DNA from: a virus | Length of the DNA stretch: 64,000 nt | IMG/VR virus record: IMGVR_UViG_3300021091_000014 | Coordinates: 1 to 64,000 of that record | Strand: one strand, 5' to 3' | Shown: positions 1 through 64,000 of the stretch, one piece after another | How the letters are laid out: each line of letters opens with the position of its first letter | Position numbering within the stretch: the first letter of the stretch is position 1 | Program-made: the position numbers and the translations under genes | Notes under the pieces: generated by a model | Told to the model about the DNA's origin: nothing | The model's database searches: none | Seen by the model: the letters and a program-made list of their open reading frames with translations, nothing else

Positions 1-1
1 G

Positions 2-280
2 CTTAAAAATAAAGCACATCAACATAATATGGATGCAGCTCAAAGAGAGATAGATCGTAGAGATGCCGAGGGCGAGGATATGACAGGCGCTAAAATTCAC
101 CCAACCACATATGAAATAATTAAACCTCCTTTTGAAGGAGGTAAAAAAACACAAGGTACGGTTACTGATAAGTCTGGGGCTAAGCATACCGCTATGTCAC
201 GAGCAAAACATCTTGCTAAAATGGCAGCATCCAAAGAAAAGAAAGCTGTCAAAGGATTTAAAAAGTTTTCTGAAAAATAA
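2..280 (+). CDS. hypothetical protein, 5' end outside the window
   Basis: The frame is open to the left edge, so this is probably the C-terminal part of a longer protein; an internal ATG at 29 would give 83 residues. It is highly charged and lysine-rich towards the end, with no cysteines, membrane segment or recognisable domain. The next gene starts 11 bases later behind an AGAGG ribosome site, so the two are probably co-transcribed. No function can be proposed. Confidence 0.6.
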   Translation, partial: LKNKAHQHNMDAAQREIDRRDAEGEDMTGAKIHPTTYEIIKPPFEGGKKTQGTVTDKSGAKHTAMSRAKHLAKMAASKEKKAVKGFKKFSEK

Positions 281-291
281 AAGAGGTTATT

Positions 292-642
292 ATGAAATTT
301 GAAAAGGAATTTATTCCTTCACATTTGTTTGTTCTTTATGGGCGCGATATTAATACTAAAAAAATATGTGAGTTTAGTTTTATGATATCAGCAAAAGGTC
401 CTAAAGATGAAGATGGAAATTATATTCCGGGAGTAACTAGGACGTATAGAGTAAAAATTCCTGCCGATTATGTTCCGTCAAGTAGCGTTGCTAAACTAAC
501 TAGAAAAAATGAAGAAATAAATAGAGAAGTTTTTGAAATATGGTTTAGAGATTTAGTTTCTGAGGAACAATTAAATCTTTATTATCAATCAATATATGAT
601 GAATTATATCCTACCGTAACATTTACAAGTGTTGTAATGTAG
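292..642 (+). CDS. hypothetical protein (116 aa)
   Basis: A 116-residue soluble protein starting with ATG behind AAGAGG. It has mixed charge and many aromatic residues, with no membrane segment or known motif. It is the last gene before the first host-like promoter, whose -35 box begins right after this stop codon, so it closes the preceding operon. I do not recognise the family. Confidence 0.65.
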   Translation: MKFEKEFIPSHLFVLYGRDINTKKICEFSFMISAKGPKDEDGNYIPGVTRTYRVKIPADYVPSSSVAKLTRKNEEINREVFEIWFRDLVSEEQLNLYYQSIYDELYPTVTFTSVVM

Positions 643-671
643 TTGATTTAATTTCCGTAAAATATCATAAT
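643..671 (+). promoter_or_regulatory. host-like (early) promoter
   Basis: TTGATT (643-648), a 17-base spacer, then CATAAT (666-671). The -35 box sits in the wider context AGTTGATTTAATTTCC, shared with promoters near 9955, 11169, 17299 and 17632. The gene at 695 follows with an AAGGAG ribosome site. This is a sigma70-type architecture. Confidence 0.75.
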
Positions 672-694
672 TACAATATGATAAGGAGATTAAT

Positions 695-1051
695 GTGAGC
701 AATATTCCTACTGATTCTAAAATTATTTACCGTCAAAAAAATAATCGAACAAGGTACCGGGAGTTTAATAAGGCCCCTAGAGTGTATGTTTCTCTTAGAG
801 AAGAGTCCTTGATCGATAACCTTTTTAATCGCCGCAATCGTCCTACGAAAGAATACAGAGCGGTTGCAAAGTCAGCACTTAAAGAGCAAGGCATTACAGT
901 TAAGAAAATGCGCTGGAGTCAGTATGCCGGCTGCACATGCCCATGCTCTCCAGGATTCATTCTTGATGATTATGATTTTGAAAAAGGTGTGATTAGTAGT
1001 TTTAACTTTGATGTGTTTGTTTCTATAGGAGCAGAAAATGGCAATTCGTAA
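695..1051 (+). CDS. hypothetical protein (118 aa), first gene after a promoter
   Basis: The start is GTG at 695 behind a strong AAGGAG; the overlapping ATG at 693 is followed at once by a stop. The basic N-terminal half (RQKNNRTRYREF) precedes a CTCPC motif near residue 88, suggesting a small metal- or nucleic-acid-binding protein. It overlaps the next gene by 14 bases and begins the operon running to about 2360. The family is not recognised. Confidence 0.65.
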   Translation: MSNIPTDSKIIYRQKNNRTRYREFNKAPRVYVSLREESLIDNLFNRRNRPTKEYRAVAKSALKEQGITVKKMRWSQYAGCTCPCSPGFILDDYDFEKGVISSFNFDVFVSIGAENGNS

Positions 1052-1265
1052 ATCTAGAAAGAATGAGAAGGTTGTAATTAACCTTAACGGCCCTCAAGGT
1101 AATGCCTTCTACTTGATGGGAATTGTGAGGTCGATGTATAGAAGGGCTGGTCATGCCGATTTAGGAGAGGACATTGTTAACCAAATGAGATCTGGTGACT
1201 ACGAACACCTCCTTAAGACGTTTGACTTATACCTTGGCGATAAATTTGACTTAGTGAGAGACTAA
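1038..1265 (+). CDS. conserved small phage protein (75 aa)
   Basis: A basic N-terminus (MAIRKSRKNEK) is followed by a probable helical body. It resembles small proteins common in T4-like cyanophages, but no function is known to me. The start ATG lies inside the end of the previous gene behind AGGAG, and the stop almost abuts the ATG at 1266, so it is translated as part of a coupled series. Confidence 0.65.
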   Translation: MAIRKSRKNEKVVINLNGPQGNAFYLMGIVRSMYRRAGHADLGEDIVNQMRSGDYEHLLKTFDLYLGDKFDLVRD

Positions 1266-1790
1266 ATGGTTAACTTTACTATTACTGATAAACAGATTTC
1301 TAGTATTCATAATGCAATGTGCAGTCTGTATTGGCTTGATCGTACTGTATCGGAAATGTTTAAAGAAGATAGCGATATGGTTAAGAGAGCTAGCGAGGTG
1401 CGACGGTATCTTGAACCGGTGCGTGATGAATTGATGAAGATAAAAGACGACCACGAAAACGAAATTAACCGCATGGCCGATCTTTACAAAAAAGAGTTTG
1501 AATTTAAGTACACTCGATGGTCGATTTATGATATTGAATCCTTTCTTGATACCTCTAACGTTCCAGCTGGTGCTATTTTAGAGGCTCCGTGGGATTCAAA
1601 ACAGTCCGTAACGGTAGAAGGCCATGGCGGCAAAGCAAGATGGTTAGAATTGTGGCAGGCGGTAGAAATGTTGGCCGACAAGACCGAAGACGAAGACGGA
1701 AGAAAAGGGTTTGGTAATCATGTTTTTATTGAAAATTTTAGCCCGGTGAAAGGAAAAGAAAACACTTACGAAGTTTGGCTTGGGTCTTAA
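1266..1790 (+). CDS. conserved hypothetical protein (174 aa)
   Basis: A 174-residue soluble protein. Residues 1-90 are helix-rich and probably coiled (repeated E/K heptad-like spacing around residues 50-75); the C-terminal half is more globular and ends in a YEVWLGS tail. It starts next to the previous stop and is followed directly by the next ATG. The N-terminal part resembles cyanophage proteins of unknown role. No catalytic motif is seen. Confidence 0.65.
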   Translation: MVNFTITDKQISSIHNAMCSLYWLDRTVSEMFKEDSDMVKRASEVRRYLEPVRDELMKIKDDHENEINRMADLYKKEFEFKYTRWSIYDIESFLDTSNVPAGAILEAPWDSKQSVTVEGHGGKARWLELWQAVEMLADKTEDEDGRKGFGNHVFIENFSPVKGKENTYEVWLGS

Positions 1791-1985
1791 ATGTCTGGTT
1801 CAGATGCTCTTTACGAAAGCTTGTTAAAAGGCTCTTTACTTTCCAATCTCGAAAAATGGATTCAGTACCTCGACTCATCAAAGCGTTTTGGTACTCCTAT
1901 TGACGAGGGCGGAGTTAAAGAACTTAAATTACTTTTAGAAAAATCACTAGATAAGATTAAGGAATATGAGCGCAATGATGATTGA
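1791..1985 (+). CDS. hypothetical protein (64 aa)
   Basis: A small acidic-basic helical protein whose ATG directly follows the TAA of the previous gene. Its C-terminal half is rich in leucine, lysine and glutamate and probably forms one long helix. Its end overlaps the next small gene. No domain is recognised. Confidence 0.6.
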   Translation: MSGSDALYESLLKGSLLSNLEKWIQYLDSSKRFGTPIDEGGVKELKLLLEKSLDKIKEYERNDD

Positions 1986-2145
1986 CCCTCCTTCGGGATG
2001 GAAATATGGGTTTCCCTGTCTCTATAACGAATCAGCGGACGGGGACATGAGAGATTTTTTATTAAGTAAAGGCTATCCTGAAAGGGATGTTGACTTTGCT
2101 TTAGAGCATATGCGTATGTGGTTACCAGAAGGAGAAACTAAATGA
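1975..2145 (+). CDS. conserved phage protein with IDPPSGW N-terminus (56 aa)
   Basis: A short reading frame between two clear genes. It begins MMIDPPSGWKYGFP, a signature I know from small proteins of T4-like cyanophages. Starts at 1966 and 1978 are also possible; 1975 gives workable spacing to AAGGA at 1959. It overlaps the upstream gene by 11 bases, and its stop forms an ATGA overlap with the ATG at 2142. Both overlaps and the family resemblance argue that it is real. Confidence 0.65.
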   Translation: MMIDPPSGWKYGFPCLYNESADGDMRDFLLSKGYPERDVDFALEHMRMWLPEGETK

Positions 2146-2360
2146 GCGTTGTTGTCGTAGATGTAGATAATCAATACATGGATGGCGAGCTTGATCATTC
2201 CTATCAAATTACTTTAGAGAACGACGGCACTTACTCCATTTATATCTCTTATGACGTCCTTACCGGGCGTTACTATGGTAAGAAGATTAAAACATTTGAA
2301 GAGGCATGGAGCAGTCTCAACGAATGTATGCGTGAAAAAGAGTATTTTGAAAATGCCTAA
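2142..2360 (+). CDS. hypothetical protein (72 aa)
   Basis: A 72-residue protein coupled by ATGA to the gene before it, behind GAAGGAG. The predicted character is a small beta-sheet protein (alternating polar and hydrophobic residues in SYQITLENDGTYSIYI) with a C-terminal helix. No known family. Confidence 0.65.
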   Translation: MSVVVVDVDNQYMDGELDHSYQITLENDGTYSIYISYDVLTGRYYGKKIKTFEEAWSSLNECMREKEYFENA

Positions 2361-2399
2361 ATAATTATAATTAATGTTTGTGTTGAAGAAAGGAAAATT

Positions 2400-2600
2400 A
2401 TGTCCAAAAGTAATAATGAATTAATTAAAGAGCTTTTTGAAGTTTATCAAAAAGAAAACGAGCGCTTTACAGTGAACAAAATTAAGTCAGCTGCCCCTAA
2501 GGCTCGTAAAGCACTTCAACTTCTCTCCAAAGCGTTAAAAGATCGAAGAGCCGAAATTATGGTTGAAAAAAAGGCTATGGATGAGCACAAGCAAAAGTGA
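2400..2600 (+). CDS. hypothetical basic helical protein (66 aa)
   Basis: Lysine- and glutamate-rich, probably wholly helical, behind a good AAAGGA site. The 39-base gap upstream contains a TATAAT-like hexamer (2366-2371), but the spacing to any -35 box is poor, so I do not call a promoter. The gene overlaps the following one by 20 bases in another frame. Confidence 0.6.
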   Translation: MSKSNNELIKELFEVYQKENERFTVNKIKSAAPKARKALQLLSKALKDRRAEIMVEKKAMDEHKQK

Positions 2601-2751
2601 CGTTGTTCTTAACTTAACGGAGGAGGAAGAGCTTTTATTATTTCGAGAAGCTCACAAAAGAGATATTACTCTTAACCGTTTAGTTGAAATTATTCTTGAG
2701 GAACAAATAAATATTGTAGAAGAAAAAAAACAATTATCTTTATTTGATTAA
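2581..2751 (+). CDS. small ribbon-helix-helix-like protein (56 aa)
   Basis: The sequence reads as a beta strand (VVLNLTEEEE) followed by two helices, the layout of ribbon-helix-helix DNA-binding proteins. Similar small proteins with a LNLT-EE...ITLN-LVE pattern occur in T4-like cyanophages. I take ATG 2581 rather than 2563 because homologue-like sequence begins there. A DNA-binding role is inference. Confidence 0.6.
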   Translation: MSTSKSDVVLNLTEEEELLLFREAHKRDITLNRLVEIILEEQINIVEEKKQLSLFD

Positions 2752-2756
2752 TCTAG

Positions 2757-3398
2757 ATGCCAACATCACTAGAAACAGACGGAATAAAATTTCCAGATAA
2801 TACTACCCAGCGCGGTAAAGATTATTTCTATCATCCAGTATCAATAGGAACAAGCTACGGGGGAGGATATTATGTTGGTTCTTTGTGGGAGACAGGATAT
2901 CCCTATTGGTTAATTGTAGCTCCTAGTTCAGCTACCTCAAGCACCGTTAGATTCAATACATACGCTACTACTTCATCTTCTAATTTCGGCTGGAATTCCC
3001 CCCTTACCTGGAGTGATGCTAATAGTTTAATAGATGGATATTCTAACACTGAGGCACTTGCAAATAGACATGGCGCAACAAATGATTTTAATTACGTTAT
3101 TGATTATCAAGCAGCTATGTACTGCTGGAATCTCTCTCTCAATGGGTATACTGATTGGTACCTTCCTTCGAAAAAAGAGATAGAACTTTTATATTCTGCA
3201 AGAAGCTTTCTTCCTTCAGCTGAAATACCAGAAAACCTCTCAACTTTTGTATATTATTGGACATCCAACCCTTACTGGGCTTCTACAAGCGAACTAGCAT
3301 GGTTATATTTCTTAGCGGGAAACTACTGGTATGTAGATCCATTTAATAATAATTTTGCTCACTATGTTAGACCCTTTAGAAGGGTATTAATAAGTTAA
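2757..3398 (+). CDS. DUF1566/Lcl-type receptor-binding-like protein 1
   Basis: A 213-residue protein with the hallmarks of the DUF1566 (Legionella collagen-like C-terminal) fold: GGGYYVGSL near residue 38, CWNL near 122, GYTDWYLPSKKE near 130, a YYWTSN segment near 162 and terminal VRPFRRV. The segment between YWTSN and VRPFRR is dense in Tyr, Trp and Asn, like a ligand-binding surface. It is the first of three tandem paralogues; a fourth copy ends the large adhesin at 37510. The role as fibre tip or receptor-binding protein is inferred from domain and neighbours. Confidence 0.75.
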   Translation: MPTSLETDGIKFPDNTTQRGKDYFYHPVSIGTSYGGGYYVGSLWETGYPYWLIVAPSSATSSTVRFNTYATTSSSNFGWNSPLTWSDANSLIDGYSNTEALANRHGATNDFNYVIDYQAAMYCWNLSLNGYTDWYLPSKKEIELLYSARSFLPSAEIPENLSTFVYYWTSNPYWASTSELAWLYFLAGNYWYVDPFNNNFAHYVRPFRRVLIS

Positions 3399-4015
3399 TG
3401 GCTACTTCTTTAGAAAATGCAGGACTAGCTTACCCGGATGCATCTGTTCAAACAACGGCAGGGTTTGCCCATCCAGTGTCTATAGGAAGTTCTTTCGAAG
3501 GAGGATTTTATGTCGGATCATATTATCATTTAGGGTACCCATATTACTTAGTTGTTTCTCCTCTTTCTGTTCAGACACAAGCAAAATTTAGATCTGTAAG
3601 TTCCCCCGGGGTTCCAGGAGGAGCAAATCTCAGCCCCATTGACGGATATAAAAACACTTACACCTATTGGACGAGTGATGCTAATAGCCCGGCCGCTCAA
3701 TACTGTGCTGATTTAGTACATGGTGGTTATAGTGATTGGTATTTACCATCTACTATGGAACTTCTTCTTGCAGTTTATAATAAAGTAGCTTTAGGGGATT
3801 TTCAAAAATTATTTGGAACTAAATTTTTTCAAGGAACATCTACACCCTTTTTTGGGTGGCAATATTATTGCACATCTAGTTCTGCGAGAATTAATGCTCC
3901 CTCTATAATCTATTCCCCTGATGGTTTTATAAGCTACTCTTCGATTTTCGGATCTGATTCTTATTTTACAACAACTTTTTATTATGTGAGACCATTTAGA
4001 AGGGTTGCAATCTAG
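3398..4015 (+). CDS. DUF1566/Lcl-type receptor-binding-like protein 2
   Basis: The second of three tandem paralogues, translationally coupled to the first (TAATG). It shows the same order of motifs: GGFYVGSYY, CADLVHGGYSDWYLPS and terminal VRPFRRVAI. The region before the terminal motif (residues 140-195) differs strongly from copies 1 and 3, while the motif skeleton is kept. The short N-terminal ALENAGL/YPDASVQT segment resembles fibre attachment peptides. A role in adsorption is inferred. Confidence 0.75.
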   Translation: MATSLENAGLAYPDASVQTTAGFAHPVSIGSSFEGGFYVGSYYHLGYPYYLVVSPLSVQTQAKFRSVSSPGVPGGANLSPIDGYKNTYTYWTSDANSPAAQYCADLVHGGYSDWYLPSTMELLLAVYNKVALGDFQKLFGTKFFQGTSTPFFGWQYYCTSSSARINAPSIIYSPDGFISYSSIFGSDSYFTTTFYYVRPFRRVAI

Positions 4016-4617
4016 TGCCAGCTATAACTCTATCATCTACAGGTCTACAATTTTCTTCTGGTTTAACTCAAACTACTAAACCAGTATATCTTCCCCCTTC
4101 TTCTGTCGGGACAAGTTATGGGGGAGGATATTATGTTGGAAGCTTATTTACTCTTGGTTTTGCTCGTCATTTAATAGTAGCAAGTTCTTCTGTTGAAACA
4201 ACTTCCACGTGGGGAGAAATGAGTACTGAAATTATTTTAAGAACAGGAATGGATGGCTATAATAATACTGAAAATTTAGTTAATGATGCAAGCCAAAATA
4301 ATAGAACATATGGAGCAGCTTCCTATTGCTGGAATCTTACTCATAATGGTTTCAGTGATTGGTATTTACCATCTATACATGAATTAATTTTACTTCATGC
4401 TGCTGCGTCTTTACTTCCAAATGGGCAGGAATTAACCGGTTCTTATTATTGGTCTTCTAATTATGGAGGCCCTGCTGGATCAACTTCGACCAATGCTCAC
4501 GCAATTAGATTATCAAGCAATCCTGACGCGGCGACTATAACAGGTATGCCTCAACAAGTTTTTTTAACGAGAAACTCCTCTGCTTCAGTAAGACCATTTA
4601 GAAATGTATCGATTTAA
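4015..4617 (+). CDS. DUF1566/Lcl-type receptor-binding-like protein 3
   Basis: The third paralogue, starting with GTG in a TAGTG overlap with copy 2. Motifs: GGGYYVGSLF, CWNLTHNGFSDWYLPS, YYWSSN and VRPFRNVSI. It shares a near-identical DNA stretch with copy 1 around GGYYVGS (about 2861-2879 and 4121-4139), which suggests exchange or recent duplication. It is followed by a fibre-assembly-like gene, supporting a place in the fibre locus. Confidence 0.75.
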   Translation: MPAITLSSTGLQFSSGLTQTTKPVYLPPSSVGTSYGGGYYVGSLFTLGFARHLIVASSSVETTSTWGEMSTEIILRTGMDGYNNTENLVNDASQNNRTYGAASYCWNLTHNGFSDWYLPSIHELILLHAAASLLPNGQELTGSYYWSSNYGGPAGSTSTNAHAIRLSSNPDAATITGMPQQVFLTRNSSASVRPFRNVSI

Positions 4618-4627
4618 GGAAAAAAAA

Positions 4628-5101
4628 ATGAAATATGCAAAAGTAAGATTTATAGATTCTATTACAAAAATTCCGTCAAATGAAGCTCCCTGCAGGAATG
4701 GACCCATGCTTCCAGAATTGAATGGAATAAAAGTTCTTTTTGCAAATAAAGGTGACTGGCCTATTACTAGCGATGGACAGGACTATTATTTCGTAAGTTG
4801 TAATGATGATGCGGACCTATCTGCAAATGGAGTAATAGCGGTTTTGACTGAGCAGGAATTAAGCAATAGTAAAGTAGAAGAAGCGAATAAGTTAAGACCT
4901 AAAATGTTATTACAACTTAATGAAATTAAACAAAATGCAATTAATACCAAACAGCTTTATCTTGAGGATTTAACTCCTAAGCAGATAGCAAAATGGGATG
5001 CATATATTGCAGCAATTGATGCGGCTTCAGAGCACGAATTATTTCCCTGGGAAATTATCCTGGCCTCTCCCCGTCCAATGATAGACCCATCACTTATCTA
5101 A
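4628..5101 (+). CDS. tail-fibre-assembly-like protein (157 aa)
   Basis: ATG 4628 follows AAGGA, which favours it over the upstream ATG at 4604. The C-terminal part (LTPKQIAKWDAYIAAIDA, then PWEIILASPRP) recalls the W..Y..A helix and terminal W/P segment of tail-fibre assembly chaperones such as Mu gpU. Its place directly after three receptor-binding-like genes fits that role. The resemblance is weak, so a generic fibre-associated protein is the alternative. It closes the operon. Confidence 0.5.
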   Translation: MKYAKVRFIDSITKIPSNEAPCRNGPMLPELNGIKVLFANKGDWPITSDGQDYYFVSCNDDADLSANGVIAVLTEQELSNSKVEEANKLRPKMLLQLNEIKQNAINTKQLYLEDLTPKQIAKWDAYIAAIDAASEHELFPWEIILASPRPMIDPSLI

Positions 5102-5102
5102 A

Positions 5103-5117
5103 TAAGAATCATTCTTA
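5103..5117. repeat. 15-bp palindrome TAAGAATCATTCTTA (Fur-box-like), copy 1
   Basis: A perfect 7-1-7 inverted repeat directly after the stop codon at 5101. Related copies lie at 9322, 9801, 11064 and 17247. The half-site resembles that of Fur boxes (TGAGAAT or TGATAAT). Alternatively the flanking bases extend it into a 7-bp AU hairpin at a transcript end. Confidence 0.7.
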
Positions 5118-5124
5118 ACTAGAC

Positions 5125-5163
5125 CCACAGCTAGCTGTGGATAAAGACCACGGCTCCTCGTGG
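5125..5163 (+). repeat. tandem hairpins of the operon-end cassette, copy 1
   Basis: Two adjacent inverted repeats: CCACAGCTAGCTGTGG (5125-5140, perfect palindrome) and CCACGGCTCCTCGTGG (5148-5163). The same pair recurs at 11119-11157, and the first element recurs at 17268-17287. There is no T-run here, so simple intrinsic termination is unlikely at this copy; an RNA-processing or regulatory role is possible. Confidence 0.75.
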
Positions 5164-5221
5164 ATACCTGAGCATTTTAGTAAGATACTTGTAACTTATT
5201 GATTTTAAAGGGGAAATTTAG

Positions 5222-5250
5222 TTGACATTTTTTCCCCCCTGTTGTACAAT
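5222..5250 (+). promoter_or_regulatory. host-like (early) promoter
   Basis: TTGACA (5222-5227), a 17-base spacer, TACAAT (5245-5250), close to a perfect sigma70 consensus. It lies after the hairpin cassette and before the AAA ATPase gene at 5279, whose leader carries AAGGAGATTGCA. Confidence 0.85.
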
Positions 5251-5278
5251 AAGAATTATGATGAATAAGGAGATTGCA

Positions 5279-6184
5279 ATGCAGAAGTCACTCGAGTGCG
5301 TTAACGGTAAATGGATTGGTAAGTTCAATGGTAAGGTTGTTGTTAAGACTTCCTCTAAGTACTACGCCGAGCGCAAGATGGCTGAGTACTACGAAGCTGA
5401 GGCGAAGGTTGCCGAAGTTAACAACAAGCTTAACGATGAGTTCCCTATCGACCAACGCTTTGACTTTGTAACCGATATCGTTAAGATGGTTGCCAGTCGC
5501 AAGACTCCCTCTGCTATCATTACCGGTGACGGAGGTCTAGGTAAGACCTACTCCGTAGTGAAAGCTCTCAAAGAGTCCGGGCTCCAGGACATGACTGAGT
5601 TTTTGTCCGAGTCTGACATCGGTGCTATCACGATGACCGATAAGATGTTTACGGTTATCAAAGGCTATTCTACCGCTAAGGCTCTCTATCGAGTGCTTTA
5701 TGAAAATCGTAACTCGGTAGTTGTGTTTGATGACTGTGATTCCGTTCTCAAAGATCCTGATGCATTAAACCTCCTCAAGGGTGCTCTTGACTCGTTTGAT
5801 AAACGATTCATCACCTGGAATGCTGAGATGCGTGATGATCAATTACCCCGGCTGTTCCAGTTCAAGGGTGGCATTATCTTTATCTCTAACATGTCACCTG
5901 AGCGCCTGGATCAAGCCCTGCGTACTCGTTCGATGTGTATGGATGTGTCAATGACTCTGGAGCAAAAAATCCAGCGTATGCGTACCATTATGCAGATGGA
6001 TGAGTTTCTCCCGCTAGTGCCTTATGAGTTCAAAGTAGATGCTCTAGCTGTGATCGATGAGTTTAAGGGTCAAGCAAAGGAAGTATCTCTTCGTTCGCTT
6101 ATCTCTACCGCCAAGATCCGTGCTAACGATAACGGGTCGGGTAATTGGAGAAAGCTTGCTAAGTACATGTTAATTGCAGCTTAG
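5279..6184 (+). CDS. AAA+ family P-loop ATPase (301 aa)
   Basis: Walker A (GDGGLGKT, near residue 82) and Walker B (VVVFDDCD, near residue 155) are plain, followed by a sensor-1-like ISN (IIFISNMS) and an arginine-containing stretch (LRTRSMCMDVSM), so this is an active-looking AAA+ ATPase. The N-terminal 60 residues resemble a small DNA- or protein-binding module. ATG 5279 fits AAGGAG; the longer reading from 5222 would start inside the promoter. Third codon positions are visibly richer in C and G than in neighbouring genes. The substrate is unknown; a remodelling role in early infection is inference. Confidence 0.8.
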   Translation: MQKSLECVNGKWIGKFNGKVVVKTSSKYYAERKMAEYYEAEAKVAEVNNKLNDEFPIDQRFDFVTDIVKMVASRKTPSAIITGDGGLGKTYSVVKALKESGLQDMTEFLSESDIGAITMTDKMFTVIKGYSTAKALYRVLYENRNSVVVFDDCDSVLKDPDALNLLKGALDSFDKRFITWNAEMRDDQLPRLFQFKGGIIFISNMSPERLDQALRTRSMCMDVSMTLEQKIQRMRTIMQMDEFLPLVPYEFKVDALAVIDEFKGQAKEVSLRSLISTAKIRANDNGSGNWRKLAKYMLIAA

Positions 6185-6200
6185 TAAGAAAGAGTTACAT

Positions 6201-6773
6201 ATGAGCTTTGATGTTACATGTATTATAATTGATAACTTTTATGCATACCCTGATAAGGTAAGAGAGTTTGCCTTAGAACAAAAGTTTGACGTTGAGGGTA
6301 ATTACCCCGGGCTTAGAACTAAGCCCTTCTTTACCGATCAAATAAAAGAATCAATAGAGCACGTTATGTCCTTTGCCGGCAAAATTACAAACACGTTTGG
6401 ATCAAGTGAAGATTCTGGCTACTGCGGGGCATTTCAAATAACCACAGCTAAAGATAGAACTTGGATTCATAGTGATCCGTTCAATATGTGGGCAGGAGTT
6501 TGTTACCTATCTCCTGATCCTCCTCTCTCAGGAGGAACCGGGCTGTTTAGATATAAAGAGACTGGTGAGAGTATTGATATCAATAAAGAGAATAAGTATA
6601 GCGGTCTTGATATAACAAAGTGGGAGATGGTAGATAGGATTGGTAACAAGTATAACCGTTTGGTAATTTACCGAGGCGATCTTTTTCATGCCAGTCTTGA
6701 TTACTTTGGAGACAATATTAATAACGGAAGACTCTTTCAAACGTTTTTCTTTGATACAGAAAAGCGAGTATGA
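6201..6773 (+). CDS. 2OG-Fe(II) oxygenase-like protein (DUF6445-like, 190 aa)
   Basis: Resembles the DUF6445 branch of 2-oxoglutarate/Fe(II) dioxygenase-like phage proteins: W-IHSDP near residue 95 supplies a possible His-x-Asp metal pair and RGDLFHAS near residue 162 the distal His. The substrate is unknown. ATG 6201 is preferred over 6174, which lies inside the previous gene. It overlaps the next gene (glycosyltransferase) by four bases, so modification of a glycan or protein is conceivable, but unproven. Confidence 0.6.
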   Translation: MSFDVTCIIIDNFYAYPDKVREFALEQKFDVEGNYPGLRTKPFFTDQIKESIEHVMSFAGKITNTFGSSEDSGYCGAFQITTAKDRTWIHSDPFNMWAGVCYLSPDPPLSGGTGLFRYKETGESIDINKENKYSGLDITKWEMVDRIGNKYNRLVIYRGDLFHASLDYFGDNINNGRLFQTFFFDTEKRV

Positions 6774-7531
6774 CGTATAAAGTATGCCAGGCGATATTTT
6801 CAACTAATAGAATTGAATACCTCACTAAAACGCTCAATAGTCAAATCTTACTTGACTCCTCAGGATGTGAAGTAACAAAGATATTTTTTGATGATTATCC
6901 TACCGATCGAAATGATTTTCAAATAGAAAAGCTCGTAAGAAAATATGGTTACGAGCATGTTGTGCTGCATAAACGCAACGTCGGTATTACTAAAACCTGG
7001 CAGGAACTTTTTGACTTTGTGAAGAGATATGATTTTGATTACATATGGCATCAAGAAGATGATGTGCAATTACTTTACCGGGTACGCTTTATTGACCTCA
7101 TCGCCATACTCAAAGAAAATCCTAATATAAGTCAGGTTCAATTGAGAAGAGACAACTGGTATGAGTTTGAAACTGAACCTATTGGGCCAAGTGAGCACGA
7201 TCAAATTTGGAATCAGTATAGAATAGAAAGAAATAACCCTTACTTCTGGATGATGGCAAGCCTTTACCCGGCATGGATTGCTAAAGAGTTTGATAGATCC
7301 AAACACGAAGGTTATCCAAGTGAAGCTTCTATCGCCAATTTTATGTTTAAAAAGAATAATTCTTCTGTAGGGCTTCTGAAAACATTGGAGGGAGAGATAA
7401 TGATCAATCACTTTGGAGAATATTCAAGAGGTATAAGATCGGCCAAAGGAGACTTGGGGTGGGAGAAATTTAAAGATTATGACCCTTCCCTTAACTATTA
7501 CTCCCGTTCCGGTAAAATATTTAATCAATAA
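6770..7531 (+). CDS. family 2-like glycosyltransferase (253 aa)
   Basis: The N-terminus (QAIFSTNRIEYLTKTL) and the HQEDDVQ segment near residue 95, a probable metal-binding DxD equivalent, fit a GT-A glycosyltransferase of the GT2 type, acting in the host cytoplasm. ATGA overlap couples it to the oxygenase-like gene upstream. Target glycan and sugar donor cannot be told from sequence. Confidence 0.65.
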   Translation: MTYKVCQAIFSTNRIEYLTKTLNSQILLDSSGCEVTKIFFDDYPTDRNDFQIEKLVRKYGYEHVVLHKRNVGITKTWQELFDFVKRYDFDYIWHQEDDVQLLYRVRFIDLIAILKENPNISQVQLRRDNWYEFETEPIGPSEHDQIWNQYRIERNNPYFWMMASLYPAWIAKEFDRSKHEGYPSEASIANFMFKKNNSSVGLLKTLEGEIMINHFGEYSRGIRSAKGDLGWEKFKDYDPSLNYYSRSGKIFNQ

Positions 7532-7536
7532 TAACT

Positions 7537-7692
7537 ATGTCCTGGGTATTGATTTTCTACACTGTAACTGGTAAAATTGATGTACATGAATTCAAGCATG
7601 TCCGAGATTGTAATTACGTAATGATGATATATTATCATTCCCCCTATAAATTTAACTTTAGATGTGAGTATAGACATGGAAAAGAACAATGA
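7537..7692 (+). CDS. small protein (51 aa) heading an ATGA-linked chain
   Basis: Begins MSWVLIFYTVTGKIDVHEF, resembling the 60-residue protein at 15964 (MIKYVLIIWLGTIDNF) in its start and length, which suggests a shared family. Its stop overlaps the ATG at 7689 (ATGA). The overlap chain 7537-7689-7808-8020-8361-8603 supports its reality. Confidence 0.5.
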   Translation: MSWVLIFYTVTGKIDVHEFKHVRDCNYVMMIYYHSPYKFNFRCEYRHGKEQ

Positions 7693-7811
7693 AAGTATCA
7701 AGCATGATAATGACGATCTTAGCAGCGATAGGGATGCTATTTGTGCTAATACCGGGTATAGGTATTCTACTTGGCCTTTTGATGCAGATGATAAAGGGTT
7801 TGATGGGATGA
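7689..7811 (+). CDS. 40-residue single-span membrane peptide
   Basis: An almost wholly hydrophobic 40-residue peptide (MTILAAIGMLFVLIPGIGILLGLLM core) in the +1 frame. It joins the gene before it and the gene after it by ATGA overlaps at both ends. A longer reading from 7664 in another frame would cover the same bases, but this arrangement gives a continuous coupled chain. It could be a small inner-membrane effector; function unknown. Confidence 0.5.
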   Translation: MKVSSMIMTILAAIGMLFVLIPGIGILLGLLMQMIKGLMG

Positions 7812-8020
7812 AAGTATCCGGCAATGACGTGACATTGGATTGGGAGACTTCCGATCGCATTACAGTGTGCACACTTAAACACCACCTTGAAATGATTTAC
7901 GAAAAAGAGACAAACCATAAAGTGTTTGCCGAGTGGTATCATGAAGATGATAAAGAGTATGATCGTAAATTAAAGAAAGCTCTCAAACGGGTATTAAGGT
8001 ACTTTGGTGAGGAAGAATAA
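7808..8020 (+). CDS. hypothetical protein (70 aa)
   Basis: Starts MKVSGNDVTLDW at 7808 in an ATGA overlap. The frame stays open upstream to a GTG at 7664, but that extension is low in hydrophobic residues and overlaps the membrane peptide, so I prefer the short form. The C-terminus is a charged helix (RKLKKALKRVLRYFG). TAATG links it to the next gene. Confidence 0.6.
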   Translation: MKVSGNDVTLDWETSDRITVCTLKHHLEMIYEKETNHKVFAEWYHEDDKEYDRKLKKALKRVLRYFGEEE

Positions 8021-8364
8021 TGCAAAAAATAGTCATCAATACAGACTACGGCGGCTTTGGCCTTTCTGAAAAGGCAACTGAACTTTTATTTAAATTAAAA
8101 AAATGGAAGTTTATTAAACACAACACCTCCTCTGACTTTACCCTATACTACAAAGACTGCATCGGAGAAGACAATCTTTTTGAAGAGCGAGACTTAAAGC
8201 GTGATGATCCCGAACTTATTGAGGTGGTAAAGACTCTCAAAAAAAAAGCCAATGGACAATATGCCAACCTTAAAATCGTATCTGTTCCGGATGATGTAAA
8301 GTGGTTCATTCAGGAACATGATGGATGTGAGTGGGTGGCGGAAGAACATAGAGTGTGGGAATGA
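8020..8364 (+). CDS. widely conserved phage protein of unknown function (114 aa)
   Basis: Contains VINTDYGGFGLSEKA at the N-terminus, RDDPELIEVVKTL mid-protein and KANGQYANLKIVSVPDD near residue 85. This combination recurs in many unrelated phages as a conserved hypothetical protein. A compact alpha/beta fold is likely; no catalytic residues are identified. It is coupled on both sides by start/stop overlaps. Confidence 0.7.
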   Translation: MQKIVINTDYGGFGLSEKATELLFKLKKWKFIKHNTSSDFTLYYKDCIGEDNLFEERDLKRDDPELIEVVKTLKKKANGQYANLKIVSVPDDVKWFIQEHDGCEWVAEEHRVWE

Positions 8365-8606
8365 AAGCATGGCGTGAGACGGAATTTTTTTCCTTTTATT
8401 TCTACAATGAAAAGGATGGAAAGATCATAGGGTGTGTCCATAGACTTGGGACTCAGAACGTCATATATACTGCTAAAATATACAATGACATTCATGAACG
8501 AGTCCTTGGTCTGTACATCGATGCCTCTCATGCCAGGAAAGCAGTAGAGAGTTTTTGGATGATGGAAGAAAACACACTCACCTACGAAAATAACACAATC
8601 CCATGA
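8361..8606 (+). CDS. hypothetical protein (81 aa)
   Basis: ATG 8361 forms an ATGA overlap with the previous stop and is therefore preferred to 8355. Alternating beta-type residues (FFSFYFYNEKDGKIIGCVH) and a C-terminal helix are seen; no family is recognised. ATGA overlap leads to the zinc-ribbon gene. Confidence 0.6.
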   Translation: MKAWRETEFFSFYFYNEKDGKIIGCVHRLGTQNVIYTAKIYNDIHERVLGLYIDASHARKAVESFWMMEENTLTYENNTIP

Positions 8607-8785
8607 GTAATGTGGTCCAATTTCCAACCTATCAGTATGTGGCCGTGTGCCCGATGTGTGGGGGAAGTAATTGGATTATATTGATGTCAAAGGCCCAACC
8701 CCCTAATCAAAAAATAGTGGAGATAGAGTGTTGTAATTGTTCAGCCATTATGATATTAGATGAGATAGAGGTTGAAAAGAAGTAA
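8603..8785 (+). CDS. small zinc-ribbon protein (60 aa)
   Basis: Two cysteine pairs, CPMC near residue 17 and CCNC near residue 44, frame a classic zinc ribbon. Such short ribbons in phages often bind nucleic acid or RNA polymerase, but the target here is unknown. ATGA-coupled to the upstream gene. Confidence 0.65.
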   Translation: MSNVVQFPTYQYVAVCPMCGGSNWIILMSKAQPPNQKIVEIECCNCSAIMILDEIEVEKK

Positions 8786-8788
8786 ACA

Positions 8789-8944
8789 ATGAACGAAGAA
8801 GACTTAGTATACCGTTTACGCAAACGAGCAGAGATTAGGAGACAGATTCCAACCCGCAAGTCTGTAAAGGAAGGAAAGCCAGACCGTATTGCCGATCTTT
8901 TGGAAGAGGCCGCTGATGAAATAGAAAGGTTGAGAAATAAATAG
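8789..8944 (+). CDS. short helical phage protein (51 aa)
   Basis: A charged, helical 51-residue protein ending in ADLLEEAADEIERLRNK, a C-terminal pattern frequent in small phage proteins of unknown function. It begins four bases after the zinc-ribbon gene and is last in the chain before a structured leader. Confidence 0.6.
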   Translation: MNEEDLVYRLRKRAEIRRQIPTRKSVKEGKPDRIADLLEEAADEIERLRNK

Positions 8945-8956
8945 AAGAGAGAAGAA

Positions 8957-9005
8957 TCGTGGCGATAACTAACTCTATGGCCGAAGGCCATCCCCATGCC
9001 CACGA
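8957..9005 (+). promoter_or_regulatory. structured 5' leader of the exported-protein gene
   Basis: An outer stem TCGTGG (8957-8962) / CCACGA (9000-9005) encloses a tight hairpin ATGGCC-GAA-GGCCAT (8977-8991). The ribosome site AAGGA (9008-9012) lies immediately downstream, so the fold could influence initiation at 9023. It could instead be a transcript-processing hairpin. Confidence 0.4.
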
Positions 9006-9022
9006 CCTAAGGAAATAACAAA

Positions 9023-9340
9023 ATGAAACACGTAATAATGCTATTTTTACTTCTTCTACCATTAAAATCGTATGGGCAGTGGGAGGGGGCAATGTTGTCC
9101 ATGACGTGTGGTCCTTTACAGGATATTTTGAATATTGTGATGGGAAAGAACTTCAATGAATATCCTTATTGGACAGGTATCAATAAACAGGATGGAGTGA
9201 ATGTGGTGATGTTTGTAAATGAAAAGACACAGAGTTGGACACTAGTACATATAGAGGAGAGGTCAAAATTGTCGTGTGTGATAGGGGTAGGTAGGGGGTA
9301 TTGGGTAAAGGAAGATAAGAATAAGAATAATTCTTATTAA
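9023..9340 (+). CDS. exported protein with signal peptide (105 aa)
   Basis: A clear signal peptide (MKHVIMLFLLLLPLKSYG, likely cleavage before QWEG) leads a small periplasmic domain with two cysteines, near residues 29 and 85, that could form a disulfide. Preceded by AAGGA and a structured leader. The last codons are formed by one of the palindromic repeats (9322-9336), an unusual overlap. Role unknown; possibly acts on the host envelope. Confidence 0.6.
   Translation: MKHVIMLFLLLLPLKSYGQWEGAMLSMTCGPLQDILNIVMGKNFNEYPYWTGINKQDGVNVVMFVNEKTQSWTLVHIEERSKLSCVIGVGRGYWVKEDKNKNNSY
9322..9336. repeat. 15-bp palindrome TAAGAATAATTCTTA (Fur-box-like), copy 2
   Basis: A perfect 7-1-7 inverted repeat embedded in the last codons of the exported-protein gene, 6 bases before the next start codon. 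Same family as copies at 5103, 9801, 11064 and 17247. Confidence 0.65.
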
Positions 9341-9341
9341 A

Positions 9342-9572
9342 ATGACAAAGAAGAAAACAATTATGATGCGATATTTTAATATATTTTTTAGTCTCGCCCC
9401 GGCACCGGTATTTTTTATAGGGGCATTATTAAGTTATTTTTATTCACATCATGGTATAGAAATGCCGTTAATGTGGATAGTAATGTGTATGGCCCATATA
9501 AGCCCGTGGTTGATGTGGTGGCAACAGAGAGCTTTTCAAAAATTCCAAACTCTTCCAGACAAACAGCAGTGA
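9342..9572 (+). CDS. small membrane protein with two predicted spans (76 aa)
   Basis: Two hydrophobic segments (about residues 11-30 and 39-58) flank a short loop, and the C-terminus is polar. No clear ribosome site precedes 9342; ATG 9366 is an alternative start. It follows the exported protein directly and could act with it at the membrane. No holin or superinfection-exclusion family is recognised. Confidence 0.5.
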   Translation: MTKKKTIMMRYFNIFFSLAPAPVFFIGALLSYFYSHHGIEMPLMWIVMCMAHISPWLMWWQQRAFQKFQTLPDKQQ

Positions 9573-9784
9573 TAGTGTCCGTTGATTACAGCCACTATAT
9601 CACGATATAAGTCCCACAACCGTTCGGGGTACTGTTCGTAGTAGCCGTTGGTAATGTAGCCTATATCATAAGCACGTACAGTACCAACCGGTCCACGAAT
9701 ATACATCCAAGTAACTGGCCCATGGTCACTGTTACTTACCACGTCTTGAGCGAACCCTAGATGATCTATTTCTATCCATTCCAT
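9536..9784 (-). CDS. possible minus-strand gene (82 aa)
   Basis: The only reasonable reading frame in 9573-9784. The translation has balanced composition (SDHGPVTWMYIRGPVG, then ERLWDLYRDIVAVINGHYH) and is not a simple shadow of a plus-strand gene. No ribosome site is evident before its ATG, and minus-strand genes are otherwise nearly absent here. It could be a moron gene or chance. Confidence 0.3.
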   Translation of the reverse strand: MEWIEIDHLGFAQDVVSNSDHGPVTWMYIRGPVGTVRAYDIGYITNGYYEQYPERLWDLYRDIVAVINGHYHCCLSGRVWNF

Positions 9785-9800
9785 CTAATATATATTTAAA

Positions 9801-9815
9801 TAAGAATTATTCTTA
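9801..9815. repeat. 15-bp palindrome TAAGAATTATTCTTA (Fur-box-like), copy 3
   Basis: A perfect 7-1-7 inverted repeat in the non-coding stretch before the promoter at 9955, and just upstream of the start of the possible minus-strand gene. It is followed by GTAATAGCCT, a phrase repeated within the promoter at 10177-10205. Confidence 0.7.
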
Positions 9816-9839
9816 TTAAAGTAATAGCCTGGAGATAAT

Positions 9840-9986
9840 GTGTTTGTGTGGGGTAGAGTTAGCATAGGGAGACGCGTTTATGCCCGTATGCCTCCCAGAA
9901 AACAATACCGGGTATACCTTACTAAAGTGTACGGAGATAACAGGGATTCCGCAGTTGATTTTAATTCCGTAAACCGTCATAATTAG
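9840..9986 (+). CDS. possible small basic protein (48 aa)
   Basis: A GTG-started frame behind GGAG, encoding a strongly basic peptide (GRRVYARMPPRKQYRVY). Its last codons overlap the promoter at 9955-9983, which argues against it or means reading through a promoter. Kept as a weak candidate because nothing else occupies 9816-9950. Confidence 0.25.
   Translation: MFVWGRVSIGRRVYARMPPRKQYRVYLTKVYGDNRDSAVDFNSVNRHN
9955..9983 (+). promoter_or_regulatory. host-like (early) promoter
   Basis: TTGATT (9955-9960), 17-base spacer, CATAAT (9978-9983), with the extended AGTTGATTTTAATTCC context. It serves the membrane peptide gene at 10010 through an AAGGAGATTGA leader. Confidence 0.75.
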
Positions 9987-10009
9987 TGTATAGTGAATAA
10001 GGAGATTGA

Positions 10010-10180
10010 ATGATGGGGTTATTAGAGATTCTAAATGTGTTGTTGATTGGGTGGTTTGTGGGCTTTGTATCGTTTGCCTTTATTGATTGCTTTATGATTT
10101 CCCGCCGTATTCGGAAAGACCGTGAGCGGACGGATATGGAAATCGCTCGTATCAAAGCCGCACGTTCCGTAACGCGTTGA
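10010..10180 (+). CDS. single-span membrane protein (56 aa)
   Basis: An N-terminal hydrophobic segment (about residues 3-28, NVLLIGWFVGFVSFAFIDCF) is followed by a basic, helical cytoplasmic tail (SRRIRKDRERTDMEIARIKAA). A second ATG three bases later is equally possible. Short leader AAGGAGATTGA after a strong promoter. The positive-inside tail suggests N-out topology. A candidate early membrane effector; no family recognised. Confidence 0.6.
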   Translation: MMGLLEILNVLLIGWFVGFVSFAFIDCFMISRRIRKDRERTDMEIARIKAARSVTR

Positions 10181-10205
10181 TCTTAATTAAGTAATAGCCT
10201 ACAAT
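10177..10205 (+). promoter_or_regulatory. host-like (early) promoter
   Basis: TTGATC (10177-10182), 17-base spacer, TACAAT (10200-10205). The -10 box ends only six bases before the ATG at 10212, so transcripts from here would be almost leaderless, or the promoter reinforces read-through from 9955. Confidence 0.6.
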
Positions 10206-10211
10206 TATATT

Positions 10212-10658
10212 ATGATTAAAGTATTAAAGCCAACAGATGAGTTTGACCAAGACCTGAAAGCCAGAGGTCTTCGTCGGACTCAGGAATTAGCCGATATCGT
10301 GGCAAGTGATACCGGTAAAAAAGACGCCGAGGGGAATCCGATCTATACCTTTGGCGGGGTGTATCGTCAGAAGATCGTTCCTATTGATAATGAAGTACCA
10401 CTTGTGAAGAAGAAAAGAGGAGCTGCTAGAATGAATGTTGAGCAAAATGTAGTAAAGGCCAAAGGTGCCGTGTATACCTTTAAGAAAGCCCCCCGTGAGG
10501 GTAGCAAGCTTTCAACCGCCGTTGGAATCGTTGGTGCCACCGGTAAAGATGATAAACCGGCCTGTATTAATGCCATTGCCACCACCATGGGTGTAACCAA
10601 GGGCAATGCCTCAATCTACTACGCCAAAGCCAAAGCCCTGATTGAGGCTGGCCTGTAA
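10212..10658 (+). CDS. HTH-like small protein of the xNAxxYxxKA type (148 aa)
   Basis: Residues 1-80 are polar with a basic patch (KKKRGAAR). The C-terminal 50 residues (ACINAIATTMGVTKGNASIYYAKAKAL) read as a helix-turn-helix. The same helix pattern ends the proteins at 17353 (VSRSNAAVYLSKVQKL) and 57484 (VSKQNAYTYIYLVKK), marking a family of likely DNA-binding proteins. It starts at ATG 10212 with little leader. The long gene-free stretch follows it. Confidence 0.6.
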   Translation: MIKVLKPTDEFDQDLKARGLRRTQELADIVASDTGKKDAEGNPIYTFGGVYRQKIVPIDNEVPLVKKKRGAARMNVEQNVVKAKGAVYTFKKAPREGSKLSTAVGIVGATGKDDKPACINAIATTMGVTKGNASIYYAKAKALIEAGL

Positions 10659-10669
10659 TTAGATTTAGA

Positions 10670-11050
10670 TGGGGGAGGGGCGGTGATCCGCCTACTCTTA
10701 AACAACAGCAACTCGTCGGGAGACGCTCGGTGTGCCCCTTATAGATGACGCTTTTTTGGGGAAGTGGCGAGAGACCATTTGTGGATTGCGCCTACTTTTA
10801 AACGACTATGTGAAGTGCCCCTTACATAAACTCGTTGGCTCATCACCAACTAGTGTGACCCGCATGAAGGAAGTGGACTGATAATCCACGGGTGGTTCTG
10901 GTAGAAAGACCTACTACGGTGACGTAGTAGCCCAAACCTACCACATCGAAAGATGCCGTCTAACCGAACGGGCGTTGGCAATACGAGAATCTCCATAGTG
11001 GGCGAGTGGATGGAAGGCGAAAGCTATAGTTACCACGGCTATGGAGAAGC
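10670..11050 (+). ncRNA. candidate large structured non-coding RNA
   Basis: About 400 bases without a credible gene but rich in helices: AGGGGC/GCCCCT (10676-10681 with 10734-10739), GTTGG/CCAAC (10834-10838 with 10846-10850), a 5-bp stem with 7-base loop at 10873-10889 that mimics an anticodon arm (loop CTGATAA), CTACTAC/GTAGTAG (10911-10917 with 10924-10930) and CTCCATAG/CTATGGAG (10991-10998 with 11039-11046). A 14-base motif GCCTACTYTTAAAC occurs twice exactly 100 bases apart (10690, 10790), each followed by GTGCCCCTTA. GC content is visibly higher than in neighbouring genes. A GOLLD/ROOL-like phage RNA or a novel RNA is possible; class not established. Confidence 0.5.
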
Positions 11051-11063
11051 ACCCTATTACGAA

Positions 11064-11078
11064 TAAGACTTATTCTTA
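11064..11078. repeat. 15-bp palindrome TAAGACTTATTCTTA (Fur-box-like), copy 4
   Basis: A 7-1-7 inverted repeat with one mismatch, directly after the structured-RNA region and before the hairpin cassette at 11119, the same order as at 5103-5163. Confidence 0.55.
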
Positions 11079-11118
11079 TCTCCAGGACCGCGGCCTAGCT
11101 ATCTCCTATCATCAAACC

Positions 11119-11163
11119 CCACAGCTAGCCGTGGTCCACCCCCACGGCTCCTCGTGGTTTTTT
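11119..11163 (+). terminator. tandem hairpins with T-run (operon-end cassette, copy 2)
   Basis: CCACAGCTAGCCGTGG (11119-11134), then CCACGGCTCCTCGTGG (11142-11157), followed by TTTTTTG. The second hairpin with its T-run is a good intrinsic terminator. A host-like promoter follows six bases on. Confidence 0.75.
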
Positions 11164-11168
11164 GATAG

Positions 11169-11197
11169 TTGATTTTATTTCCTAAGAATTAGATAAT
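11169..11197 (+). promoter_or_regulatory. host-like (early) promoter
   Basis: TTGATT (11169-11174), 17-base spacer, GATAAT (11192-11197), in the extended AGTTGATTTTATTTCC context. It drives the gene at 11228 and the coupled genes after it. Confidence 0.75.
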
Positions 11198-11227
11198 TGA
11201 TGTATGATGAATAAAAAGGAGATATCA

Positions 11228-11545
11228 ATGAAGTTCACGAAATACGCCATCTACCAGCTTCCCTTTGAGAATGAGAATTCTCGGGATCTGTCGTTCATGA
11301 GTGCCTATCAGGTCCAAGAAATCAGTGATCAGTTCGAATTTGTAGCGATAATTGAAGCCCACTCCCTAGACCACGTCTTTCTGATTTCCAATTCTCCTAG
11401 TGGTGAGTTTGAAACCCTGATTGATCGAGTGCAGCCGATGCATTCCTTGTCCGTAGGTGACATTGTTCATAACCTCGATACGGATGAGACGTACGTAGTA
11501 GCAAACTATGGATGGTCAAAAATCGACATGAAGGAGTCTGTATAA
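11228..11545 (+). CDS. YodL-like domain protein (105 aa)
   Basis: The N-terminal YAIYQLPFENENSRDLSFMSA recalls the IYQL...F pattern of YodL-like domains found in mobile elements; the remainder looks like a beta-rich domain. ATG 11228 lies correctly behind AAAAAGGAG; the ATG at 11204 lies in the leader. First gene of a short operon whose members are joined by TAATG overlaps. Function unknown. Confidence 0.55.
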   Translation: MKFTKYAIYQLPFENENSRDLSFMSAYQVQEISDQFEFVAIIEAHSLDHVFLISNSPSGEFETLIDRVQPMHSLSVGDIVHNLDTDETYVVANYGWSKIDMKESV

Positions 11546-11775
11546 TGGTAACGATGCAGGATTTGTTGCAAAAAGTGCTTTCTCTGCCCCCTAGTGATTT
11601 AAAACTCATTGGTGAGTCATTGGCCTGGTATAGTCCTTCTCAGGCCGAAACCCTGAAGAACGCTATCTCATTTGCCCAGCAGGAATTAGATAGTATGGAA
11701 ATGAGAGAGCAGCAATATGAGGAGGCCTCTAGAATGGCCGATATGGATTGTATACAGTATGGAGAACGTGTATAA
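11545..11775 (+). CDS. hypothetical helical protein (76 aa)
   Basis: TAATG-coupled to the gene before and after. Helical, with acidic and glutamine-rich C-terminal half (LDSMEMREQQYEEASRMAD). No known family. Confidence 0.6.
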   Translation: MVTMQDLLQKVLSLPPSDLKLIGESLAWYSPSQAETLKNAISFAQQELDSMEMREQQYEEASRMADMDCIQYGERV

Positions 11776-12023
11776 TGAAAGAATTAATTAAATCATTAAG
11801 ACAGCCCATGTTTGCCTCTAGAGATAGTATTGAGGAGGCGTATGATTATATGCAGATGGTAGCCAATGCTACTGATAATCCAATGGCTGTTATCACAGCA
11901 TGCCAGGTACTAGTCAATACTATATGTAATGAATTAGAGAAGATCATACAGGCTGTAGAAGAAGATACTAGCAATCCATATAGAGAATTAGAAGCTATCG
12001 TTGGGATGTGGGCTCGTGAGTAA
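11775..12023 (+). CDS. hypothetical helical protein (82 aa)
   Basis: TAATG-coupled to the previous gene. All-alpha character with one internal cysteine pair (residues 44 and 52). No recognisable family. Its stop overlaps the GTG of a possible membrane peptide. Confidence 0.6.
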   Translation: MKELIKSLRQPMFASRDSIEEAYDYMQMVANATDNPMAVITACQVLVNTICNELEKIIQAVEEDTSNPYRELEAIVGMWARE

Positions 12024-12117
12024 ATTTATATTGGGGGTGATTATTGGATGGTTTCTCACCTCCATTAATTTCTGGCCATTTTTACTGGGATTTATACAGG
12101 GGGTGGTCAATGGGTGA
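12016..12117 (+). CDS. possible 33-residue membrane peptide
   Basis: A GTG-started frame overlapping the previous stop by eight bases, encoding one strongly hydrophobic span (LGVIIGWFLTSINFWPFLLGFI). Such coupled mini-membrane peptides recur in this region (7689, 10010). No independent ribosome site is seen. From 12118 to the promoter at 12254 I see no convincing gene. Confidence 0.4.
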   Translation: MSKFILGVIIGWFLTSINFWPFLLGFIQGVVNG

Positions 12118-12253
12118 GAGCCCCCGTTCGGTTCTAGTTTGGTGAAGTACTACCTTGCTGTATGGGTTATGGGCGCGTTCGAGTGGGTTCGGTTTTGCAT
12201 CCTAAAAAACCAGACCCCCCGATTCCAAAAATTTTTCCCGCGCCAAACCCCCC

Positions 12254-12282
12254 TTGAAAGTCCCAATCATATACTATACAAT
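12254..12282 (+). promoter_or_regulatory. host-like (early) promoter
   Basis: TTGAAA (12254-12259), 17-base spacer, TACAAT (12277-12282), followed by AAGGAG and the ATG at 12306. Unlike most others it lacks the AGTTGATTT extension. Confidence 0.7.
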
Positions 12283-12305
12283 ACTACATTATAAGGAGTA
12301 TAACT

Positions 12306-12428
12306 ATGACTGATAATAAACTTAAAAAGACTCAATTGCCTACGCGTTTGGTGAATAAGCCGGTCCCTAAACCTAAACCGGCTCCTATGAAAAAGGTCAT
12401 CCAGCGTACCTCCGGGCGAGGGCGATAG
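12306..12428 (+). CDS. 40-residue basic, proline-rich peptide
   Basis: Encodes a peptide with a KPVPKPKPAPMKK core and an RTSGRGR tail, behind AAGGAG and directly after a strong promoter. High positive charge suggests binding to nucleic acid or an acidic host protein. Its stop TAG touches the ATG of the oxygenase gene at 12429, so the two are coupled. Too short for family assignment. Confidence 0.6.
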   Translation: MTDNKLKKTQLPTRLVNKPVPKPKPAPMKKVIQRTSGRGR

Positions 12429-12968
12429 ATGTTAAATGAAACGTTTTTAACCCCGGTACTGTATAAACATGGCAAGAGGGTGGAGTTGTTGGAAAGGATG
12501 CTTAATTCTAAACCATCAGAACAATGGATGGATGTGCCAGCGCCCGGTAAAAAGGTTGCCGTAAGGCCCATCACTACAGAATTGTTTAGTGATGATTTAA
12601 AAGACATGCTCAATGCATGTAGGTGGGCCAATGAGGAGTGGTTTGGATATGATGTGTTTGAGCGTTTACCCGTCACCATGAACCTTAACACCTACGGTGT
12701 AGGGGATGAATATGCCATGCATGTGGATTTCAAGTCCAAAGGTTCACCGGCGGCGGCCAAGTTAACATGCATTCTCAACCTCTCAACCGAACCATATGAG
12801 GGTGGGGAGTTTGAAATCTATTGGGAAGGAAAGGTGAAGACATTAGATTCATTCATGCCCGGGCATTTGTTGGTGTTTCCATCCTTTATTCATCATAGAG
12901 TGACACCTATCAAAGAAGGCACCAGACATTCATTGACATTGTGGCTTTCGGGACCGGCCTGGAAGTAA
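12429..12968 (+). CDS. 2OG-Fe(II) oxygenase, prolyl-4-hydroxylase type (179 aa)
   Basis: The metal triad is visible: HVD near residue 97 (EYAMHVDF) and H near 156 (FIHHRVTPI), with the oxoglutarate-binding Arg in GTRHSLTLW. GGEFEIYW near 130 is the typical central strand. Family proteins hydroxylate prolines or other residues using O2, 2-oxoglutarate and Fe(II); the target here is unknown. It resembles the gene at 13303 in layout. Close spacing to the basic peptide suggests joint translation. Confidence 0.8.
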   Translation: MLNETFLTPVLYKHGKRVELLERMLNSKPSEQWMDVPAPGKKVAVRPITTELFSDDLKDMLNACRWANEEWFGYDVFERLPVTMNLNTYGVGDEYAMHVDFKSKGSPAAAKLTCILNLSTEPYEGGEFEIYWEGKVKTLDSFMPGHLLVFPSFIHHRVTPIKEGTRHSLTLWLSGPAWK

Positions 12969-13010
12969 TTTTTTAAATGTATTATAATGGTAGTGTAAAG
13001 GAGAATTGTA

Positions 13011-13268
13011 ATGGTAATGACTAAAGAAAATGAGATTTTATCTATTTTACAAGAAGAGTGTGCCGAAGTAATTCAGGCCATTTCCAAGGTTCGGAGGTTT
13101 GGAAAAGAAAACAACGTAGCTGGTCTATGCCAGGAGATTGCCGATTGTGAATACTTAATCAAATTAGCCAAACTAAACATTCCCGAAATAAATCAGTACA
13201 ATTTTGGATTAGCCGAACAACGCAAGCACGAAAAACTAAGGGTGTATTCAAACTTATTTAAAGATTAA
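13011..13268 (+). CDS. MazG-like NTP pyrophosphohydrolase-type protein (85 aa)
   Basis: A four-helix MazG/dUTPase-2-like half: EECAE near residue 13 and EIADCEYL near residue 42 give the E-x-x-E and E-x-x-D metal ligands. Phage MazG-like enzymes hydrolyse (d)NTPs or act on nucleotide pools or alarmones. At 85 residues this is a short version. AAAGGAG precedes ATG 13011; a TATAAT (12983-12988) upstream lacks a matching -35. Confidence 0.65.
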   Translation: MVMTKENEILSILQEECAEVIQAISKVRRFGKENNVAGLCQEIADCEYLIKLAKLNIPEINQYNFGLAEQRKHEKLRVYSNLFKD

Positions 13269-13302
13269 ACTTCTGGCCCCGTCTCCTTCGGAGAGGATGT
13301 AG

Positions 13303-13917
13303 ATGCTATTTAAAAACAACGTTAGCCCGGATTGGTCCTACCCCCTTGGACCGATGGATGCACTTACCAGTGTGATTTTTTCCAAAGACATCTTTGATCA
13401 AAAAGATTTGGAATTGATTGAGGAGGCATCTACGTGGTTTAAATCCAAGCCCGGAAAAGTAGATGAGAAGAACGAAGTCAATTTAAATGTTAGAAATGCC
13501 GAGATAACGTTCTTTAAGTACAAAGAGTCCCTCAAGCCCATTTATGATAAGCTTGCCGAATGCATCCACTACCACAACGACCTGTATTTTAGGTTTAGAA
13601 TTGGATTTATAGAAATTCTACAATATACTGAATATAAAGAAGGATGCTTTTATGACTGGCACCCCGATTGTATTCAAAAAAACTACAACATATTCTACGA
13701 ACAGAGAAAGATATCCATTACTATTCAATTGAGTGATGCATCAGAATATGAGGGTGGGGAGTTGGAATTCTGGCACCCCACCACCCCCCGCACAGCCCCA
13801 AAGGAAAAGGGAACCGTAATTATGTTTCCTTCTTATTATTATCATAGAGTAAAGCCAGTGACCAAGGGCAAAAGAGTTTCTTTAGTATCATGGATTAACG
13901 GTCCAGACTTTTGTTAG
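13303..13917 (+). CDS. 2OG-Fe(II) oxygenase, PKHD-type (204 aa)
   Basis: HPD (FYDWHPDC, near residue 123) and H (YYYHRVKPV, near residue 180), plus Arg in GKRVSLVSW, give a complete Fe(II)/2-oxoglutarate site; GGELEFW lies between. It ends INGPDFC, comparable to LSGPAWK in the gene at 12429, so the two are paralogous. Marine T4-like phages commonly carry such hydroxylases; the substrate is unknown. A TCTCC-TTC-GGAGA hairpin at 13280-13292 just precedes the start. Confidence 0.8.
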   Translation: MLFKNNVSPDWSYPLGPMDALTSVIFSKDIFDQKDLELIEEASTWFKSKPGKVDEKNEVNLNVRNAEITFFKYKESLKPIYDKLAECIHYHNDLYFRFRIGFIEILQYTEYKEGCFYDWHPDCIQKNYNIFYEQRKISITIQLSDASEYEGGELEFWHPTTPRTAPKEKGTVIMFPSYYYHRVKPVTKGKRVSLVSWINGPDFC

Positions 13918-13924
13918 GTGAAAA

Positions 13925-14110
13925 ATGATTAAAGTAAAATTTAAGTATAAAGATCATCCTTACTCAAACCTCTTTAAATTTTTTTCCGATAGTGAAAAAG
14001 CGCTAAAGTATTGTGACGATATAAAAGAACATTGTGACATTTTGGACGTCTACGACGTAGATACAAATGAGTCATTTTGGATTAAGGATAAAAAATTGCT
14101 TGTTGAGTGA
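13925..14110 (+). CDS. hypothetical protein (61 aa)
   Basis: A small lysine- and aspartate-rich protein following the oxygenase by seven bases. A likely alpha/beta mini-fold with cysteines near residues 30 and 37. No family recognised. Confidence 0.55.
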   Translation: MIKVKFKYKDHPYSNLFKFFSDSEKALKYCDDIKEHCDILDVYDVDTNESFWIKDKKLLVE

Positions 14111-14124
14111 TTTTATTATAATAG

Positions 14125-14153
14125 TTGATTGGTAATAAAGTTTAGTATATTAT
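14125..14153 (+). promoter_or_regulatory. host-like (early) promoter
   Basis: TTGATT (14125-14130), 17-base spacer, TATTAT (14148-14153). It precedes an about 85-base leader that can fold (AACGG 14176-14180 with CCGTT 14208-14212; CCAT 14191-14194 with ATGG 14203-14206) and the exported Lys/Pro-rich gene at 14244. It could also feed the tmRNA downstream. Confidence 0.65.
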
Positions 14154-14243
14154 TAATGGAAAGTCCTAGCCTGATAACGGAACCCGCTACCCATCGGTAA
14201 CTATGGACCGTTTATGGATGACGATTTAAAAAAGGAAAATTAC

Positions 14244-14471
14244 ATGAAAAAAACAGTTGCAATTCTAACAGCATTAATGTTCACAATGCCTGTTTTTGCT
14301 CAAACAAAACCAGCAGAAAAAAAAGAAGAAGCAAAGGGGGCGGTAAAACAACCTCCTCCCCCAAACATTCCTGAGCCAAAGCATGCTACCAAGCCTGCTG
14401 AAAAGAAAGATGTCAAGCCTGCAGCCAAACCAGCTGACAAGCCAGCAGAAAAGAAAGAAGCAAAGAAGTAA
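14244..14471 (+). CDS. exported Lys/Ala/Pro-rich protein (75 aa)
   Basis: A textbook signal peptide (MKKTVAILTALMFTMPVFA, cleavage before QTKP) is followed by a disordered, repetitive tail of KPAEKK-type units. Mature protein would be periplasmic and highly basic, perhaps peptidoglycan- or LPS-binding. ATG 14244 behind AAAGGAAA is preferred to 14214, which would put a charged stretch before the signal peptide. It ends where the late-promoter-like box before the tmRNA begins. Confidence 0.65.
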   Translation: MKKTVAILTALMFTMPVFAQTKPAEKKEEAKGAVKQPPPPNIPEPKHATKPAEKKDVKPAAKPADKPAEKKEAKK

Positions 14472-14477
14472 TAAATA
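14470..14477 (+). promoter_or_regulatory. late-promoter-like box before the tmRNA
   Basis: AATAAATA, one or two changes from the T4 late -10 box TATAAATA. Transcription would begin about 14484, precisely at the start of the tmRNA acceptor piece. An almost identical context (ATAAATAGTTTTATG) precedes the gene at 19186. Confidence 0.5.
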
Positions 14478-14484
14478 GTTTTAT

Positions 14485-14735
14485 GATCGTATGAAGTAGA
14501 TCAAAAGGTGTTCTGGACGGGGGTGCAAATCCCCCCACCTCCACCAAAAGGAACTTGATGCATCAGGTTTTTTTTGATGGGGGTGACTAGTTTCGACAGG
14601 GCAATGAGTAGAGAAATGGACGATCCGGCAATGTGAAAGCCGTTAGGGTTGAGACTTCTCGGCCAAAGAAACAAAACGTTAAACGCAAACGACGAAAGAT
14701 TTGCACTGGCAGCCTAAACGCTGACCGGAGTTTTT
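14485..14735 (+). ncRNA. ssrA: circularly permuted two-piece tmRNA (tag ANDERFALAA)
   Basis: The tRNA-like 3' half comes first: TTCTGGACG (14511-14519), T-stem GGGGG/CCCCC (14519-14523, 14531-14535) with loop TGCAAAT, acceptor strand CACCTCC (14536-14542), A, CCA (14544-14546). After a 32-base intervening segment the 5' half starts with GGGGGTG (14579-14585), which pairs fully with CACCTCC (one G-U), then GACTAGTTTCGACAGG, the usual tmRNA 5' domain. The tag frame GCA..TAA at 14685-14717 encodes ANDERFALAA, preceded by CGGC/GCCG (14626-14629, 14639-14642), a possible PK1 stem. ACGATC (14620-14625) can pair with GATCGT (14485-14490), joining the pieces as P2. Only about 18 bases lie between tag stop and terminator, so PK2-PK4 are absent. 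It would rescue stalled ribosomes and tag products for proteolysis. End positions of the mature pieces are inferred. Confidence 0.92.
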
Positions 14736-14777
14736 ACCTGTTTTCCTTGGCAACAGAAAAAACAGGTTCCATTTTTT
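14736..14777 (+). terminator. intrinsic terminator after the tmRNA
   Basis: Stem ACCTGTTTT (14736-14744) with AAAACAGGT (14759-14767), then TCCATTTTTT. It ends the tmRNA transcript; the next gene starts 11 bases later with its own AGAGGA site. Confidence 0.8.
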
Positions 14778-14787
14778 AGAGGACAAA

Positions 14788-15318
14788 ATGACCTATACCG
14801 AACTAACAGTATTTGAAAGGGAATTAACATTAAACTATTCCCCTCTTACAACCTACCTTTCATTAAAAAATATTAACCGATTGCATAAGTGGCACCCGTA
14901 TTTTTATTTTAGTGATCCCGGTCCCCATCTGTTAGAGAATACCTATATTGATTACTATCAGCAACCTCACAACTACAACTATGTTATCGTAACTAATTTC
15001 TTTAACATGCTTGATGGGGATATATTCTTTAGAAAGCTCACTTTTCTTCACCGCGCTATTGGAGAAAACTTCTCAGTATCTAGGAATAAATTGGATCTTG
15101 AATTTGATTATGTTGAAGATAATGAAGAGGCTACAAAAATAAACGTTGTTAGAAGACTAATTGTTTCTGGAAACCCTGACTCAGTTGAAAATCAAAACAG
15201 TATTAGCAATGCATATGATAGGACAGATTTAATTTTTAGAACAATACAGGAACTAGAACCATTTGGTAACGACGGGCTTCTTTGCTATAAAAATAAACCG
15301 GCCGGGCCGCAGCGGTAG
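14788..15318 (+). CDS. hypothetical protein (176 aa)
   Basis: Soluble, aromatic-rich, no signal peptide. A central HNYNYVIVTNFFNM segment and a C-terminal helix are seen; no catalytic motif is evident. It starts just after the tmRNA terminator, so its transcription may depend on read-through. Followed by an oxygenase-like gene after a 26-base gap. Confidence 0.6.
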   Translation: MTYTELTVFERELTLNYSPLTTYLSLKNINRLHKWHPYFYFSDPGPHLLENTYIDYYQQPHNYNYVIVTNFFNMLDGDIFFRKLTFLHRAIGENFSVSRNKLDLEFDYVEDNEEATKINVVRRLIVSGNPDSVENQNSISNAYDRTDLIFRTIQELEPFGNDGLLCYKNKPAGPQR

Positions 15319-15344
15319 ATTATAGCATGATGTAACTTTTCGTT

Positions 15345-15866
15345 ATGGATAAAACAATACAGACCTTTTTTATTAATAAAGAGCTTTTACATGAGACTAA
15401 AAAATTTCTTTTAAAATGTGTTGCTTTAAAAGAACATTTAGAATTATCTAAGGTCACAACAAGAAATGGTACTCAAACAGTAAATATAGTAAATTTTATT
15501 GATGAGGAGCTCCTGTCAGAAATTTATAAAGTAGCGTCAAACTATATTGACCAATATTATTATAATAACCTACTGTTCTGTGACTTTAATATTGACCACA
15601 TGCATCTTATAAAGTATGATACCGGTGGATACCAGAGAACACACAACCATCAAACCTCAGACGATCACTCATTTATCTTATATTTAAATAGTAGTGATGG
15701 AGGAACAGCTTTTTACAACGACGTTACACCTACCGTAATTACTCCTGAAGAAGGTAAAATTGTATTTTTTAGTAGTTCAATTAATCATGAAGCATTACAG
15801 TGTACAAATGAAAAGCAGGTAGCAGTTGGTAGGCTAAGATTTGTACATAAGGTCTGGTCAAAATAA
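15345..15866 (+). CDS. 2OG-Fe(II) oxygenase-like protein (173 aa)
   Basis: The C-terminal half carries a double-stranded beta-helix signature: HNHQTSDD near residue 102, GGTAFYND near 121, FFSSSINHEAL near 145 and an Arg at GRLRFVH near 164. The His/Asp/His order fits an Fe(II)/2-oxoglutarate enzyme. This is the fourth such gene in 10 kb. No ribosome site of note; the ATG at 15345 is the first in frame. Confidence 0.6.
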   Translation: MDKTIQTFFINKELLHETKKFLLKCVALKEHLELSKVTTRNGTQTVNIVNFIDEELLSEIYKVASNYIDQYYYNNLLFCDFNIDHMHLIKYDTGGYQRTHNHQTSDDHSFILYLNSSDGGTAFYNDVTPTVITPEEGKIVFFSSSINHEALQCTNEKQVAVGRLRFVHKVWSK

Positions 15867-15876
15867 ACTGAGATTG

Positions 15877-15950
15877 GCCCTGTTAGTATAATGGTATTAC
15901 AGTGGATTTGTAATCCTCTAATGGCAGTTCAATTCTGTCACAGGGCACCA
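15877..15950 (+). tRNA. tRNA-Thr (anticodon UGU)
   Basis: Acceptor GCCCTGT/ACAGGGC, discriminator A, encoded CCA; T-arm GGCAG-TTCAATT-CTGTC; anticodon loop TTTGTAA reads ACA. The anticodon stem (GTGGA/TCCTC) contains one U-U mismatch. Short D-stem (GTA/TAC). Confidence 0.85.
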
Positions 15951-15963
15951 TTAGGAGATTGTT

Positions 15964-16146
15964 ATGATTAAATACGTATTAATTATTTGGTTAGGAACTA
16001 TAGATAATTTTGCCGACTACGCAGAATTTTATTCGTACAAGGAATGTGAGGAGAAAAGAGCACAGGTTTTAAGAGCTCTTATTCAAGCACAATCTCAAAT
16101 GAATCTTACATGCAGGATCAGATATACAATGGAGGAAAAAAGATGA
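15964..16146 (+). CDS. small protein (60 aa)
   Basis: Begins MIKYVLIIWLGTIDNFADYAEFYSY, followed by a basic helix with cysteines at ECEEKR and LTCRIRY. Resembles the 51-residue protein at 7537. AGGAG precedes. It sits between two tRNAs and overlaps the next gene. Confidence 0.55.
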   Translation: MIKYVLIIWLGTIDNFADYAEFYSYKECEEKRAQVLRALIQAQSQMNLTCRIRYTMEEKR

Positions 16147-16346
16147 GCGATGGAGGAAAAGGATCTTCTCCAAGACCACTCTCAGTAGACTTAGAAACGT
16201 TTGACAATAACTGGAATATGATTTTTAAGAAAAATAAGTGGGATCATTATAGTGATCTTCCCAACCCGGATGCATATAGTAACGATTATCAGGATATTTT
16301 GTCTACGGAAGATTGTGTTTTAGATGCGCTTGAAAAGAAACAATAA
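16143..16346 (+). CDS. conserved small phage protein (67 aa)
   Basis: Starts MSDGGKGSSPRPLSVDLETF at 16143 behind GGAGGAAAAAAG; this N-terminus is familiar from small proteins of T4-like cyanophages. ATGA overlap with the previous gene. AATAAATA (16342-16349) overlaps its end and might act as a late promoter for the tRNA that follows. Function unknown. Confidence 0.65.
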   Translation: MSDGGKGSSPRPLSVDLETFDNNWNMIFKKNKWDHYSDLPNPDAYSNDYQDILSTEDCVLDALEKKQ

Positions 16347-16396
16347 ATATTTTTACGGTTGAAGTAATTATCCGCTGTAGCTATAATCATAAGTAT

Positions 16397-16472
16397 CTGA
16401 CTGTAGCTCAGTGGATAGAGCAACAGCCTTCTAAGCTGTGGGGCGCAGGTTCGATCCCTGCCAGTCAGGCCA
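16397..16472 (+). tRNA. tRNA-Arg (anticodon UCU)
   Basis: Acceptor CTGACTG/CAGTCAG, discriminator G, encoded CCA; anticodon arm ACAGC-CTTCTAA-GCTGT reads AGA; T-arm GCAGG-TTCGATC-CCTGC. All arms are intact. Confidence 0.92.
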
Positions 16473-16493
16473 TTTTTTAAATTAGGAGAAGTC

Positions 16494-16718
16494 ATGGAAA
16501 TTTTAATTCTTGCAGTTGTAGCTGTTGTCATCGGTGGTTGGATTTACATTCAATACAACAAAAAGGCCATTGATACTAACAAAGATGGAAAGGTCGATGC
16601 TGCTGAGGTAAAGGCTGCTGTTACAGCTGAGGTAAAAGAAGTAGCTAAGAAAGCTACTGCTAAAGCTAAGGTTGTTAAAGAAAAAGTATCTGCTGCTAAG
16701 AAAACCGCAAAGAAATAA
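16494..16718 (+). CDS. membrane-anchored EF-hand-like, Lys/Ala-rich protein (74 aa)
   Basis: Three parts in order: an N-terminal membrane span (residues 2-20), a single EF-hand-like loop DTNKDGKVDAAEV (residues 27-39), with D, N, D, and E at calcium-binding spacing, and a helical Ala/Lys-rich tail of histone-H1 character. The combination suggests a membrane-tethered, cation-sensing or DNA-binding protein; no family is recognised. Lies between two tRNA genes behind AGGAG. Confidence 0.6.
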   Translation: MEILILAVVAVVIGGWIYIQYNKKAIDTNKDGKVDAAEVKAAVTAEVKEVAKKATAKAKVVKEKVSAAKKTAKK

Positions 16719-16724
16719 TCTTTT

Positions 16725-16809
16725 GCGGTTGTGGTGGAATTGGTAGACACAGCAGACTTAAAATCTGCCGGCGATAGCCGTGCCGGTTCGAGTCCGGCCT
16801 CCCGCACCA
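16725..16809 (+). tRNA. tRNA-Leu (anticodon UAA)
   Basis: Class II tRNA with long variable arm; anticodon arm GCAGA-CTTAAAA-TCTGC reads UUA; T-arm GCCGG-TTCGAGT-CCGGC; encoded CCA. The acceptor stem GCGGTTG/CTCCCGC has two adjacent mismatches (U5-C68, U6-U67), unusual for a working tRNA. Confidence 0.85.
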
Positions 16810-16902
16810 ATATTTTATTATGTTAATAATTATATCAAGATTTCTAGCTCTGGCCTTCTGCGTAAGCTTTTGGGTAGGTGTATTTTATTATTTTTTTTAT
16901 TA

Positions 16903-16979
16903 GGGCCCGTAGCTCAGCTGGTCAGAGCAGGCGACTCATAATCGCTTGGTCAGGGGTTCAAGTCCCTTCGGGCCTACCA
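16903..16979 (+). tRNA. tRNA-Ile2 (anticodon CAU, lysidine type)
   Basis: Acceptor GGGCCCG/CGGGCCT (terminal G-U), encoded CCA. The stretch AGGCGACTCATAATCGCTTG matches the anticodon region of bacterial tRNA-Ile(CAU) as I know it from E. coli, rather than elongator Met, so it probably reads AUA after lysidine modification by host TilS. Confidence 0.85.
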
Positions 16980-16987
16980 TATAAATA
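16980..16987 (+). promoter_or_regulatory. late-promoter box TATAAATA
   Basis: An exact match to the T4 late -10 box, directly after the last tRNA and about 50 bases before the gene at 17036. Confidence 0.5.
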
Positions 16988-17035
16988 TATTTGACCGAGA
17001 GGTCACCACACACACAAACACAGAAAGGAAATATC

Positions 17036-17245
17036 ATGACAGCAAAAACTCCATACGAAATCCGTTTAGAGCTTATCAAGCTTGCCCAGGATCAACTCAA
17101 CCAGCGTTACTTTACCAATTGGGATGCTATTCGTTCCAACGCCGATCGTAATAATCAAACCATTACCGAAGTTCCGGAATTTCCTAATACTCAGCAGATA
17201 TTAATGGAAGCCGAAAAACTCAAGGCCTTTGTAGATAAAGCGTAA
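17036..17245 (+). CDS. conserved small phage protein (TPYEIRLEL type, 69 aa)
   Basis: Begins MTAKTPYEIRLELIKLAQD, a signature I know from conserved small proteins of T4-like cyanophages. Helical, two-helix layout. AAAGGAA precedes ATG 17036; the reading from 16991 adds an unrelated low-complexity start. Closed by the palindrome/terminator cassette. Confidence 0.7.
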   Translation: MTAKTPYEIRLELIKLAQDQLNQRYFTNWDAIRSNADRNNQTITEVPEFPNTQQILMEAEKLKAFVDKA

Positions 17246-17246
17246 A

Positions 17247-17261
17247 TAAGAATCATTCTTA
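17247..17261. repeat. 15-bp palindrome TAAGAATCATTCTTA (Fur-box-like), copy 5
   Basis: Identical to copy 1 at 5103 and placed alike: right after a stop codon and before the CCACAGCTAGCTGTGG hairpin. Confidence 0.7.
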
Positions 17262-17265
17262 TTTG

Positions 17266-17294
17266 AAGACCACAGCTAGCTGTGGTCTTTTTTT
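17266..17294 (+). terminator. intrinsic terminator, 24-bp palindrome with T-run (cassette copy 3)
   Basis: A perfect 24-base palindrome (17266-17289) around CCACAGCTAGCTGTGG, extended by AAGA/TCTT, followed by Ts to 17294. Strongest terminator in the window; a promoter starts five bases later. Confidence 0.85.
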
Positions 17295-17298
17295 GTAG

Positions 17299-17327
17299 TT
17301 GATTTATTTTCCTGACGAGAATATAAT
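17299..17327 (+). promoter_or_regulatory. host-like (early) promoter
   Basis: TTGATT (17299-17304), 17-base spacer, perfect TATAAT (17322-17327), with AGTTGATTTATTTTCC context. Drives the HTH-like gene at 17353. Confidence 0.85.
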
Positions 17328-17352
17328 ATATGTTCTAACTAAGGAGATTGTT

Positions 17353-17631
17353 ATGACAAATTTAGAAAGAGTTACTAACTTACTTAAGAATCGTAAAATT
17401 CTTACTAAAACGGAACGTAAGCAGGCAATAGATCTAATAGCTAGCACCCTAGGAGTCTCACGCTCTAATGCTGCAGTCTATCTCAGCAAAGTACAAAAAC
17501 TTTTTCTACCTACAGTAGTTTTTCAAGAAAATAAAATTCAAAAAGAAGAAATAGTTCAAGAGTTAGGAATCACTAACGAGCGAATAGCTTCCATTATGGA
17601 AAAATCAAACAACTTTGTTGTTACTTTGTAG
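17353..17631 (+). CDS. HTH-like small protein (92 aa)
   Basis: Residues 20-50 (ERKQAIDLIASTLGVSRSNAAV and onwards) form a helix-turn-helix-like unit sharing the NAxxYxxK pattern with proteins at 10212 and 57484; a second unit (LGITNERIASIMEKS) follows. ATG 17353 lies behind AAGGAG; the reading from 17299 would start in the promoter. Flanked by two early promoters, it may be a regulator, which is inference. Confidence 0.65.
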   Translation: MTNLERVTNLLKNRKILTKTERKQAIDLIASTLGVSRSNAAVYLSKVQKLFLPTVVFQENKIQKEEIVQELGITNERIASIMEKSNNFVVTL

Positions 17632-17660
17632 TTGATTTATTTTTGTCAAGAGAATAAAAT
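17632..17660 (+). promoter_or_regulatory. host-like (early) promoter
   Basis: TTGATT (17632-17637), 17-base spacer, TAAAAT (17655-17660), AGTTGATTTATTTTTG context. Directly after the HTH-like gene, driving the DUF932 gene. Confidence 0.75.
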
Positions 17661-17690
17661 ATACTTACATTAACTGAAAAGGAGTATGTT

Positions 17691-18623
17691 ATGGCACACG
17701 AAATAGAAACGATGGCTTACGCCGGCGAAGTACCCTGGCACGGACTTGGTGTTCCGGTTCCAGCAGACCTTTCACCTGAGCAATTTCTTAGGAAAGCTGA
17801 CCTTAATTGGGAAGTGCAAAAGATTCCTTGTTATGCTGAAATTGATGGTGAGAAGGTATTTGTAGGTAAGTCAGCTTTGACCCGCTCTACAGATAACAAA
17901 ATTCTTGATGTTGTTTCCACTGATTGGAACCCGGTTCAGAATTCTGAAGCATTTCAATTCTTTGATGAGTATTGCCGGGTAGGTGATATGGAAATGCATA
18001 CAGCTGGCTCTCTTAAAGGAGGTCAGATTGTATGGGTACTTGCCAAGCTTAAGGACTCGTTTGATATTTTTAATGGAGACACTATTGATGGATATCTTTT
18101 ATTCTCAAACCCTCATAAATTTGGCCAGTCTATTGACGTCCGCTTCACCCCTATTCGTGTGGTGTGCAATAACACTCTCACATTAAGTCTGGAATCTAAA
18201 TCGGACAACTACGTTAAGGTTAACCATAAGAAAGTGTTTAACGCTGACGAAGTCAAGGAGACTCTTGGTATCGCCACCCATAAGCTGGCCAAGTACAAAG
18301 AGATGGCTAAGTTCCTAGGGTCCAAGCGCTATAAGCAGGACAAAGTCAAAGACTACTTTAAGGAAATCTTCCCGGCTATGTCTGGCAAGGATAAGGAAAT
18401 GTCTCGAGCTGCCAATAAAGCACTTGACGTTCTTGTTAAGCAGCCTGGCGCTAACTTTGCCGAAGGATCTTGGTGGCAGCCGTTTAACGCCGTAACGTAT
18501 ATGACGGATCACTTAGTTGGTCGCTCCGTTGATACACGCCTTACTTCGGCCTGGTACGGCTCCAATCGCGGGCTTAAGATCAAGGCGCTTGAAAAAGCGG
18601 TTGAGTACGCTGAAGCGGCTTAA
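17691..18623 (+). CDS. DUF932 phage/plasmid-like protein (310 aa)
   Basis: Matches the DUF932 (phage/plasmid-like, TIGR03299) family: N-terminal WHGLGVPV near residue 18, VVSTDWNPVQN near 73, and RIVCNNTL-like RVVCNNTLTLSL near 160. The family occurs in phages and plasmids and its biochemical role is unknown. Behind AAGGAG and its own promoter. Third positions use C/G more than the fibre genes, as in the ATPase at 5279, consistent with a strongly expressed early gene. Confidence 0.85.
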   Translation: MAHEIETMAYAGEVPWHGLGVPVPADLSPEQFLRKADLNWEVQKIPCYAEIDGEKVFVGKSALTRSTDNKILDVVSTDWNPVQNSEAFQFFDEYCRVGDMEMHTAGSLKGGQIVWVLAKLKDSFDIFNGDTIDGYLLFSNPHKFGQSIDVRFTPIRVVCNNTLTLSLESKSDNYVKVNHKKVFNADEVKETLGIATHKLAKYKEMAKFLGSKRYKQDKVKDYFKEIFPAMSGKDKEMSRAANKALDVLVKQPGANFAEGSWWQPFNAVTYMTDHLVGRSVDTRLTSAWYGSNRGLKIKALEKAVEYAEAA

Positions 18624-18628
18624 GGAGA

Positions 18629-18648
18629 AGGAGGGGGCAACCCCTCCT
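18629..18648 (+). terminator. GC-rich hairpin after the DUF932 gene (weak terminator)
   Basis: AGGAGGGG (18629-18636) with CCCCTCCT (18641-18648), followed by CTTTACC. The T-run is poor, so partial termination or mRNA protection is likelier than a full stop. Confidence 0.5.
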
Positions 18649-18655
18649 CTTTACC

Positions 18656-18901
18656 ATGGATAAAGACGAAGAAACGTTCCAGGCATTATACCCTAGTTTT
18701 AAAGCTCTCTATGACGAAAGTATTCAACTGGGCTACAAACCGATGGAAGTGTTTAGTATTATGTTAGGAATTATCGCCCAGCAATATCAGTTGTATTCTA
18801 ATAAGGATGAGTTTGTTAATTTTCTCACCCACATTCAAGCCCAGGCATGGCCGGACGATGAGCCTTCTAAAAAGAAACCTAATCTTAAATTGGTACACTA
18901 A
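18656..18901 (+). CDS. hypothetical protein (81 aa)
   Basis: Acidic, helical, with a lysine-rich C-terminus. Starts a few bases after the GC hairpin, without a free ribosome site, so translation may depend on the upstream gene. No family recognised. Confidence 0.55.
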   Translation: MDKDEETFQALYPSFKALYDESIQLGYKPMEVFSIMLGIIAQQYQLYSNKDEFVNFLTHIQAQAWPDDEPSKKKPNLKLVH

Positions 18902-19126
18902 ATGACAATATTTAAACCGCACCGTGGATATCATAAGCCTACAATTAGTGCAAGAAGTGGCATTAATCAGTTCCAGCTTATAAAATTTCTAGAGAACTAT
19001 CGTAACGCTTTAGAAAAGCGTGGATTAGAAAACGCTTTAGAAATTGAACTGCTCATAGAGTATTTCAAAAACGATTACGACGATTCAAGACCATTGGTTT
19101 TTGATTCAACTAAAATTGGACTTTAA
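18902..19126 (+). CDS. hypothetical protein (74 aa)
   Basis: Directly follows the stop of the previous gene. Short charged protein with probable helices (NYRNALEKRGLENALEIEL). Last gene before a strong terminator. No family recognised. Confidence 0.55.
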   Translation: MTIFKPHRGYHKPTISARSGINQFQLIKFLENYRNALEKRGLENALEIELLIEYFKNDYDDSRPLVFDSTKIGL

Positions 19127-19143
19127 CATTTGTTTCCCTCTTT

Positions 19144-19168
19144 GCCCGTTTTTAAACGGGCTTTTTTT
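19144..19168 (+). terminator. intrinsic terminator
   Basis: GCCCGTTT/AAACGGGC stem (19144-19151, 19154-19161) with TTTTTTT to 19168. It separates the early region from the virion-type genes; CATAAATA (19173-19180), a late-promoter-like box, follows. Confidence 0.85.
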
Positions 19169-19185
19169 GTTTCATAAATAGTTTT

Positions 19186-19911
19186 ATGGACCAGAAATTT
19201 ATACAACGTGCTACTCAAGTCACGTCATTTAACTTCATATCTTCAGATTTTACTTCTCTTACCTATAAAAAAGAGATACAATCTCTTTTTGCAACTCATT
19301 TTTTTCCAACGTTTAATTTAAATAATACTCTTGATACCATTGACAAAAATAAATTAAACTTATTAATATCAAAACTAAAAGAAATTAACAGTTCAAAATT
19401 TTTAAATTTACATAACTATAATTTAAAAGGTATAGGGCCAGGAGAAGTAACACTTTATTTCTTATTAAATAATGCCAAGCTAGGAGGCGGTGCTAGCGCC
19501 GGGGTGGACTTAATGGTCGGGTCTCAAGCGTACGAAATAAAGGCAATTAAGTTATCCCGAGACGGTTATGCTTACGACTTTAAATTAGGAGGAACAGTAC
19601 CTCTTGCTGATATTATTACTGATTTGTACACCCTTGCCACTAAGTTAAAACTTGGAGGTACGAGAACAGAAATAAGCGGCAGTATTATTGAAGGTATGAA
19701 AACTAAAGCTCCAGACGAATATAAATTAATTGAAAATAAATTTAGAGAAATATCGTTTGGTAGCTATTTTAAAAATCACGAAATAATTTTTATTAACAAC
19801 ACCGCTGGTACTAATTTCGGTAAAATTGAAGCCATAAAAAATGTAACTATGTCAGACATTTTTATAGAGAGACTAACAAATGGAACAGTTAAACCTAGAG
19901 TGAAACTTTAA
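19186..19911 (+). CDS. PD-(D/E)xK nuclease-like protein (241 aa)
   Basis: Residues 98-130 show GVDLMVGSQAYEIKAIK, i.e. D...E-x-K in the spacing of PD-(D/E)xK nucleases, preceded by GPGEVTLYFLL. The C-terminus is beta-rich. The late-promoter-like box CATAAATA ends six bases before the ATG, so its mRNA could be nearly leaderless. A packaging- or repair-linked nuclease is possible; the family is not named with certainty. Confidence 0.5.
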   Translation: MDQKFIQRATQVTSFNFISSDFTSLTYKKEIQSLFATHFFPTFNLNNTLDTIDKNKLNLLISKLKEINSSKFLNLHNYNLKGIGPGEVTLYFLLNNAKLGGGASAGVDLMVGSQAYEIKAIKLSRDGYAYDFKLGGTVPLADIITDLYTLATKLKLGGTRTEISGSIIEGMKTKAPDEYKLIENKFREISFGSYFKNHEIIFINNTAGTNFGKIEAIKNVTMSDIFIERLTNGTVKPRVKL

Positions 19912-21104
19912 TGCTTACACTTAAATTTTTCTTAACGGAGGCAGTGTCGGATGAATCAAAGCTTACCCATCTCGAGCATGCCGAAGATCATGTCATTAAT
20001 GCCGGGGATAAAGGCTTGGCCCATGCATATCATAATCTTCAAGATACACACGATGTGCTTAAAGGTAAAAAAACTAAAACAACTATTACTACAAAGTACG
20101 ACGGGTCTCCTTCTATTGTATGGGGCTATCATCCTGAAAATAAAAAATTCTTTGTTGGAACAAAGTCTGTTTTTAATAAAGAACCTAAGATTAATCATAC
20201 CTCAGAAGATATAGATCGTAATCATGGACATACTCCTGGATTGGCTGAAAAATTAAAACACGCACTAAAACACCTACCTAAAATTACACCTAAAGGAAAA
20301 GTCTTTCAAGGCGATTTAATGCATTCAGGTGTTAAATCTAAAACAAACCCTCATGGTGATGTTGAAAGTAAAGACGGTAAATTTCATTTTAAACCTAACA
20401 CTATTACATACTCTTCAAAACACGATACTGAAGAAGGTAAAAAAATATCTAAGTCAAAGATAGGAATAGTACCTCATACTGAGTACAAAGGTACTTCTCT
20501 TACTAATATGAAAGCGCATTATAACGCTGATACAACACAGTTAAACGATCATCCCGATGTTCACATTATTCATCCCACGATTGATAGTAAGAAAATCAAG
20601 TACACACCTGAACAGCAGAAGAAATTTGAAACACACTTACACGCAGCCACTAATACTTTTAATTCCGCTCACAAAGATTTTCATAAGCCTGTCGAGTCTC
20701 ATATTGAACACTTAAAGACTTACATTAATAAAACAGTAAAGGATGGTTTAAAACCGTCGGTGGAGGGGTATCAATCTCACTTAAGAGATAAGTTTAATAA
20801 AGAGGCTTCCAAACTTAAGACGGAAAAAGGCAAATCCAAAAAGATAGCTGAATTAGATAAACATGTTAATCATGTAGAGCAAAATAAGGAACATTTTAAT
20901 TCTGCCCTTCAGATGCACAGTCATTTACAACAGGCAAAAGATGTACTTGTACATGCTATGTCGAGTCATCAAAAGTTTGATCATCATATTGGTGGTATCA
21001 AAACAAAACCAGAGGGCTTTGTTGCAGTAAGAAACAATAGACCTACTAAGTTAGTTGATAGAAAAGACTTTAGCCGAGCTAACTTTCTATCAAGGGAGAG
21101 ATAG
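19911..21104 (+). CDS. polynucleotide ligase-like adenylyltransferase (397 aa)
   Basis: Contains the covalent nucleotidyltransferase motif KYDGSPS near residue 64, a motif-III-like VFQGDLMHSG near 130, KIGIVPHTEY near 185 and a C-terminal PEGFVAVRNNRPTKLVD, as in ATP-dependent DNA/RNA ligases. Between residues 210 and 340 lies a long His/Lys-rich, helical insertion. Related proteins occur in T4-like marine phages as conserved hypotheticals (DUF6267, from memory). RNA or DNA end-joining is the inferred activity. TAATG overlap with the nuclease-like gene. Confidence 0.65.
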   Translation: MLTLKFFLTEAVSDESKLTHLEHAEDHVINAGDKGLAHAYHNLQDTHDVLKGKKTKTTITTKYDGSPSIVWGYHPENKKFFVGTKSVFNKEPKINHTSEDIDRNHGHTPGLAEKLKHALKHLPKITPKGKVFQGDLMHSGVKSKTNPHGDVESKDGKFHFKPNTITYSSKHDTEEGKKISKSKIGIVPHTEYKGTSLTNMKAHYNADTTQLNDHPDVHIIHPTIDSKKIKYTPEQQKKFETHLHAATNTFNSAHKDFHKPVESHIEHLKTYINKTVKDGLKPSVEGYQSHLRDKFNKEASKLKTEKGKSKKIAELDKHVNHVEQNKEHFNSALQMHSHLQQAKDVLVHAMSSHQKFDHHIGGIKTKPEGFVAVRNNRPTKLVDRKDFSRANFLSRER

Positions 21105-21110
21105 CGTAAT

Positions 21111-21118
21111 TATAAATA
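21111..21118 (+). promoter_or_regulatory. late-promoter box TATAAATA
   Basis: Exact T4 late -10 box, 45 bases before the gene at 21163. The leader contains a short GCAG..CTGC fold and TTGAGGAAAAT as ribosome site. Confidence 0.6.
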
Positions 21119-21162
21119 TCTTTATTCGCAGTTAGGCTTCGGTAAACCTGCTTGAGGAAAAT

Positions 21163-22770
21163 ATGGAAAAAAAGAAAAAATCCCTAAAGGATTACGTAAA
21201 GGGAAAAACTGTTTCTGGACAACAGCCAAATATAGTTAATTTAAATCCAGAAATAGAAATAAAAAGAATAGAAGAATCCAAAGATAGTACTGCTGTTTTT
21301 GCCTTTGGTCGTTTTAATCCTCCGACAATTGGTCATGAAAAGTTAATTCATAAGGTACATCAAGTAGCGCATGAGCATGGAGGGCAAGCTCATGTTATAG
21401 CTTCCCATTCCCAGGGTACTGCTAAAGACCCGCTCCCGCAAAATAAAAAAATAGAGTACTTAAAAAAAGTAGCTCCAGAAGGAGTACATGTTTCTGGATC
21501 TAATAAAGAAAATCCTAGTTTTTTAGCCGCTGCAAAAAAATTGCATGATTCTGGTCATAAACATCTTGTAATGGTAGCGGGATCTGATCGCGTTAAAGAC
21601 TATGAAGAAAAGCTTAATGCTTATAATGGCCGTGAAGGTCATTATAAGTTTAAAACAATAAAAGTTGTTTCCGCTGGAAGTAGAGACCCAGATGCTGAAG
21701 GAGTAGAAGGGATGTCTGGAACAAAAATAAGATCGCATGCTCGTGCAGGTGAGCACAAACAATTTAAAGCAGGATTACCAAAAGCACTTCATCCTCATTC
21801 AAAAGAAATTGCTGATACAATACGTTCAGTTAGTGAAGATGTTGAACTGAAAGAGGCCGTACTTACTATTGCTCAAAGACGTAAACGCGCTATAAATTTA
21901 AAACGTAGAGAGCCAAGAATCCAAAGAGCAAGAATTCTTGCTCTTAAACGGTTTGCAAGCGAAAAAGCTTTGAGAAGAAGATCTAGAAATCTTGCTAGAG
22001 AATTAGCAAGAGTAAGATTTGCTGGTAAGCGAGGTGGTGCTTATAAAGATCTTTCTCCTTCGGATAAAATTGCTGTGGACAGACAGATACAAGGCAAAGA
22101 CAAATTAATCAAAGCATTAGCGGCAAGACTTTATCAACGAGTACGTAAGCGTGAAATGGCTAGAATTTCCAGAGTGAGATCTGGAATAAAAAGACCTGTT
22201 GGCAAACAAAAAACAGGAATGATTGCATCAACATTTACTCCAGAATTTAAACGAGATCTTTTTGAATCCATGTTTAATACAATAGTTTGTGAAAAATATA
22301 ATATAAACGAAAAGCAACTTTTCTCTTTACAGAAAAAAGCAAATGAATCTAATCTTTCTTTATTTTCTATACTAGATAAATTTAAAGAAAGTATGAATAG
22401 TAATAATGAGAGTGATAAACATACTGCTGAACAACTCGCTTATAATAAAATAAATTCGTTAGTAGCTGAAATTAAAAAAAGAGGTCTATGGGCTAACATT
22501 CATGCAAAGAGAGCTCGCATCAAAGCAGGATCAGGCGAGAGTATGCGAAAACCAGGATCTAAAGGAGCGCCTTCCAAACAAGACTTTATTGACGCTCAAG
22601 AAAACTTTATGGATGGTAAAAACGCTCAAGATAAGGGCGATATGGCAAGACATGGCCTCAAAGGTATGTCTATTGCCCGGCTTAAAAAAGTCAGATCTTC
22701 TGATACAGCGTCGCCGAGAAAGAAACAACTTGCCCACTGGTTTATTAATATGCACAAAGGAAAGAATTAA
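21163..22770 (+). CDS. nucleotidyltransferase-domain protein with basic virion-type C-terminus (535 aa)
   Basis: Residues 42-220 are a HxGH-type nucleotidyltransferase: FGRFNPPTIGH near residue 47 (ATP site) and MSGTKIRSHA near 184 (the ISxTxxR element), as in NMN adenylyltransferases. Residues 230-345 are extremely Arg/Lys-rich. The last 90 residues (GLWANIHAKRARIKAGSGE, ARHGLKGMS, SDTASPRKKQLAHW) match a conserved domain of T4-like cyanophage proteins. The fusion suggests a virion- or DNA-associated protein with an enzyme head; NMN adenylylation is possible but unproven. Confidence 0.7.
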   Translation: MEKKKKSLKDYVKGKTVSGQQPNIVNLNPEIEIKRIEESKDSTAVFAFGRFNPPTIGHEKLIHKVHQVAHEHGGQAHVIASHSQGTAKDPLPQNKKIEYLKKVAPEGVHVSGSNKENPSFLAAAKKLHDSGHKHLVMVAGSDRVKDYEEKLNAYNGREGHYKFKTIKVVSAGSRDPDAEGVEGMSGTKIRSHARAGEHKQFKAGLPKALHPHSKEIADTIRSVSEDVELKEAVLTIAQRRKRAINLKRREPRIQRARILALKRFASEKALRRRSRNLARELARVRFAGKRGGAYKDLSPSDKIAVDRQIQGKDKLIKALAARLYQRVRKREMARISRVRSGIKRPVGKQKTGMIASTFTPEFKRDLFESMFNTIVCEKYNINEKQLFSLQKKANESNLSLFSILDKFKESMNSNNESDKHTAEQLAYNKINSLVAEIKKRGLWANIHAKRARIKAGSGESMRKPGSKGAPSKQDFIDAQENFMDGKNAQDKGDMARHGLKGMSIARLKKVRSSDTASPRKKQLAHWFINMHKGKN

Positions 22771-23036
22771 TGTTTACCTTCAAGCAATACATTTTAGAGG
22801 CCGAGCATCAAGGAAAAACCGTTCAGCTTAACAAGCCAATGGCCGGTGACGTTAAGAAGTCCAAAGTGTATGTCAAAGGACCTTCTGGTAATGTCGTTAA
22901 AGTAAACTTCGGCGATAAGAATATGACTATTAAAAAACATATACCAGCTAGACGCAGAAGTTTTAGAGCAAGACATAATTGTGATAATCCCGGTCCAAAG
23001 TGGAAGGCGAGATACTGGAGTTGTAAAGCATGGTAA
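22770..23036 (+). CDS. conserved phage protein, C-terminal RARHNCDNPGPKWKARYWSC (88 aa)
   Basis: The C-terminal half contains a highly conserved phage module: a basic PARRRSFRARHNC followed by a second Cys near the end, with a fixed aromatic pattern (DUF5872-like, from memory). TAATG overlap with the gene before. Probably a small metal- or nucleic-acid-binding virion protein. Confidence 0.65.
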   Translation: MFTFKQYILEAEHQGKTVQLNKPMAGDVKKSKVYVKGPSGNVVKVNFGDKNMTIKKHIPARRRSFRARHNCDNPGPKWKARYWSCKAW

Positions 23037-23452
23037 ATAAGTTTAAACAGTTCATTATTGAACAAGAAACAAAGTGCCCTATTGCTACAATGGACTTGCA
23101 TGTTAATGTTGAAAATAGACAGCATGCTATTGATGAGTATGGATACGGTCCAATGAGCCCTATGGAAGATAATGAAGAGTTTTGGCAAGAAAAAGCTGAC
23201 ATGTGGGGTGTGGATACAAAGATGGCGAAAACATCTTTATGTGAAAATTGTGCTGCGTTTAACATCTCTGATCAAATGCGTGCCTGTATAGAGAAAGGCA
23301 TCAATCAAGGTATAAAGGGAACTAATGCAATGTCTGTTATTGAAAAAGCTGACCTAGGATATTGTGAAATACTACACTTTAAATGTGCCGGTACTAGAAC
23401 TTGTGATCTATGGCTAACAAACGGTCCGTTAGATAATGAGGATATTTTATAA
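23030..23452 (+). CDS. conserved cysteine-rich phage protein (140 aa)
   Basis: Cysteines occur as CENCAAF near residue 71, MRACIEKG near 86, GYCEILHFKC near 114 and TCDLW near 126; this spacing could hold a metal or Fe-S centre. Conserved in T4-like marine phages as an uncharacterised, possibly virion-linked protein. Overlaps the gene before it by seven bases and is TAATG-coupled to the Dps-like gene. Confidence 0.6.
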   Translation: MVNKFKQFIIEQETKCPIATMDLHVNVENRQHAIDEYGYGPMSPMEDNEEFWQEKADMWGVDTKMAKTSLCENCAAFNISDQMRACIEKGINQGIKGTNAMSVIEKADLGYCEILHFKCAGTRTCDLWLTNGPLDNEDIL

Positions 23453-23892
23453 TGGAAGAATTAGTACAATTAATGCGCAAAATATTATCTAATAGTTTTG
23501 TGTTTTACGTTAAAGCTCAAAACTATCATTGGAACGTAGAGGGTAGAAATTTTCCTCAGTACCATGACTTCTTTGGAAACTTATATCAGGAGGTTTATTC
23601 CTCTATTGATTCTACCGCCGAGCACATCCGCGCACTAAATGATTACGCTCCAGGGTCGTTAAAAAGATTTAATGAACTTACCGATCTTTCTGAAGAGGTA
23701 GTTATACCGCCTCTTACTGCAATGCTACAAAATTTAATTGGTGATAATGAAATAATATTAACACGTTTAATTGCTGCATATAAGTTGGCAGAAAGTTCAG
23801 ATAGAATAGGATTAGCTAATTTTTTATCTCATAGAATTGAACAGCATAGAAAACATGCCTGGATGCTTAGCGCAAGTATAAAAGAGGTTTAA
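23452..23892 (+). CDS. dps: Dps-like ferritin-family protein (146 aa)
   Basis: A four-helix ferritin-like fold: KAQNYHWNVEG near residue 22, FPQYHDFFGNLYQEVYSSIDSTAEHIR near 34-60, reproducing the inter-subunit ferroxidase ligands H, H, D, E of Dps. The typical DNA-binding Lys tail is absent. Dps proteins oxidise and store iron and protect DNA from peroxide. In the phage it could guard DNA or bind iron; its position among virion-type genes makes packaging with the particle possible. Confidence 0.8.
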   Translation: MEELVQLMRKILSNSFVFYVKAQNYHWNVEGRNFPQYHDFFGNLYQEVYSSIDSTAEHIRALNDYAPGSLKRFNELTDLSEEVVIPPLTAMLQNLIGDNEIILTRLIAAYKLAESSDRIGLANFLSHRIEQHRKHAWMLSASIKEV

Positions 23893-23905
23893 GTTAAATA
23901 CACAT

Positions 23906-24568
23906 ATGAAAAAATATAAAAGCTTTCTCACATCCATGAAAGAAGTTTACTCAAACGAGAGTAAGGGTAACTACCGCTCTTTAAATACAGAGGCTAAAGC
24001 TGTTCTATTGAGAAAAGCTGAAACTGGCGTTGGGCAGCAGCCAGAAAAGCTTACTACAGGGTTAGCTACAAAACCAATATCAAATGCTGTAGAAGTAGAT
24101 CCTTCTGATCAGGTAGTAGCCGGTTCGTACAGAACAAAACACTTTGAAATGAATCCTCAAGCACAATATCTTTTTGCAAATATTCCTAGAGATCCAAGAA
24201 TGAATTATGGAATGTTAGAAAAAATGGCTGTTGAAATGGATCGACTTTTTGGAATTCACAAGAGAGCTGCTACTAATGAACACGCCACCGAACAAGAAAA
24301 AGCAGATGCAGAAGAAATTAGTCAAAAAATTTATCAAATGGCAAGAGGTTTAAACCTTCATAATAACGTTGGCTTTATAGATGATACCTTAAGATTGATT
24401 ACAGGGCTTGCAAAAAGAGGTGAGACCGTTCCAGCTGATCAGCCGAGAAAAGGTATGCCAGTGGTAATGACTAAAGAGCGCCCGGATAAAGATGTAGACA
24501 ATACGTTTTTTGCTTCATCAAGAGCAAGCAAAGCCCATACAAAATTAAAAATTATTGATAATGATTAA
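23906..24568 (+). CDS. hypothetical virion-region protein (220 aa)
   Basis: Soluble, helical in residues 85-150, disordered termini. Located between the Dps-like gene and a prohead-core-like gene, so a structural role is likely. No motif or family recognised. Confidence 0.55.
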   Translation: MKKYKSFLTSMKEVYSNESKGNYRSLNTEAKAVLLRKAETGVGQQPEKLTTGLATKPISNAVEVDPSDQVVAGSYRTKHFEMNPQAQYLFANIPRDPRMNYGMLEKMAVEMDRLFGIHKRAATNEHATEQEKADAEEISQKIYQMARGLNLHNNVGFIDDTLRLITGLAKRGETVPADQPRKGMPVVMTKERPDKDVDNTFFASSRASKAHTKLKIIDND

Positions 24569-24585
24569 TTAACAGGAGAAAAAAA

Positions 24586-25497
24586 ATGTTATACAAAAGT
24601 CCTAAATCTGTTCTTGATTCTATTGCAAAATTAATTGCAGAAGATAGAGAAAAATTTGCTGAAGAGCGCGACTCTTTAGAGTCAAAGCTTCAGTTAGAAG
24701 CAATGAAAAAGATGAAGTTTGAGTATGTTGTTCCAGAAGATATTGAAAAGGAAGGGGTTGCTCATTTTATAGGTGCTGCTGCGGCTGCTCACAAAGCCGG
24801 TCAAAAGAAATTTTCTTTTGGTGGAAAAAAATACCCTGTTAAAATTAAACCTTCTGTAGCCCATACTGTTACAAAAGAAGAGATGGAAAACAAAAAAGAG
24901 AAGAAAGAGAAGCATGAGAAGGAGAACGAGGTAGAAGAAAATACCGACACTCCAGGAAACTCTACTCATCAATGCGCCGTACATGTTAAGCATGAGCAGT
25001 TTGGTGAGGGCAAAACTCTTTTTAGTCAACATGCTACTCCAGCAGAAGATGGAACAATTGCATGGTATGATGTAATGTTTGAGCATGGGATAGAAAAGGA
25101 AGTTAAAACTTCTGACTTAGAAATTGTTATTTCAGAAAGCCATGGCAATCATAAAAAAAAGATGAAAGAGGAGACCGAACTTGAAGAGGGGCGCGGTCGT
25201 CCTCGTAAAAGTCCTGCCCCAGCAAAAAAATCATCTGAAGATGATGATGAATATGGTCCAGATACTGGGCCAGAGCCAGATCAGAATATTGTAAATCATT
25301 TAAAGAAAGCTGTTGATACAAGTGGTACTCACGATGTAAAATTTGCTGATGGATCATCGCATAAAGTGCTGTCCCATGTTGCCCACAAAGTGCTGGGTGC
25401 AATGGGTAAACTTAAACCAGCCGATAGGTTAGAAATTCAGAAGCATATAGGTGCTTCTCACAAAAACCTGATGGACGTTCATAGGATGATAAAGTAA
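24586..25497 (+). CDS. prohead-core/scaffold-like protein with AT-hook motif (303 aa)
   Basis: Very charged. Order: N-terminal helix, VAHFIGAAAAAHKAGQKKF near residue 60, a long K/E coiled stretch (98-118), an AT-hook-like GRGRPRKS near 202, an acidic patch, then KFADGSSHKVLSHVAHKVLG near 255, a module I know from cyanophage structural proteins. Strong AGGAG. A DNA-contacting head or core protein is the best guess. Confidence 0.55.
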   Translation: MLYKSPKSVLDSIAKLIAEDREKFAEERDSLESKLQLEAMKKMKFEYVVPEDIEKEGVAHFIGAAAAAHKAGQKKFSFGGKKYPVKIKPSVAHTVTKEEMENKKEKKEKHEKENEVEENTDTPGNSTHQCAVHVKHEQFGEGKTLFSQHATPAEDGTIAWYDVMFEHGIEKEVKTSDLEIVISESHGNHKKKMKEETELEEGRGRPRKSPAPAKKSSEDDDEYGPDTGPEPDQNIVNHLKKAVDTSGTHDVKFADGSSHKVLSHVAHKVLGAMGKLKPADRLEIQKHIGASHKNLMDVHRMIK

Positions 25498-25730
25498 TGG
25501 CACTTCATCTTAACACTCTTGTTGTGGGTGGTAATACCGCCTTTGAAAAACCAAAAGAAGTTGCTGCCCCAAAACCATTAACTTCTGCAAGAGAGATGAG
25601 ACAAGTTTTTAATGTGCAACCAGACCCTATAGCAGCAATTAAAGAACCATCGATTGTTGTTGACGGTAAGGTAAAAAAGATAAGCAAAAAATCAGCCTTT
25701 CTTTTAGATATGCTTTCTCTAGACGACTAA
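25497..25730 (+). CDS. hypothetical protein (77 aa)
   Basis: TAATG-coupled to the gene before. Alanine/proline-rich N-terminal half and a basic C-terminus (VKKISKKSAFLLDMLSLDD). Probably a small virion component by position. Its stop overlaps a late-promoter-like box. Confidence 0.55.
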   Translation: MALHLNTLVVGGNTAFEKPKEVAAPKPLTSAREMRQVFNVQPDPIAAIKEPSIVVDGKVKKISKKSAFLLDMLSLDD

Positions 25731-25736
25731 TAAATA
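25729..25736 (+). promoter_or_regulatory. late-promoter-like box AATAAATA
   Basis: One change from TATAAATA, 30 bases before the ATG at 25766, whose ribosome site is AAAGGAG. Confidence 0.4.
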
Positions 25737-25765
25737 ACTATAACCAAAAAAAGGAGAACTATAAA

Positions 25766-26092
25766 ATGCCATTATGGGGAAAAACAGACGCTGCGTCAAA
25801 TAGCGTAATTTACGCTCCAGCGCAGTTTAACAAAACACCTAACACAGCTAACCGTGATGCATTGTATGGAAATACAACTGCTAACGGCTATGGAACCGGA
25901 GAAACTATCGGTATGTATGGAGTAGATACAACCGAAATGTCGGTTGGTTCCGGCGGTGTTACTCACGCCGGCTGGGTTATTAGAAAAGAAGGCTCCGGTG
26001 GTCGTGCTGGCCGTGTTCAGTACGAAACATTAGTTGCAATGGGCTCTATGACTTCTGACGGATCGGACGATACAGTATTTCCAGATAGTTGA
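25766..26092 (+). CDS. conserved small virion-type protein (108 aa)
   Basis: Gly/Thr/Asn-rich beta protein with THAGWVIRKEGSGGRAGRV and YETLVAMGSM near its end, a pattern familiar from small structural proteins of T4-like cyanophages, often encoded by fibre genes. Strong leader with AAAGGAG; likely abundant. Exact role unknown. Confidence 0.65.
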   Translation: MPLWGKTDAASNSVIYAPAQFNKTPNTANRDALYGNTTANGYGTGETIGMYGVDTTEMSVGSGGVTHAGWVIRKEGSGGRAGRVQYETLVAMGSMTSDGSDDTVFPDS

Positions 26093-26099
26093 TCAATAA

Positions 26100-27626
26100 A
26101 TGGCAGAACGTTCTAAGAAAATATCTGAATTAACAAGTCTATCGGCAGCTACTGCCGATGACTTGATGGTTATTGTTAATCAACCTAATACAGCAAACGC
26201 TACTACTCTAAAAATAAGCGTTGGTAATTTTTTTGCCAACGTACAGTCCAACGCTGTTTTTAGACAAAACGTAACTGTTAACGGGTCATTTACTGTTGCT
26301 AACAATTTTAACTTATCTTCTTTAACGGTAGGTTCTAGTTCTGTTAACACATTCGTTAACTCAACAATAATTGCAATTGGTACAGCATTCGTTAACACTC
26401 AGGTTAATTCGACAAGTATTAGAACGTTAGATGCTATTGTTACTGGTACAACTACAACTGGTAATACAACTATAGTAGGATACGCAAACGTAGCAGGTAC
26501 TCTCTCCGGAGGCAATACAACAGTATCCGGAATACTAACGGTAGGGGGCAGATCAAATCTTGCAAATACTGTTATTGTTGGTACAGCTAATATTGCTTCA
26601 GATTTAAGAGTAGGGTCAAATGTTTTAATTGCACCTACCTATTTGAATATTGGTAACAGTTCAGTAAATGCTTCTGTTAACTCAACAGGATTTTTTATTG
26701 ATGGAGTATCGGTTACTATCGGCGGTGGCGGCATTAAAGGTGACAAAGGCGAGGTTGGAGATAAAGGATCTACAGGAGCCGGTGACAAGGGACAAAAAGG
26801 CGAACTCGGACCTCAAGGAGATAAAGGTAATCAAGGCGATAAAGGTGATGTAGGGCCTGCCGGATCTAAAGGTGATAAAGGAGAGGTTGGCTCAACTGGT
26901 ACAACTGGCGCTACGGGCTCTAAAGGTGATAAAGGAGATAATGGTTCTAAAGGAGATACTGGTTCAACTGGTACAACTGGATCTAAAGGCGATAAAGGTG
27001 ATACTGGCTCAACTGGTACAACTGGCTCAAAAGGTGATAAAGGTGATACTGGATCCAAAGGTGACACAGGATCTAAAGGTGATAAGGGAGATAAAGGTGA
27101 TAAGGGAGACAAAGGTAACAAGGGCGAGCGTGTAGCTAATGCTACCTACAGTGACGCTAATAATACTACCGTATTTACTAATAGTGATACCTCTACATTC
27201 TCTATCAATGGTATTAAAGGTCAAAAAGGTGAGGTAGGGGCGCTTACAACTGCTAATGGTAGTAACATTGTAGTTGAAACTGAAGTAGTGTTAGAAAATC
27301 TAGCAGTTAGAATATTTAATGGTGGTGGTGCTAATAATAGAGTAGAGATAAAAGCAAACACATCAACGTTTACCGGTATTGCCGAAACAACGGTCCTTGC
27401 ATCAGGTGACTCTGTAGCTCATTATTCAGGTATTGCAGGTACTTCCGGTGCATCAAGCGTAACCGCAGCATCGTGGTTCTATCTTACACCTCAAGACCTT
27501 AATACAATTGGTGATACATCTATTAGTACTATCACTGATACAACTAACGGAAGAATGTATAGATTAACAGCTCAGTTAACCTCAACAGCTGGCAACTCAA
27601 TGATAGTGATTGAAAAATTAATTTAA
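26100..27626 (+). CDS. collagen-like tail fibre protein (508 aa)
   Basis: Residues 1-210: beta-rich stem with repeated N-S-T-V units (VGSSSVNTFVNST). Residues about 211-342: collagen-like Gly-X-Y repeats dominated by GDKG, GSKG and GTTG, forming a trimeric rod. Residues 345-508: a globular head with Thr/Ser/Asn-rich strands. This stem-rod-head order is typical of phage fibres. Related in layout to the 887-residue fibre at 31073. The nearly exact repeats invite recombination and length variation. Confidence 0.85.
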   Translation: MAERSKKISELTSLSAATADDLMVIVNQPNTANATTLKISVGNFFANVQSNAVFRQNVTVNGSFTVANNFNLSSLTVGSSSVNTFVNSTIIAIGTAFVNTQVNSTSIRTLDAIVTGTTTTGNTTIVGYANVAGTLSGGNTTVSGILTVGGRSNLANTVIVGTANIASDLRVGSNVLIAPTYLNIGNSSVNASVNSTGFFIDGVSVTIGGGGIKGDKGEVGDKGSTGAGDKGQKGELGPQGDKGNQGDKGDVGPAGSKGDKGEVGSTGTTGATGSKGDKGDNGSKGDTGSTGTTGSKGDKGDTGSTGTTGSKGDKGDTGSKGDTGSKGDKGDKGDKGDKGNKGERVANATYSDANNTTVFTNSDTSTFSINGIKGQKGEVGALTTANGSNIVVETEVVLENLAVRIFNGGGANNRVEIKANTSTFTGIAETTVLASGDSVAHYSGIAGTSGASSVTAASWFYLTPQDLNTIGDTSISTITDTTNGRMYRLTAQLTSTAGNSMIVIEKLI

Positions 27627-27632
27627 GGTTTT

Positions 27633-28028
27633 ATGCACACTGAGCAACTTGATGAAACCAATTTTTTACTTTATGCTGCAAAACATTATGATAATCCATC
27701 CTGTTTTGATACGTTAGAGTTTTACGAAGATTTAAATAGGTTTAAGTACCTCAAAAGGCTTTTTAGTAGATATGATGAGACTAGTGAGCTTAAAGAAAGG
27801 CTTATTCTTAACCACATAATTGTTTTATACAATCTATTTGGAGTAGATGCAGCAACAAGAATGCTTTTCTTTAAGCTTAAAGGGTACTATCACTACTTAA
27901 AGCCTTTTTTAGTATTTTTAAATTATTGTCCAGAAAAAGTTACAGGCATAGGATTGGATAATAAGACAATTACCACCAGCGACATTTTAATGGATCCAAT
28001 AATTGTACAAACGTTAAGAAAAATATGA
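27633..28028 (+). CDS. conserved T4-like phage protein (131 aa)
   Basis: Helical, aromatic-rich protein (NHIIVLYNLFGVDAATRMLFFKL near residue 52), of a type seen as conserved hypothetical in T4-like cyanophages. Short ribosome site AGG. It overlaps the next gene by four bases. Possibly head- or tail-associated. Confidence 0.6.
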   Translation: MHTEQLDETNFLLYAAKHYDNPSCFDTLEFYEDLNRFKYLKRLFSRYDETSELKERLILNHIIVLYNLFGVDAATRMLFFKLKGYYHYLKPFLVFLNYCPEKVTGIGLDNKTITTSDILMDPIIVQTLRKI

Positions 28029-28489
28029 GTTCAATAGTAGATTTATTTTTAGTATATCAGTTTATTACTAGACTTGTGACTCCATTTGATCAATGGAGTG
28101 CGTACAAACTTGGCATTATTAATGACCAAGGCAAAGTTCTTAGAAAAAGAGCAACTCTTTCTACACCTGAAGAAAAAAAAGCATGGGGATATTTTGACAT
28201 ATTAGCGGCTAATATTAAAAAATTAATGGCCAAATTCCCCGGAGGTGACTCTAAGTTAATGTCGTATGCAGCTGCAGGACTACTACTAAAAGAACAAAAA
28301 AAACTAGAAGCAATGTCTGAAGAAGAGATTGAAGAGCTGGTTAATAAATTGATGTCTGAATTAGAAGAAGAGCCAGTCAATGTTGCCGGCGATGGCAAAA
28401 TAGCAGGTATTGGAGTTGGTAGTCAGGGTGAACCTCCCGGTAAGAACGCAGCGTTTAAAAAAATGATTAGAAGAAAGATGAGGGTATAA
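28025..28489 (+). CDS. conserved virion-region protein (154 aa)
   Basis: N-terminal helices (residues 1-30, TPFDQWSAYKLGIIN), a charged middle (EEEIEELVNKLM) and a Gly-rich tail (VAGDGKIAGIGVGSQGE) ending in a basic KKMIRRKMRV. The tail pattern occurs in cyanophage structural proteins. ATGA overlap with the preceding gene. Confidence 0.6.
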   Translation: MSSIVDLFLVYQFITRLVTPFDQWSAYKLGIINDQGKVLRKRATLSTPEEKKAWGYFDILAANIKKLMAKFPGGDSKLMSYAAAGLLLKEQKKLEAMSEEEIEELVNKLMSELEEEPVNVAGDGKIAGIGVGSQGEPPGKNAAFKKMIRRKMRV

Positions 28490-28490
28490 A

Positions 28491-28955
28491 ATGCAGCTTA
28501 CAGAAAATTTTTCATTAGCAGAAATGATCAAGAGTGAAACAGCTCTTCGCCAAGGTTTAGAAAACGTTCCCGGTGAAATTGAAATTCAAAACTTAAAGAT
28601 GTTATGTGAACAGGTGCTCCAGCCTTTACGCGATGCATATCAAAGAGGAATTAAAGTTAATTCTGGTTTTCGCCACCCTGACGTTAATGCCGCTGTAGGG
28701 GGCTCACGTACATCTGATCATTGTCGAGGTCAAGCAGCTGATATTGAAATTCCTGGAGTTGCAAATTACGATCTCGCAAAATACATTGCAGAATATTTTC
28801 AGTTTACTCAACTTATTTTAGAATTCTATACCCCTGGTATTCCTGACTCTGGATGGGTTCATGTCTCTTATGACCCTAGCAATCTCAAGCGTCAAGTTAT
28901 GACAGCAATGAGAGAGAATGGTAAAGTAGTTTATAAGCAAGGACTTATTGCCTGA
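28491..28955 (+). CDS. M15-family peptidase endolysin (154 aa)
   Basis: Peptidase M15_3-type (D-Ala-D-Ala carboxypeptidase-like) zinc enzyme: NSGFRHPDVNAAVGG near residue 57, SDHCRGQAADIEI near residue 75 (H and D zinc ligands) and WVHVSYD near residue 122 (third His). It would cut peptidoglycan peptides. No signal peptide, so it needs a holin or other export. Directly followed by the spanin pair, giving a lysis cassette among fibre genes. Confidence 0.85.
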   Translation: MQLTENFSLAEMIKSETALRQGLENVPGEIEIQNLKMLCEQVLQPLRDAYQRGIKVNSGFRHPDVNAAVGGSRTSDHCRGQAADIEIPGVANYDLAKYIAEYFQFTQLILEFYTPGIPDSGWVHVSYDPSNLKRQVMTAMRENGKVVYKQGLIA

Positions 28956-29428
28956 TGGGTATTGGTGCTGCAATTAAAGCAATAGTTATTTTAATTATTA
29001 TAGTTCTGTTAAGTATAGGAGGATGGTATCTTATTAACCTTAAAGCCGATCTTGCCGTATCTGAAATGAACAATAAAGCGCTTCAGGATGGTATTAAAGA
29101 ACAACAGGCTCTAATAGAGCAAAAAGAAAAAGATATCGTACAGATACAAGAAACAAACAAGCAGTTAGCTGAACAGAACGAGAAACAAAAGCAAGACGTT
29201 AACACTTTAACTAACAAGTTTGACAAAAGAGACTTTGGTGCGTTTGCCGCACAAAAGCCAGACCTTGTAGAAAAGCTTGTTAACAAAGGAACTGAGAACG
29301 CAATGAGATGCATGGAACTAGCTGCAGGTGCACCTCTAAATGAAAAAGAAAAAGCAGCTAAAACTCCAACTGAGGCTAACCGTGAATGTCCGTCACTTAT
29401 TAATCCTTCCTATAGCGCTCCTAATTAG
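28955..29428 (+). CDS. inner-membrane spanin (Rz-like, 157 aa)
   Basis: One N-terminal membrane span (residues 5-28) followed by a long coiled coil (about 35-95, rich in E, K and Q) and a Cys-containing periplasmic end: the architecture of i-spanins. The o-spanin-like lipoprotein gene starts inside its 3' end in another frame, the usual Rz/Rz1 arrangement. The pair would fuse inner and outer membranes at the end of lysis. Confidence 0.75.
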   Translation: MGIGAAIKAIVILIIIVLLSIGGWYLINLKADLAVSEMNNKALQDGIKEQQALIEQKEKDIVQIQETNKQLAEQNEKQKQDVNTLTNKFDKRDFGAFAAQKPDLVEKLVNKGTENAMRCMELAAGAPLNEKEKAAKTPTEANRECPSLINPSYSAPN

Positions 29429-29750
29429 CGGCTGTTCTGTATTTGGCTGGAAGGGTGTTGAGCCAATTGAGATACAGAAGAAAGCAGTTGAGAGAACCAA
29501 GCTTAACCTAGCCGTACCTGTTTTACCACCCCAGCGCGCACCAAAGTGGATATTGATTACTCCTGAGAACGCCGATAAGGTGTTTGCTGAGCTTAAAGAG
29601 AAGAAAGTAGATTTAGTTCTTTTCGGTCTTACAGACGAAGGGTATGAAGAGTTAGCTATTAATATGGCCGAGCTTCGTAATTTTATAGCATCTCAAAGAG
29701 CTATTATTATTAAATATAAAGACTACTACGAACCAAAAGCTAAAGAGTAA
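29382..29750 (+). CDS. outer-membrane spanin-like lipoprotein (Rz1-like, 122 aa)
   Basis: GTG 29382 behind TGAGG gives a compact lipoprotein signal (MNVRHLLILPIALLISGC, lipobox LISGC), better than the ATG at 29340, which adds a basic stretch. The mature part contains PVLPPQRAP near residue 50, proline-rich as in Rz1. At 122 residues it is larger than classical Rz1. Overlaps the i-spanin gene by 47 bases. Confidence 0.7.
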   Translation: MNVRHLLILPIALLISGCSVFGWKGVEPIEIQKKAVERTKLNLAVPVLPPQRAPKWILITPENADKVFAELKEKKVDLVLFGLTDEGYEELAINMAELRNFIASQRAIIIKYKDYYEPKAKE

Positions 29751-29753
29751 ATA

Positions 29754-31001
29754 ATGCCTACCTTAATTACAGCTGATAATCTAGCAGCTAATACGATTAC
29801 ATCTGAGAAAATATCGAGTACGGTTGCACTCGGGGGCCCAAAAATAGCTAATGTTCAAATTGCTAACTCCTCTTGGTCAGTACTGGACGATACGGCCGTT
29901 GATGTGGGAGGGGGATACCTCTTAATTAATGGTACTGGGTTTGTTACTGGTTGCTCCGTGTTGCTTGATACGACATCAGCATCATCGGTGACGTTTGTCT
30001 CATCAACGCAACTTAGAGTAGTTGCGCAAGCCAAGTCTGCAGCAACCTACAACGCATACGTAGTAAATCCGGACGGAGGTACTGCTACAAGAGTAAATGG
30101 AATTACATACTCTGCAAGCCCTAGTTGGGTAACTGCTTCTGCTCTTGCTAATGTTGCAACTAAAACAGCTTATTCTTATCAGTTAACAGCAACCGGAGCA
30201 GCATCATATTCTCTCCAGGCTGGCTCATCTCTGCCCGCAAACTCTTCTCTTGCTGCCAATGGACTGTTTAGTGGTAATACAGACGTAGCTTCTGATACTT
30301 CTTACTCTTTTACGGTTTTAGCAACCGATAATGAATTACAAGATTCACCAAGAACGTTTAGCTTTACTGTAACAGCAATAGCTGCACCAGACATATATTT
30401 GAAAGGTGAGGAAGAACCATTAGTAGATTCTTCTTCATCGCCGCTATCATTGAGTATTTCTGGGGTTTCGAGATCACAAAATCAAGTCAATACAGGTAGC
30501 TACAGTATTTTAATTAACGGAACAAATAAAAATATATCTTTTGGAGGCACAAATTCTTCCGATTGGGATTTGGGAGTAAACAAAGGCACTAATATTATTT
30601 CAGGCGCATTTGAAATGCAAATTTATCCAATGTCGCCAGCAGCCTCCAGGTGTGCTATTATTGGTAGATACAATGAACCAGGAGAACTGGGATGGACAGT
30701 AGATTATAACAATAATGGTGCTTTATTTTTAGCCGTAAACGGCTCCGGAAGTCAGTCAGATAATGGATTATTGACTTTGAATCAATGGCAAAAACTAGCG
30801 TTGGTTTACGAAAATAATTCTGGTACTTTTCAAGTAAAAATTTATAAAAATAATTCACTCATAACAACATATAATATGTCCAGCGCAACATCACCTTCTT
30901 CTGGATATAGTTTGATGTTAGCTCCTAGATCTGGGTCCCTAAGTCTAAATGCTTACATTGATGAGTTTAAGTTTTGGAAAGGAAGCAGAGGTCCGTACTA
31001 A
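29754..31001 (+). CDS. IPT/Ig and lectin-like tail fibre protein (415 aa)
   Basis: Residues 1-40: Thr/Ser/Ala-rich fibre attachment region (LITADNLAANTIT). Residues 45-120: IPT/TIG-type Ig domain ending VVNPDGGTATRVNGITY. Residues 125-210: a second putative-Ig domain (SLPANSSLAANGLFSG). Residues 240-415: a concanavalin/LamG-like beta-sandwich (GRYNEPGELGWTVDY, INLNQWQKLALVYEN-like NQWQKLALVYEN). The first part is paralogous to the proteins at 37510 and 39297. A sugar-binding fibre is inferred. Confidence 0.75.
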   Translation: MPTLITADNLAANTITSEKISSTVALGGPKIANVQIANSSWSVLDDTAVDVGGGYLLINGTGFVTGCSVLLDTTSASSVTFVSSTQLRVVAQAKSAATYNAYVVNPDGGTATRVNGITYSASPSWVTASALANVATKTAYSYQLTATGAASYSLQAGSSLPANSSLAANGLFSGNTDVASDTSYSFTVLATDNELQDSPRTFSFTVTAIAAPDIYLKGEEEPLVDSSSSPLSLSISGVSRSQNQVNTGSYSILINGTNKNISFGGTNSSDWDLGVNKGTNIISGAFEMQIYPMSPAASRCAIIGRYNEPGELGWTVDYNNNGALFLAVNGSGSQSDNGLLTLNQWQKLALVYENNSGTFQVKIYKNNSLITTYNMSSATSPSSGYSLMLAPRSGSLSLNAYIDEFKFWKGSRGPY

Positions 31002-31030
31002 TGAAAAAACTATTACGTTCTAACAACAAA

Positions 31031-31038
31031 TATAAATA
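31031..31038 (+). promoter_or_regulatory. late-promoter box TATAAATA
   Basis: Exact T4 late box 34 bases upstream of the collagen-like fibre gene at 31073. Confidence 0.6.
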
Positions 31039-31072
31039 TTAAAAGTATTAACACCTAACCTAAAAGAAAAAA

Positions 31073-33736
<2,664 letters not shown>

Positions 33737-33768
33737 GTAATAATACATTTATTAAAGGAATAAAAAAA

Positions 33769-34050
33769 ATGCTAAAAGCAAACGCTGAAAAGTTCTTTTT
33801 CCAGGATATGGGATGGGGACACAATCCTCCTACTCAAGCTTACGTTTATTCGTATACTGGCAACGTGCCCGCAAACACCTCATCTATTGCAGTTGCAACG
33901 GAAGAGCTTTTAATGGTGGTAAATGGTGACTTTAACAAGTCCCATTGTGTTATTATTGATAGTGAATCAAATAATACAGTACTTTTTTTAAAAGAAGAAA
34001 TTTCCTCGAATAATTTTTCGTTTTTATACGAAATTAATTCTGCAGAATAA
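33769..34050 (+). CDS. hypothetical fibre-region protein (93 aa)
   Basis: A beta-rich protein (WGHNPPTQAYVYSYTGNVPANT near residue 16). Leader AAAGGAATAAAAAAA. Likely accessory to the fibres by position. No family recognised. Confidence 0.55.
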   Translation: MLKANAEKFFFQDMGWGHNPPTQAYVYSYTGNVPANTSSIAVATEELLMVVNGDFNKSHCVIIDSESNNTVLFLKEEISSNNFSFLYEINSAE

Positions 34051-34063
34051 CCGGAGACCTTAA

Positions 34064-34954
34064 ATGTTTGTAAAATACGTTTCCCATCCTAACGCAACAC
34101 TAACTACTATAAAGAGCGATATTGTTTCTATATTGTCTGGAAGTATTGCAACAGCAAATGACTTCGGGGTCAATTGTAATAAAACCTCTACTCTGGTATA
34201 CGGTTCCTTCCCTTCTAATACATATGCCGTGGTTAACTCTTCAGCGATGGCGTTCTCTAAAAACCATAATGACTACACCGGCAAGACCTATTATTTTAGA
34301 ATAAATTTTTCCGGTAATAATTGGACGTCAATTACAGCGTCAGGAAATTATACTGCAGCGAACGATACATTTGCTAATACTGACCATACGAGGTCGTTTC
34401 CAAATACTGGTACTTCTTCCTCGCCAATGGCACCTCAATCCGCAACAGCAGGGATAACGTTTTACATTATAGCAGGCGCCGAAACATTCCATATGGATAC
34501 ACCTACCTATTCGGGCAACGCTGCAAAATCAGTAACGCTGTGTGATATTAGTCACACCGGGCTTACAAGAGAATTCACAGACTCAGTTCTAATGGCTGGC
34601 TTTGATCAAATCTCTAACGTGTTTAGTAATGCTAATTCTGCTTTTGGAGTAGCGCTACCAGCAGCAAACGGAGCTTACTTTACCCAATCATCAAACGGTG
34701 CTAATTTAACATTAATTAGTACGGCTTTACCATCCACACCTATGGTAGCAGCAAACGGGTCTCAAATTACTATTGAAAATCCTGTGTTTGTATATCACGA
34801 ACTTGGTGGAAATACTAATCATTACGTATATGGTGTAAGTAGAACTTCTACGCGCACAATAGAAGCTTATAGAACATATACAGATAAAGATAGTAAAATA
34901 AAAGTAATATTACCAGCAAATAACTCATTCAGTTTAGCTTTAAACGCAGATTAA
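34064..34954 (+). CDS. hypothetical virion-type protein (296 aa)
   Basis: Ser/Thr/Asn/Ala-rich beta protein, no signal peptide, of fibre or baseplate character. It shares style and neighbouring position with the 473-residue protein that follows. CGGAGA precedes the ATG. Not assigned to a family. Confidence 0.6.
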   Translation: MFVKYVSHPNATLTTIKSDIVSILSGSIATANDFGVNCNKTSTLVYGSFPSNTYAVVNSSAMAFSKNHNDYTGKTYYFRINFSGNNWTSITASGNYTAANDTFANTDHTRSFPNTGTSSSPMAPQSATAGITFYIIAGAETFHMDTPTYSGNAAKSVTLCDISHTGLTREFTDSVLMAGFDQISNVFSNANSAFGVALPAANGAYFTQSSNGANLTLISTALPSTPMVAANGSQITIENPVFVYHELGGNTNHYVYGVSRTSTRTIEAYRTYTDKDSKIKVILPANNSFSLALNAD

Positions 34955-34969
34955 CGGAGAAATATAAAC

Positions 34970-36391
34970 ATGTTTGCAACCATCGACGCAGGACTTGGCT
35001 CAAATACGGACTACCGTAACTATGCTATTAATTTTATGCGAGCAGTTAGAACAATTGCTACTGCTAATGCCGGAACAACCCCAACATGTAACGTTATATC
35101 TGGTCCTTCCGGAACAATGGAATCCAATCAGATGATTACTGTGATTTCAAATACATCAGCCGGAGGCTGGACTGTTGATGAATCCAACACCTCATATAAT
35201 CTGATTGGAAACACTTACAATTCTTCCGGGGCTTCCGGTAGCTACCCCTACTCTTTAAATTTATACACTGATACTGGAAAAAATCAATATCCGTATCATA
35301 TGTTTACAATTAGAACTAACCCCTCTTATTCTTTTGGTTCATCGTTTAACTCCTACCCTCACCTGGCTTTTTACACCGGTGTAAGTAATACTGCGGTATG
35401 GGGGTCTGGATCTTACGGTGGTAACTATAGTTCAGGCATAGGTACAACAAGCAGCTTATTAACTGATGTTAATAATTCTTGGTCTAATCCTTCTTATCAA
35501 AGCAATCCTGCTTATCATACTTGTTTTAATGTGTCTCATATGACATGGGGTGGCAGCTATACAAACTCAATTGGTGAGAACGCTAATTTATTTTATGTTG
35601 CAGCGACAAGCGATTATATTATTATTTTAAACCGTGGATGCGGTATGGTGTATTCCGGAAAAAGAACTACTCAAGGATGGGAAGATAGTTATGATGATAA
35701 TCCTCCTGTAGTTGGATTTCAATTCAATCGCTGGATGTACCCTCAAAGTATTTTTGGCTGGCAAAGAGTAATGACCGTAAACGGTGGAACACCTTCAGCA
35801 GCTAACATATCTTTTCATAAGTACGTTGGATGGGACAGCGTACACGCTACTAGCTGGTCCAACAACTCATATAACGCAGTGGACCCTATCTCTGGCAGCC
35901 CAATTTATTATGGATATGCAAATCAAATTGCTCCAATGTATACTTCACCTACTGCAGTAAGAATTAAATATCCTAATATTACGGCACCTGCTGGTTCAGG
36001 ATTATATAATTCTCCAAACATGCTGTTTCATTCTATTAATCATAGTGTTGGATACTATAGTTATAATATATACGGCTCTTATCCAAGCACGTACCGCGCG
36101 GTACATTATGCTCCAGCGGTAGATACATCTTCAGGCGCCTTAACACCACCTGCAGTACCTATTGTATATTCTATTTACGGGATGAGCTTTAACCCTGGAG
36201 GACGACTTAAAGGTATTTACAAGTCCTTATCTGGTCCCACATCGTATTGTTCTTCAGTAGCAACAAATAGACAGCAGGTAACAGTAAACGAAAGTGGAAC
36301 TAATACCACATATATGAATATTAATATGTTTATAGGTGTTAGTCAGTACGGTAACACCTACACTGATAGTTTCTTAATTAAGGTTGCGTAA
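34970..36391 (+). CDS. hypothetical virion-type protein (473 aa)
   Basis: Starts MFATIDAGLGSNTDYRNYAI with a short helical region, then long Ser/Tyr/Asn/Gly-rich beta sequence (e.g. SNPSYQSNPAYHTCFNVSHM). The richness in Tyr, Trp and Asn resembles ligand-binding fibre proteins. TAATG links it to the following repeat protein. A surface-exposed tail protein is likely. Confidence 0.6.
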   Translation: MFATIDAGLGSNTDYRNYAINFMRAVRTIATANAGTTPTCNVISGPSGTMESNQMITVISNTSAGGWTVDESNTSYNLIGNTYNSSGASGSYPYSLNLYTDTGKNQYPYHMFTIRTNPSYSFGSSFNSYPHLAFYTGVSNTAVWGSGSYGGNYSSGIGTTSSLLTDVNNSWSNPSYQSNPAYHTCFNVSHMTWGGSYTNSIGENANLFYVAATSDYIIILNRGCGMVYSGKRTTQGWEDSYDDNPPVVGFQFNRWMYPQSIFGWQRVMTVNGGTPSAANISFHKYVGWDSVHATSWSNNSYNAVDPISGSPIYYGYANQIAPMYTSPTAVRIKYPNITAPAGSGLYNSPNMLFHSINHSVGYYSYNIYGSYPSTYRAVHYAPAVDTSSGALTPPAVPIVYSIYGMSFNPGGRLKGIYKSLSGPTSYCSSVATNRQQVTVNESGTNTTYMNINMFIGVSQYGNTYTDSFLIKVA

Positions 36392-36888
36392 TGCCCATAA
36401 ATGTAGGGGATTTTGACGGTGCTGACCCACACTTAGATAGTTTTCAGGTCTATGCTGTTGGTGGGGGAGGTATTGCCTTGTCTGGTAATACCTTCAAGCT
36501 AAGTCTAGATCCGGACTTTACCTACGCTGCCTTAATAGCCGCCGGTGGTGGTGGCGCACTTGAGTTATCTGATCAAGATGCACCGGAAAATGCCTCCTAC
36601 TTAACTTACGTACCAGGCGGAGGACAGATAGGGTTATCAGCCAATACATTTAGACCGTCTCTTGACCCTGATCATACATATGCAAGTGTTATTGTTGCTG
36701 GCGGGGGCGGGGCCCTAACACTATCAGATCAAGACGCCCCAGAAAATGCCTCTTATATTACGTATGTGGCAGCCGGAGGACTAATAGGGTTAACGCATGC
36801 ACCGTTCCATGCATTATTAGATAGTGAGTTTCCATCTACTGGAGGGGGCGGAAATACTGGCACCTCACAAATATGGTCTTTAGGTTAG
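36391..36888 (+). CDS. three-repeat glycine-rich virion-type protein (165 aa)
   Basis: About 2.5 tandem copies of a 55-residue unit: GGGGIALSGNTFKLSLDPD, then AAGGGGALELSDQDAPENAS, repeated with small changes, ending in GGGGNTG and IWSLG. The repeats suggest a stacked beta structure such as a fibre tip or spacer. Coupled to the gene before by TAATG. Confidence 0.65.
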   Translation: MPINVGDFDGADPHLDSFQVYAVGGGGIALSGNTFKLSLDPDFTYAALIAAGGGGALELSDQDAPENASYLTYVPGGGQIGLSANTFRPSLDPDHTYASVIVAGGGGALTLSDQDAPENASYITYVAAGGLIGLTHAPFHALLDSEFPSTGGGGNTGTSQIWSLG

Positions 36889-36889
36889 T

Positions 36890-37309
36890 ATGAAAAAACT
36901 TTTATTGATTCCAGTTGTTTTATTACTAACCGGGTGTGCTCCATTACTAACTAAGTTATATGAGTCTTATTTTCTCGCACCATATGATAATGTTGAGTAT
37001 GCATTAGTAAATAAAATTAGAACAATGGCATATTTGGCCGAACCAAATTGCACCAACAAAAAACAAATACAATCTGATTTAGAAGGAATGTATTTTATAT
37101 CGGTTGAAGCTAAAAACTTTAGCCAACATTTACCTGATAATAAAGATTCAACAAAGCTTACTGCAGACCTGAGCACACTTGTAAAAGGTGCATTTGATCA
37201 TTATGAAAAGAATGAAAAGGTTGGTGAGGCTTACTGTAAAGCTAAAATGAAACAAATATATTCAAATGCTGAAACAATACAAAAAGTAATAGGGGCTAAA
37301 CCAAGATGA
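36890..37309 (+). CDS. lipoprotein (139 aa)
   Basis: Signal with lipobox (MKKLLLIPVVLLLTGC), mature protein helical with cysteines near residues 47 and 109. Would be anchored in the outer or inner membrane of the infected cell; phage lipoproteins often block receptor use or assist lysis. Two bases after the previous stop; ATGA overlap with the next. Confidence 0.65.
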   Translation: MKKLLLIPVVLLLTGCAPLLTKLYESYFLAPYDNVEYALVNKIRTMAYLAEPNCTNKKQIQSDLEGMYFISVEAKNFSQHLPDNKDSTKLTADLSTLVKGAFDHYEKNEKVGEAYCKAKMKQIYSNAETIQKVIGAKPR

Positions 37310-37509
37310 CATTAAATGAAATTAAAGCCTACTTAACAGAGTATGCTAAAGATTATGACGAGGGTAGACTGTCGTCGGAAGAGTATAAAGAACTTCTGGC
37401 CGGTCTTGATCTATCTACTGCAATTACAATGAACGCAGAAGAGCTTCAAGAAAAAGAGCAATTAAATACCTATATTAATGCTACCATAAACGTTCTATCG
37501 GCGGTCTAA
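37306..37509 (+). CDS. hypothetical acidic helical protein (67 aa)
   Basis: ATGA-coupled. Acidic, helical (TEYAKDYDEGRLSSEEYKELL). No family recognised; the layout recalls short helical-hairpin fibre-assembly helpers. Confidence 0.55.
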   Translation: MTLNEIKAYLTEYAKDYDEGRLSSEEYKELLAGLDLSTAITMNAEELQEKEQLNTYINATINVLSAV

Positions 37510-39036
37510 ATGGCATTAACTACTATCCCTATTTCAGGTCTAGAATCAAACGTTGTCCAGCAAATTCAGTCTGGTGGCGGGATACCTAGAATTATTTCTA
37601 TTTCTTATCCAGGGGATGATACAGCGGCCTTGCCAGCCGGTGGTCAAACTATTACCATAAATGGGTCTAATTTTTTATTGACAAGTGCTGTGTATGTTGA
37701 TGGTGCCCAGGTTGGAGTAGTATCATATGTTAATGCTAATACTCTGACATTTGTTACACCAGCTAAAGTAGCATCTAATTATTCGTTATACGTTGTAAAC
37801 CCTGACGGCGCTACAGCCATTGCTGTTCCGGGAGTTTCTTTTTCTAATGCGCCTGTCTGGTCAACATCATCAGGTTCTATTGGTACTCCATATGAAACTA
37901 CAGCTTTCAGTATAAACCTTTCTGCTACAGGTGACGGTTCTGTTTCTTATGCAATGGCAGCTGGAAATACTTTACCGACCGGACTAACGCTTGCAGCAAA
38001 TGGATTGTTAAGCGGCACTATACCTGCAACAGACCCTTCTACAACATATACATTTTACGTTGATGCTGTTGACGATCAAAATCAAGAAACATCAAGATCG
38101 TTTAGTGTCACATATACAAAAGATGAGGTGATATGGTCGTCCCCAGCAAACGGTGCTGCTTATGCCTGGGATATGTCAGTGGCTAATAACTTCACACTCA
38201 CAGCTAACAGCGCTGCTGGTAAATCTATAACTTATACAGTACAATCTGGATCTCTTCCAGCAAACGTTTCTATCTCGAACAACAGCGTTACAGGCACACC
38301 AAATTCTGTTCAGGCCAACACTTCGGTCGTAATAAGAGCTACAGCTAACGGAACTAATCGCTTTGCGGATAGAACTCTTTATTTTGCAATCATCGATCCA
38401 GCACCTTCTACTATAGGTCAATTTTATCAAGGTGGTTACTATGCCGGGCAAATTTATTATGAAGATACGGGTGTTCAGTATTACCTATTAGTAGCACCAA
38501 AAGCATCTGGTGAATCACAGCAAGTTTTAGGTCCGATGAATAATACAGTCCCTATCGGACAATCTCGAGTAGCTGGCCCATTATATTACGATGGGTATAA
38601 CGCTACTCATAATAATAACAACAGCACGTGGCCGGCTTTTCAGTGGGCTAGAAGTCTCAATATAAACGGATATACTGATTGGTATATACCATCTATTATG
38701 GAATTTGATATTATTGCCTACCATCTTAGCCCTGGGAGATCGTCGTCCTACGGAGATTGGTTTGTGCCGTCTTATGCAGGATACGGGGTATCTAATCGAA
38801 ACCCCTATGCAAGAGTTCCATCTGCAGCAACGTTAAATAGTAGTAGTTATTACGATACAACTTCTGTAGCAGCATTTCAAACTTCCGGGGCTCAAAAATT
38901 TGAGAGTAGTCAGTACTGGTCAACTACAAAGGAAGATTCGGTAGCATATGCCATTAGCTTTCCGCTTGGCAGATTAAATGGGGTTTTTGCTAATAACTCC
39001 CTCTACACACGCGCCATAAGAAGGGTGGCTGTTTAA
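37510..39036 (+). CDS. IPT/Ig adhesin with C-terminal DUF1566 head (508 aa)
   Basis: Residues 1-25: attachment (TTIPISGLESNVVQQIQSG). 28-112: IPT/TIG Ig domain (GGQTITINGSNF, ending NPDGATAIAVPGVSF). 115-295: two putative-Ig modules (AMAAGNTLPTGLTLAANGLLSG). 300-508: DUF1566 (GGYYAGQIYY, NINGYTDWYIPS, QYWSTT, terminal TRAIRRVAV). The first 295 residues parallel the protein at 39297; the head parallels the small genes at 2757-4617. Tail fibre/adhesin by inference. Confidence 0.8.
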   Translation: MALTTIPISGLESNVVQQIQSGGGIPRIISISYPGDDTAALPAGGQTITINGSNFLLTSAVYVDGAQVGVVSYVNANTLTFVTPAKVASNYSLYVVNPDGATAIAVPGVSFSNAPVWSTSSGSIGTPYETTAFSINLSATGDGSVSYAMAAGNTLPTGLTLAANGLLSGTIPATDPSTTYTFYVDAVDDQNQETSRSFSVTYTKDEVIWSSPANGAAYAWDMSVANNFTLTANSAAGKSITYTVQSGSLPANVSISNNSVTGTPNSVQANTSVVIRATANGTNRFADRTLYFAIIDPAPSTIGQFYQGGYYAGQIYYEDTGVQYYLLVAPKASGESQQVLGPMNNTVPIGQSRVAGPLYYDGYNATHNNNNSTWPAFQWARSLNINGYTDWYIPSIMEFDIIAYHLSPGRSSSYGDWFVPSYAGYGVSNRNPYARVPSAATLNSSSYYDTTSVAAFQTSGAQKFESSQYWSTTKEDSVAYAISFPLGRLNGVFANNSLYTRAIRRVAV

Positions 39037-39045
39037 AAAAATTAT

Positions 39046-39297
39046 ATGCACGATATTGAAATGTTCGATAAAACTTCTTCGAGGATAGCCGTGTTAGAAA
39101 ACGAGGTTAAGAATATTGCTTCTGACGTTAAAGAAATGCGCCAGGAGCAAAAAGAGCAGCATGAAATATTACTAAAAAAATTCTCCACAATGGATAATAG
39201 ACTGTCTATTGTTGAAAAATGGAGGTGGATGCTTTTAGGAGCCGCAGCCGTGGCTGGATATATAATTGCACACATTAGAATAGAAAGGCTGTTTTAA
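39046..39297 (+). CDS. coiled-coil membrane protein, XhlA/holin-accessory-like (83 aa)
   Basis: Residues 8-60: amphipathic coiled coil (SRIAVLENEVKNIASDVKEM); 62-78: one membrane span (MLLGAAAVAGYIIAHI) near the C-terminus. This order matches haemolysin-XhlA-type proteins linked with holins. TAATG overlap leads to the next fibre gene. A lysis role is plausible but not shown. Confidence 0.55.
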   Translation: MHDIEMFDKTSSRIAVLENEVKNIASDVKEMRQEQKEQHEILLKKFSTMDNRLSIVEKWRWMLLGAAAVAGYIIAHIRIERLF

Positions 39298-41495
39298 TGC
39301 CATCACCATTAACCACTATTCCAGCTACCGGGCTTGAGGCTAATCTTGTAAGTACAATTACCCAGGGTGTTGGTCCAAAGATTACAACCATAACATATGC
39401 CGGTGATGATACAGCTGCACTACCGGCTGGTGGTCAAACTATAACTATAAACGGTTCAGGATTTAAAAATACAAGTACTGTTTATATTGATGGTGCTGTT
39501 GTTGGAGTAGTTTCTTTTATTGATGCAAACACATTAACGTTTGTAGCACCAGCGAAAGCAGCATCTAATTATTCACTGTATGTTGTTAATGTCGATGGTG
39601 CAACAGCAATCTCTGTCCCCGGCATCACTTATTCTAATGCTCCTGTCTGGTCTACTTCTTCTGGTTCTGTTGGATCCCCGTACGAAGCAAATACATTTAA
39701 CGTAAGCCTTTCGGCTACTGGTGATGGCTCTGTTACGTATGCGATGGCCGCTGGTAACTCGCTGCCCTCCGGGCTTACCCTTGCATCTAATGGATATATT
39801 TCAGGTACAGTGCCTGCTACAGATCCTACTACTACGTATACATTTTATGTAGATGCGATAGATTCACAAAATCAAGAGACTACAAGATCATTTAGTATCA
39901 CTTATAATAAGGACGCAGTTACTTGGTCATCACCAGCAAACGGTACTGCTTATTCTCTTTTTACTGGCACAGCTAATACAATCTCTCTTTCTGCAACCAG
40001 TGCATCAGGTAGAGGAATAACCTACTCAGTTCAATCAGGCTCTCTTCCAGCTAACTTAAGCATTTCGGGCAGTTCTATTACGGGAACGCCTAATACTGCT
40101 CAGGTTAATACTTCCGTTACGATTAGAGCTACAGTGGCTGCCGCTAGCAGGGTGGCCGATCTCGTACTTTATTTTCTTACACAAGCTGATCCACAGCGTT
40201 TCTCTAATTTTAATATTAGTGATAGTAATGCTCAGATTCAAGCCGGTGAGTTTGAAGTAGACTCAGGAGTTAATTTCTGCTATGGTGCTCTGCGTTACGG
40301 TTCAAACCGCTCATTAGCTATTTTTAAATATAATTTAGATACACAATCAGTGGTTTGGGCAAAAGATATAAATGTATCTGGATTGCTTTCTTATTATACT
40401 GGGAGTATGAGTATAGGTAATGGAAAGTTGTTTATTCCAATAGGTGTTGATTCCCCTGAATATAACATTATAATGTTAGCTCTTTTGACAAGTGATGGTA
40501 ATATAGTGTGGAAAAAATTGTATGATTCAGAGGATTATAGTGTCTCAGGATCCACAGATGCTCCTTCATCCTATCAAAAATCTGTTATTTTTAATTCAAA
40601 TTCTAATACAGTTTGGTTTGCTCAAAATGGCGGTAATGATGCAGGCTGGTTGGTTTTAAACGAGTCAACGGGTAGTCTGGCGTCCCCACAATATGCCTTT
40701 TACAGTACTTTTTCAGGAGGAACAAATGCTGATATTTATGGGGGATTTATATCCGGAAACACTATAACAAGCTACCATAACCCTAACGCCGGTGATCCTG
40801 CTTACGTAATAGCAAACACCAGTTGGGCGACGTCTCCAACAGCAAGAAGATTAACATATAGTGGATCACTTTATCACGAATCTGCATTTCTTAATAATAA
40901 TGGCGATTTTGTCGGAGTAGTTATAAAATATTCAAACGGTCCTATATTAAATTCTGCTAGTCAAAAAGAGTACTGTATTACCACTCCTACAGGTAGTAAT
41001 ACATTCTGGTTTACCCCTGCAGTTGCTAATGGTAAAAGTTATAGCTTTGTACGGCGAGTAGTGGATTATGATGGTAGTTATTATGTATTTGGATCCCATG
41101 ATTTTGGAGGATCGGCCGAATACAAAAATTCACCTTTTTTAATAAAATTTACTAATAAAACCGTAAGTTGGGCTGTAAGATTCAGACAGGATAATAATAT
41201 TCCAGAAATATATCCTACAGTAGCAGCTGCTACTGTATCAGGTAACAAATGCTATTTTTCTTTCTATCAAAATATCTTTACCTACCCCACAGCAGGGGGC
41301 ATAACCGGTACTTTAACTGCAGGAGGAATAACTTATACAATAGAAAATATAACAATCAGTACATCTAATGCTGAAGTTACATCTAGCTCTATTGGTGCCG
41401 GGCTCTATACAGATTCAGGTGGTAAGACTTTTAGTGATGCGTCTGGGCTTTCCATATCCAATAAAAACATAACACTTACTTCTAACACATATTAG
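39297..41495 (+). CDS. IPT/Ig adhesin with beta-propeller-like head (732 aa)
   Basis: Residues 1-295 follow the domain order and often the wording of the protein at 37510 (GDDTAALPAGGQTITING, AKAASNYSLYVVN, SLPANLSISGSSITGTPN). Residues 300-732 are a different head with recurring blades of the PQQ/YVTN-like kind: VVWAKDINVSG, NIVWKKLYDSED, KTVSWAVRF. A stalk shared with its neighbour and a different binding head mark domain exchange. Fibre or adhesin by inference. Confidence 0.75.
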   Translation: MPSPLTTIPATGLEANLVSTITQGVGPKITTITYAGDDTAALPAGGQTITINGSGFKNTSTVYIDGAVVGVVSFIDANTLTFVAPAKAASNYSLYVVNVDGATAISVPGITYSNAPVWSTSSGSVGSPYEANTFNVSLSATGDGSVTYAMAAGNSLPSGLTLASNGYISGTVPATDPTTTYTFYVDAIDSQNQETTRSFSITYNKDAVTWSSPANGTAYSLFTGTANTISLSATSASGRGITYSVQSGSLPANLSISGSSITGTPNTAQVNTSVTIRATVAAASRVADLVLYFLTQADPQRFSNFNISDSNAQIQAGEFEVDSGVNFCYGALRYGSNRSLAIFKYNLDTQSVVWAKDINVSGLLSYYTGSMSIGNGKLFIPIGVDSPEYNIIMLALLTSDGNIVWKKLYDSEDYSVSGSTDAPSSYQKSVIFNSNSNTVWFAQNGGNDAGWLVLNESTGSLASPQYAFYSTFSGGTNADIYGGFISGNTITSYHNPNAGDPAYVIANTSWATSPTARRLTYSGSLYHESAFLNNNGDFVGVVIKYSNGPILNSASQKEYCITTPTGSNTFWFTPAVANGKSYSFVRRVVDYDGSYYVFGSHDFGGSAEYKNSPFLIKFTNKTVSWAVRFRQDNNIPEIYPTVAAATVSGNKCYFSFYQNIFTYPTAGGITGTLTAGGITYTIENITISTSNAEVTSSSIGAGLYTDSGGKTFSDASGLSISNKNITLTSNTY

Positions 41496-41564
41496 TTGCC
41501 TTTAGCTGTACTTTTTTATATAATCACTCTGTGGTACGGTTAAACTAGATCATTACTATACATA

Positions 41565-42554
41565 ATGTTATTCATTGAACACAAATATATTTCTTTGCTG
41601 TCAAACCGTTTACAGCGGTTTACCAAGCTGAACGAAAAGTCCTATAACTTCCGGTGTCCTATATGTGGTGATTCTCAAAAGAACACATATAAAGCCCGGG
41701 GGTATCTCTATCAGAAGAAAGACAAGTTTTTATTCTTCTGTCACAATTGCGGTGCATCGATGTTGTTTGGAAACTTTCTAAAACAGATCGATCCTAATCT
41801 TCATAACGAATACGTTCAAGAACAGTTTCTTAACAAGGAACGACCAGCTAATACCGAACCAGATATTACTAAGATACATCATCCTAAGTTTCGTATTGAT
41901 TCTCCTCTTAAGTTTCTTAAGAAGGTTAGTCAGTTAACACCGGACCACCCGGTTAAACAGTACGTAATGAAGCGGAGAATTCCTCCGATCTACCATCATA
42001 AACTATGCTATGCACCGAAGTTCAAACAGTGGATTAATAGTGTTCTGCCTGGAAAATTCAATGGAGACGCTGTTGACGAACCACGTCTGGTGATACCATT
42101 CATTGACAAAGAGAGTAACTGTTTTGGCATTCAGGGTCGGGCGTTTAACCCTAATTCTATTCGCTATATCACCATAATGTTTGATGAAGATAAACCTAAA
42201 GTGTTCGGATTAGATACGGTTGATTTTAGTCAGGAAGTATTTGTGCTAGAAGGACCGATCGACTCAATGTTTATACCTAACGCCATTGCTATGGCCGGCG
42301 CCGATCTTACATTACAAACTAATTCTAAACTGACATTTATTTTTGATAACGAACCTCGTAATAAACAAATTGTGTCTCGAATGGAGAAAGCAATTAATAA
42401 AGGCTATAATATTGTCATATGGCCAGATGATGTAATGGCTAAAGACATAAATGATATGGTTCTGATTGGACTTGATCCAATGAAAATAATTAATAAAAAT
42501 ATTTTTTCTGGATTGGGTGCTAGAGCCCGTCTCTCACAGTGGAGTAAAGCATAG
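41565..42554 (+). CDS. 61: DNA primase (T4 gp61-like, 329 aa)
   Basis: N-terminal zinc ribbon (CPICGDS near residue 32, CHNCGAS near 58), then the DnaG-type TOPRIM core: EPRLVIPF near 165, QGRAFN near 185, VLEGPIDSMF near 222 (catalytic Glu) and FDNEPRNK near 260 with VWPDD near 296 as acidic metal ligands. Length and motif order match T4 gp61, which makes RNA primers with helicase gp41. The region 41496-41564 upstream is AT-rich without a firm promoter. Confidence 0.92.
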   Translation: MLFIEHKYISLLSNRLQRFTKLNEKSYNFRCPICGDSQKNTYKARGYLYQKKDKFLFFCHNCGASMLFGNFLKQIDPNLHNEYVQEQFLNKERPANTEPDITKIHHPKFRIDSPLKFLKKVSQLTPDHPVKQYVMKRRIPPIYHHKLCYAPKFKQWINSVLPGKFNGDAVDEPRLVIPFIDKESNCFGIQGRAFNPNSIRYITIMFDEDKPKVFGLDTVDFSQEVFVLEGPIDSMFIPNAIAMAGADLTLQTNSKLTFIFDNEPRNKQIVSRMEKAINKGYNIVIWPDDVMAKDINDMVLIGLDPMKIINKNIFSGLGARARLSQWSKA

Positions 42555-42561
42555 ATATATT

Positions 42562-43251
42562 ATGAACGTGAAAATTGTTAGTTATTCTAAACCCGAAAGG
42601 TGGCTTGCTGATGAAGGTCTATACGACGCACAAGACCTGGTCGCGTTCTGCGCCAGAGTTTCCAATCCAACCAATCAGTTCAATACCGAGACTTCTGAAA
42701 AGCTCATCCGATACCTTGTCAGAAACAGACATTGGTCACCCCTTGAAATGGTTTCACTCTGCTTGGAAATTGAAACCACAAGAGACATTGCAAGACAACT
42801 CCTACGTCATAGATCATTTTCCTTTCAAGAGTTCTCCCAACGATATAGTGACCCAGTTAAAGAACTCAATTTCGTTCTTAGAGAGTGTCGGTTACAAGAC
42901 CCAACTAATAGACAAAACTCCGTTGAGTTAAAATACGGAGACGATGATCATAGGAGGCTGGCCTATCAATGGGAACTAATACAGAAAAAAGTAATTGATG
43001 AGGCTAAAAATGCCTACCTTTGGGCCATAGAAAAAGGTATTGCCAAAGAGCAAGCCCGGAGTGTATTACCAGAAGGAAATACTGTTTCAAAGCTGTATTG
43101 CAACGGTTCTCTGAGATCTTGGGTGCACTATATACAACTACGATCCTCCAACGGAACGCAAAAAGAACATATCGAAGTGGCTAAAGCATGCGCCAAAGTG
43201 ATCAGTGATGTGTTCCCACTCATTCAAGACTTTGTAGAAAAAAATAACTAG
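42562..43251 (+). CDS. thyX: FAD-dependent thymidylate synthase ThyX (229 aa)
   Basis: The ThyX signature RHRSFSFQEFSQRY lies near residue 79; VLPEGNTVSKLYCNGSLRSWVHYIQLR near residue 170 holds the substrate site. ThyX methylates dUMP to dTMP using FADH2 and methylenetetrahydrofolate. ATG 42562 comes eight bases after the primase stop; a longer reading from 42517 would overlap the primase. Heads the nucleotide-metabolism group with NrdA/NrdB and dCMP deaminase. Confidence 0.92.
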   Translation: MNVKIVSYSKPERWLADEGLYDAQDLVAFCARVSNPTNQFNTETSEKLIRYLVRNRHWSPLEMVSLCLEIETTRDIARQLLRHRSFSFQEFSQRYSDPVKELNFVLRECRLQDPTNRQNSVELKYGDDDHRRLAYQWELIQKKVIDEAKNAYLWAIEKGIAKEQARSVLPEGNTVSKLYCNGSLRSWVHYIQLRSSNGTQKEHIEVAKACAKVISDVFPLIQDFVEKNN

Positions 43252-43260
43252 AGGCAGTGT

Positions 43261-45057
43261 ATGTCTGATTTGATTCACGGCATTAAGGTAGACTATTCTC
43301 GAGACTCTCTTTTTGACGAGTTAGGTATTAAGAGACTTAGAGAAAGCTACATGAAGGAAGAAGAACAATCACCACAAGAGAGGTTTGCTTATGTATCTAA
43401 AGCTTTTAGCTCGAACGAAGCACATGCGCAAAGGTTATATGAGTATTCTTCTAGACATTGGCTTTCTTATAGTACTCCCATTTTATCTTTTGGTAGGAGT
43501 AAGCGTGGTCTTCCTATATCATGCTTTCTCCCTTACTTGGACGACTCTGCGGAAGGGCTTGTCGATTGTTTATCGGAAGTTAATTGGTTATCGATGCTAG
43601 GAGGAGGTGTAGGAATTGGGATTGGAATTCGTTCAGCTGATGACAAGTCTGTCGGCGTTATGCCTCACCTTCGTACTTACGATGCTTCTAGTTTGGCTTA
43701 CAGGCAAGGCCGCACCAGACGTGGCAGTTATGCTGCTTATCTTGACATTAGTCACCCTGACATTCTCATATTTTTGGAAATGAGAAAACCAACAGGTGAT
43801 CCTAATATGAGGACACTTAACTTACATCACGGTATTAATGTTACTGATGACTTTATGGAGTTGATTGAGAAGTGTATGCAAGACCCTCACATTGATGATA
43901 CCTGGGAATTAAAAGACCCACACAATGGAGATGTAAGAGACAAGGTATCGGCTAGAGAGTTATGGCAAAGAATTTTAGAAATAAGAATGCAGACCGGTGA
44001 GCCGTACTTACACTTCATTGATACATCAAATAGAAATATGCCAGAGTTTCAAAAGAAACTTGGACTTAAAATAAGACAATCAAATTTATGTTCAGAAATT
44101 ATTTTACCTACAGATAAAGAGAGAACAGCTGTGTGCTGTCTATCTTCTCTTAACCTTGAATACTATGATGAGTGGAGAAAAGATGATAAGTTTCTTAAAG
44201 ACGTGGCTGAAATGCTCGACAATGTTCTTCAATATTTTATTGATAATGCTCCTGATGCTATTAGTAGGGCTCGCTACTCAGCTACCCGTGAGCGTTCTAT
44301 TGGTGTTGGTGCTCTTGGCTGGCATGCTTTATTGCAGCGTAGCAGTATACCCTGGGAGTCTGCACTGGCTACAAGCCTTAATCACAAAGTTTTCAAGCAC
44401 GTTAAAAAGGGACTAGATGCGGCTAATAAAGAACTTGGCACTGAGCGTGGAGAGGCTCCTGACGCTAAAGGTACCGGTCTACGCTTCAGTCATATGTTGG
44501 CTATTGCTCCTAATGCTTCTTCATCCATCATCATGGGTAATACTTCTCCTTCTATTGAGCCTTTTCGGGCTAATGCTTATAGACAGGACACCCTAAGTGG
44601 ATCATCCTTGAATAAGAATCGATATTTGGATAAAATTATAAAAGAAGAGTCTAAAAATCATAAGGAGGGCTGGTATGAAGAAGTATGGTCCAGTATTATT
44701 GCTAACGACGGATCAGTTCAACACCTGGAATTCCTCGATGATTGGCAAAAAGACATTTTTAAAACGAGTATGGAGATTGACCAACGATGGGTTGTGGAGC
44801 ACGCAGCTGACAGACAAAATTACATTGACCAAGCGCAATCCGTTAACCTCTTTTTTAGACCGGATGTAAATATTAAATATCTACATGCTGTACATTTTCA
44901 AGCCTGGAAACAAGGACTTAAAACATTATATTATTGTAGAAGTGAAAAGTTAGCTAAAGCTGATAAAGTAGCCAAGAAGATAGAACGAGAAGTAATTAAA
45001 GAAATTGATCTCAAAGCACTCACAGAAGGTGATGCATGTCTTGCTTGTGAGGGATAA
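43261..45057 (+). CDS. nrdA: ribonucleotide reductase alpha subunit, class I (598 aa)
   Basis: Active-site elements: SCFLPYLDD near residue 77, NLCSEI near residue 278 and AVCCLSSLNLE near 293, and C-terminal redox pair CLACEG. The protein begins directly with the ten-stranded barrel part (SLFDELGIKRL), so the N-terminal ATP-cone of about 90 residues of E. coli NrdA is missing, suggesting loss of dATP feedback inhibition. Reduces NDPs with NrdB at 45575. Confidence 0.93.
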   Translation: MSDLIHGIKVDYSRDSLFDELGIKRLRESYMKEEEQSPQERFAYVSKAFSSNEAHAQRLYEYSSRHWLSYSTPILSFGRSKRGLPISCFLPYLDDSAEGLVDCLSEVNWLSMLGGGVGIGIGIRSADDKSVGVMPHLRTYDASSLAYRQGRTRRGSYAAYLDISHPDILIFLEMRKPTGDPNMRTLNLHHGINVTDDFMELIEKCMQDPHIDDTWELKDPHNGDVRDKVSARELWQRILEIRMQTGEPYLHFIDTSNRNMPEFQKKLGLKIRQSNLCSEIILPTDKERTAVCCLSSLNLEYYDEWRKDDKFLKDVAEMLDNVLQYFIDNAPDAISRARYSATRERSIGVGALGWHALLQRSSIPWESALATSLNHKVFKHVKKGLDAANKELGTERGEAPDAKGTGLRFSHMLAIAPNASSSIIMGNTSPSIEPFRANAYRQDTLSGSSLNKNRYLDKIIKEESKNHKEGWYEEVWSSIIANDGSVQHLEFLDDWQKDIFKTSMEIDQRWVVEHAADRQNYIDQAQSVNLFFRPDVNIKYLHAVHFQAWKQGLKTLYYCRSEKLAKADKVAKKIEREVIKEIDLKALTEGDACLACEG

Positions 45058-45058
45058 A

Positions 45059-45556
45059 ATGATTATACCTGATACATGGAATAATTTAGATGCATTTGTT
45101 GACTGGTACATTAATAATGGATTTCCAAGAAAATCACCCACCCCGTCCGAAGTTTATTTTACTGATGTAGGCACTAGCGTTATTATTTTCAGACACGACC
45201 ACTATCAAGCAGAATTTTATATCGGTAGTCCTTACTTTAATACTTCAAAGCATTACCACCCTTTTGAGCAAACAATTATTGTTGTAGGTGGTAATGGAAA
45301 AGGAAGGCGTGGAGATAGCTTAGAAGAAGAACCCGTCTGGAGTAATATTGATCACAATCAACATAATGTACGTACCGAAGTTCTTCGTTATGATCAATGG
45401 CATCAATTATCATCTTATAATAAAGGTATGTACTTTTTTAATTTACAGCGCTGGCCAGATAAAACAAAAATGTCAAGTGCAATTATAGGATATGAAGGGG
45501 ATAGTTTAGGACCTGTACATGATGAGCTGATGAAAGATTTTAATAAAAAACAATAA
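45059..45556 (+). CDS. cupin-like hypothetical protein (165 aa)
   Basis: Between nrdA and nrdB. Residues 48-100 look like a small beta-barrel with histidines (KHYHPFEQTIIVVGGNGKG), a cupin-like motif. ATG 45059 follows nrdA within one base. No enzyme assignment; the metal-site-like His pattern and location could link it to reductase function, but this is inference. Confidence 0.6.
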   Translation: MIIPDTWNNLDAFVDWYINNGFPRKSPTPSEVYFTDVGTSVIIFRHDHYQAEFYIGSPYFNTSKHYHPFEQTIIVVGGNGKGRRGDSLEEEPVWSNIDHNQHNVRTEVLRYDQWHQLSSYNKGMYFFNLQRWPDKTKMSSAIIGYEGDSLGPVHDELMKDFNKKQ

Positions 45557-45574
45557 CAAATTAAGGGAATGCAG

Positions 45575-46564
45575 ATGAAAAAAATAGATTTAAATCTTTC
45601 AGAAAACAGAGATCATTTTAAACCATTTTATTACCCATGGGCGTATGAGGCATGGCTAAAGCACGAACAATCACACTGGCTTCATACTGAAGTGCCGATG
45701 CTCGAAGATGTAAAAGACTGGAATAAAAAATTAACACAGTCAGAAAAAACTTTTCTTACTAATATTTTTAGATTTTTTACACAGGGTGATATTGATGTTG
45801 CTGGAGGGTACGTTAAGAATTATTTACCTTATTTTCCTCAACCAGAAGTAAGAATGATGCTTTTAGGTTTTGCCGCAAGAGAGGCACTACACGTTGCAGC
45901 ATACTCCCATCTTATTGAGACTCTTGGATTACCAGAAACAATGTATAATGAATTTTTAGAGTATCAAGAAATGAGAGAAAAACATGAATATGTAATGGAT
46001 ATATCGGCTAAGAATTCGACTAAAGAAAATACTGCAACACATATTGCAGTATTCTCAGCCTTTACGGAAGGCATGCAACTTTTCTCTTCATTTATTATGC
46101 TACTTAATTTTCCAAGGCACGGCAAAATGAAAGGTATGGGTCAAATAATTACTTGGTCTATTGTTGATGAGACAATGCATACAGAGAATATGCTCAAGTT
46201 ATTTAAAACTTTTATTAATGAAAATCCAGAAGTATGGAATGATAGTCTTAAGTCTAAAATTTACACCATTGCAGAGAAAATGGTTGAGCTGGAAGATAAG
46301 TTTATTGATCTTGCATTTAAGTTAGGACCAATGGAAAATTTAACACCTGAGCAAGTTAAACAATATATTAGATATATTGCGGATAGAAGACTTATTTCGA
46401 TGGGTATGAAAGGTATTTTTAAAGTAAAACGTAACCCACTATTGTGGGTTGAAGAAATGATTAACGCCCCTATACATGGAAACTTTTTTGAAAATCGAGT
46501 TACTGATTATGCAAAAGGAGCTTTATCCGGTAGATGGGACGATGTATGGGGGAAGGCAGCATAA
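45575..46564 (+). CDS. nrdB: ribonucleotide reductase beta subunit (329 aa)
   Basis: The diiron ligands are all visible: D in GDIDVAGG near residue 73, E and H in REALHVAAYSHL near 107 (with the radical-type Tyr in the usual place), E in FTEGMQLF near 167, E and H in DETMHTENM near 200. Complete class I NrdB supplying the tyrosyl radical. ATG 45575 behind AAGGGA is preferred to 45569. TAATG leads into a 20-codon frame. Confidence 0.93.
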   Translation: MKKIDLNLSENRDHFKPFYYPWAYEAWLKHEQSHWLHTEVPMLEDVKDWNKKLTQSEKTFLTNIFRFFTQGDIDVAGGYVKNYLPYFPQPEVRMMLLGFAAREALHVAAYSHLIETLGLPETMYNEFLEYQEMREKHEYVMDISAKNSTKENTATHIAVFSAFTEGMQLFSSFIMLLNFPRHGKMKGMGQIITWSIVDETMHTENMLKLFKTFINENPEVWNDSLKSKIYTIAEKMVELEDKFIDLAFKLGPMENLTPEQVKQYIRYIADRRLISMGMKGIFKVKRNPLLWVEEMINAPIHGNFFENRVTDYAKGALSGRWDDVWGKAA

Positions 46565-46626
46565 TGTACGAAAAATTAGCACAAGAAATACAAAAAGCAT
46601 GGGCAGAAGAAGGTCAGTTTCATTAA
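46564..46626 (+). CDS. 20-residue microprotein between nrdB and dCMP deaminase
   Basis: A frame of 20 codons (MYEKLAQEIQKAWAEEGQFH) exactly filling the gap, with TAATG overlaps at both ends. The peptide would form one amphipathic helix. It may be a translated coupling device, a regulatory peptide, or the remnant of a gene. Confidence 0.5.
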   Translation: MYEKLAQEIQKAWAEEGQFH

Positions 46627-47126
46627 TGAAAGAAAAGTTTGTTAAGTTTTTTATGAGGGTAGCAGAAGAAACAGCTACCCTTTCTTATGCAACCAGACTT
46701 AAAGTAGGCGCAGTAATAGTAAAAGATAAAAATATTATTTCTTTTGGATACAATGGTACACCAGAAGGAATGGATAACAGTTGTGAAAGTATTGACTTTA
46801 TTGCAGATAATACCGAGCTGGTTTATGATGAAATGGTCAGTCAAGGTTATACTTTTGGAGCATATAAAGACACAGCAGGGTGGGTAAAGTCAAAAACTAA
46901 ACCAGAAGTAATTCATGCTGAAGCTAATGCAATTACTAAACTAGCAAGGCAAGGAGGCTCAGGAGAAGGTTCTACTCTTTTTCTTACTCATGCTCCTTGT
47001 ATTGAGTGTTCTAAAATGATTATACAAGCAGGAATAAAAACTGTTTACTGGAAAATACCTTATAGAGAGTCCTCCGGGTTAGATTTGCTACATAAGGCAG
47101 GTGTAACTATTTTTAAGACGGAGTAA
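46626..47126 (+). CDS. dCMP deaminase (166 aa)
   Basis: Cytidine/deoxycytidylate deaminase zinc site: HAEANAI near residue 98 (His and catalytic Glu) and APCIECSKM near 121 (two Cys). The insertion at 52-85 fits the dCMP deaminase family of T4-like phages. Produces dUMP for ThyX upstream. The ATG at 46626 is coupled to the micro-ORF; the frame extends upstream to 46476 inside nrdB, which is not used. Confidence 0.9.
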   Translation: MKEKFVKFFMRVAEETATLSYATRLKVGAVIVKDKNIISFGYNGTPEGMDNSCESIDFIADNTELVYDEMVSQGYTFGAYKDTAGWVKSKTKPEVIHAEANAITKLARQGGSGEGSTLFLTHAPCIECSKMIIQAGIKTVYWKIPYRESSGLDLLHKAGVTIFKTE

Positions 47127-47128
47127 AT

Positions 47129-47308
47129 ATGTCAGATAAAGATAATTTAAATTGTTACGAATGCGGAGCTGAATTTCTAGTTCAGCCGGCATTTGATATT
47201 GAAGAACCAATTTCGTTTTGTCCTTATTGCGGTAGTGAGATAGAGCACGAAGAAGTTGATGATGACCTCGACGGCGATATGGATGACGATGAAGATTATA
47301 GGTATTGA
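47129..47308 (+). CDS. zinc-ribbon protein with acidic tail (59 aa)
   Basis: Two cysteine pairs, CYECG (residue 9) and CPYCG (residue 32), form a zinc ribbon, followed by an acidic stretch (DDDLDGDMDDDED). The tail overlaps the start of the RuvC-like gene by 20 bases. Possibly binds RNA polymerase or another basic partner. Confidence 0.6.
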   Translation: MSDKDNLNCYECGAEFLVQPAFDIEEPISFCPYCGSEIEHEEVDDDLDGDMDDDEDYRY

Positions 47309-47837
47309 TTTATCCCTTACAAGCCCAGCTTGTTGTTTCTTTGAGGGTGATGAACTTAATGTAAATGGATGTAAATTTTTTTACCTTACTAATAATAAAA
47401 AATTAGAAGGTAATATCACACCATTTAACGGCACCATGATACAAGAGTATAATAATGATATCGAAAGATATTATAATATTACTAAATGGATAGTTCACAT
47501 CATATACGAAGAAAGCCCTGAGCATATTTTTATTGAGGACTACTCTTTTTCATCAACTGGTAGAGTTTTTAATATAGCTGAGAACTGCGGTATACTAAAA
47601 TTTACGTTATGGAAATCAGGCATAACTTATACTACCATACCTCCTACTGTGGTTAAAAAACAAGCTACTGGAAAAGGTAACTCTAATAAGGCTGCAATGG
47701 AAATTGCATTCCGTAACGAAACTGGATATGATATTAGAAAAATGTTAAAATTATCTAATTCCGCATCTAACCCCGTATCAGATATTATCGATAGTTATTA
47801 TGTTTGTAAAGCAGGCTTACACTATGAGAAAACCTAA
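47289..47837 (+). CDS. RuvC-like resolvase/nuclease (182 aa)
   Basis: RNase-H-fold resolvase features: GIDLSLTSPA at residue 4, HIFIEDYSFSSTGRVFNIAENCG near 78, and a C-terminal DIIDSYYV near 168, supplying D, E and D. Phage RuvC-like proteins cut branched DNA. The start ATG 47289 matches this core; the frame extends to 47256 inside the previous gene. Possible stand-in for the T4 endonuclease VII role (inference). Confidence 0.75.
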   Translation: MKIIGIDLSLTSPACCFFEGDELNVNGCKFFYLTNNKKLEGNITPFNGTMIQEYNNDIERYYNITKWIVHIIYEESPEHIFIEDYSFSSTGRVFNIAENCGILKFTLWKSGITYTTIPPTVVKKQATGKGNSNKAAMEIAFRNETGYDIRKMLKLSNSASNPVSDIIDSYYVCKAGLHYEKT

Positions 47838-48015
47838 ACGACCGCAGTTCCTAATTAAGAGAGGTTTAAAATTTAAAAACCGTCTTAATGGGGAGCTTAT
47901 CTTAGGTGACCTTATCAATGAAGAAGATATTGATGGTAAATCCTATTTCGTTATACGCAACGAAAAAGGTAATGTGATTAAATTAACTAAGGAGGCGTAC
48001 TCGCTACAAAAATGA
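47824..48015 (+). CDS. hypothetical basic protein (63 aa)
   Basis: Starts MRKPKRPQFLIKRGLKF at 47824, overlapping the RuvC-like gene by 14 bases. A small beta-barrel-like sequence (LILGDLINEEDIDGKSYFVI), perhaps SH3-like. No family recognised. Confidence 0.55.
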   Translation: MRKPKRPQFLIKRGLKFKNRLNGELILGDLINEEDIDGKSYFVIRNEKGNVIKLTKEAYSLQK

Positions 48016-48191
48016 AATCAACTAGTACCTTTAAAATGAACAAAACTACAAAAAGAATGCTTTCGCTTTTTCCTTTTCCTGATCAAAAAAGCTTAATGCA
48101 CTTTCGTAAACACATGATCATGTCTCAACTTATTTCCGAACAAGCCCAGCGCACAGTACAGAAAAATTCTAAAGACACTGACCAGGCTTGA
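48012..48191 (+). CDS. hypothetical basic protein (59 aa)
   Basis: ATGA overlap with the gene before. Lys/Ser/Gln-rich with a hydrophobic helix (KSLMHFRKHMIMSQLISEQAQ). The following promoter's -35 box overlaps its stop codon. Function unknown. Confidence 0.55.
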   Translation: MKSTSTFKMNKTTKRMLSLFPFPDQKSLMHFRKHMIMSQLISEQAQRTVQKNSKDTDQA

Positions 48192-48216
48192 TTTTTTTTG
48201 AAGTAAATATTATATT
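48188..48216 (+). promoter_or_regulatory. host-like (early) promoter
   Basis: TTGATT (48188-48193), 17-base spacer, TATATT (48211-48216). Drives the winged-helix-like gene at 48261. Confidence 0.65.
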
Positions 48217-48260
48217 GTATAGGCCAGTTAGGCATTTAATTTAACATGAAAGGAAATAAT

Positions 48261-48518
48261 ATGTTTACTCAGAAGCAAAAACTCCGTAAAGCTTTTTTCG
48301 AAGGCCGTGAAATGTCCTCCAAGCAAATTACCGCTCAATTTGGCATTGCGTCTCCCTCGAAAGTAGTTTCTACTCTTCGTATGGAAGATGGTCTTCCCAT
48401 TTACAATAACCGTCATGTAGATACTAAAGGCCGTGTTGTTAACAAGTACCGCCTTGGTACACCTTCACGTAAAGTGATTGCAGCCGGTTATCGTGCCCTT
48501 GCTGCTGGTTTGGTTTAA
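48261..48518 (+). CDS. HTH/winged-helix-like protein (85 aa)
   Basis: MSSKQITAQFGIASPSKVVSTLR (residues 18-40) is a helix-turn-helix, followed by the wing-like PIYNNRHVDTKGRVVNKYRLG. Small regulators of this type occur in T4-like cyanophages. AAAGGAAATAAT selects ATG 48261 over 48246. Flanked by a promoter and a terminator, so it is a single-gene unit. DNA target unknown. Confidence 0.7.
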   Translation: MFTQKQKLRKAFFEGREMSSKQITAQFGIASPSKVVSTLRMEDGLPIYNNRHVDTKGRVVNKYRLGTPSRKVIAAGYRALAAGLV

Positions 48519-48537
48519 TTTGTAAAGGTGTAACAGA

Positions 48538-48565
48538 AGAGGGGCAAACGCCCCTCTCTTTGTTT
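48538..48565 (+). terminator. intrinsic terminator
   Basis: AGAGGGGC-AAAC-GCCCCTCT (48538-48557) followed by CTTTGTTT. Ends the HTH gene transcript. Confidence 0.75.
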
Positions 48566-48577
48566 ATGGAGAATTAA

Positions 48578-48847
48578 ATGGTAAGTAAAGTAGATAATAT
48601 CGAGGGTCGAAAGTGGCTTGTGGACATGCTTAAAGCTGGCCCTGCAAGAGTAATATTTACAAAAAAAGACGGTACTGAACGTATTATGAACTGTACTCTT
48701 AATTCAGGCCTTACTGAAGATTTTGAAAAAAAGACTGATCGAGTCAAAGAACCAAATCCTGAGGTATGCCCGGTATATGATTTAGATGCTAAAGGTTGGA
48801 GATCATTTCGATTTGATAGTGTTAAAGCAGTAGAGTTTGATTTATGA
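48578..48847 (+). CDS. DUF2693-like small protein (89 aa)
   Basis: Residues 20-40 (ARVIFTKKDGTERIMNCTL) and 70-88 (GWRSFRFDSVKAVEF) fit the DUF2693/SH3-like phage family, a small barrel often next to replication genes. Behind GGAGAA; ATGA overlap with the cytidylyltransferase-like gene. Function unknown. Confidence 0.65.
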   Translation: MVSKVDNIEGRKWLVDMLKAGPARVIFTKKDGTERIMNCTLNSGLTEDFEKKTDRVKEPNPEVCPVYDLDAKGWRSFRFDSVKAVEFDL

Positions 48848-49260
48848 AAGTAGGAATAACATTTGGTGCGTTTGACTTGTGTCATGCCGGACACAATCTT
48901 ATGTTTGGAGAATGTAAACAGAATTGTGACTATTTAATTGTAGGCCTTCAAGCTGATCCTTCAATTGAAAGAAAAGAAAAGAATAAACCTGTACAGAGCC
49001 TGTTTGAACGCTACGTGCAACTTAATTCATGCAGATACATAAGCGAGGTTATACCTTATGTGTACGAAGCAGAGATCGAAGAAATACTAAGGTCGATTAA
49101 ACCTAATGTTAGGTTTGTAGGTGCTGATTATATTGGTCGTGATTTTACCGCTAAACAATACTGCCTAGATAATAATATAGAATTATACTTTAATAATCGT
49201 GATCACGGATTTAGTACGACTGAGTTGAGGAAACGAATTGAGACTGCTTATAACCGGTAG
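48844..49260 (+). CDS. HxGH nucleotidyltransferase, heptose/glycerol-phosphate type (138 aa)
   Basis: Cytidylyltransferase fold: GAFDLCHAGH near residue 8 (HxGH nucleotide motif), SIERKEKNKPVQSLFERYVQLNSC near 39, and GFSTTELRKRI near 122 (STT-x-x-R). It resembles glycerol-3-phosphate cytidylyltransferase and the HldE/RfaE adenylyltransferase half, but no kinase half is attached. With GmhA- and HddA-like genes downstream it would activate heptose-1-phosphate; substrate inferred. Overlaps the next gene. Confidence 0.75.
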   Translation: MKVGITFGAFDLCHAGHNLMFGECKQNCDYLIVGLQADPSIERKEKNKPVQSLFERYVQLNSCRYISEVIPYVYEAEIEEILRSIKPNVRFVGADYIGRDFTAKQYCLDNNIELYFNNRDHGFSTTELRKRIETAYNR

Positions 49261-50203
49261 CGCCGGATACATTGGTTCAGTGCTTTGTAAAGTTGCACAA
49301 GAAAAAGGTCATTTTGTACTAGGAACAGACGTTAATATTCCTGCTCATGACTATTACGATGAGTTTGTTCATGATAGCATAGTAAAAAATTCCGTTGCAT
49401 ATGAAGCAAGCAACTTAAAAGTAGACGCAGTATTTCATCTAGCAGCCTCGGCTGACGTTTCTCATAGCACTCGTAGGCCTTCCCTTTACTACAATAATAA
49501 CATCGGAGCCACATCTAAGTTATTAGATAACCTAATAATGATGGGATGGAAGGGACCTGTCATCTTTTCTTCTACCGCTGCTGTATACGGTACAAGAGCT
49601 ACACCCTGCACTGAAGATCTTACACCTACACCTTTTACGGCATATGGTAGAAGCAAACTTATGTGTGAGCATCTTCTAAAAGATGTTTGGAATTGCAATC
49701 AAATACCTTCAGTGTCGTTTAGATATTTTAATGTAGCCGGAGCATATACTGACGTTGGTGATCACTTAGAATCAGGTCACGTAATACAAAAACTATGCAA
49801 TAGCGCATCTACAAAAGAGCAATTTAATATATTTGGTAATAGATATCAAACAATTGACGGTACATGCGTTAGAGATTATATTCACGTATTAGATGTATGT
49901 GAAGCACAATTCACTGCCTTAAATTATTTAAACAGTAACCCCGGTGCGCATATATTTAATTTAGGAACAAAAAGTGGTATATCTGTTAAGCAACTATATG
50001 AAAAATTCTGTAATATTACTGGTGAAAAAATAAAAGCAGTTTATGATATTGCAAGAGAAGGGGACCCAGATTTTTTAGTAGCAGATCCCACGAAGTTTAT
50101 TAACGCAACTGACTTTAATTATAGTCATAGTAATATAGAAAAAATAATTGATAGTGCTTGGAAATGGTACAGTAATCACAGGAGAAATAATAATGCCGTT
50201 TGA
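49238..50203 (+). CDS. NAD-dependent sugar epimerase (GalE-like, 321 aa)
   Basis: A TTG-started short-chain dehydrogenase/epimerase: GSAGYIGS near residue 7 (NAD), YGRSK near 139 (catalytic Tyr-Lys), CVRDYIHVLDV near 209. This is the typical GalE/UDP-hexose 4-epimerase signature set. Embedded in the heptose cassette, it probably modifies a sugar nucleotide for surface polysaccharide. It overlaps the previous gene by 23 bases. Confidence 0.8.
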   Translation: MRLLITGSAGYIGSVLCKVAQEKGHFVLGTDVNIPAHDYYDEFVHDSIVKNSVAYEASNLKVDAVFHLAASADVSHSTRRPSLYYNNNIGATSKLLDNLIMMGWKGPVIFSSTAAVYGTRATPCTEDLTPTPFTAYGRSKLMCEHLLKDVWNCNQIPSVSFRYFNVAGAYTDVGDHLESGHVIQKLCNSASTKEQFNIFGNRYQTIDGTCVRDYIHVLDVCEAQFTALNYLNSNPGAHIFNLGTKSGISVKQLYEKFCNITGEKIKAVYDIAREGDPDFLVADPTKFINATDFNYSHSNIEKIIDSAWKWYSNHRRNNNAV

Positions 50204-51194
50204 AGAAAATGAAATAAGCAAAAACAGTCAAGGTGGTACGGAAAGCGTTAAAAGAGAGCTAGCTAAAAGATTACCAGAAGGACTCGCTGACAATTTTCAA
50301 ATTATTTGCTCAAGAGTAAGAGAGCTTGAAGAAGATAAAATTAGAGTTTATTGGTTACATGACCTACCAGAAGACCCTGAAACTAATCATCTTAAAGATG
50401 AAACTAGTAGAGATAAATTTCACAAAATAGTGTTTTGTGGTAACTGGCAATATAACAGATATAAAGATTACCTAGGTATTCCTCCGTCTAGAAAACATAT
50501 AGTTATTGATACCCCTATTGAACCATTTGACGGAGATGTATTCTCTAAAAAGGATCCTGAAACAATAAATTTAATTTATACATCCACCCCACAAAGAGGG
50601 CTCGAACTACTAGTCCCTATTTTTGAAGAACTAGCAAAGACCCACAAAGATATTCATTTACATGTTTTTTCCAGCTTTAAAATTTATGGGTGGGAAGAAG
50701 CAGATAATAAATTTGAACCATTGTACGAAAAAATAAGAAAACATCCGCAAATGACATACCACGGATTTCAACCGAACGCAGTAGTTAGAGAATATGTTGA
50801 AAAGGCAGATATATTTGCATACCCTTCCATATGGATGGAATGTAATAGTAGGAGCTTGATTGAAGCAATGTCAGCCGGGGCATTATGCGTACATCCTAAC
50901 CTAGGTGGACTAACAGATACATCCGGTAATTTAACTTTTATGTACCAAACAGATGCCGACATTAACACTCATGTTGCCATCTTTATGCAAACCTTAGATA
51001 CTGCAATTAAAATTATTAGAGATAATAAAGACATACATTCCTATTTAAGGTTTGTAAAGGCTTATGCAGATACAAGATATAATTGGAACAAAATTACTTC
51101 ACAATGGATAGATGTTTTAGATAAGCTTAATAATGAGTATAAAGACATGGGTAGTAGAAAAATCCCAGCAGAGAAATTTGTTTATAAGCCATGA
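50193..51194 (+). CDS. GT4-type glycosyltransferase (333 aa)
   Basis: The C-terminal Rossmann half shows TSTPQRGLELLVPIF near residue 128 and the retaining-GT motif ECNSRSLIEAMSAG near 229 (E-x7-E). ATG 50193 behind CAGGAG is preferred; it overlaps the epimerase end by 11 bases. Likely transfers the cassette's sugar to a host envelope or phage acceptor; acceptor unknown. Confidence 0.75.
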   Translation: MPFEENEISKNSQGGTESVKRELAKRLPEGLADNFQIICSRVRELEEDKIRVYWLHDLPEDPETNHLKDETSRDKFHKIVFCGNWQYNRYKDYLGIPPSRKHIVIDTPIEPFDGDVFSKKDPETINLIYTSTPQRGLELLVPIFEELAKTHKDIHLHVFSSFKIYGWEEADNKFEPLYEKIRKHPQMTYHGFQPNAVVREYVEKADIFAYPSIWMECNSRSLIEAMSAGALCVHPNLGGLTDTSGNLTFMYQTDADINTHVAIFMQTLDTAIKIIRDNKDIHSYLRFVKAYADTRYNWNKITSQWIDVLDKLNNEYKDMGSRKIPAEKFVYKP

Positions 51195-52174
51195 TTGTAA
51201 CTAAAACACCACTTAGGGTAAGTTTTTTTGGCGGAGGCACTGACCTCCCAGAGTTTTACGATCACTTACCCGGAGCAGTTCTTTCTGCTGCTATTGATAT
51301 TAATATGTTTATTGCTATCAATGAATCACCTAAGCAGAGAGTTAAAGCGTGCTATGACGAGATTGAAATAGTAGATACTGCTGCTTACCTTAATCACAAT
51401 AGAATAAGAGAAACTTTATTATACTATAACGTACATAACAACATTGAGATATCTTCTTTCTGTCACATACCAACTAAAGGTACCGGGCTAGGATCATCAT
51501 CAACGTATACTGTTGGACTGTGTAAGGCTATTTCAGAATATATTAAGCAACCGGCTACCAAGCATGAATTAGCCGATTCTGCTTACTTTATTGAAAGACA
51601 AAGATGTAATGAAAAACTCGGTAAGCAGGATCAATATGCAGCTGCATTTGGAGGTATTAACCTAATTCAATTTTATTCTAACGAAACGGTAGTTAATCCT
51701 GTTAATATTACTTACGATAGAATAAAAAAACTAGAAGACAATCTAATGTTTTTCTACACCAACATTACAAGAAAATCTAACGATATATTAGAAAAACAAG
51801 CACAAAGTTCCCTTGAGGATAATAAGGTAAAATATAACCTTAAAAAAATGGCTGACTGCGCCCTTGACGGAACAAAGATATTAACAAAGTCAAGTAGGTT
51901 ATCTGACTTAGGTAGCATGCTAGACTACTCCTGGGCTCTTAAGCGACAAGTGACTAAAGGCATCTCAAATGATATTATTGATTCATATTATTCAGATGCA
52001 CTTAGCGCCGGCGCATTAGGTGGTAAGCTTCTTGGTGCCGGGGGCGGAGGCTTCCTAATGTTTTACGTACCAGAAAAAAATCAATCCAAAGTTAGACAAA
52101 AGCTCTCTTCATTACAAGAATATAAATTTAAATTTTCATTTAACGGCTCTGAGGTTGTATTAAATGCTAATTAA
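51191..52174 (+). CDS. hddA: GHMP-family heptose kinase (HddA-like, 327 aa)
   Basis: N-terminal VTKTPLRVSFFGGGTDLPEF, the ATP-site GTGLGSSSTYTVGL near residue 96 and C-terminal GALGGKLLGAGGGGFLMFY near 277 are the GHMP motifs, with best overall fit to D-glycero-alpha-D-manno-heptose-7-phosphate kinase. It would phosphorylate heptose-7-phosphate at C1. ATGA-coupled to the glycosyltransferase and overlapping GmhA by 11 bases. Confidence 0.82.
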   Translation: MIVTKTPLRVSFFGGGTDLPEFYDHLPGAVLSAAIDINMFIAINESPKQRVKACYDEIEIVDTAAYLNHNRIRETLLYYNVHNNIEISSFCHIPTKGTGLGSSSTYTVGLCKAISEYIKQPATKHELADSAYFIERQRCNEKLGKQDQYAAAFGGINLIQFYSNETVVNPVNITYDRIKKLEDNLMFFYTNITRKSNDILEKQAQSSLEDNKVKYNLKKMADCALDGTKILTKSSRLSDLGSMLDYSWALKRQVTKGISNDIIDSYYSDALSAGALGGKLLGAGGGGFLMFYVPEKNQSKVRQKLSSLQEYKFKFSFNGSEVVLNAN

Positions 52175-52772
52175 CGCTCTTGCTCTTACCGATTTTAAAC
52201 AGGATTACTTAAATCAACTTAGTAGTGGACTTGATAGTATTGATCTAAACGCTCTTGACTTGTTCTATAATGAAATTGTTAATACAGTTAAAAATGACAA
52301 AACAATATTTGTCTGTGGTAACGGAGGTTCTGCTGCTATTGCCGAACACCTCTCCTGTGATCATTCGAAAGGGGTAGCCTCTAACACTCGTCTAATACCG
52401 AGAGTTATTTCGTTAAATAGTAATATGTCTTTACTTACCGCTACCGCTAACGATTACGGATACGATAAAGTTTTTTCCACTCAACTAGTACTACAAGGTA
52501 GAAGTGGTGATTTATTAATAGCTATTTCCAGTAGCGGCAACTCTCGAAATATTATAGAAGCAATATCTACTGCGAAAGCTTTAGGAATAAAAACTTCTTC
52601 CCTCACCGGATTTTACGGCGGGGAGACGAAAAATAAAAGTGATATTAATATTCACGTACCAATTCATAATTACGGAATTGTAGAGGATTGTCATCAGATT
52701 ATCATGCATATCGTAGCTCAGTACATACGCACGATACATACTGAGGTAGATATAAAAAGCGTAAAGCTATAA
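52164..52772 (+). CDS. gmhA: phosphoheptose isomerase (GmhA-like, 202 aa)
   Basis: SIS domain: FVCGNGGSAAIAEHLSCD near residue 50, ISSSGNSRNIIEA near 118, VEDCHQIIMHIVAQYI near 171 (metal-binding His/Glu of GmhA). It converts sedoheptulose-7-phosphate to heptose-7-phosphate, the first step of nucleotide-heptose synthesis. Partner of the HddA-like kinase. No GmhB phosphatase is in the window. Confidence 0.85.
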   Translation: MLINALALTDFKQDYLNQLSSGLDSIDLNALDLFYNEIVNTVKNDKTIFVCGNGGSAAIAEHLSCDHSKGVASNTRLIPRVISLNSNMSLLTATANDYGYDKVFSTQLVLQGRSGDLLIAISSSGNSRNIIEAISTAKALGIKTSSLTGFYGGETKNKSDINIHVPIHNYGIVEDCHQIIMHIVAQYIRTIHTEVDIKSVKL

Positions 52773-52781
52773 TATATTAAA

Positions 52782-53639
52782 ATGATTTTACTTGATCTAA
52801 ATCAGGTTATGATTGCTAATTTTATGTCTCAAATTGGTAATCATACTGATACTAAAATAGAAGAAGGCCTATTCAGACATATGGTCTTAAACTCTATTCG
52901 CCTATTAAAACAGAAATTTTCTGATTATGGTGAATTAGTTATTGCTTGTGATGATAAGAAATTGTGGCGACGTGAAGTCTTTTACTACTATAAAGCTAAT
53001 AGAAAAAAATCTCGGGACGAATCAGAGCTTGATTGGGCTAGCATCTTTAGTACTCTTAATAAAATAAAACTCGAGCTTAAAGAGTACTTTCCCTACAGAG
53101 TAATTCAAGTTGAAGGGGCCGAGGCCGATGATGTTATTGCTACTTTAGTACATACTTACGGCACATTTCTTAATACTAATAGAATTATTATTTTATCCGG
53201 AGATAAAGACTTTAGACAGCTTCACTGCTATACTAATGTTTCTCAGTTTGACCCTATTAACAAAAAGTTTATTAATGTTGACGAACCGGAAAAATATTTA
53301 AAAGAACTTATAATTAAAGGCGATAGAGGGGATGGTATTCCTAACATCTTATCACCCGATGATTGCATTATTTCCGGCGCAAGGCAAAAACCAATAAGTT
53401 CTAAAAAACTTGAATACTATTTAAAACTAAATGAAAATGAAATATTAAATGATACTACAGTTAGTAAAAACTGGCAAAGAAATAAAATATTAATTGATTT
53501 AGATAGTATACCGGAAAATATTAAAAATCTAATTATGGACGAGTATCACGACCAGGATAATAAACCTAGAGACAAAATATTTAATTACATGATAAATAAT
53601 AAAATGAAAGTATTGATTGAACATATAAATGAGTTCTAA
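52782..53639 (+). CDS. rnh: RNase H / 5'-3' exonuclease (T4 Rnh-like, 285 aa)
   Basis: FEN-1-like nuclease: LLDLNQVMIANFMS at the N-terminus, RREVFYYYKANRKKSRDES near residue 65, VEGAEADDVIATLV near 106, LSGDKDFRQL near 135, KGDRGDGIPN near 180, giving the acidic two-metal site. It ends in IEHINEF, like T4 RNase H. Removes RNA primers from Okazaki fragments, co-operating with gp32. Confidence 0.92.
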   Translation: MILLDLNQVMIANFMSQIGNHTDTKIEEGLFRHMVLNSIRLLKQKFSDYGELVIACDDKKLWRREVFYYYKANRKKSRDESELDWASIFSTLNKIKLELKEYFPYRVIQVEGAEADDVIATLVHTYGTFLNTNRIIILSGDKDFRQLHCYTNVSQFDPINKKFINVDEPEKYLKELIIKGDRGDGIPNILSPDDCIISGARQKPISSKKLEYYLKLNENEILNDTTVSKNWQRNKILIDLDSIPENIKNLIMDEYHDQDNKPRDKIFNYMINNKMKVLIEHINEF

Positions 53640-54049
53640 TGAAAAAATCTATCTATAACATACTCAAAGAATGCGCTGAACCTAAATCAGTTAATGATAG
53701 GGTTGAGCTGCTTCAGAAAAACGGCATTCCTGTAGTCAAGCAAATATTAAAATACGCTTTTGACCCTAATATTATTTTTGATTTACCGGAAGGTGCACCT
53801 CCTTACAAGCCATGCGAATATCTAGATCAAGAAGGCAGGCTTTATGCTGAGGCAAGAAAGCTCTATCTTTTTACTAAAGATGGAAACCCAGCGCTTACTA
53901 AGTTTAAAAGAGAGATGATTTTTATTCAATTCATAGAAGGTATAGATAAGAAGGACGCTACTTTAATTATAGCGGTCAAAGATAAAACTCTACCCTTTAA
54001 GGGATTAAATAAAGATGTTGTTAAGAAAGCATTTCCAGACCTGTTTTAA
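53639..54049 (+). CDS. conserved T4-like phage protein (DUF6433-like, 136 aa)
   Basis: Helical protein with LPEGAPPYKPCEY near residue 49 and FIQFIEGIDKKDATLIIAVKDK near 99. A known conserved hypothetical of T4-like marine phages (DUF6433, from memory). TAATG-coupled to RNase H, so a replication or repair link is possible. Confidence 0.65.
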   Translation: MKKSIYNILKECAEPKSVNDRVELLQKNGIPVVKQILKYAFDPNIIFDLPEGAPPYKPCEYLDQEGRLYAEARKLYLFTKDGNPALTKFKREMIFIQFIEGIDKKDATLIIAVKDKTLPFKGLNKDVVKKAFPDLF

Positions 54050-54051
54050 TT

Positions 54052-54219
54052 ATGAGTAAAACGCTTAAAAAATTTCGTAAATTATACGAGCCTGAGGAAG
54101 GCGCACATCAGGTTAAAAGACGCAAATCAAATTTTAATAATAAAAAATTAAGATCTTTAGATAACATTCTTAAAACAAAAGATGTAAAAAAGATCTTAAA
54201 TTATGAGGAAAAAATTTAG
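54052..54219 (+). CDS. basic small protein (55 aa)
   Basis: Very basic (KTLKKFRKLYEP, VKRRKSNFNNKKLR), helical ends. Starts two bases after the previous stop. Probably nucleic-acid-binding; no family recognised. Confidence 0.55.
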   Translation: MSKTLKKFRKLYEPEEGAHQVKRRKSNFNNKKLRSLDNILKTKDVKKILNYEEKI

Positions 54220-54228
54220 GAGAAGACA

Positions 54229-54372
54229 ATGGGATGGTTTTGGAATAACCCTATAATGAATAAAATAGAAGCCGGGCTTATCACGCTTACAAATAAACTT
54301 TGGCGTAAAAGACGAGAGCACGAAAAAAAACTAGTAGAGAAAATTAAAGAGCAGAATAAAGTAAAAAGATAG
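54229..54372 (+). CDS. basic small protein (47 aa)
   Basis: Behind AGGAGAAGACA, encoding MGWFWNNPIMNKIEAGL followed by a strongly basic helix (RKRREHEKKLVEKIKEQNKVKR). The amphipathic N-terminus may touch membrane. Function unknown. Confidence 0.55.
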   Translation: MGWFWNNPIMNKIEAGLITLTNKLWRKRREHEKKLVEKIKEQNKVKR

Positions 54373-54374
54373 TA

Positions 54375-54611
54375 ATGCCAACATACACATTTAAAGATGT
54401 TAATACTGGTGAAGTTACAGAACATGTAATGAGAATTTCTCAACTAGATGAATTTAAAAAATCTAATCCTCATTTAGAGGCTTACATTTCAGGTTCTCCC
54501 GGACTTAGTGATCCAGCAAGACTAGGTTTAGTTAAACCAGCATCTGGGTTTCGTGATCTGTTAAAAAATATGAAGAAAAAGCACAGGAGAAGTACGATTA
54601 ATGATTTTTAA
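54375..54611 (+). CDS. FmdB-like N-terminal protein without zinc cysteines (78 aa)
   Basis: Opens MPTYTFKDVNTGEVTE, the strand pattern of FmdB-type regulators, but the Cys pairs are absent. The rest is helical and basic (LKNMKKKHRRST). Such proteins are conserved in T4-like cyanophages. Function unknown. Confidence 0.6.
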   Translation: MPTYTFKDVNTGEVTEHVMRISQLDEFKKSNPHLEAYISGSPGLSDPARLGLVKPASGFRDLLKNMKKKHRRSTINDF

Positions 54612-54619
54612 AGGTGCCC

Positions 54620-55375
54620 ATGGCAAAACGATCGAGTAATAATCAAACCTCCACTTCCAATACAGATAATTTTGACAGAATTAGTACTCAAACTACTCTT
54701 AAAATTAAATTAGATAATCTAAAAACTTTTACTCCTCTAACTAATAATCAAAAACTTTTTTTTGAAGCTTATAAGCGCGGCGACTATTTCGTTGCTCTAC
54801 ATGGAGTAGCCGGCACAGGAAAAACTTTTATTGCACTCTATAAAGCACTAGAGGAAGTGCTTGATAAATCAAATCCATTTAATAAAATAATTATTGTTAG
54901 ATCAGCAGTACAGTCTCGAGAAATAGGACATCTTCCAGGTGATGTTGGTGAAAAGATGGAAATCTTCCAACAGCCCTATAGACAGATTTGCGAGATTTTG
55001 TTTGAAAGAAGAGATGCATGGGATAGGTTGGAAGAGCAGCATCATGTAGAGTTTATTTCAACTTCATTTATTAGAGGTATGTCGTTTGACGATGCAATTA
55101 TTATTGTAGACGAAATGCAAAATATGACATTTGAAGAAATAGATACGGTAATGACTCGAGTGGGGTATAGGTCTAAAATAATTTGGTGTGGTGATTATAG
55201 ACAAACCGATTTGAATAAAAAGAAAAACGATATGAGTGGTATTTTAAAGTTCTTTAACATAGCTCATCATATATCAGCCTTCACAAGAATAGAATTTACG
55301 CCAGACGATATAGTAAGAAGTTCTCTGGTTAAGGATTACATTTTAGCTAAGATGCAGTACGAAGATGGCAATTAA
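54620..55375 (+). CDS. phoH: PhoH-like ATPase (251 aa)
   Basis: Walker A GVAGTGKTFIAL near residue 60, Walker B IIIVDEMQNMTF near residue 155, plus TFIRGM-like SFIRGMSFDD before it: a PhoH P-loop ATPase, common in marine phages. Its biochemical role is unresolved; RNA-helicase or phosphate-stress functions have been suggested. AAAGG places the start at ATG 54620 rather than the GTG at 54614. Confidence 0.9.
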   Translation: MAKRSSNNQTSTSNTDNFDRISTQTTLKIKLDNLKTFTPLTNNQKLFFEAYKRGDYFVALHGVAGTGKTFIALYKALEEVLDKSNPFNKIIIVRSAVQSREIGHLPGDVGEKMEIFQQPYRQICEILFERRDAWDRLEEQHHVEFISTSFIRGMSFDDAIIIVDEMQNMTFEEIDTVMTRVGYRSKIIWCGDYRQTDLNKKKNDMSGILKFFNIAHHISAFTRIEFTPDDIVRSSLVKDYILAKMQYEDGN

Positions 55376-55399
55376 ACTCATTTTTTTAAAGGAGCAATA

Positions 55400-56071
55400 A
55401 TGAATACTACTTTATCGGCAGTTCAAACTCTTAATACAGCTGTAGCAGGGGTATTAAGCCGTATGACGGTGGGTATTTTTCTTACAATGGTCGCAGCCGG
55501 GCTATTGGCAGCAACGGGTCTTGTGCCTATTCTTTTTTCGGGCGTGGTGGGTTGGATAATTGTTTTTTTACCTCTAGTAATGAGTTTGGGTTTAATGTGG
55601 AAGGGAGAAAATCTTACTACAGGTGGAATTAAACTTTGGTTTTTTGCCTTCTCTGCAGCAATGGGCCTAAGTCTTAGTTTATTGTTCCACGTTTATACTT
55701 CAGCCTCCATTGTTATGGCATTGGTAGGGACAACGGTAAGCTTTGGAGCGTTAGCAGGGTGGGGATACTTTACCAAGCGAGATATTTCTTCCTGGGGATC
55801 ATTTTTGTTTGCAGGAGTCATCGGACTAATCGTTGTTAGTCTTTTTAATATTTGGTTTGCTTCATCAGCATTACAAATGACTCTAAACGTTTTGACCATT
55901 GTAATCTTTCTTGGGCTCACTGCATACGACATGAACCGTATTCGTGATATGTTCTGGAATGTTACAGAGGGAGAAGTTAACCGCTTACAATGGTTTAGTG
56001 CTCTTTCTCTTTACATTAATTTCATAAATATATTTGTCTCTATCTTACAATTGTTTGGCAACAGGGAATAA
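55400..56071 (+). CDS. Bax-inhibitor-1 family membrane protein (223 aa)
   Basis: Seven hydrophobic segments, starting near residues 22, 45, 74, 98, 130, 157 and 200. The C-terminal motifs TAYDMNRIRDMFW near residue 175 and ALSLYINFINIFVSILQLFG near 199 match BI-1/YbhL (TMBIM) proteins, which form Ca2+/pH-sensitive channels and in bacteria interact with the FtsH protease system. Behind AAAGGAG; TAATG-coupled to iscU. A role in membrane homeostasis or lysis timing is inference. Confidence 0.8.
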   Translation: MNTTLSAVQTLNTAVAGVLSRMTVGIFLTMVAAGLLAATGLVPILFSGVVGWIIVFLPLVMSLGLMWKGENLTTGGIKLWFFAFSAAMGLSLSLLFHVYTSASIVMALVGTTVSFGALAGWGYFTKRDISSWGSFLFAGVIGLIVVSLFNIWFASSALQMTLNVLTIVIFLGLTAYDMNRIRDMFWNVTEGEVNRLQWFSALSLYINFINIFVSILQLFGNRE

Positions 56072-56481
56072 TGGCATACTCAAATAAAGTAATCGATCAT
56101 TATGAAAACCCTCGCAATGTTGGTTCTTTTGCAAAAGATGACAATGATGTAGGAACTGGTATGGTTGGAGCTCCTGCGTGCGGTGACGTTATGAAGCTTC
56201 AGATTAAGGTAGACGAAGATGGAATTATTACTGATGCACGTTTTAAGACATATGGTTGTGGATCGGCAATTGCGAGCAGTTCACTAGTCACAGAGTGGGT
56301 CAAAGGCAAAACTCTTGACCAAGCGATGGAAATTAAAAATACACTGATTGCTGAAGAGCTCGCGCTTCCACCCGTCAAGATACACTGCTCCATATTAGCA
56401 GAGGATGCGATCAAAGCTGCTATTGCAAACTACAAGGACAAATATGCTAACCGTAACTCCGAATGCGCATGCACAAATTAA
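56071..56481 (+). CDS. iscU: Fe-S cluster scaffold IscU (136 aa)
   Basis: All scaffold residues are present: [11 protein letters not shown] near residue 33 (Cys, Asp), [13 protein letters not shown] near 59 (Cys), and [15 protein letters not shown] near 103 (Cys). IscU assembles 2Fe-2S clusters from IscS sulfur in the cytosol. Complete length for the family, so probably functional. Forms an overlapping pair with the IscA-type carrier. Confidence 0.93.
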
Positions 56482-56752
56482 TTTAATACTCTCTGGTGAA
56501 GATTCAAAATATGTTCGCGCTTTTATTCAAGGGGGAGGGTGTAGTGGGTTCCAGTACGGCTTTACGATGGAAGATGATAAGAATGAAGACGATTTTGTAA
56601 TTGAAAATTTACTTGTAGATGCTATGAGCATGCAATATTTTGATGGTGCTACTATTGATTATAAAACAGATAAGCTTCAAGGCTCTTCTTTTGTAATTTC
56701 TAATCCAAACGCAAAAACTACTTGTGGTTGTGGTTCTTCTTTTGCTACCTAG
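56444..56752 (+). CDS. iscA: A-type Fe-S carrier IscA/ErpA-like (102 aa)
   Basis: The three ligand cysteines are present: GGGCSGFQY near residue 31 and TCGCGSSF near residue 95. A-type proteins pass clusters to apo-enzymes. It starts 38 bases inside iscU in another frame, at ATG 56444, a strong coupling. Together with IscU this is a mini-ISC set lacking desulfurase and chaperones. Confidence 0.9.
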
Positions 56753-56765
56753 ATTCAAGATACAA

Positions 56766-57437
56766 ATGAATAAAAAATTTAAATATGAATTTTTACCTCA
56801 AATTGAATTAAAGGAAGAATATATTGATAGTAAGAGACATTATGTGACACCGGAAGGAAAAAAATATCCATCTGTTACCACGGTTATTGGCGACAGCATG
56901 GATAAAAGTGGACTTTATGAATGGAGACAAAAAGTAGGTAAAGAAGAAGCTGATAAGATTACTAAGTCAGCTGCGTCCAGGGGCACTAAAGTTCATAAAA
57001 TTTGTGAGGACTATGTATTAGGTAAGGAAAATTATTTAAAAGATAAAATGCCATCTAGCATTTCTCTTTTTAAACAAATACAACCCTACCTCGACGAAAA
57101 CATGACTAAAGTTTATGGAGTAGAAATTCCTCTGTATTCAGATTTTTTACAAACAGCCGGCAGATGTGATTTAGTATGTCACATGCATGATTGTTATACT
57201 ATAGTCGATTACAAAACTTCATCTAAGCCTAAAAAAGAAAATTGGATAGAAAATTACTTTCTACAGCTGACCACTTATGCAATGATGGTTGAGGAGCTTT
57301 ATAAAGTTCCCATTTCCTACATCATTATTTTAATAGCGGTAGAAGACGACAACCTGCAGTTTTTTGTAAAAAATCCTAAATCCTATAAAGATAAGGTAAC
57401 GGAAATATTCCGTAATTATAGTAAAAAGTTGATGTAA
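56766..57437 (+). CDS. MGME1/RecB-like exonuclease (PD-(D/E)xK, 223 aa)
   Basis: Residues 33-60: YPSVTTVIGDSMDKSGLYEWR; 78: RGTKVHKICEDYV; 130: QTAGRCDLVCH; 147: TIVDYKTSSKP (D-x-K), then YFLQLTTYAMMVEE. This order matches MGME1/Cas4-like single-strand exonucleases of phages. Start ATG 56766; the frame extends to 56724 inside iscA. A role in replication, recombination or host-DNA breakdown is inferred. Confidence 0.78.
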   Translation: MNKKFKYEFLPQIELKEEYIDSKRHYVTPEGKKYPSVTTVIGDSMDKSGLYEWRQKVGKEEADKITKSAASRGTKVHKICEDYVLGKENYLKDKMPSSISLFKQIQPYLDENMTKVYGVEIPLYSDFLQTAGRCDLVCHMHDCYTIVDYKTSSKPKKENWIENYFLQLTTYAMMVEELYKVPISYIIILIAVEDDNLQFFVKNPKSYKDKVTEIFRNYSKKLM

Positions 57438-57457
57438 TTACTCTCATACACTATAAT
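57429..57457 (+). promoter_or_regulatory. host-like (early) promoter
   Basis: TTGATG (57429-57434), 17-base spacer, perfect TATAAT (57452-57457). The -35 box overlaps the stop codon of the nuclease gene. It drives the HTH-like gene at 57484. Confidence 0.7.
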
Positions 57458-57483
57458 ATAAATGTGTACTTAGAGAGGTGTAT

Positions 57484-57978
57484 ATGAGCGTAAATAATGA
57501 AATACTTTCCAAGCTTAATATTAAGCGAGGAACTATCGATACTATTGCTATTCAGGCAGTTAGAGAGTACCTGGATAAGCAATCTAGCCCCCTTAAAGCA
57601 GCAAACGCAATTATTGCTAAAGTAGGTATTAGTCCGGTTAGTAATAGAAAAAAAGCCTACGTGTTTGCTATGACCACTGTTGAACAAGCCCTTTATAATA
57701 TGACACCTGACATTGAATCTATCATTAAAAAATCTAACGAACGTATTCAAAAAATTACTGATATGTTAGGCCCATCCGCCTTTAAGATTAGTGATGAGAA
57801 AGAGCAGGAGCTTCTTAAAAAAGGTCCAAGCAAAAGATCTATTGCAAGAGACATATATCTAGAAAATAAAGATAAAGGCGAAAAAGCTATTATTGATTTA
57901 GTAGTAAAAGCTTTAGATGTTTCTAAACAAAACGCATACACTTACATCTACCTGGTAAAGAAAGATCTTAGTCTATAG
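57484..57978 (+). CDS. HTH-like protein of the xNAxxYxxK type (164 aa)
   Basis: Two related halves: residues 1-75 (LKAANAIIAKVGISPVSNRKKAYVF) and a C-terminal HTH-like unit (VVKALDVSKQNAYTYIYLVKKDL). The terminal unit is shared with the proteins at 10212 and 17353. AGAGAGG selects ATG 57484. Probably DNA-binding; promoter-linked like the other two members. Confidence 0.6.
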   Translation: MSVNNEILSKLNIKRGTIDTIAIQAVREYLDKQSSPLKAANAIIAKVGISPVSNRKKAYVFAMTTVEQALYNMTPDIESIIKKSNERIQKITDMLGPSAFKISDEKEQELLKKGPSKRSIARDIYLENKDKGEKAIIDLVVKALDVSKQNAYTYIYLVKKDLSL

Positions 57979-58088
57979 TGGATGCTAAAGAGATAGTAAG
58001 ATTTTTAAAAGTTCTTAGGTACTACGTATCGCCATATTGGAGAACACGAATTGAAGAAGTCATTACGAAAATTGGCGGTAGCTTGTAG
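57978..58088 (+). CDS. possible 36-residue basic peptide
   Basis: A GTG frame in TAGTG overlap with the preceding stop, running into the next gene (MDAKEIVRFLKVLRYYVSPYW). The frame is short and overlaps the signal-peptide gene by 38 bases; accepted only weakly because of the coupling. Confidence 0.25.
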   Translation: MDAKEIVRFLKVLRYYVSPYWRTRIEEVITKIGGSL

Positions 58089-58800
58089 TACTCTACTTCC
58101 GGTCTGTGCCTTAGCAGGGCTAGAGTCAGGCGCTGGAGAAAATTTAATTAGCGATAGATATACCTCCACCACGGCTTGTATGCTAGCCGAGCAAAAGGCA
58201 ATTAAACAAGCACTTGACAGATACAGCGGCAAACAATTTACAGTAGAAAAGAAAAACTTTTGTTACGATACTAAGGATTATAGTTACTGTAATTATTATA
58301 AAGAGTTAGACTATACTGTAGCAGGCACAATTCGTAAAATAGTAAATAGATCTGAAAAAATAGAAAATAGTATCTGCAAGGTTGCGGTAGTAATTGATAT
58401 AGAAGAACAACCCAAACCCATTAACGTTAATGTAAGCGGAAGAAATATTTACTTTGTTAATGAGCCTCTAAACTTTAAAATAAACGTAAATGAACCTGTT
58501 TTCTTTTATGCGTTTAACGTGCACCGTAAGGGTGTTGAGTTTTTATTTCCTTCAAAGTATTATGAAGAAAATAAATTTGAAGATGATTTTGACTTTCCTG
58601 GTTTTGGATTGAGATACGTAACAACACTTGACAAAGGAGTGAGTAGAGATGAAGAGCAAATCGTCTTTTTGTTCACAAAGCATCAAATAGATTTTGATAG
58701 AGTTGCGCTGGATCATAACATGTTGCATGAGATAATTAACTCGATACCAGTGCATTCACGAAGAACTTTTACCTATAAAATTTTTATTAAACGGAAATGA
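58051..58800 (+). CDS. exported DUF4384-like protein (249 aa)
   Basis: TTG start behind TTGGAG. Signal peptide (LAVACSTLLPVCALAG), then a domain with cysteines near residues 31, 58, 64, 68 and 97, and a C-terminal beta domain (NVNVSGRNIYFVNEPLNFKI, PVFFYAFNVHRKGVEFLFPSKYY) resembling DUF4384. Such domains accompany LPP20/CsgG-type envelope proteins. It overlaps the next gene (ATGA), an LPP20-like lipoprotein, so both probably act together in the periplasm or outer membrane. Confidence 0.65.
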   Translation: MKKSLRKLAVACSTLLPVCALAGLESGAGENLISDRYTSTTACMLAEQKAIKQALDRYSGKQFTVEKKNFCYDTKDYSYCNYYKELDYTVAGTIRKIVNRSEKIENSICKVAVVIDIEEQPKPINVNVSGRNIYFVNEPLNFKINVNEPVFFYAFNVHRKGVEFLFPSKYYEENKFEDDFDFPGFGLRYVTTLDKGVSRDEEQIVFLFTKHQIDFDRVALDHNMLHEIINSIPVHSRRTFTYKIFIKRK

Positions 58801-59489
58801 AAATGAAAATGATTATGACTTTCGTAGCAGCTTGTGCCCTTGGCCTTTTTACTACAGGGTGCTCTACTATCGGGCTAGGCGGCGATAAAGATAACAAGAT
58901 GGTTGAGATTCCAAAAAGTAAAATGGATCAAATACCTAAATGGTTTTTACAAAAGCCAGTTGACGGAGCTATAACAGTGACTGCAACTGATGTAAGTAAA
59001 GATATGCAATTTGCTATTGATAAAGCTACCCTTAATGCTAAAGTTCAACTGGCAGAAAGACTAGGAACAAAAGTTGACAGTCTAACAAGGGAAACTGCTC
59101 TAGAGTCCGGTCACGGTGTCAAGGAGGTTCAGCGAGAAATTGACCGAGTCTCTAAGGTTCGTATCAATCAAGAGCTTAATTTCTTTACTCGTGAGCATAT
59201 CGCAGTTGTACGTGAGGGGGATCATTTTAGAGCTTACGTAATGCTTAAAATTAGTAACAACGATGCTCGTCGACTCACTCAGAAAGATAACTCTAAATCT
59301 CGAGAAGAGAGGCTTAAAGAATTAGATAAGTCATCTTCAGTAGATGATCAGATTACAATTAGACCAGCATCTCAAGTTGATAGGTCTAAGATGATATCAA
59401 ACTCAATTAGTGATCAATCTGTAAAGGATCGTATCGCTAAGACTCTTGAAGATCCTAACGCAGTCGTCATAAACGCCACTATTCGTTAA
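58797..59489 (+). CDS. LPP20-like lipoprotein (230 aa)
   Basis: Lipobox TTGC after MTFVAACALGLFTTG, then IPKWFLQKP near residue 46 and the LPP20 core (DKATLNAKVQLAERLGTKV near 78, HFRAYVMLKI near 144). Two more in-frame ATG codons follow the first within 13 bases. LPP20-type proteins sit in the outer membrane and in some bacteria join curli/FlgO-P-like assemblies. It pairs with the upstream exported gene. Confidence 0.7.
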   Translation: MKMKMIMTFVAACALGLFTTGCSTIGLGGDKDNKMVEIPKSKMDQIPKWFLQKPVDGAITVTATDVSKDMQFAIDKATLNAKVQLAERLGTKVDSLTRETALESGHGVKEVQREIDRVSKVRINQELNFFTREHIAVVREGDHFRAYVMLKISNNDARRLTQKDNSKSREERLKELDKSSSVDDQITIRPASQVDRSKMISNSISDQSVKDRIAKTLEDPNAVVINATIR

Positions 59490-59520
59490 TCTTTAAAATT
59501 CCGGCAACCTAAATATTCTT

Positions 59521-60144
59521 ATGTTTAGGTTGCTTAACCCTTTTCATACTGAATACGCATACTGCTCCAGGCCCTTACAAGCTAATTTAATTACTAATGA
59601 TAGTGTTCAGTATTACGATAAAGACGGATTCGAGCTTACAAAATTAGAGCAGGAATACTATTTTGTAAACGGGTTTGAGCCGTTTTTAAATACTTGCCTT
59701 AATCATAGATGCTGGCAGGAACCGTGGTTTGAAGTAGATAGTGAAAACTTTTTACTTGATCATAGTTTAATACTACATAGATGTTCTTTTATTGATGAGG
59801 CAAGAGAGCAGCTGATCAGCAATCAGAAAAAATGCTCTAAGTTAGTGTATTTACTACACGCCACTTCGAAGTGGGGGCTTGATTTTAATTTAGACTTCGT
59901 AGATAATAGTGGTAAATTAACCGAGGTTTTACATATTGAAATTGATACCAAAACTTATCATGAATTCTTACAACACAAAAAGGAGTTGGAATACTTCATC
60001 CTTAGCACCGATTGGGAAAACGTATATAAGTTTCTCGATCGTCATCGCAACGAATGGGAATGTCTAGCAGGCTTTGAACAAAATGACTGGAAAGCTAGAC
60101 AACTTGGATTTAAAAAAGCCGAAGTAACTCACAAGGCTATCTAA
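59521..60144 (+). CDS. hypothetical protein (207 aa)
   Basis: Cytoplasmic, acidic-aromatic protein with several WE/WK pairs (HRCWQEPWFEVDSENF near residue 62). No transmembrane segment or signal. No family recognised. It stands alone between the lipoprotein pair and the lysis gene. Confidence 0.6.
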   Translation: MFRLLNPFHTEYAYCSRPLQANLITNDSVQYYDKDGFELTKLEQEYYFVNGFEPFLNTCLNHRCWQEPWFEVDSENFLLDHSLILHRCSFIDEAREQLISNQKKCSKLVYLLHATSKWGLDFNLDFVDNSGKLTEVLHIEIDTKTYHEFLQHKKELEYFILSTDWENVYKFLDRHRNEWECLAGFEQNDWKARQLGFKKAEVTHKAI

Positions 60145-60169
60145 GTTTCCTAAACAAACTGGAGGTTAT

Positions 60170-60730
60170 ATGCTAAAGTCAGTAGACACTTTAGACGATA
60201 AAACTACACTGGTGCTGAAATCGTTCATTTACGCTATATGCACCCTGTTAGTATTTACCTTGGTAACTACTACATTTAAGCAAAAAATTAATTCGTTTAG
60301 TTTAAACGGAATTCCAGCAACTTATACCGCAGAGCAAAGAGTTAAACAGTTAGATTGTTTAGCACTAAACATTTATAAAGAAGCTGGATACGAACCATTT
60401 GAAGGAAAGGTAGCAGTTGCCCAAGTAACTATTAACAGAGCAAATGATCCTAGATTTCCAAAAGACATTTGCCAGGTAGTTTATCAGAAAAATTTTTTTT
60501 ACAAAAAAACAGTCTGTCAATTTTCCTGGTATTGTGATATTATTCATAAAAACAGGCCTGTCAATCCAGCTGCATTTAATGAAAGTTACGAAGTCGCTAA
60601 AAAGGTATTGCTAGAAAATTTTCGTCTTAATGGACTTAAAGACGCTCTTTACTATCATGCAGATTATGTTAACCCTAAATGGAATAAAGAAAAGGTAGGT
60701 AAAATTGGACGCCACATCTTCTACAAATAA
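60170..60730 (+). CDS. SleB-type cell-wall hydrolase (186 aa)
   Basis: An N-terminal membrane span (residues 17-36, signal-anchor) followed by Hydrolase_2/SleB: CLALNIYKEAGYEPFEGKVAVAQV near residue 63 (catalytic Glu), INRANDPRFPKDICQVVYQ near 88, CQFSWYCD near 115 and ALYYHADYVNPKW near 160. It would cut peptidoglycan glycan bonds from the periplasmic side. A second lytic enzyme beside the M15 peptidase. Confidence 0.8.
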   Translation: MLKSVDTLDDKTTLVLKSFIYAICTLLVFTLVTTTFKQKINSFSLNGIPATYTAEQRVKQLDCLALNIYKEAGYEPFEGKVAVAQVTINRANDPRFPKDICQVVYQKNFFYKKTVCQFSWYCDIIHKNRPVNPAAFNESYEVAKKVLLENFRLNGLKDALYYHADYVNPKWNKEKVGKIGRHIFYK

Positions 60731-61055
60731 AAAAGTATTAAATTTAGATAGAATAAATTCTCTAGCATTAAAAGCTAGAGACTATCTAGCTGAAAAAGCC
60801 TCTCATTTATCAGCTGAAGGAGTAGGCTGGCTAGGCACAATGCTTATTCATTGTGCTACTATTCCTTCATTACTAGCATTAATTATTGGAGTATCAGATA
60901 CTTTACCTGCATTGGATGTAGTTTTATTTGTATGGGGTGGTCTATTGTTATTTTTTGTTAAAGCTCTCATAAAGAGAGACATGCTTAATATTATTACTAT
61001 CGGCGTAGGGTTTTTTGTTCAAGCAGTTTTGCTTGGTATGGTAGTATTTAAATAA
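60705..61055 (+). CDS. small membrane protein with three predicted spans (116 aa)
   Basis: TTG start overlapping the hydrolase. Hydrophobic segments at about residues 44-60, 67-85 and 93-113, with basic N-terminal loop. Position after a cell-wall hydrolase suggests a holin-like role, but no family is recognised. Coupled (TAATG) to gene 33. Confidence 0.55.
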   Translation: MDATSSTNKKVLNLDRINSLALKARDYLAEKASHLSAEGVGWLGTMLIHCATIPSLLALIIGVSDTLPALDVVLFVWGGLLLFFVKALIKRDMLNIITIGVGFFVQAVLLGMVVFK

Positions 61056-61336
61056 TGAGCGAACAAGAAGATAAAAAATCGTATCTATTGCAACTTGATG
61101 ATGTAGAGATTAAATCTATTAAATCTCCTACTCAGTTTATGCATGAAATAGATAAATTAGTAGAAGAAAAAAAGATGGAGTATATTGAAGCTGTAATGTA
61201 TTATTGTAATGCAAATGATATTGAAATAGAGACTGCTGCCTCTTTAATTAAAGGCAGCGCAAAAATGAAAGCTAAGATTCAATTTGAAGCTGAAAATTTA
61301 AACTATTTACCTAAAAGTGGAAAGTTACCTATATGA
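61055..61336 (+). CDS. 33: late-transcription co-activator gp33 (93 aa)
   Basis: Matches T4 gp33 by size, helical pattern (KMEYIEAVMYYCNANDIEIETAASLI resembles MSYLEATTAFLEENSIPE of gp33) and synteny with 59 and 32. gp33 tethers the gp45 clamp to RNA polymerase carrying gp55 and activates TATAAATA promoters. Those promoters occur in this window (21111, 31031, 62513). ATGA-coupled to the methyltransferase. Confidence 0.85.
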   Translation: MSEQEDKKSYLLQLDDVEIKSIKSPTQFMHEIDKLVEEKKMEYIEAVMYYCNANDIEIETAASLIKGSAKMKAKIQFEAENLNYLPKSGKLPI

Positions 61337-61944
61337 GCGAACCCCTTGTAGAATATAATTTTAACATCCCTCCAACATATCAACATCCAGAAGGATTACC
61401 TTCTCACCTAGGCGGACACGAAGGGGAGACTCATGTTGACGACGGTGCATTAAGTTATTTAATTAATAAACTCAATATCAAAACTATGTTAGATGTTGGG
61501 TGTGGCCCCGGAGGAATGATTAAGATTGCGAAAGAAAAGAACCTTGTTGTAACCGGTATTGACGGCGACGACAAGGTTGAAAGAGAGCAAGATGTTATGA
61601 GTAATATTATTATTCATGACTACTGTGCCGGTCCTTATATTCCAGATACTGTTTTTGATCTAGCTTGGTCCGTTGAGTTTGTAGAGCATGTAGAAAAAAA
61701 GTACATGCAAAATTTTCTTGAAACATTTAAGCACTGCAAATACGTTGCAATGACCCATGCGCTACCAAATCAACCCGGGCATCATCACGTTAATTGCATG
61801 CCTATTGAGTATTGGTGTGGTGCAATGGAAGCAATAGGATTTATGGCTATGGTTGATGAGACTAATGAGATGCGTAAAGCATCTACAATGCGTGAAAGAT
61901 ATATTAGACAGCAAGGCTATGTATTTAAAAATGGACGCTTTTAA
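61333..61944 (+). CDS. SAM-dependent methyltransferase (203 aa)
   Basis: Class I methyltransferase: MLDVGCGPGGMIKIAKEKN near residue 54 (SAM site), VTGIDGDD near 74, and FDLAWSVEFVEHV near 105. Inserted between 33 and 59, where T4 has dsbA. Substrate unknown; DNA, protein or small molecule all possible. Confidence 0.78.
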   Translation: MSEPLVEYNFNIPPTYQHPEGLPSHLGGHEGETHVDDGALSYLINKLNIKTMLDVGCGPGGMIKIAKEKNLVVTGIDGDDKVEREQDVMSNIIIHDYCAGPYIPDTVFDLAWSVEFVEHVEKKYMQNFLETFKHCKYVAMTHALPNQPGHHHVNCMPIEYWCGAMEAIGFMAMVDETNEMRKASTMRERYIRQQGYVFKNGRF

Positions 61945-62512
61945 CGCGTATAAAACTTATATTGCACTAAAAAATCATTTTGGCTCTAAAACGTACGACT
62001 ACTTTAAATATAATGGCAGAACTAGAGCTAGTGCCAAATCCTTTGAGAAGAGAAGTGATAGGTACTTCTTCCATAAATTATCAAAGCACAACGACTGTAT
62101 TAACTACCTAGCTTCTAATTTTTTAGAGGGAGATTGTTGGGTTGGAGATCTCGTCAACGAACAAGTTGCAGAAAAAACATACATGGCGTGGCGGAAGCGA
62201 ATGGAAAGTCTTTCTTATATCTTCCGCAATGACTTGGATAAGCTTGATACTGATTTTAATAATAACTTTTTGGTTGTAGACGGCCAGCATCCAAAGCTAT
62301 TAAAGTTATACCTACGCAAACAAATTTGCCCAGAGACAATTCTTATTCTTGAAGACCTTTTGAGCTTTTTTAGAGCATGGAATAGAAAAATAGATGATAA
62401 GTTAGTCTGGCCAAATGAATATCAAAAGCTTAAGAAATACAGACCATTCTTTACAATAGATTTAGAAAAATATAGATCTCTTGTTCTTGATAAATTCAGT
62501 GAAAGCAGTTAA
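61931..62512 (+). CDS. 59: helicase loader gp59 (193 aa)
   Basis: N-terminal FNAYKTYIALKNHFGSKTYD and RDRYFFHKL-like SDRYFFHKLSKH closely follow T4 gp59 (YDVIKYNW..RDKYFFQKLSEK); the C-terminus has WPNEYQKLKKYRPF. gp59 loads the gp41 helicase onto gp32-coated DNA. Start ATG 61931 overlaps the methyltransferase by 14 bases. Synteny with gene 32 is conserved. Confidence 0.88.
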   Translation: MDAFNAYKTYIALKNHFGSKTYDYFKYNGRTRASAKSFEKRSDRYFFHKLSKHNDCINYLASNFLEGDCWVGDLVNEQVAEKTYMAWRKRMESLSYIFRNDLDKLDTDFNNNFLVVDGQHPKLLKLYLRKQICPETILILEDLLSFFRAWNRKIDDKLVWPNEYQKLKKYRPFFTIDLEKYRSLVLDKFSESS

Positions 62513-62520
62513 TATAAATA
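62513..62520 (+). promoter_or_regulatory. late-promoter box TATAAATA before gene 32
   Basis: Exact match directly after the gp59 stop, about 67 bases upstream of gene 32, whose ribosome site is AAGGAG. Confidence 0.6.
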
Positions 62521-62587
62521 CTCTTATCATTATGTACAAAGTGGATAAGAAGTATACATCGCATACAACGTTAATAAGGAGAAGTAA

Positions 62588-63490
62588 ATGGACTTTAGTT
62601 CACTAAAAAAGAACCGTCAAACGGTTTTTGCAAGTCTCAGCAACGAGTTTAGTAAGCTCAATCAAACAACAAGTTCCCAAGACGACGATAGATTCTGGAA
62701 GCCCGAGGTAGATAAGGCAGGTAACGGATATGCTGTTATTCGTTTTCTTCCGGCACCTACCGGGGAAGATGTTCCTTTTGTTAGAGTATGGGATCACGGG
62801 TTTCAAGGCCCGGGAGGCTGGTATATTGAAAAGTCTCTGACCACACTTGGACAAAAAGATCCTGTATCAGAGCACAACACCCAGCTTTGGAATTCAGGCA
62901 TTGAAGCAAACAAGGAATTAGTTCGTAAACAGAAACGAAGACTTTCTTACTATAGTAACATTTATGTAGTAAAGGATACAGCACATCCTGAAAATGAAGG
63001 TAAAGTATTTTTATTTAAGTATGGTAAGAAGATTTTTGAAAAGCTTAAAGATGCAATGGAACCAAAGTACGAAGATGAAAAGCCAGTTAATCCTTTCGAT
63101 CTTTGGGAAGGTGCAAACTTTAAGCTTAAAATTAGGAACGTAGAAGGGTATCGTAACTACGATAAGTCAGAATTCGATAGTCCAAGCCCGCTCCTAGATA
63201 GTGATGAAGATTTAGAAAGAGTATGGAAGCAAGAACACTCCTTAGTTGAGTTTACGGATCCTAAAAACTTTAAATCTTATGATGAGCTTAAGAGTAAATT
63301 AGATCGTGTCCTTGGTTTAATCAACGGGTCTCCTAAGCCACAGACTACAGCTGATAGTGAGCCATGGGATGTGGATGAACCTGTTAAAACAGCGGCTCCA
63401 ATGAAAACCGCTAAAGCAAAAGCACCAGTCTCCACAGCAGACGATGATGATGAGGATATGGACTTCTTTAAAAAGTTAGCGGAAGATTAA
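62588..63490 (+). CDS. 32: single-strand DNA-binding protein gp32 (300 aa)
   Basis: N-terminal co-operativity region (SSLKKNRQTVFASLSNE), OB-fold core with RFLPAP, KRRLSYYSNIYVVKD and FLFKYGKKIFEKLKDAM, NPFDLWEGANFKLKIRNVEGYRNYDKSEF, then an acidic C-terminus (DDDDEDMDFFKKLAED) that binds replication partners. The zinc ligands of T4 gp32 (His and three Cys) are missing: the matching segment reads DPVSEHNTQLWN. Follows 59 as in T4. Ends in convergent overlap with the lysozyme gene. Confidence 0.93.
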   Translation: MDFSSLKKNRQTVFASLSNEFSKLNQTTSSQDDDRFWKPEVDKAGNGYAVIRFLPAPTGEDVPFVRVWDHGFQGPGGWYIEKSLTTLGQKDPVSEHNTQLWNSGIEANKELVRKQKRRLSYYSNIYVVKDTAHPENEGKVFLFKYGKKIFEKLKDAMEPKYEDEKPVNPFDLWEGANFKLKIRNVEGYRNYDKSEFDSPSPLLDSDEDLERVWKQEHSLVEFTDPKNFKSYDELKSKLDRVLGLINGSPKPQTTADSEPWDVDEPVKTAAPMKTAKAKAPVSTADDDDEDMDFFKKLAED

Positions 63491-64000
63491 GTATAAGATG
63501 TTGAATGCCGGGTACCAATACCTAGCGTTCCTCTAACTGCAATCGGTGAAGGGATCGGAAGCGGAGCATCCGGTCCCTTTTTACTTGATAGTTGCTTGTT
63601 GTTGCTTATTGCATTATTAATAACACTGCCTTGACCACTTGCCATCTGAGAATCATTTCTTTCTGTGGCTGCAGCTACTTTCATTCCACTTGACGCTTGC
63701 GGTGACTCCAGTGAGGCAGCCTGAGGTGCGGCCATTACTGGTGAAGCTGCTGGTCCTTGACTAGACGTTCCGTTACCACCATCTCCCCCACCACCTTGTC
63801 TAATTAAAGATACAATAGTAGGAGCTCTTCTTCCTACTTGAGTGTACCACTTACTATCTTCTAAACTTTTTGCAGCACCTTCCGTATCACCTTCCTTTAA
63901 ATTACGAGTAAAGTTAGGCCACTTTTTAAACCAGGTCGGTCCCATATTAAAAGTAAGGTCTACTAAAGCTGCTTGCCCCTTATCGTTTAAGTTATCATAG
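63487..64000 (-). CDS. lysozyme (GH24-like) with disordered tail, 5' end outside the window
   Basis: Read from the right edge: QAALVDLTFNMGPTWFKKWPNF and the following WYTQVGRRAPTIVSLIR match the C-terminal half of T4-type lysozymes. Then a low-complexity tail of about 100 residues rich in Gly, Ser, Ala, Gln and Pro. The catalytic Glu lies outside the window. The stop overlaps the gp32 stop, convergently, with no terminator between. A virion-borne lysozyme is possible; a free endolysin is the alternative. Confidence 0.75.
   Translation of the reverse strand, partial: YDNLNDKGQAALVDLTFNMGPTWFKKWPNFTRNLKEGDTEGAAKSLEDSKWYTQVGRRAPTIVSLIRQGGGGDGGNGTSSQGPAASPVMAAPQAASLESPQASSGMKVAAATERNDSQMASGQGSVINNAISNNKQLSSKKGPDAPLPIPSPIAVRGTLGIGTRHSTSYT

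Follow-up and report, generated by a model that had tools for sequence, protein, structure and literature searches.

The window, that is, the whole stretch of DNA analysed here (64,000 nucleotides), comprises bases 1-64000 of a 156,637-base IMG/VR virus record, a metagenomic virus contig. Judged from its sequence, the segment at 14485-14777 is a phage-encoded gene for a circularly permuted, two-piece tmRNA, a kind of RNA that releases stalled ribosomes and adds a tag to incomplete proteins. The record as a whole contains no other permuted tmRNA. The parts of the gene and the candidate elements around and within it are the following:

14470..14477, + strand: box AATAAATA, a candidate by consensus match, like the T4 late-promoter box TATAAATA
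14485..14546, + strand: acceptor piece (3′ tRNA-like half), from the RF04321/RF01850 alignments and helix covariation
14547..14578, + strand: intervening segment (IVS) of 32 nt between CCA and G1, expected to be excised
14548..14552, + strand: Shine-Dalgarno-like AAGGA, from the sequence, right after CCA and paired inside the IVS helix
14558..14590, + strand: candidate mini-ORF MHQVFFDGGD and stop, from the sequence
14579..14585, + strand: 5′ end of the coding piece, with G1 and the acceptor strand GGGGGUG, from Rfam alignment and covariation
14586..14684, + strand: remainder of the 5′ tRNA-like half, from Rfam alignment and covariation
14685..14717, + strand: tag frame, from ARAGORN
14736..14767, + strand: conserved 3′ hairpin of the coding piece with CCTTGGCAACAGAA, from its fold and the motif count in relatives

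The initial annotation had proposed a permuted two-piece tmRNA and a check against Rfam tmRNA models, and the matches obtained are far beyond chance. In an all-Rfam scan, 14485-14717 matches the full tmRNA_permuted model (RF04321) with 130.2 bits (E 3.5e-25, gathering score 47), and 14433-14771 matches beta_tmRNA (RF01850) with 100.3 bits (E 2.6e-29), covering the whole of that model (1-331) above its curated gathering score of 84 bits. ARAGORN, which is independent of Rfam, also finds a permuted tmRNA with the tag ANDERFALAA. The organization is that of a permuted tmRNA throughout: the 3′ tRNA-like half with its CCA comes first, followed by the IVS and then by the 5′ half; there is an acceptor stem with G3.U70, a T-arm, and P2; and the tag frame ends in small hydrophobic residues and a stop.

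Within the acceptor piece, the P2 strand GAUCG is followed by the T-arm (GGGGG-UGCAAAU-CCCCC), the acceptor strand CACCUCC, and the ACCA end. The positions annotated for CCA (14546) and for the G1 that opens the second piece (14579) are correct, and a cut by RNase P is expected between 14578 and 14579. The acceptor stem had been described as a perfect 7-bp helix; all 7 bp are indeed paired (GGGGGUG/CACCUCC), but one of them is the G3.U70 wobble, and the stem is therefore not all Watson-Crick. This wobble is a determinant for alanyl-tRNA synthetase. In the coding piece, 14586-14684 holds the D-loop, the P2 strand CGAUC, and the stretch up to the resume codon.

For comparison, 173 distinct permuted tmRNAs were gathered from phages and from viral contigs, bearing in mind that IMG/VR contigs can carry misassigned DNA; 57 of them have the D-loop/P2 type of the window. 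Over 55 distinct mature sequences, pairing is complete (100%) in the acceptor stem and T-arm and reaches 96% and 94% in the two P2 helices. Within the tRNA domain, every helix has 23-50 double-changed cells, which exceeds every control with a strand slid by 1-3 bases; these are counts over related sequences and not independent events. G3.U70 is present in 55/55 phage relatives. Covariation also links positions 18 and 55, which are in contact at the elbow of folded tRNA: 103 genes have A18-G55 and 65 have G18-U55 (168 of 173, with 5 exceptions). The window has the former combination, D-loop A18 at 14589 matching T-loop G55 at 14525.

The tag frame, previously read as ANDERFALAA followed by a stop, was located at 14685-14717 (GCA AAC GAC GAA AGA TTT GCA CTG GCA GCC TAA), and the same tag is found in the viral contigs L123, L126, and L128. 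In other contigs (L009, L049, L063, L065, L077, L082, and L089), ARAGORN gives tags of 22-27 residues, such as ANAFKPEVTVPMSVFADQELVAA, which are unusually long and possibly miscalled. The intrinsic terminator that had been annotated after the tag stands only in part. The hairpin at 14736-14767 is mainly the conserved 3′ hairpin of the tmRNA, since its AACAGAA loop motif recurs in 39/57 phage relatives and a T run of at least 5 follows it in just 9 of these 39; conservation of the motif rules out that the hairpin is nothing but a terminator. Nevertheless, the T6 run located 3′ of it, at 14772-14777, may add a terminator in the window.

A phage tmRNA could also be a non-functional relic captured from a host. 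Capture is plausible because the tag ANDERFALAA, a common one in betaproteobacteria, is combined here with a match to the beta model. Nevertheless, all helices and G3.U70 have been kept, the tag frame is intact, the closest relatives have the same tag at about 90% identity, and permuted tmRNAs are recurrent across the T4-like group, all of which makes a relic very improbable. The structure, the covariation of all tRNA-domain helices, the invariant G3.U70, the intact tag, and the recurrence in the phage group support a complete tmRNA gene.

The source virus is, by its sequence, a T4-like phage. Its major capsid protein is of the T4 type (Pfam Gp23, E 2.2e-149), with 72% identity to that of Stenotrophomonas phage DLP6 and 68% to those of both Pelagibacter phage HTVC008M and Methylophilales phage Melnitz, isolates that each bear a permuted tmRNA. 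In blastn searches of the gene and of 20 kb of the window against 50,697 phage records, there were zero matches; thus, these records include no close isolate. A search of plasmids yielded nothing beyond short matches of about 40 bases. Elsewhere in the window, there are collagen-repeat proteins (31073-33736 and 26100-27626) and proteins with putative Ig-like (He_PIG/TIG) domains (29754-31001, 37510-39036, and 39297-41495), which are likely tail or surface proteins.

A scan of genomes for the tmRNA returned one MAG contig only, L134 (DITF01000195.1). At 1803-2365, it carries a complete one-piece tmRNA with the tag ADEDYALAA; after the 3′ half of this one-piece form come an IVS of the phage type and another 5′ half, whose tag is ANDDTYLLAANA. 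This arrangement was considered as an evolutionary intermediate and set aside, as its resemblance to phage contigs starts at the shared T-arm, and an integration or a chimeric assembly would explain it equally well; recombination at that arm is another possible origin.

In L123 and similar relatives, the tmRNA belongs to a block with the order PhoH, exonuclease, tmRNA, homolog of the window gene at 16991-17245, homolog of that at 60170-60730, and single-strand DNA-binding protein. The window has its tmRNA and its 16991-17245 gene at 14.5-17.2 kb, separated from each other by four tRNAs and a 2OG-Fe(II) oxygenase gene and lying about 40 kb from the remainder of the block. The possibility that the genes after the Melnitz tmRNA are homologs of 16991-17245 and 60170-60730 obtained no support from the comparison.

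Upstream of the acceptor piece, at 15 nt, AATAAATA differs from the T4 late promoter by one mismatch. A late-type box with at most one mismatch is present in this zone in 84/153 distinct relatives, compared with a mean of 11.8 and a maximum of 20 in shuffles, and it is the only promoter type enriched in the relatives; matches to sigma-70-type promoters around the window gene are at chance level. This enrichment suggests late transcription of the tmRNA gene. Directly before its acceptor piece, L123 has a perfect sigma-70 pattern (TTGACA-17-TATAAT) at the place where the window has the late-type box.

From these features, we infer a pathway of transcription, cutting, charging, tagging, and benefit for the phage. 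A single transcript would start just upstream of the gene, perhaps at the T4-late-type promoter. RNase P would then cut 5′ of G1, the other piece would be trimmed to its CCA end, and both pieces would be held together by the acceptor stem and P2. Once charged with alanine, the tmRNA would bind SmpB; searches of the whole record for SmpB and SspB found neither, so that this protein would have to come from the host. ANDERFALAA would be added to peptides stalled on broken mRNA, releasing the ribosomes for the synthesis of phage proteins and directing the tagged peptides to host proteases. Instead of supplementing rescue, the phage RNA might compete with host tmRNA for SmpB or redirect proteolysis by means of its own tag. 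In favor of this, host tmRNA is reportedly inhibited by a tmRNA-like domain similar to the one in mycobacteriophage DS6A (PMC4131195, PMC11915505), and the tags of phages are very diverse. Yet DS6A lacks a tag frame, whereas the window has a full tag ending in ALAA, and we regard competition or redirection as unlikely. Taken as a whole, it is highly probable that a T4-like phage has here a complete gene for a permuted tmRNA, which acts in the rescue pathway outlined above. Such a phage-borne rescue RNA bears on how phages sustain translation during the destruction of host mRNA.

The IVS of a tmRNA is usually regarded as a discarded spacer. In the window, a 12-bp hairpin predicted at 14547-14574 prolongs the acceptor stem (fold -8.6 kcal/mol, z -3.4). 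Among 153 distinct IVSs, the register of an end-to-end helix is 87% paired with 332 double-changed cells, while other registers are 39-59% paired with 51-128 such cells. A T8 run within the IVS was considered as a terminator between the pieces, and this was dropped, for the run forms one strand of the conserved helix in the IVS.

In relatives, the IVS can be longer. Scans for such segments, which needed exact motifs and sampled diversity unevenly, gave 86 distinct IVSs of about 100-180 nt in viral contigs. An ORF with a ribosome site near CCA spans 38 of the 86, compared with a mean of 2.2 in mononucleotide shuffles, and none of 200 shuffles reached 38. The ratio pN/pS ranges from 0.06 to 0.59 across ten families of IVS ORFs. 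In a family of tryptophan-rich, hydrophobic ORFs with 29 IVS codons, the frame is open in 12/12 distinct genes and third-position changes are in excess, a level reached by 40 of 10,000 column permutations. All these statistics are descriptive only, because the sequences share ancestry. A site and start codon of this class, AAAGGACTTTT-ATG, have the same geometry as those of the window; further cases are an unannotated IVS ORF of Melnitz (MZ577097 46096-46260) and one of roughly 97 aa in L226, from a Gp23-bearing record. These data point with high probability to the existence of coding IVSs in this phage group.

Small ORFs with a ribosome site, conserved at the protein level, fill the IVSs in L232-L384, L226, L127, L399-L438, and Melnitz. 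In IVSs of 159 nt (L232, L247, L251, L260, L267, and others), two overlapping ORFs are found per segment: a leader of 19-25 codons (for instance, VEQVLIGGQDEEPSSTKGK and stop) and a conserved hydrophobic protein of 38 aa (MKNPLV...YLIFF and stop) with pN/pS of 0.24. Ten IVS microproteins compared with PHROG gave nothing better than E 0.039, and two that were searched in phage records had no match. In the literature searched, which included few subscription papers, no report of protein-coding tmRNA IVSs was found; the paper on the tmRNA database, which contains 11,946 unique permuted sequences, names no IVS contents other than a tRNA gene and a repetitive element (PMC11915505).

The IVS of the window reads AAAGGAACTTG-ATG-CAT-CAG-GTT-TTT-TTT-GAT and continues with GGG-GGT-GAC-TAG. 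Thus, as in the coding class, a ribosome site lies beside CCA and a start codon near +11; the ATG is 11 nt past CCA, and the stop is the UAG of the tmRNA D-loop. Both the start position and the frame into GAT-GGG match a family of 98-nt IVSs (MF..WHWVYLWGI...KSLYDGGD and stop), and the length gap between 98 and 32 is 66 nt, or 22 codons. In addition, AAGG or AGGA occurs in the first 8 nt of 49/107 longer IVSs but of only 1/46 distinct IVSs shorter than 98 nt, and that one is the window. There is an even chance that the IVS of the window is a shrunken coding IVS, possibly formed by an in-frame deletion. Its mini-ORF is known from this one sequence, no close relative having the same IVS, and what ties it to the coding class is therefore position, frame, and rarity.

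For the window, this origin and a chance resemblance are about equally likely. In the second case, to which we assign a nearly even chance, the site, the ATG, and the 10-codon ORF would be accidental, AAAGGA would be present solely for pairing with the U-rich stretch at the 3′ end of the segment, and the gene would be a plain permuted tmRNA. Many IVSs do start with AAAG, as their first bases pair with the 3′ end of the same segment, and a start codon of some kind is found at +11 in 5/46 short IVSs. Moreover, the ORF of the window spans the IVS but has 10 codons only, has no comparable relative from which conservation could be read, and has no hydrophobic segment. An accident accounts less well for a site otherwise confined to the longer IVSs, and for an ATG exactly at +11 whose frame and whose 22-codon difference agree with the 98-nt family.

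Returning to a shrunken coding IVS, the group may carry two genes in one, its IVSs encoding microproteins and the window being a reduced form; we hold this joint proposal tentatively, at slightly less than an even chance. The stem connecting the two tmRNA pieces would enclose the ribosome site of the IVS and thereby couple microprotein synthesis to the maturation of the tmRNA. As in many members of the class, the frame of the window has no stop before G1, and the cut at G1 would therefore leave a nonstop mini-message. That this message is a substrate of the very tmRNA cut from it, in a feedback, is improbable. If conserved microprotein genes do lie in the IVSs of many viral contigs and of Melnitz, they would constitute a set of unannotated phage proteins, and coding IVSs would connect RNA processing with translation in a way that can be tested. 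The interest of the locus rests mainly on these coding IVSs of relatives and on their possible remnant in the window.

With regard to known systems, the marine methylophage tmRNA mentioned in the initial annotation does exist: it is that of Melnitz (MZ577097), published as a two-piece form (PMC9004378). In that study, 53 of the 133 unique phage tmRNA structures are two-piece forms; therefore, the window is a further case of a known kind, and its tmRNA is less novel than had been supposed. Melnitz ssrA (MZ577097, gene 86; PMC9004378) is, like the window, a permuted two-piece tmRNA of a T4-like phage with A18/G55 loops. Among the clade-specific Rfam models, it scores best with alpha (106.7 bits), whereas the window gene does so with beta; its tag is ANDNYVPVDYALAA instead of ANDERFALAA; its IVS, between the CCA at 46076 and G1 at 46219, has 142 nt and an unannotated ORF, compared with 32 nt in the window; and a glutamine riboswitch lies 3′ of its tmRNA, which was not found in the window.

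The betaproteobacterial permuted tmRNA (RF01850) shares with the window the order of the parts, the tRNA domain, and the 3′ hairpin, but its consensus loops are G18/U55, while the window gene has A18/G55 and is phage-borne. Stenotrophomonas phage vB_SmaS-DLP_6, also T4-like, is the closest isolate by major capsid (72%), and its tmRNA also matches the beta model (103.7 bits). In contrast to ANDERFALAA, A18/G55, and the AAGGA of the window, DLP6 has the tag ANDDSFAPMAIAA, G18/U55 loops, and a 31-nt IVS without AAGGA. The DLP6 tmRNA (KU682439.2, 102838-103059) is without annotation in its record. The closest tmRNAs are those of the IMG/VR contigs L123, L126, and L128, with 89% identity in the acceptor piece, 91% in the coding piece, and a shared tag. 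Their IVS has 68 nt and no ribosome site, while that of the window has 32 nt and includes one; and in L123 and L126 the tmRNA stands in a conserved block after the exonuclease gene, whereas in the window it has moved.
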